A DNA stretch of 10,815 bases from positions 1 through 10,815 of the forward strand of contig CAMLKG010000057.1 of assembly GCA_946480695.1 (NCBI GenBank), given 5' to 3'. Positions 1-10,815 of this stretch are shown one piece after another. This DNA comes from an uncultured Cellvibrio sp. (GTDB lineage: Bacteria; Pseudomonadota; Gammaproteobacteria; Pseudomonadales; Cellvibrionaceae). Both the position numbers and the translations under genes were made by a program. Position 1 is the stretch's first letter. The number at the start of each line of letters is the position of its first letter. The notes under the pieces are model-generated. The model worked only from the letters and a program-made list of their open reading frames with translations. It was not told the origin of the DNA and did not search any database.

Positions 1-2
1 CC

Positions 3-410
3 AGCGGCGTGATGGCCGAAGACGTGGCCAAGCGCCTGATTGACTACGGCTTCCACGCGCCCACGCTGAGCTTCCCCGTGCCCAACACGCTGATGGTGGA
101 GCCCACCGAGAGTGAGACGCTGTTCGAGCTGGACCGCTTCATCGACGCGATGATCGCCATCCGCGAAGAGATCCGCCAGATCGAAGCGGGCAAGCTGCCG
201 CAGGACAACAACCCGCTCAAGAACGCACCCCACACGGCCGAGAGCCTGCTGGCTGGCGAATGGGCCCGCCCCTACACCCGCGAAGCCGCCGCCTACCCCG
301 TGGCCGCCCTGCGCAGCAACAAATACTGGTCGCCCGTGGGTCGCGTGGACAATGTGTGGGGTGACCGGAATCTGTCCTGCAGCTGCATTCCGGTGGCGGA
401 TTACGCCTGA
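3..410 (+). CDS. gcvP: Glycine dehydrogenase (decarboxylating), P-protein, C-terminal part (5' truncated by window edge)
   Basis: This is the last 135 residues of the PLP-dependent P-protein of the glycine cleavage system, which decarboxylates glycine and passes the aminomethyl group to lipoyl-GcvH in the cytoplasm. The frame is open from the first complete codon and ends at TGA 408-410. The C-terminal family signatures are clear: [24 protein letters not shown] near the start, then [48 protein letters not shown] and the terminal CSCIPVADY. The full protein is normally about 950-970 residues, so roughly 85% lies outside the window. The usual Phe in RNLxCSC is Ser here, which is minor. Base composition is GC-rich, unlike the operon downstream, and the sequence style fits Burkholderiales. 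The gene faces the end of the minus-strand operon. Confidence 0.94.
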
Positions 411-645
411 GCGATGGCGGCACCCCAATCGTCGCAGCCCTCGCCGCCCTGCTTGCAGACCGTCGGCACTGAAGCGCACGGCGGCCTGCCTATCCTGACC
501 TCGCTACGGAAAGTTACTCCATCGCAGCATTGAGCGGGTGGCGAAATCGCAAGGTCATACCACTATTGTCGCCACGCTGGGGGCGCTCGCGTCTAACTCC
601 TACGGAAGACGACTGTCCTTGGCCGCGACTGCGGCGCCTAAGCCG

Positions 646-811
646 GCCAATTCTGTAGCCCCCGGGGGACCGCCATTTTCAGAGGTGCAGGTGGAAGACG
701 CACCACCTCCCCAAAATACCTAAGGTCGGGCACCGAATAGCCCGATCCTGTCCCCGGCGCACCATCCCTTGGGCTATGCACACCAGCCATTCGCGGAGAG
801 TGTAAGCCCAT
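646..811 (-). repeat. Diverged intergenic repeat, copy A
   Basis: Collinear short identical blocks are shared with 9971-10170. In the core these are CCTGTC (747), GCACCA (759), GGGCTATG (771), CACCAGC against CATCAGC (781), CGGAGA (794) and GCCCAT (806). In a weaker outer part they are GCCAA (646), TGTA (654), CCCG (661), CGCCATTT (671) and TGCAGG (686). Order and spacing are kept, apart from about 25 extra bases in copy B. Both copies have the same orientation and sit on either side of the operon. Strand is arbitrary. The nature of the element is unknown; the core is better supported than the outer part. Confidence 0.5.
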
Positions 812-884
812 GCGCCCTGGTTTCGTAGCGGACCACGTCCTCATGCACTACGCGGCGGGCGACGTTGTCGGGCAAGTTTCAATA

Positions 885-904
885 GGCCGGCGAACCGCCC
901 GGCC
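885..904. other. GC-rich hairpin downstream of the operon, possible weak terminator
   Basis: GGCCGG (885-890) pairs with CCGGCC (899-904). An inner CG/CG pair and a single bulged C close a three-base loop. It lies about 40 nt beyond the stop of the last operon gene (minus strand). No T-tract follows on either strand, so a classic intrinsic terminator is not supported; a Rho-dependent end or a transcript-stabilising hairpin is equally possible. Confidence 0.35.
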
Positions 905-942
905 ATGAGAATGGAATCAAACAGCAGGGCTTTTTGAATATA

Positions 943-2688
943 TCAGTTCCCCATCCACGCAATTCCAGGAAAATCAATGGGATCCTCCACGCCGCGTGCT
1001 ACATCAACAGGTATATCAAACCCGATATCCACTTTCCGAATATCACCAATGTTAACCACATTCTTACCAGTCAACATAATAAGCGCACCATGCTCACCCA
1101 CATTGCGCGAACCCGAGAAATAATCGATATTTCCATTCATCGATTCAACACGCAATTCTACTTTCACCAGGTGCGTACCTGCCTGAACTGGTTTTACCAA
1201 GACAGCTGCTGCAACCAAATTGTTACCCGACCGCAACGAAGAAGGCCGGCCTATAAAAAAGAGGCGCTTATTGACACGAAGTTGCCCGTCCTCCCACGCA
1301 GGCGGCATGTTAAGGGACCTACAGCCTCTCTGGTACATCCAATTTGCATTTTTCCACCACGGATTTATGGGCACACAAAGCGGCGTGGTGCCATCATCAA
1401 TCGCAAAAGCCAGTGCTTGCCATTGTGAATTACCTATAGTGGGCGGAAGAGGCTCATTGCTTGCACGAAGTGCAAATCCCCACCAACCTGTCAAGCCAAA
1501 CCACACCAAGAACAAAAGTGCCATCAACTCATTTGAGAAGCGAATTTTCCACCCCACCTCCAGCGTGCGACCTAAATGACAAATCAAGCCGCAAATCAAT
1601 AATATTGTTCCAAAAAATCCAACAATAGTATGCCTATAAACTGGGACACCCGAAAGCTTTGCAGCATTGACGGTCCAAGAATCACTTAATGCAAAAGCAT
1701 TTATAAAAAAATTAAAAAAAGAAAGACACAAACCTACAAAAATCAACGCATTGGCAGCACATCGCCGAAAAAAAACTAAATATACACTGACTGATAGAAT
1801 AATCAATCCCACAAGCATAAACATGGGCTTTTTTAGCACCACTACCGGGCCTATCGCAAACCCCCCCAAAAAACCCAAAAAATACTTGATGGAAGCGAGT
1901 AATTTCACGCCTAGAGCGATGTCATTCTCCCTAAATGGCATTGCACCCGTCTTAGAGCTGACAAACATTTGCAAGCACTGGATCAATCCCACTAAAAGAG
2001 CGGCAATTGCAACGGCGCGAAACCTGGAACGGCTGAATACCGCAACGACAACCATCGCGGGTAAAGTGGCAAGAAGTGCAGGCTTGGACAACATGAATAT
2101 TGGCACAAACCAAGCCCACCATGGACTCTCCTCACTTCCATCTACCAGTGCAAGAGCAGTCACCAAAGCAACAAAAAATGCTGCAAAATAGCTGAAGTTT
2201 ATAAAATTCTTTGTTTCAAAATCCGCCACAGCCAATACCGAAAAGGCGGAAAAAAAACGAAGCAGATCACTGCTTACCAATTTTCGGAAAGGTGCTAAGC
2301 AAAAAACCCCCACCAACATGGCAGAGAGCAGAACGGCTGACCAAGTATAAAAGTACGGAATCCAGGCAGCAAAAAAACCAAATTGATTTCCGAGAAAAGC
2401 AAGCAGCCGCTGAGGCAAGGGAATATACCCGGCATCAGTTGAAAACAGCTGCTGCCAAATCGAGGGGGAATCTGCGTACGGGTAGTAGTTGGTCGCCATC
2501 TCGGCCCACATCTCACCGCCTAGCATCCACGTAGGTTGCATTGTCAGCTGCGCAGCCACATACAGGAGTACGAACATAGCAAACAACCACGCAGGCCGTC
2601 GGCTAAGCGTTGCGCCTGAATGGGACGGTAACGCCTTCAACGCAAACAACTTATCGCGCATTTGGCGAAATCGCTCAACCATCCTCAT
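943..2688 (-). CDS. Polytopic inner-membrane protein, GT-C-like, candidate glycosyltransferase
   Basis: This 581-residue protein is last in the operon. After a basic cytoplasmic N-terminus (1-32) come about ten hydrophobic segments, the first at 34-50 and the last near 387-405. A long loop follows the first helix (51-105) and contains GEMWAE and a proline- and tyrosine-rich stretch. Residues about 410-581 form a hydrophilic tail that I place in the periplasm. A long acidic first loop plus a periplasmic tail is typical of GT-C glycosyltransferases that use polyprenyl-phosphate sugars, but I recognise no specific family and see no clear DxD motif, so the transferase role is inference. The start ATG (2688-2686) overlaps the aldolase stop as ATGA. 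No Shine-Dalgarno sequence is evident, so translation is probably coupled; an ATG two codons later is an alternative. A G7 tract lies inside the gene (residues ~275). Confidence 0.72.
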   Translation of the reverse strand: MRMVERFRQMRDKLFALKALPSHSGATLSRRPAWLFAMFVLLYVAAQLTMQPTWMLGGEMWAEMATNYYPYADSPSIWQQLFSTDAGYIPLPQRLLAFLGNQFGFFAAWIPYFYTWSAVLLSAMLVGVFCLAPFRKLVSSDLLRFFSAFSVLAVADFETKNFINFSYFAAFFVALVTALALVDGSEESPWWAWFVPIFMLSKPALLATLPAMVVVAVFSRSRFRAVAIAALLVGLIQCLQMFVSSKTGAMPFRENDIALGVKLLASIKYFLGFLGGFAIGPVVVLKKPMFMLVGLIILSVSVYLVFFRRCAANALIFVGLCLSFFNFFINAFALSDSWTVNAAKLSGVPVYRHTIVGFFGTILLICGLICHLGRTLEVGWKIRFSNELMALLFLVWFGLTGWWGFALRASNEPLPPTIGNSQWQALAFAIDDGTTPLCVPINPWWKNANWMYQRGCRSLNMPPAWEDGQLRVNKRLFFIGRPSSLRSGNNLVAAAVLVKPVQAGTHLVKVELRVESMNGNIDYFSGSRNVGEHGALIMLTGKNVVNIGDIRKVDIGFDIPVDVARGVEDPIDFPGIAWMGN

Positions 2689-3737
2689 GCCGAAGGAGTA
2701 CCCATGGTTACCGCAATTTTTGCGAGATTCATCCTATATTTCTCGGCATCCCAATTCAATAACTCCGCAATTTGGTCCATCGACAGCACATTCAAACTGT
2801 GATCTGGTTGCTGCCGAACCAAGACATCAAAGTAGCACCGGAGTTGCGCTTGCTTTGCCTCTGTAAATGAAGGTTTCGCGAACACTCCTTTGCCGCCGAC
2901 GAAGACAAGTTCGGGCGACGAATCGCCACCGCGAACAGCATCCAGAACTCCCTCCTCAGATGTATACACGTGCGCAATAGGGCCTAGAAAAACAACATGA
3001 TCTGGATACAAAGCCCAGTCGGATTGCAGTCTCGAAAAAAGTCTACCATCCAGCGCCAATTGCTGAATACCGGTATCGTTGATAAGGTTATAGGTAGGCA
3101 CGGAGCTCCGTCCAGAAAATGGCAAAAATTCAGGATCCTGAATTATTCGATCACACGCTAGACGCCTTAATATCATCGAAAGAATATCATCTATTTCCGC
3201 GATCCTATCCCCTCCGATCACTACACCGTGATTCGCCAGGAAAATCACATTCAGCCCTTTATGCCCCCTAAGGATTTCAGCGATAGCGCTTGCAAGACAT
3301 TCGCCCGGCTTTCGATAATCTATCGCAGCAAATCTAACGATGCCCTCCAAAAGATTTTGCAAATCGTCAAAATAATTTTTTCGAACCAGATGCGCCAAGG
3401 CTTCTACGGCATGCAAATGCAAGACAACTCGGTGCGGCATTAGCGCATGCAGCATGGTCTCAATAGATGGTCTTAACGCAAAATCCCCAACGACCTTTGG
3501 TGTCGTCGTAAATCTTTCCTGCAATATTGCGGCATTCAGATCAGCCAGATCAACTGGGACGAAAATCTCTTCATTTTGAGCTTTTGATAGCCAAGTGCCG
3601 GATGCTTTAATCCAGAGATGATTTCCATCCTTCCATGAGACATTCCCGCCCGCCCCTTGCACCAGTAACGAATCTGTGCCGATTTTTCCGCAGTAATTCC
3701 GAACGTCGCGCTCGACTATAGTGTTAACGCTAATCAT
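2685..3737 (-). CDS. Class II (zinc) aldolase/adducin-family protein
   Basis: This 350-residue protein carries the class II aldolase fold, whose members catalyse zinc-dependent retro-aldol, aldol or epimerase reactions on sugar phosphates. Visible landmarks are the phosphate-binding QGAGGNVSW (27-35), KASGTWL (44-50), the PSIETMLH stretch with the probable catalytic Glu93, the zinc ligands His107 and His109 in VLHLHA, and a third His170 in ANHGVV. The second half (230-350) has YPDHVVFLGP and, near the end, LLNWDAEKYR, which I associate with a longer subfamily related to the N-terminal half of rhamnulose-phosphate aldolase/dehydrogenase fusions. I chose ATG 3737-3735, one base after the HAD stop, because homology begins there; a frame extension upstream to 3797 would overlap the HAD gene and adds no family sequence. 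The substrate is unknown. In this setting it may make or cleave the carbon skeleton of a glycan precursor. Confidence 0.87.
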   Translation of the reverse strand: MISVNTIVERDVRNYCGKIGTDSLLVQGAGGNVSWKDGNHLWIKASGTWLSKAQNEEIFVPVDLADLNAAILQERFTTTPKVVGDFALRPSIETMLHALMPHRVVLHLHAVEALAHLVRKNYFDDLQNLLEGIVRFAAIDYRKPGECLASAIAEILRGHKGLNVIFLANHGVVIGGDRIAEIDDILSMILRRLACDRIIQDPEFLPFSGRSSVPTYNLINDTGIQQLALDGRLFSRLQSDWALYPDHVVFLGPIAHVYTSEEGVLDAVRGGDSSPELVFVGGKGVFAKPSFTEAKQAQLRCYFDVLVRQQPDHSLNVLSMDQIAELLNWDAEKYRMNLAKIAVTMGTPSA

Positions 3738-3738
3738 C

Positions 3739-4482
3739 TCAACCAACCATTTCTTTGAGCAGCTTTCGCAACTCAGCAAACTCATCGAAGATTGCATCGG
3801 GCTCGGCCGGACCTTCGCCTATCTTGACTCCTTGATGGATTTTCTGAAGAGTCACGGCATTAATTTTTTCTCGCGCCCCTTGTATGTCGTTGATGGGACT
3901 GTCGCCAATCATCCAAATGCATTCTCCCTTTGGGCGCATCTTTTGCAGTGCGATTTCAAACGGCGCTTCGTGCGGTTTGTCGAAGCCTGCCTCTTCACTT
4001 GTGACGATGTAGTCAAAATAGTGATCCAGACCAAAATACACTACTTTCCTAAATTGAATCTGAGCAGTCAGATCTGTAACAATGGCAGTAGGAATACCCA
4101 AGAGGCGGATGTCGTCCAGCAACTCTTTAACTTCGTCGAAGAGAATAGCATTGCTGAGAAAAGTTCTCCAGTATGTCTGCTCGAAATCCAAAGCAAGGAG
4201 GACCTGAGATCCCAAACCCATAATTTCCAGCATCCTCTGCAAGTAAAGCAATCGACTATGGGAAGATGCAGTATTTTTTAGACGAGATTTAACTTCCGAT
4301 CGAGCTTGACTAAACGCATTATCAAAATCCTCTACAGATATTGAAAAACTCTTAACAGCCTTTTCTCGGATCGCCTGTTGCGCAGCGGAATGCGCGGGAT
4401 CATAAGGATACAACGTGTTATCTGTATCAAACAGGATCGCATCAGGAAGACGATCAAATTGCCTATTATTAATAATCTTCAT
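3739..4482 (-). CDS. HAD-superfamily phosphatase
   Basis: This is a 247-residue cytoplasmic HAD hydrolase with a complete set of motifs. Motif I is FDTDNT (Asp19 nucleophile, Asp21 acid/base), motif II is IVTDLT (Thr136), motif III is Lys169 in GFDKPHEAPFE, and motif IV is GDSPINDIQGA (Asp194 and Asp199 for magnesium). An alpha-helical cap of subclass I lies between motif I and motif II. The closest general types are phosphoglycolate-phosphatase-like and haloacid-dehalogenase-like phosphatases. The substrate cannot be read from sequence, but its place between a sugar kinase domain and an aldolase suggests a phosphorylated intermediate of a sugar or polyol. Its ATG overlaps the preceding stop as ATGA, and no Shine-Dalgarno is visible, so it is probably translationally coupled. 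Confidence 0.9.
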   Translation of the reverse strand: MKIINNRQFDRLPDAILFDTDNTLYPYDPAHSAAQQAIREKAVKSFSISVEDFDNAFSQARSEVKSRLKNTASSHSRLLYLQRMLEIMGLGSQVLLALDFEQTYWRTFLSNAILFDEVKELLDDIRLLGIPTAIVTDLTAQIQFRKVVYFGLDHYFDYIVTSEEAGFDKPHEAPFEIALQKMRPKGECIWMIGDSPINDIQGAREKINAVTLQKIHQGVKIGEGPAEPDAIFDEFAELRKLLKEMVG

Positions 4483-6533
4483 TTAATAAATCGCGTGGTC
4501 AGAGCTTGATTAATATGCGTAAGGGTTATCAATTGCATCAGGCCCAGCATCCCATCCTGCCATCTTGGCGAAATATCCATGAAGTCACGAACACGAGGAC
4601 ATAACATCTCGGCGGCCATGGCAACATCCTCAGCGGACGTCTCACCTTCAATCGTGAGTTGTACTTGCGAGCCATCGTCACTCATCGCTACGTCAACATG
4701 CAAGCCGCAAACGCCCACCAAGATTCTATGAATAGTAAGCTCATTAAATCCATTTCGAGTATTAACAACCAATTTCAAACGAAGTGGATGGTTATCATCC
4801 ACACCCTCGAGCATTCTAGGATGAATCGGCTGAAGAGAAAGCACCAAATCCGCATACCGGGCTTGTGGGCGAATAAACTGCTCTGAATCCGGCTCTCTTT
4901 TTTCAAATGAACTCAGAACCTTTTCAAGAGTATGTCCGCGCTGATGCACATCTCGTCTGATTTTGAAATAGCGGCGCAATCCTTCATCGATCTCTAGATA
5001 AATTTTAAGATGATAACAATCCCGAAGTGCTCGAAGATATAGTGCATGCAATCCGCTCGCAATAATAAAGTCATTGCTATGCAGCACAAAGGGCCTGCTC
5101 ATTTTTCCAGTCTTGTGATCGTAGTGTCGCGAAAGGATCTTCTTCCCATCCGATAATGAGACAAGGTCATTGCAATATCCCTCCAGATCATTCGCCATGG
5201 GATTTAAATGCGTCATTACCTGCCACATCGGCTTTTGTCTGTCCCACAAATGATAATCATCCCCGGAAAGCTTGACTGTCGAATGATCACCAAACAACCC
5301 CGAGATCGCATCAGCGAAGGTGTCTTTGCCCGCCCCGGAATCACCGGCAATTCCCAGAACAAACGGATTGCGGCTAAGGCGAAAGAAATCATTTCGACTG
5401 ATAGTTTCTCGCCAAATTCTAATAGCAAGAATCCCGCCAATCGCAGCCGTCGCCGTGTAAAAAAGTGACGCGGTGTGCGCGCTCGATGATGCGGAGATTA
5501 GAAAGAAGTTGGCAAGAGCGACCTGACTGCCATTTGAAAAATGTAAAGTTGTCAAAAACAGTGTGCTCGCGACATATACCGCCGAAAATGCTCCTACCAG
5601 CAACACAGCAATGCGACCACTCATCGCCTGGTAGAGAACGAGGAATGGAATGCACCATACAAACCACCCGGGGGAAGAAGGCGTCAATACGACAACCAGC
5701 AGAAACGACATACCAATAGTGGCATGAAGTAACTCAAAGTTAAGGCGGCGAACTCGCCATGTTAGGTAAAGAACGAGTAGATAAGTCAGGGGAACAACAA
5801 AAACGTAAACATTGCCCGCAAGGCCTACTGCCAACCGGTATACCTTTTCCATTTCTGGATTGCTTAGCAGCATCCGCATGCCAGCGGAAGATAATACGAA
5901 GGCTCCGCCAAGCACCAAAGCTGCGACGGAAAAACCTCCCGCAAACTCAAGCGCCCGCAGCTTGAGAGCGCGATTGTGAATAAAGTAGATCGCAAAAAAG
6001 GGAGCTGCCACTATCATGCTCAGCTTTGCTGAGACTGCGACCGCCAAAAGCACTCCGGCCCATCTCAAATCCACTCTGCGGACACAGAGCATTGAAAGAA
6101 CTAAGAACAAGGCAGGAATTAGATCATTTAACCCAAAACCATAACTCGCAAAAATAATAATAGGAGACAACCAGTATGTCAACAAAATCAATTTCTGCCG
6201 ACCAGGGAGAAGTTTTTGAAGCGTTAAAAGTACACAAAAGTCGGCGCACAACAATGTCAAATCGTACGCGTATTCCAGCGGACCGCCAATGAGCTTCGCA
6301 ACCAGCACGAAAGGCAGAAATGGTAGCCACATCGCATATCCATACGGAAATGCAATGGGGTCACCACCCTCCCTCATCCACACGGACCAGGGATCGAGAT
6401 TGAATACGGACGTGCCCACGTCCAGGAATGGGACATACCAAGCTGTGATGGGCAATGGACTCATCACAACTATGAGTACCACCCGAAGAAGTAGCCCCGC
6501 AAGAAACAGCGGGTCGAGAAGCAGCTTTTTCAT
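4479..6533 (-). CDS. Fusion: GT-C-like membrane glycosyltransferase + phosphoribulokinase/uridine-kinase-type kinase
   Basis: This 684-residue protein has two distinct halves. Residues 1-375 are a polytopic membrane domain. Its long first loop (about 27-70) contains NLDPWSVWMREGG and FPYGYAMWLPF, which resembles GT-C enzymes of the GT87/PIG-M type. Residues 390-684 form a soluble kinase of about 295 residues, the size of phosphoribulokinase-like enzymes. It has Walker A GDSGAGKDT (397-405), DDYH (425-428, the likely base and substrate region), THLNPMANDL (441-450), HYDHKTGK (470-477), and the lid-type stretch IRRDVHQRGHTLEKVL ending in QFIRPQARYADLVL. The expected Glu of the EGLH motif is Ser493. 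The frame runs through both halves without interruption. The kinase substrate and the sugar moved are unknown. ATGA overlaps occur at both ends, tying it to its neighbours. A sequencing-created fusion is unlikely, because the linker (376-390) is in frame and hydrophilic. Confidence 0.85.
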   Translation of the reverse strand: MKKLLLDPLFLAGLLLRVVLIVVMSPLPITAWYVPFLDVGTSVFNLDPWSVWMREGGDPIAFPYGYAMWLPFLPFVLVAKLIGGPLEYAYDLTLLCADFCVLLTLQKLLPGRQKLILLTYWLSPIIIFASYGFGLNDLIPALFLVLSMLCVRRVDLRWAGVLLAVAVSAKLSMIVAAPFFAIYFIHNRALKLRALEFAGGFSVAALVLGGAFVLSSAGMRMLLSNPEMEKVYRLAVGLAGNVYVFVVPLTYLLVLYLTWRVRRLNFELLHATIGMSFLLVVVLTPSSPGWFVWCIPFLVLYQAMSGRIAVLLVGAFSAVYVASTLFLTTLHFSNGSQVALANFFLISASSSAHTASLFYTATAAIGGILAIRIWRETISRNDFFRLSRNPFVLGIAGDSGAGKDTFADAISGLFGDHSTVKLSGDDYHLWDRQKPMWQVMTHLNPMANDLEGYCNDLVSLSDGKKILSRHYDHKTGKMSRPFVLHSNDFIIASGLHALYLRALRDCYHLKIYLEIDEGLRRYFKIRRDVHQRGHTLEKVLSSFEKREPDSEQFIRPQARYADLVLSLQPIHPRMLEGVDDNHPLRLKLVVNTRNGFNELTIHRILVGVCGLHVDVAMSDDGSQVQLTIEGETSAEDVAMAAEMLCPRVRDFMDISPRWQDGMLGLMQLITLTHINQALTTRFIK

Positions 6534-7135
6534 TTGAAATTAATCTCGACTTCCCACAGATCGGGGCGTTTCGTGCAAACAGCGTCCACCTGGATATGTA
6601 ACCGCCTTAGCAACGAAGACAATGCAGGAATTTCCACAATCGCATCTCGCCCCTGCAATTCGGGGGAAACAATACACAGTTTGAATCCCGCGTTTTTTAA
6701 TCTTCGGGCTTCATCTGGTTTTAGGGAAAAATGCGTGAAACAATCGACCCACACCCAGTCAATTTTACCTGCCAAAGATAGCGCTGTTTCAATGGATTCG
6801 AACTCTGACACTCGTACAGCGCAACGTCGTTCGCCAGCATTCGACCACTTGACCAAATAGGGAAACGATTGGTCCAGAAAGAAGTAGTGTGATATTCCGT
6901 TGGATTTCATCAAAGGTATGAGGTACGACTCTAAACCCTCTTCCTTAACGTTAAGTATGAGGGTCCCATGCTGATATTGAGCAATCCACTCCTCGAATGA
7001 CTCGCCGGGTCTGCAGGGGTCATGATGAATGACAAGTCGCCCATTGTCGGTTCTGATGTCAACTTCGACACCATACTTTTTTTCAGTTAACACCAGTTCT
7101 GCTATCGTGTTTCGACGATGAGAGATGATTTCCAT
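6530..7135 (-). CDS. Glycerophosphodiester-phosphodiesterase-like protein (GDPD/PI-PLC-like TIM barrel)
   Basis: This 201-residue protein lacks a signal peptide and is shorter than typical GDPDs (about 240-250). The catalytic landmarks are kept: His6-Arg7 in ISHRRN, Glu24 and Asp26 in GVEVDIRTDNG, and the second His in VIHHDP (37-38), followed by LILNVKEEGLE at the position of the third strand. The usual HRG is HRR, and the segment between the first His and the EVD metal site is compressed. Later stretches HYFFLDQSFPYL, WVWVDCFT and CIVSPELQGRD look like a distinct subgroup that I associate with capsule or LPS loci rather than lipid turnover. It could hydrolyse or form a phosphodiester in the glycan, but that is inference. 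The start ATG shares one base with the upstream TAA (TAATG), and an AAGAG about nine bases upstream may serve as a ribosome site. Confidence 0.8.
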   Translation of the reverse strand: MEIISHRRNTIAELVLTEKKYGVEVDIRTDNGRLVIHHDPCRPGESFEEWIAQYQHGTLILNVKEEGLESYLIPLMKSNGISHYFFLDQSFPYLVKWSNAGERRCAVRVSEFESIETALSLAGKIDWVWVDCFTHFSLKPDEARRLKNAGFKLCIVSPELQGRDAIVEIPALSSLLRRLHIQVDAVCTKRPDLWEVEINFK

Positions 7136-7830
7136 TACTTAGCTCTTTTCCTCAGTTGGAGGCTGAAATCAATGGTTCTTTTAATAAACTTTCCTTTTGC
7201 CGCCCAATTGACGTTCCAATGCGAAAGGCCATGCGCTCTTTCACCGAACGCGACGGGAAATCGGTGTACTTTTATTCCCTGTTTCTGAGCTTCATAATAT
7301 GCATAAAGATCGATGGAAAAATCTGTCGGAATATTTTTCCAAGAGTCAAAGAATTTTCGTGAAAACATCGTCGGCTGCGCATTGATGTCCCACATCGGCC
7401 GCATCAGAAGTAAAGTTTCAAATACACTCATTCCTACGGTGAAAAATACATCCATAATAGGCCTACCGTAACGACGGCCTTTAACAAATATATCTTCCCC
7501 ATATTTCTCAAACAGCTCAATCCCGGAAAGTACGTCCTGAGGATCAGTTTGCATGTCAGCGTGCGTCCATCCCAACAGCTCTCCTCGTGCAGCCTGTAGT
7601 CCGGCCACGATACCGTATCCGTATCCCTGATTGATTTCAACACGAGTACTTCGGCACCCTGGATACAGCGGAAGCAACTGACTGAGAACCTCGTTCGTAT
7701 TGTCAGTGGACCCGTTGTCCACGAGTACGACTTCAATATTTTTTTTATCGGCCAGTGTTCTGCACCGATTCAAAAGCAATGGAATGTTTTTTGCCTCGTT
7801 GTAGCAAGGAATGACAAGCGAAAATTTCAT
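7135..7830 (-). CDS. Family 2 glycosyltransferase, DPM1/GtrB-like
   Basis: This is a 231-residue GT-A enzyme. The N-terminal nucleotide-binding part has FSLVIPCYNEAKNI (3-16), VVLVDNGSTDNT (34-45) and NQGYGYGIVAGLQAARGE, and the metal site reads HADMQTDP (90-97), where dolichyl/undecaprenyl-phosphate sugar synthases have DxQxDP. There is no C-terminal pair of membrane helices as in GtrB (about 310 residues), so it resembles the short soluble DPM1 type. The family transfers a sugar from a nucleotide donor to polyprenyl phosphate on the cytoplasmic face. The gene directly follows a GtrA-family membrane protein, a common pairing for making and flipping Und-P-sugar. Its ATG overlaps the gtrA-like stop as ATGA, and GGAG lies eight bases upstream. 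The sugar specificity is unknown. Confidence 0.9.
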   Translation of the reverse strand: MKFSLVIPCYNEAKNIPLLLNRCRTLADKKNIEVVLVDNGSTDNTNEVLSQLLPLYPGCRSTRVEINQGYGYGIVAGLQAARGELLGWTHADMQTDPQDVLSGIELFEKYGEDIFVKGRRYGRPIMDVFFTVGMSVFETLLLMRPMWDINAQPTMFSRKFFDSWKNIPTDFSIDLYAYYEAQKQGIKVHRFPVAFGERAHGLSHWNVNWAAKGKFIKRTIDFSLQLRKRAK

Positions 7831-8231
7831 TGGGTTTTCTCCGCTGTCTGACTATGGAAGACAAAAAATTTCATTCCTAAAAAATTAAGAATAGCCGAAA
7901 AACCTGTCGCCATAAAAAAAGCGAGATTTACTGCAAAGGTAGTTTGCCTCAAAATCTTCAATATAAGGGAGTTGACCACAACATTGGCGACGAGCGTGCC
8001 CGCATACAATATCACGAACCGCCATGCAGTGCCAGGCACTTGCGACTTATGCCCAAAAGTCAAAAATCGATTCGCAAAATAGGCAAATACAGTTCCAACC
8101 AAAAATCCAATTGCCTTCGCTGCATCGACTCCGGCCAACTCCAAGTTGACAATGCCGCGGTAGGCCAAAAAATCTACGACTACAGTCGTCACGCCGACGA
8201 TCAAAAATATCGCCAGCTCACGTATTACCAT
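7827..8231 (-). CDS. GtrA-family membrane protein (putative polyprenyl-phosphate-sugar flippase)
   Basis: This 134-residue protein has four predicted membrane helices (about 6-24, 38-56, 71-91 and 99-119) and the two related family stretches NRFLTFG (54-60) and NFLGMKFFVF (116-125). GtrA proteins are thought to move undecaprenyl-phosphate-linked sugars from the cytoplasmic to the periplasmic leaflet, working with a GT2 synthase such as the one encoded next. I chose ATG 8231-8229, giving MVIRELAIFL and the normal GtrA length. The longer open frame up to 8423 would sit in another frame over the nucleotidyltransferase gene and adds only non-family sequence. The start overlaps the end of that gene by 14 bp. 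A short GAAAGAA upstream is the only ribosome-site candidate. Confidence 0.9.
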   Translation of the reverse strand: MVIRELAIFLIVGVTTVVVDFLAYRGIVNLELAGVDAAKAIGFLVGTVFAYFANRFLTFGHKSQVPGTAWRFVILYAGTLVANVVVNSLILKILRQTTFAVNLAFFMATGFSAILNFLGMKFFVFHSQTAEKTQ

Positions 8232-9897
8232 GCTGTTCTTTCGGCAAGCTAGGCACAATAGCTTGGTATGCCTGCTCAAGTCCCTTGACTTGCTCGGAGG
8301 GTACTCGGCTGTCCAACTCCAACCGGTACGGGTGACTCTTCCATTTGTGGAAGCAGGACTGCCAATATTCGAACGTTTTAAGGTCGGCAGGTGTGCCCCA
8401 GCATAAATAGCTGTCCACCTCAAAAAGATAGCATCGTAAACCCAACGCTATCGCGTCATTGATGAGGGAATCAATATAAAATTCTCCATTAACCCGGCCG
8501 TCGCGCTCAAGAAGCCGCTTGTAGGCACGTCGATAATCCGATTCGCGCTTAAAAGTGAAGGTTCCTAAGACGATGGGGTCAGTAGCAGGCGCGTCCAGTG
8601 GTTCCTTTACCGAGACACGGTTAACGACACCATTTTTTGCATCTATCCATCCAAACATATTCGGACGACGCGTGGCGTTCGGGTATGACCGAATGGCCCA
8701 CACAATCACGTCCACTTGGGAATCGTTTGCCAGCTTGGAAAAATGCTCGATATCATAGAGAGCGCCGTTATCGCAAGCACCTATCGTAATCGGTGTATTG
8801 TCTAGCCCTCGCTCCAATGCCATCGCTTCCATGCCAATCGAGGCGGTACAAGCTTGCCCCTCTGTCACGTGATCAATTGTTTTGATGATTGCACGTGGAT
8901 ATAAAGTTTGTAGCTCAGCAATGATATTTGGGTATCCTGCCATGTCCGACCTCAGCACAAAAACGTGCTGCTCGGCAGGCGGAAGGTCATAAGTAGCTTG
9001 AGCCACCATCGACCTGCCTGAAACTGGAATCAGCGGCTTTGTCTGAACATAGCCTTCGTTCACGAAACGCTGGCCCAATCCAGCCATGGGAATCACCACA
9101 GTCCCTTTTGCAGCAGATCGATTCTTCGCCGGAGCAATCAGTCCTTTGAATGCTCTTGACCAGGCATTGTATTCGGCAACATCCTCGGGTGTACCCCACT
9201 GCATGAAGTGCTGCAACGGATAGACCGCCACCGATTTGCCACCTTCCACCAAGATCTTAAAAGCAAGACTTACATAATACTCGCCCCCAACGCTCAGATC
9301 CCGATTCATCACCGCCTCAAACGCCCAGTTCATGAGCTGAGCGGATGAAAAGTAGTATGTCCCACTTGAAGCATATTCATTCATCCGGTCGGATGTATAT
9401 GGTTTCTTCTCCTGTATATCCTGAATCCATCCGTCTTTTTCGAGCATGTACGCGTAGTTTGTACTCCCCAACGAGTGTGGATGAAACCCTTTATAAGCAG
9501 GCACGGCCCCCGCGCAACCCGCCTTCTTCACGAAATCCTTGAAATTGCGCCAATCCCAATAACATGTGAAATCACAATAGTTGACAACGACCTCCTGCGC
9601 TGGATCAAGCAGGTGTGCGACCTGCCGAACCGCATTTATCGGACCCAACTTATGCGGAGGTATGCCAACAATTTTTCCTGTGGGACAGTATTTTCGCAAA
9701 ATTGCCTCCATCCGGTATGAAGGCTCATCAAGATGTTCTTGATTGCAGATAAAAATGAAGTCCCCTTCATTCGGAAACATGTCAATGACATGCGCCACAA
9801 TAGGCTTTCCTTCAATTTCTATCAGTGGCTTGGGGACCTCGTAACCCGCGCGACGAAATCGCTCACCAAAACCCGACATAGGAATAACTATTTGCAA
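8218..9897 (-). CDS. Two-domain (tandem) sugar-phosphate nucleotidyltransferase-type protein
   Basis: This 559-residue cytoplasmic protein contains two complete nucleotidyltransferase GT-A domains in one chain. Domain 1 (1-250) begins IVIPMSGFGERFRRAGYEVPKPL, has Asp109 in VVNYCDFTCYWDW as probable metal ligand, and ends near QWGTPEDV. Domain 2 (265-520) begins VVIPMAGLGQRFVNEGYVQTKPL, has IGACDNGAL (Asp376), and ends near CWGTPADL. The family condenses an NTP with a sugar or polyol phosphate to give an NDP-activated donor. The domains differ enough to suggest different substrates, or one catalytic and one divergent copy. The first gene of the operon, it starts at TTG 9897-9895: the next ATG is residue 7, inside the conserved first strand and loop, so the TTG is needed to keep the first strand, and a good GAGAGG precedes it. 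The nucleotide and sugar cannot be read from sequence. Confidence 0.88.
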   Translation of the reverse strand: MQIVIPMSGFGERFRRAGYEVPKPLIEIEGKPIVAHVIDMFPNEGDFIFICNQEHLDEPSYRMEAILRKYCPTGKIVGIPPHKLGPINAVRQVAHLLDPAQEVVVNYCDFTCYWDWRNFKDFVKKAGCAGAVPAYKGFHPHSLGSTNYAYMLEKDGWIQDIQEKKPYTSDRMNEYASSGTYYFSSAQLMNWAFEAVMNRDLSVGGEYYVSLAFKILVEGGKSVAVYPLQHFMQWGTPEDVAEYNAWSRAFKGLIAPAKNRSAAKGTVVIPMAGLGQRFVNEGYVQTKPLIPVSGRSMVAQATYDLPPAEQHVFVLRSDMAGYPNIIAELQTLYPRAIIKTIDHVTEGQACTASIGMEAMALERGLDNTPITIGACDNGALYDIEHFSKLANDSQVDVIVWAIRSYPNATRRPNMFGWIDAKNGVVNRVSVKEPLDAPATDPIVLGTFTFKRESDYRRAYKRLLERDGRVNGEFYIDSLINDAIALGLRCYLFEVDSYLCWGTPADLKTFEYWQSCFHKWKSHPYRLELDSRVPSEQVKGLEQAYQAIVPSLPKEQHGNT

Positions 9898-9903
9898 AAC
9901 TCG

Positions 9904-9909
9904 CCTCTC
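9904..9909 (-). promoter_or_regulatory. Ribosome binding site that decides the TTG start of the nucleotidyltransferase gene
   Basis: On the minus strand GAGAGG lies six bases before TTG. It is one of the clearest Shine-Dalgarno sequences in the operon and fits a first gene that cannot rely on translational coupling. It supports the TTG start, which preserves the first beta strand (QIVIPM), over the internal ATG at residue 7. Confidence 0.7.
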
Positions 9910-9970
9910 AATGTTTAATATTTAGCTCTTAATCTGAGGGCTCCACAGATTGCGCCACGCTCTTTGTTCC

Positions 9971-10170
9971 GCCAATGTAATCCCGCTAACGCCATTTACC
10001 ATTGCAGGGATTAAGCAATCCTCGTGCTACAGTCTGCCAGTTATCGTCGATCTATGGAGCGGACAAAAGCCCCGAGCCCCTGTCAGCGGGATGCACCAAC
10101 GGTGTGGGCTATGTGCAGTGGGGTGACCCCACGTGGCACACATCAGCTCATAAGCCGGAGATACGCCCAT
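9971..10170 (-). repeat. Diverged intergenic repeat, copy B
   Basis: This is the partner of copy A at 646-811. Core blocks in the same order are CCTGTC (10079), GCACCA (10093), GGGCTATG (10106), CATCAGC (10141), CGGAGA (10156) and GCCCAT (10165). Weaker outer blocks are GCCAA (9971), TGTA (9976), CCCG (9982), CGCCATTT (9990) and TGCAGG (10003). Copy B carries about 25 extra bases between GGGCTATG and CATCAGC, and these contain the perfect palindrome at 10118-10132. Strand is arbitrary. Both copies run the same way. Confidence 0.5.
10118..10132. repeat. Perfect odd palindrome GTGGGGTGACCCCAC
   Basis: Seven-base arms flank a single central G, and TGTGC (10112-10116) and GCACA (10136-10140) can extend the pairing with small bulges. 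It can act as a dyad operator or as a strong hairpin with a TGA loop. There is no T-tract, so it is not an intrinsic terminator. It falls in the segment by which repeat copy B differs from copy A. Confidence 0.65.
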
Positions 10171-10279
10171 TTGGCCTCGCGCGCATGCACCGTTCTCTTC
10201 CCCGCCAGCGCTGTCCCTTAGGCAGGGTTTGCCAGAAGCTGCCAACTGGATCATAGCTCGGACAAACCTGCGGAACCCC

Positions 10280-10339
10280 GGGCTCGCTTGTCCTACACAG
10301 TGTTGCACTGGAGCCAAGTAGCGCTCGGACAGCGAGCCC
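10280..10339. repeat. Long imperfect inverted repeat with nested hairpin
   Basis: GGGCTCGCTTGTCC (10280-10293) pairs with GGACAGCGAGCCC (10327-10339) over 13 bp with one bulged T. Inside, CAGTG (10298-10302) pairs with CACTG (10306-10310) around TTG. A further direct copy of GCTCGGACA occurs at 10256-10264 and 10323-10331. It could be the end of a small mobile or repeat element, or a structured transcript. The consensus RYYYAAC/GTTRRRY boxes of an integron attC are absent. Confidence 0.6.
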
Positions 10340-10470
10340 TCAGCACTTACAGGTCAATATTCCTGTTTCCTTTGTTGACTGGACGTAGTCCTCCAGGCCG
10401 CCTGCCGCTTTAATGCAAATTGTTACTTTTATTAGCAATTTTTGTTAATTACGGTCCCGCTGGACTTGCC

Positions 10471-10484
10471 GTAGGAAACCCTAC
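10471..10484. repeat. Short inverted repeat upstream of the FKBP gene
   Basis: GTAGG (10471-10475) and CCTAC (10480-10484) flank AAAC, about 190 bases before the FKBP start. It may be a regulatory dyad or a small hairpin; no regulator can be named from sequence. Confidence 0.4.
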
Positions 10485-10676
10485 CGACGGCGACTGTAAT
10501 CGTTCAGTAATGTAGTAATCCTGTGCGGCTAAACGGCCGCCATAGAAGCCTTCCATTGACTGCAAAAAGTTTGTCCAGCCTAGGGGATCACTCACCTCCT
10601 CCCCAACACGATGGGTTGCAGTTCTGAGCGCTTACACTGGCGCTTACATCCTTCCTATCAGACACAAAGAAATCTC

Positions 10677-10815
10677 GTGCGCATCTGCTCTTCCCTCGTA
10701 CTTGCCGGCTCGCTGGCCACTCCGTTTGTCTGCGCCCACGCACAGATCAAGGGCCCTTTAACCACGGCCAGCGGTCTCGTCTATGAATCCCTCAAGGAAG
10801 GCTCCGGCGAATCGC
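10677..10815 (+). CDS. FKBP-type peptidyl-prolyl cis-trans isomerase, exported, N-terminal part (3' truncated by window edge)
   Basis: The visible 46 residues begin with a signal peptide (one Arg, hydrophobic core SSLVLAGSLATPFV, Ala-X-Ala cleavage site in CAHA before Gln23). They continue with TTASGLVYESLKEGSGES, the typical entry strand of FKBP domains of the family that assists folding of periplasmic or outer-membrane proteins. The catalytic core lies outside the window. I chose GTG 10677-10679 because it places the charged residue and hydrophobic core at the N-terminus. An in-frame ATG at 10611 would add 22 residues that fit a signal peptide poorly and has no ribosome site. The ribosome site for the GTG is also weak (AAAGAAA). 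The composition is GC-rich and resembles gcvP, so this marks the return to core chromosome. Confidence 0.75.
   Translation, partial: MRICSSLVLAGSLATPFVCAHAQIKGPLTTASGLVYESLKEGSGES

What the first reader, a model, noticed from the sequence alone, without database searches (positions are those of the whole stretch)
4479..6533. GT-C-like membrane glycosyltransferase fused to a phosphoribulokinase/uridine-kinase-type kinase
The sequence shows one uninterrupted frame with about nine to eleven membrane segments (1-375) followed by a full-length P-loop kinase (Walker A 397-405, DDYH 425-428, RRD...RG lid, 390-684). Kinases of this family are normally soluble enzymes of central or nucleotide metabolism. 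Tethering one to the cytoplasmic face of a transferase that acts in the periplasm suggests a coupling of precursor phosphorylation to glycan assembly, or recycling of a released sugar. I know of no characterised example.
Basis: partly seen in the sequence, partly recalled or inferred. Interest (0 to 1): 0.72.

Follow-up and report, generated by a model that had tools for sequence, protein, structure and literature searches.

The report
Glycosyltransferase fused to phosphoribulokinase-like kinase
A bacterial membrane enzyme that probably attaches sugars to surface glycans is joined to a kinase resembling the one that makes the substrate of carbon fixation, and it appears to move between bacteria in a compact gene cassette whose product is still unknown.

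Summary
The ORF is real: 684 aa, minus strand, 6533-4479. It joins a PIG-M/ALG3-like GT-C membrane domain (1-380) to a kinase (388-684) that resembles phosphoribulokinase (PRK) more than uridine kinase and keeps PRK's Ru5P-ligand residues. The fusion is widespread: the 120 listed of 1,496 homologs cover 98-100% of it, and the five full-length matches in 398 surveyed Pseudomonadota genomes are all fused. It sits in a conserved cassette: tandem nucleotidyltransferase, GtrA, GT2, GDPD-fold protein, this fusion, a HAD nearest archaeal RuBP 5-phosphatase, a class II aldolase and a variable membrane protein. The cassette looks mobile: foreign GC here, a plasmid copy near IS26 in E. coli, and copies in phage contigs beside portal/terminase or tail genes. 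My best reading is a Gtr-like surface-glycan decoration cassette that makes its own precursor from ribulose 5-phosphate by way of RuBP and ribulose 1-phosphate. Substrate, product and GT-C activity are inferred, not shown. My literature searches listed no description of it.

The parts
4479..6533 (-). Gene E: GT-C membrane domain (aa 1-380) + PRK-like kinase with C-terminal PRK domain (aa 388-684)
5394..6533 (-). GT-C domain of E (aa 1-380), PIG-M/ALG3-like
4479..5372 (-). Kinase domain of E (aa 388-684), phosphoribulokinase-like
8218..9897 (-). Gene A: tandem sugar-nucleotidyltransferase (two NTase domains); TTG start uncertain
   Evidence: Lys and Asp positions conserved in both domains
7827..8231 (-). 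Gene B: GtrA-type flippase; the listed ORF runs to 8423, the ATG at 8231 gives 134 aa as in relatives
   Evidence: PF04138 1.5e-14; start
7135..7830 (-). Gene C: GT2, dolichol/polyprenyl-phosphate-sugar synthase-like
   Evidence: PF00535 1.1e-26; best PDB matches DPM synthase and ArnC, then sll0501 lower
6530..7135 (-). Gene D: GDPD-fold phosphodiesterase-like protein, 201 aa
3739..4482 (-). Gene F: HAD phosphatase, closest to archaeal RuBP 5-phosphatase
   Evidence: NF053830 171 bits vs 98 for the next family, 15 of 15 members match; in-genome comparison
2685..3737 (-). Gene G: class II aldolase, RhaD-like N-domain plus C-terminal extension; start 3737 or 3746 (ORF opens at 3797)
   Evidence: PF00596 1.6e-16; Glu and three His in 50 of 50; start options
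943..2688 (-). Gene H: polytopic membrane protein, about 10 hydrophobic segments; the variable member of the cassette

Best explanation
E is a genuine two-domain enzyme at the core of a mobile seven- to eight-gene surface-glycan decoration cassette that works like a Gtr serotype-conversion cluster but carries its own precursor pathway. Shown here: the fusion, its conservation, the predicted folds, conserved catalytic residues, gene linkage and signs of mobility. Inferred: the kinase half, on the cytoplasmic face, phosphorylates C1 of ribulose 5-phosphate (or a close ketopentose 5-phosphate). HAD F removes the 5-phosphate to leave a ketopentose 1-phosphate. G and/or A turn this into the building block: the families nearest G mostly act on ketose 1-phosphates (recalled), and A is a sugar-1-phosphate nucleotidyltransferase by family. 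GT2 C and GtrA B load and flip a polyprenyl-phosphate-linked sugar. The GT-C half of E and the variable membrane protein H transfer it in the periplasm, H being specific for the local acceptor glycan. Fusion would keep precursor supply and the conserved membrane step in fixed stoichiometry at the membrane.
For: Kinase: the PRK subfamily model is the best for the window (200 bits against 88 and 74 for uridine kinase) and matches 56 of 56 members (best E 9.6e-63; the uridine-kinase model also matches 56 of 56, best 7.5e-30). Residues equivalent to the Ru5P and ATP ligands of PRK (named in passages of PMC5241800) are kept: H428 54/56, R432 53/56, Y471 54/56, H473 53/56, K524 54/56, R527 54/56. 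Kinases fetched from three of the same genomes have Tyr for H428 (3 of 3), Tyr/Tyr/Phe for H473 and Arg for K524 (3 of 3); R432 is Ser in two and Arg in one, and Y471 and R527 are shared. One of the three was checked and is uridine-kinase-like. F: in 4 of 4 genomes the cassette HAD scores 164-176 bits against the RuBP-phosphatase model and the next-best HAD 34-62. In haloarchaea RuBP phosphatase and Ru1P aldolase genes form an operon (PMC9700705, passages). Cassette: A, C, D, E, F and G all present in 46 of 52 sources, C-D-E-F adjacent in 40 of 52; they still co-occur when rearranged, or in one genome on other contigs. Different polytopic proteins occupy the H place. Mobility. Conserved GtrA/GtrB, variable GtrC and phage carriage is the pattern described for Salmonella gtr (PMC3688519, passages).
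Confidence: 0.5

Rival explanations
1. Aldose version: the kinase phosphorylates C1 of an aldopentose (or other sugar) 5-phosphate, F removes the distal phosphate, and A makes an NDP-sugar. This is the logic of NDP-heptose synthesis (kinase, GmhB-type HAD, HddC-type nucleotidyltransferase; recalled) applied to a pentose.
For: Kinase + HAD + sugar-1-phosphate NTase is a complete set in the cassette; domain 1 of A best matches heptose-pathway proteins 6jq8/5xhw (5e-06 and 8e-06); the NDP-sugar would feed GT2 C directly.
Against: The kinase keeps ketopentose-ligand residues of PRK and F is nearest a RuBP-specific phosphatase; it leaves aldolase G without a role.
Confidence: 0.22
2. E-F-G is a complete Ru5P -> RuBP -> Ru1P -> DHAP + glycolaldehyde route, a bacterial counterpart of the haloarchaeal non-carboxylating pentose bisphosphate pathway. 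It supplies a C2/C3 unit, or disposes of RuBP, beside an otherwise separate glycan pathway.
For: The same kind of HAD + class II aldolase pair follows RuBP in haloarchaea (PMC9700705, passages); Glu and three His of the aldolase site in 50 of 50 G proteins (roles recalled).
Against: Net flux yields common metabolites and needs no membrane fusion; G is not closest to the haloarchaeal aldolase; in some divergent loci G is separated from E-F.
Confidence: 0.15
3. The GT-C half is a catalytically dead scaffold or lipid-binding anchor (as recalled for PIG-U), and the enzyme is only a membrane-tethered kinase.
For: First-loop acidic residues are not invariant; the GT-C half is less constrained than the kinase (dN/dS 0.094 vs 0.031); PIG-U is among the best folds.
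Against: Invariant polar residues D137, K170, N225 and near-invariant E227, D98; PIG-M bound to Dol-P-Man is the top GT-C match; purifying selection.
Confidence: 0.1
4. It is a uridine/cytidine kinase, as many database records name it.
For: 'uridine kinase' or 'phosphoribulokinase/uridine kinase' is a name given by sources; uridine-kinase models match at 74-88 bits.
Against: The PRK model scores 200 bits; solved PRKs score 97-140 bits and uridine kinases at most 66; the C-terminal PRK domain is present in the model; kinases of the same genomes lack H428, H473 and K524.
Confidence: 0.02
5. Assembly or local fusion artefact of one genome.
For: Some records show two pieces.
Against: The 120 listed of 1,496 homologs cover 98-100% of E and the five full-length matches in 398 genomes are fused; of 340 retrieved proteins compared, the 59 kinase-only ones start inside the fused frame and only one carries more than 40 residues of other sequence before the match.
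Confidence: 0.01

Closest known systems
Gtr serotype-conversion clusters (gtrABC of Salmonella and phages; PMC3688519, passages)
   Same: GtrA, a GT2 polyprenyl-phosphate-sugar synthase-like gene, a variable membrane protein, mobility including phage contigs.
   Different: Five extra conserved genes (tandem NTase, GDPD-fold, GT-C/kinase fusion, HAD, aldolase); GT2 C is 231 aa with one hydrophobic segment.
Class II (plant/cyanobacterial/archaeal) phosphoribulokinase
   Same: Predicted fold over both kinase subdomains, Ru5P and ATP ligand residues.
   Different: Fused to a GT-C membrane protein, GKDT Walker A, glycan-type rather than Calvin-cycle neighbours; below the curated PRK cut-off.
PIG-M / ALG3 / ALG6 / PimE GT-C transferases
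   Same: GT-C membrane fold over residues 1-380.
   Different: C-terminal soluble kinase; sequence identity 9-13%; Pfam ALG3 hit below the cut-off in the window.
Haloarchaeal non-carboxylating pentose bisphosphate pathway (PMC9700705, passages)
   Same: HAD nearest RuBP phosphatase next to a class II aldolase.
   Different: RuBP would come from a PRK-like kinase instead of R15P isomerase; embedded in a glycan cassette; the aldolase is of another subfamily.
NDP-heptose activation (kinase, GmhB HAD, HddC nucleotidyltransferase; recalled)
   Same: Order of chemistry: C1 phosphorylation, distal dephosphorylation, nucleotidyl transfer.
   Different: Other kinase family, pentose-type enzymes, aldolase and membrane fusion.

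Membership tests
Phosphoribulokinase (PRK) | PRK/URK Pfam domain above gathering score | tested here: met
   121.3 vs 22 bits; shared with uridine kinases
Phosphoribulokinase (PRK) | NCBIfam PRK07429 curated cut-off | tested here: not met
   200.1 vs 236 bits
Phosphoribulokinase (PRK) | Ru5P/ATP ligand residues His, Arg, Tyr, His, Lys, Arg named for M. hungatei PRK | tested here: met
   53-54 of 56 at each; residues from PMC5241800 passages; equivalence read from the alignments
Phosphoribulokinase (PRK) | GK[ST] Walker A | tested here: not met
   GKDT, D404 in 52 of 56, T405 in 49 of 56
Phosphoribulokinase (PRK) | ATP-dependent conversion of Ru5P to RuBP | not testable with these tools
   needs an assay
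Uridine kinase (udk) | udk curated cut-offs | tested here: not met
   88 vs 180 and 74 vs 220 bits
GT-C glycosyltransferase (PIG-M/ALG3 type) | GT-C fold | tested here: met
GT-C glycosyltransferase (PIG-M/ALG3 type) | Pfam ALG3 gathering score in the window protein | tested here: not met
   15.9 vs 23.6 bits; 39 of 56 members match at E<=0.01, best 3.9e-07
GT-C glycosyltransferase (PIG-M/ALG3 type) | catalytic Asp in first outer loop | tested here: inconclusive
   D47 50/56 (N in 6), D38 D/E 41/56
RuBP 5-phosphatase (NF053830) | curated cut-off | tested here: not met
   171 vs 330 bits
RuBP 5-phosphatase (NF053830) | nearest HAD family, HAD motifs intact | tested here: met
   best of 33 families for the window F, 15 of 15 members match, best E 1.6e-53 against 1.1e-31 for the next family; motif residues 50-51 of 51
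Ru1P aldolase (haloarchaeal) | match to RU1PAldHalo as best family | tested here: not met
   2 of 17 members, best 6.7e-07; eight RhaD/SDR-type models match 17 of 17
Gtr cluster | gtrA | tested here: met
   PF04138 1.5e-14; B found by BLAST in 39 of 52 sources
Gtr cluster | polyprenyl-phosphate glycosyltransferase gtrB | tested here: met
   GT2 with DPM synthase and ArnC as closest solved relatives, sll0501 among them
Gtr cluster | variable acceptor-specific membrane transferase | tested here: inconclusive
   42 of 52 sources have a polytopic protein of 450+ aa within two genes; several unrelated groups, some may be transporters
Gtr cluster | modifies O-antigen | not testable with these tools
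   needs glycan analysis

The most novel reading that the evidence does not exclude
RuBP and ribulose 1-phosphate are intermediates of a surface-glycan decoration made by a mobile, partly phage-carried cassette in heterotrophic bacteria. This would be a role of PRK chemistry outside carbon fixation and nucleoside breakdown, executed by an enzyme that joins pentulose phosphorylation in the cytosol to sugar transfer in the periplasm.
Probability: 0.35. Interest if true: 0.82.

Novelty: new variant of a known kind. Interest (0 to 1): 0.64.

Why it matters
A widespread enzyme that many records name 'uridine kinase' or 'phosphoribulokinase' is neither by name alone: it is a GT-C/PRK-like fusion tied to glycan genes. 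If the inferred chemistry is right, it adds a non-Rubisco use of RuBP, a decoration precursor for which I found no description, and a class of self-sufficient surface-changing cassettes in phages and plasmids. Cell-surface glycans govern phage adsorption, so such cassettes are natural candidates for superinfection exclusion (inference). Every step is testable with purified proteins.

Tried and rejected
Artefact or local fusion: rejected. Uridine kinase: rejected by family scores and by comparison with kinases of the same genomes. Stand-alone relatives of either half in the same cassette: none seen. The short proteins begin or end inside the fused frame, and five pairs share a contig length (P0181/P0235, P0189/P0295, P0166/P0334, P0167/P0256, P0130/P0307), which suggests broken frames. 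P0124 (384 aa, ends at the linker) and P0267 (508 aa, starts at residue 173, 55 member sequences) were not resolved. The nearest unfused PRK-like kinases in the 398-genome survey (L063, L064) lie beside transketolase and near class II FBP aldolase, i.e. Calvin-type operons.

Literature: searches aimed at the fusion, cassette or related glycans; no listed title or abstract start describes it (14, 16 and 39 listed nothing). sought background. Passages of five papers were seen, no whole text. One search was read for PRK toxicity; the word 'toxic' does not occur there. The paper behind 9qkn/9qko was not found. Reference phages: no record of 50,697 covers 80% of E; five match the kinase part only. 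Pfam names no family for D; the fold was settled by structure. A tree of 45 E proteins has 19 of 42 inner branches open and was not used to date the fusion; it does mix classes and phyla, though several rows are metagenome bins.
Full report
What is there. Window 6533-4479 (minus strand) encodes one 684-aa protein, here gene E. It is the fifth gene of a tightly packed minus-strand run in which neighbours overlap by one or four bases at B-C, C-D, D-E, E-F and G-H (coordinates): A tandem nucleotidyltransferase, B GtrA, C GT2, D 201-aa GDPD-fold protein, E, F HAD, G class II aldolase, H membrane protein. The run (943-9897) has 47% GC, against 66% in the left flank (1-410) and 58% in the last 176 bases. 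By eye the flanks are the end of a glycine dehydrogenase gene on the left and the start of an FKBP-type gene on the right (no family scan). The closest relative, Acidovorax sp. sif1233, carries the cassette between matches to the same two flanks. In 8 of 20 fetched loci of the same genus the two flank genes lie within a few hundred bases of each other. Of the other twelve, one has a gap of about 1.3 kb and eleven show no match to the right flank in the 1.5 kb held.

PRK-like, not uridine-kinase-like. The PRK model beats uridine-kinase models (200 vs 88 and 74 bits in the window; both the PRK model and one uridine-kinase model match 56 of 56 members, best E 9.6e-63 and 7.5e-30). The positions that bind Ru5P or ATP in M. 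hungatei PRK (PMC5241800, passages) are kept in 53-54 of 56 members, using the alignment to solved PRKs. Kinases from three of the same genomes have Tyr for H428 (3 of 3), Tyr, Tyr and Phe for H473, and Arg for K524 (3 of 3). At R432 two have Ser and one Arg; Y471 and R527 are the same in all three. One of them was searched and matches solved uridine kinases best; the other two were not. One departure from PRK is shared by the E family: the residue after the Walker A lysine is Asp in 52 of 56. E also falls short of the curated PRK cut-off, so I call it PRK-like and do not file it as a PRK.

Conservation of the fusion. A whole-length search gave 1,496 proteins at E<=0.001 among 7,995 scored; the 120 listed cover 98-100% of E. 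A scan of genome contigs gave 51 loci. By record title the 44 of these used in the tree fall in Pseudomonadota (39) and one each in Nitrospirota, Acidobacteriota, Planctomycetota, Bdellovibrionota and Thermodesulfobacteriota; many are metagenome bins. Two loci (L004, L051) are identical 22-kb copies in one Pseudomonas piscis genome. In an even draw of 398 Pseudomonadota genomes, 93 had some match. Five of these, the seed included, were full-length fusions and none was GT-C only; the other matches were to the kinase part, a few reaching back to residue 290 at the most (the tool scored at most two candidates per genome). In Pseudomonas, 2 of 298, the seed included, had a match at E<=1e-60. So it is rare and scattered, and fused wherever it was found whole. 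Of 340 retrieved proteins, 159 are full, 86 partial but spanning both halves, 36 GT-C only and 59 kinase only; the kinase-only ones start between residues 342 and 446 of the fused frame.

The cassette. In 52 sources (51 loci plus the window), BLAST found E in 52, F in 51, G in 50, A, C and D in 49 each, B in 39 and H in 12. A, C, D, E, F and G occur together in 46 of 52; C-D-E-F are adjacent in 40. Misses include contig ends and broken genes. In four divergent genomes from the survey C-D-E-F stay together while A, B and G change place or were not found nearby. In one of these, A and G are on other contigs (its G match holds one stop codon, which may be its own end). In Terasakiella (G011) no A was found. 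Presumed catalytic residues of A, C, D, F and G (roles recalled) are kept almost without exception. Of 52 sources, 42 have a polytopic protein of at least 450 aa within two genes, in several unrelated BLAST groups (largest 12, 5, 4, 4). Some of these may be ordinary transporters. Methyltransferases and carbamoyltransferases join several cassettes.

Mobility. A complete A-H set lies on a 33-kb E. coli IncR plasmid about 1.6 kb from an IS26 transposase gene; two of 5,426 complete E. coli genomes carry E, both on plasmids. Other plasmid copies are in Azospirillum and Hirschia. In IMG/VR two contigs carry it. L099 has A (cut by the contig end) to H followed by portal and terminase genes. L100 has it between a CI-like repressor and tail fibre/baseplate genes. 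L100 is 99.98% identical over 14.1 kb to an isolate locus, L037, where the cassette is followed by two proteins of phage families. Two further stretches of L100, one of them over baseplate genes, have 70-71% relatives 22-25 kb away on the same contig of that isolate. No reference phage record covers 80% of E.

How it may work. GT2 + GtrA + a variable membrane transferase is the Gtr arrangement, in which GtrA/GtrB are conserved and GtrC is not and phages carry the set (PMC3688519, passages). The extra genes look like precursor chemistry. F is nearest an archaeal RuBP 5-phosphatase: 15 of 15 members match, and within each of four genomes it stands far above every other HAD, though the model also rings below cut-off in all 14 control genomes. 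The haloarchaeal enzyme removes phosphate from RuBP to leave Ru1P, which a class II aldolase splits into DHAP and glycolaldehyde (PMC9700705, passages). A PRK-like kinase, a RuBP-phosphatase-like HAD and a class II aldolase side by side therefore point to Ru5P, RuBP and Ru1P. Whether Ru1P is then nucleotidylated by A, cleaved or rearranged by G, or both, cannot be told from sequence; G is nearer RhaD-type aldolases. D has the GDPD fold and its presumed catalytic residues and may act on a phosphodiester of the product; this is a guess.

Verdict. The enzyme is a conserved GT-C/PRK-like fusion inside a mobile-looking glycan cassette. Family assignments, linkage and horizontal spread are well supported; substrate, product and GT-C activity are inferred.

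Noticed in passing
window 1-410 and about 10680-10815: A gcvP end and an FKBP-type start (by eye) flank the cassette; in 8 of 20 fetched loci of the same genus the two lie close together without it, so the site looks like an insertion point.
   Followed up: partly
L052 (NZ_CP145712.1) 6022-14984; also NZ_JCAPUP010000005.1: Complete cassette on an E. coli IncR plasmid about 1.6 kb from IS26; a second E. coli plasmid, host Aquarana catesbeiana, carries E.
   Followed up: partly
L004 and L051: Pseudomonas piscis holds two identical stretches of at least 22 kb around the cassette, perhaps a recent duplication or assembly redundancy.
   Followed up: no
L018, L026, L036, L046: Broken E copies (frame breaks or an insertion, e.g. 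in Candidatus Regiella insecticola), suggesting decay in some lineages or sequencing errors.
   Followed up: no
window 6530-7135: D belongs to a conserved GDPD-fold family that Pfam does not recognise, although the plasmid records call it PI-PLC/GDPD family.
   Followed up: yes
L031 12777-14468, L040 12778-15631, L006 1301-2119, L013 8085-8693, L045 7996-8706: Carbamoyltransferases and methyltransferases inside or beside single cassettes, as if the decoration is further modified.
   Followed up: partly
window 943-2688: H has no Pfam family above threshold, nor do most of the replacements scanned; several unrelated polytopic families share this place.
   Followed up: partly
L079 (G736): A genome with a 99% identical gcvP end shows no match to the window's other flank pieces or to E in the 1.5 kb held downstream.
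   Followed up: no
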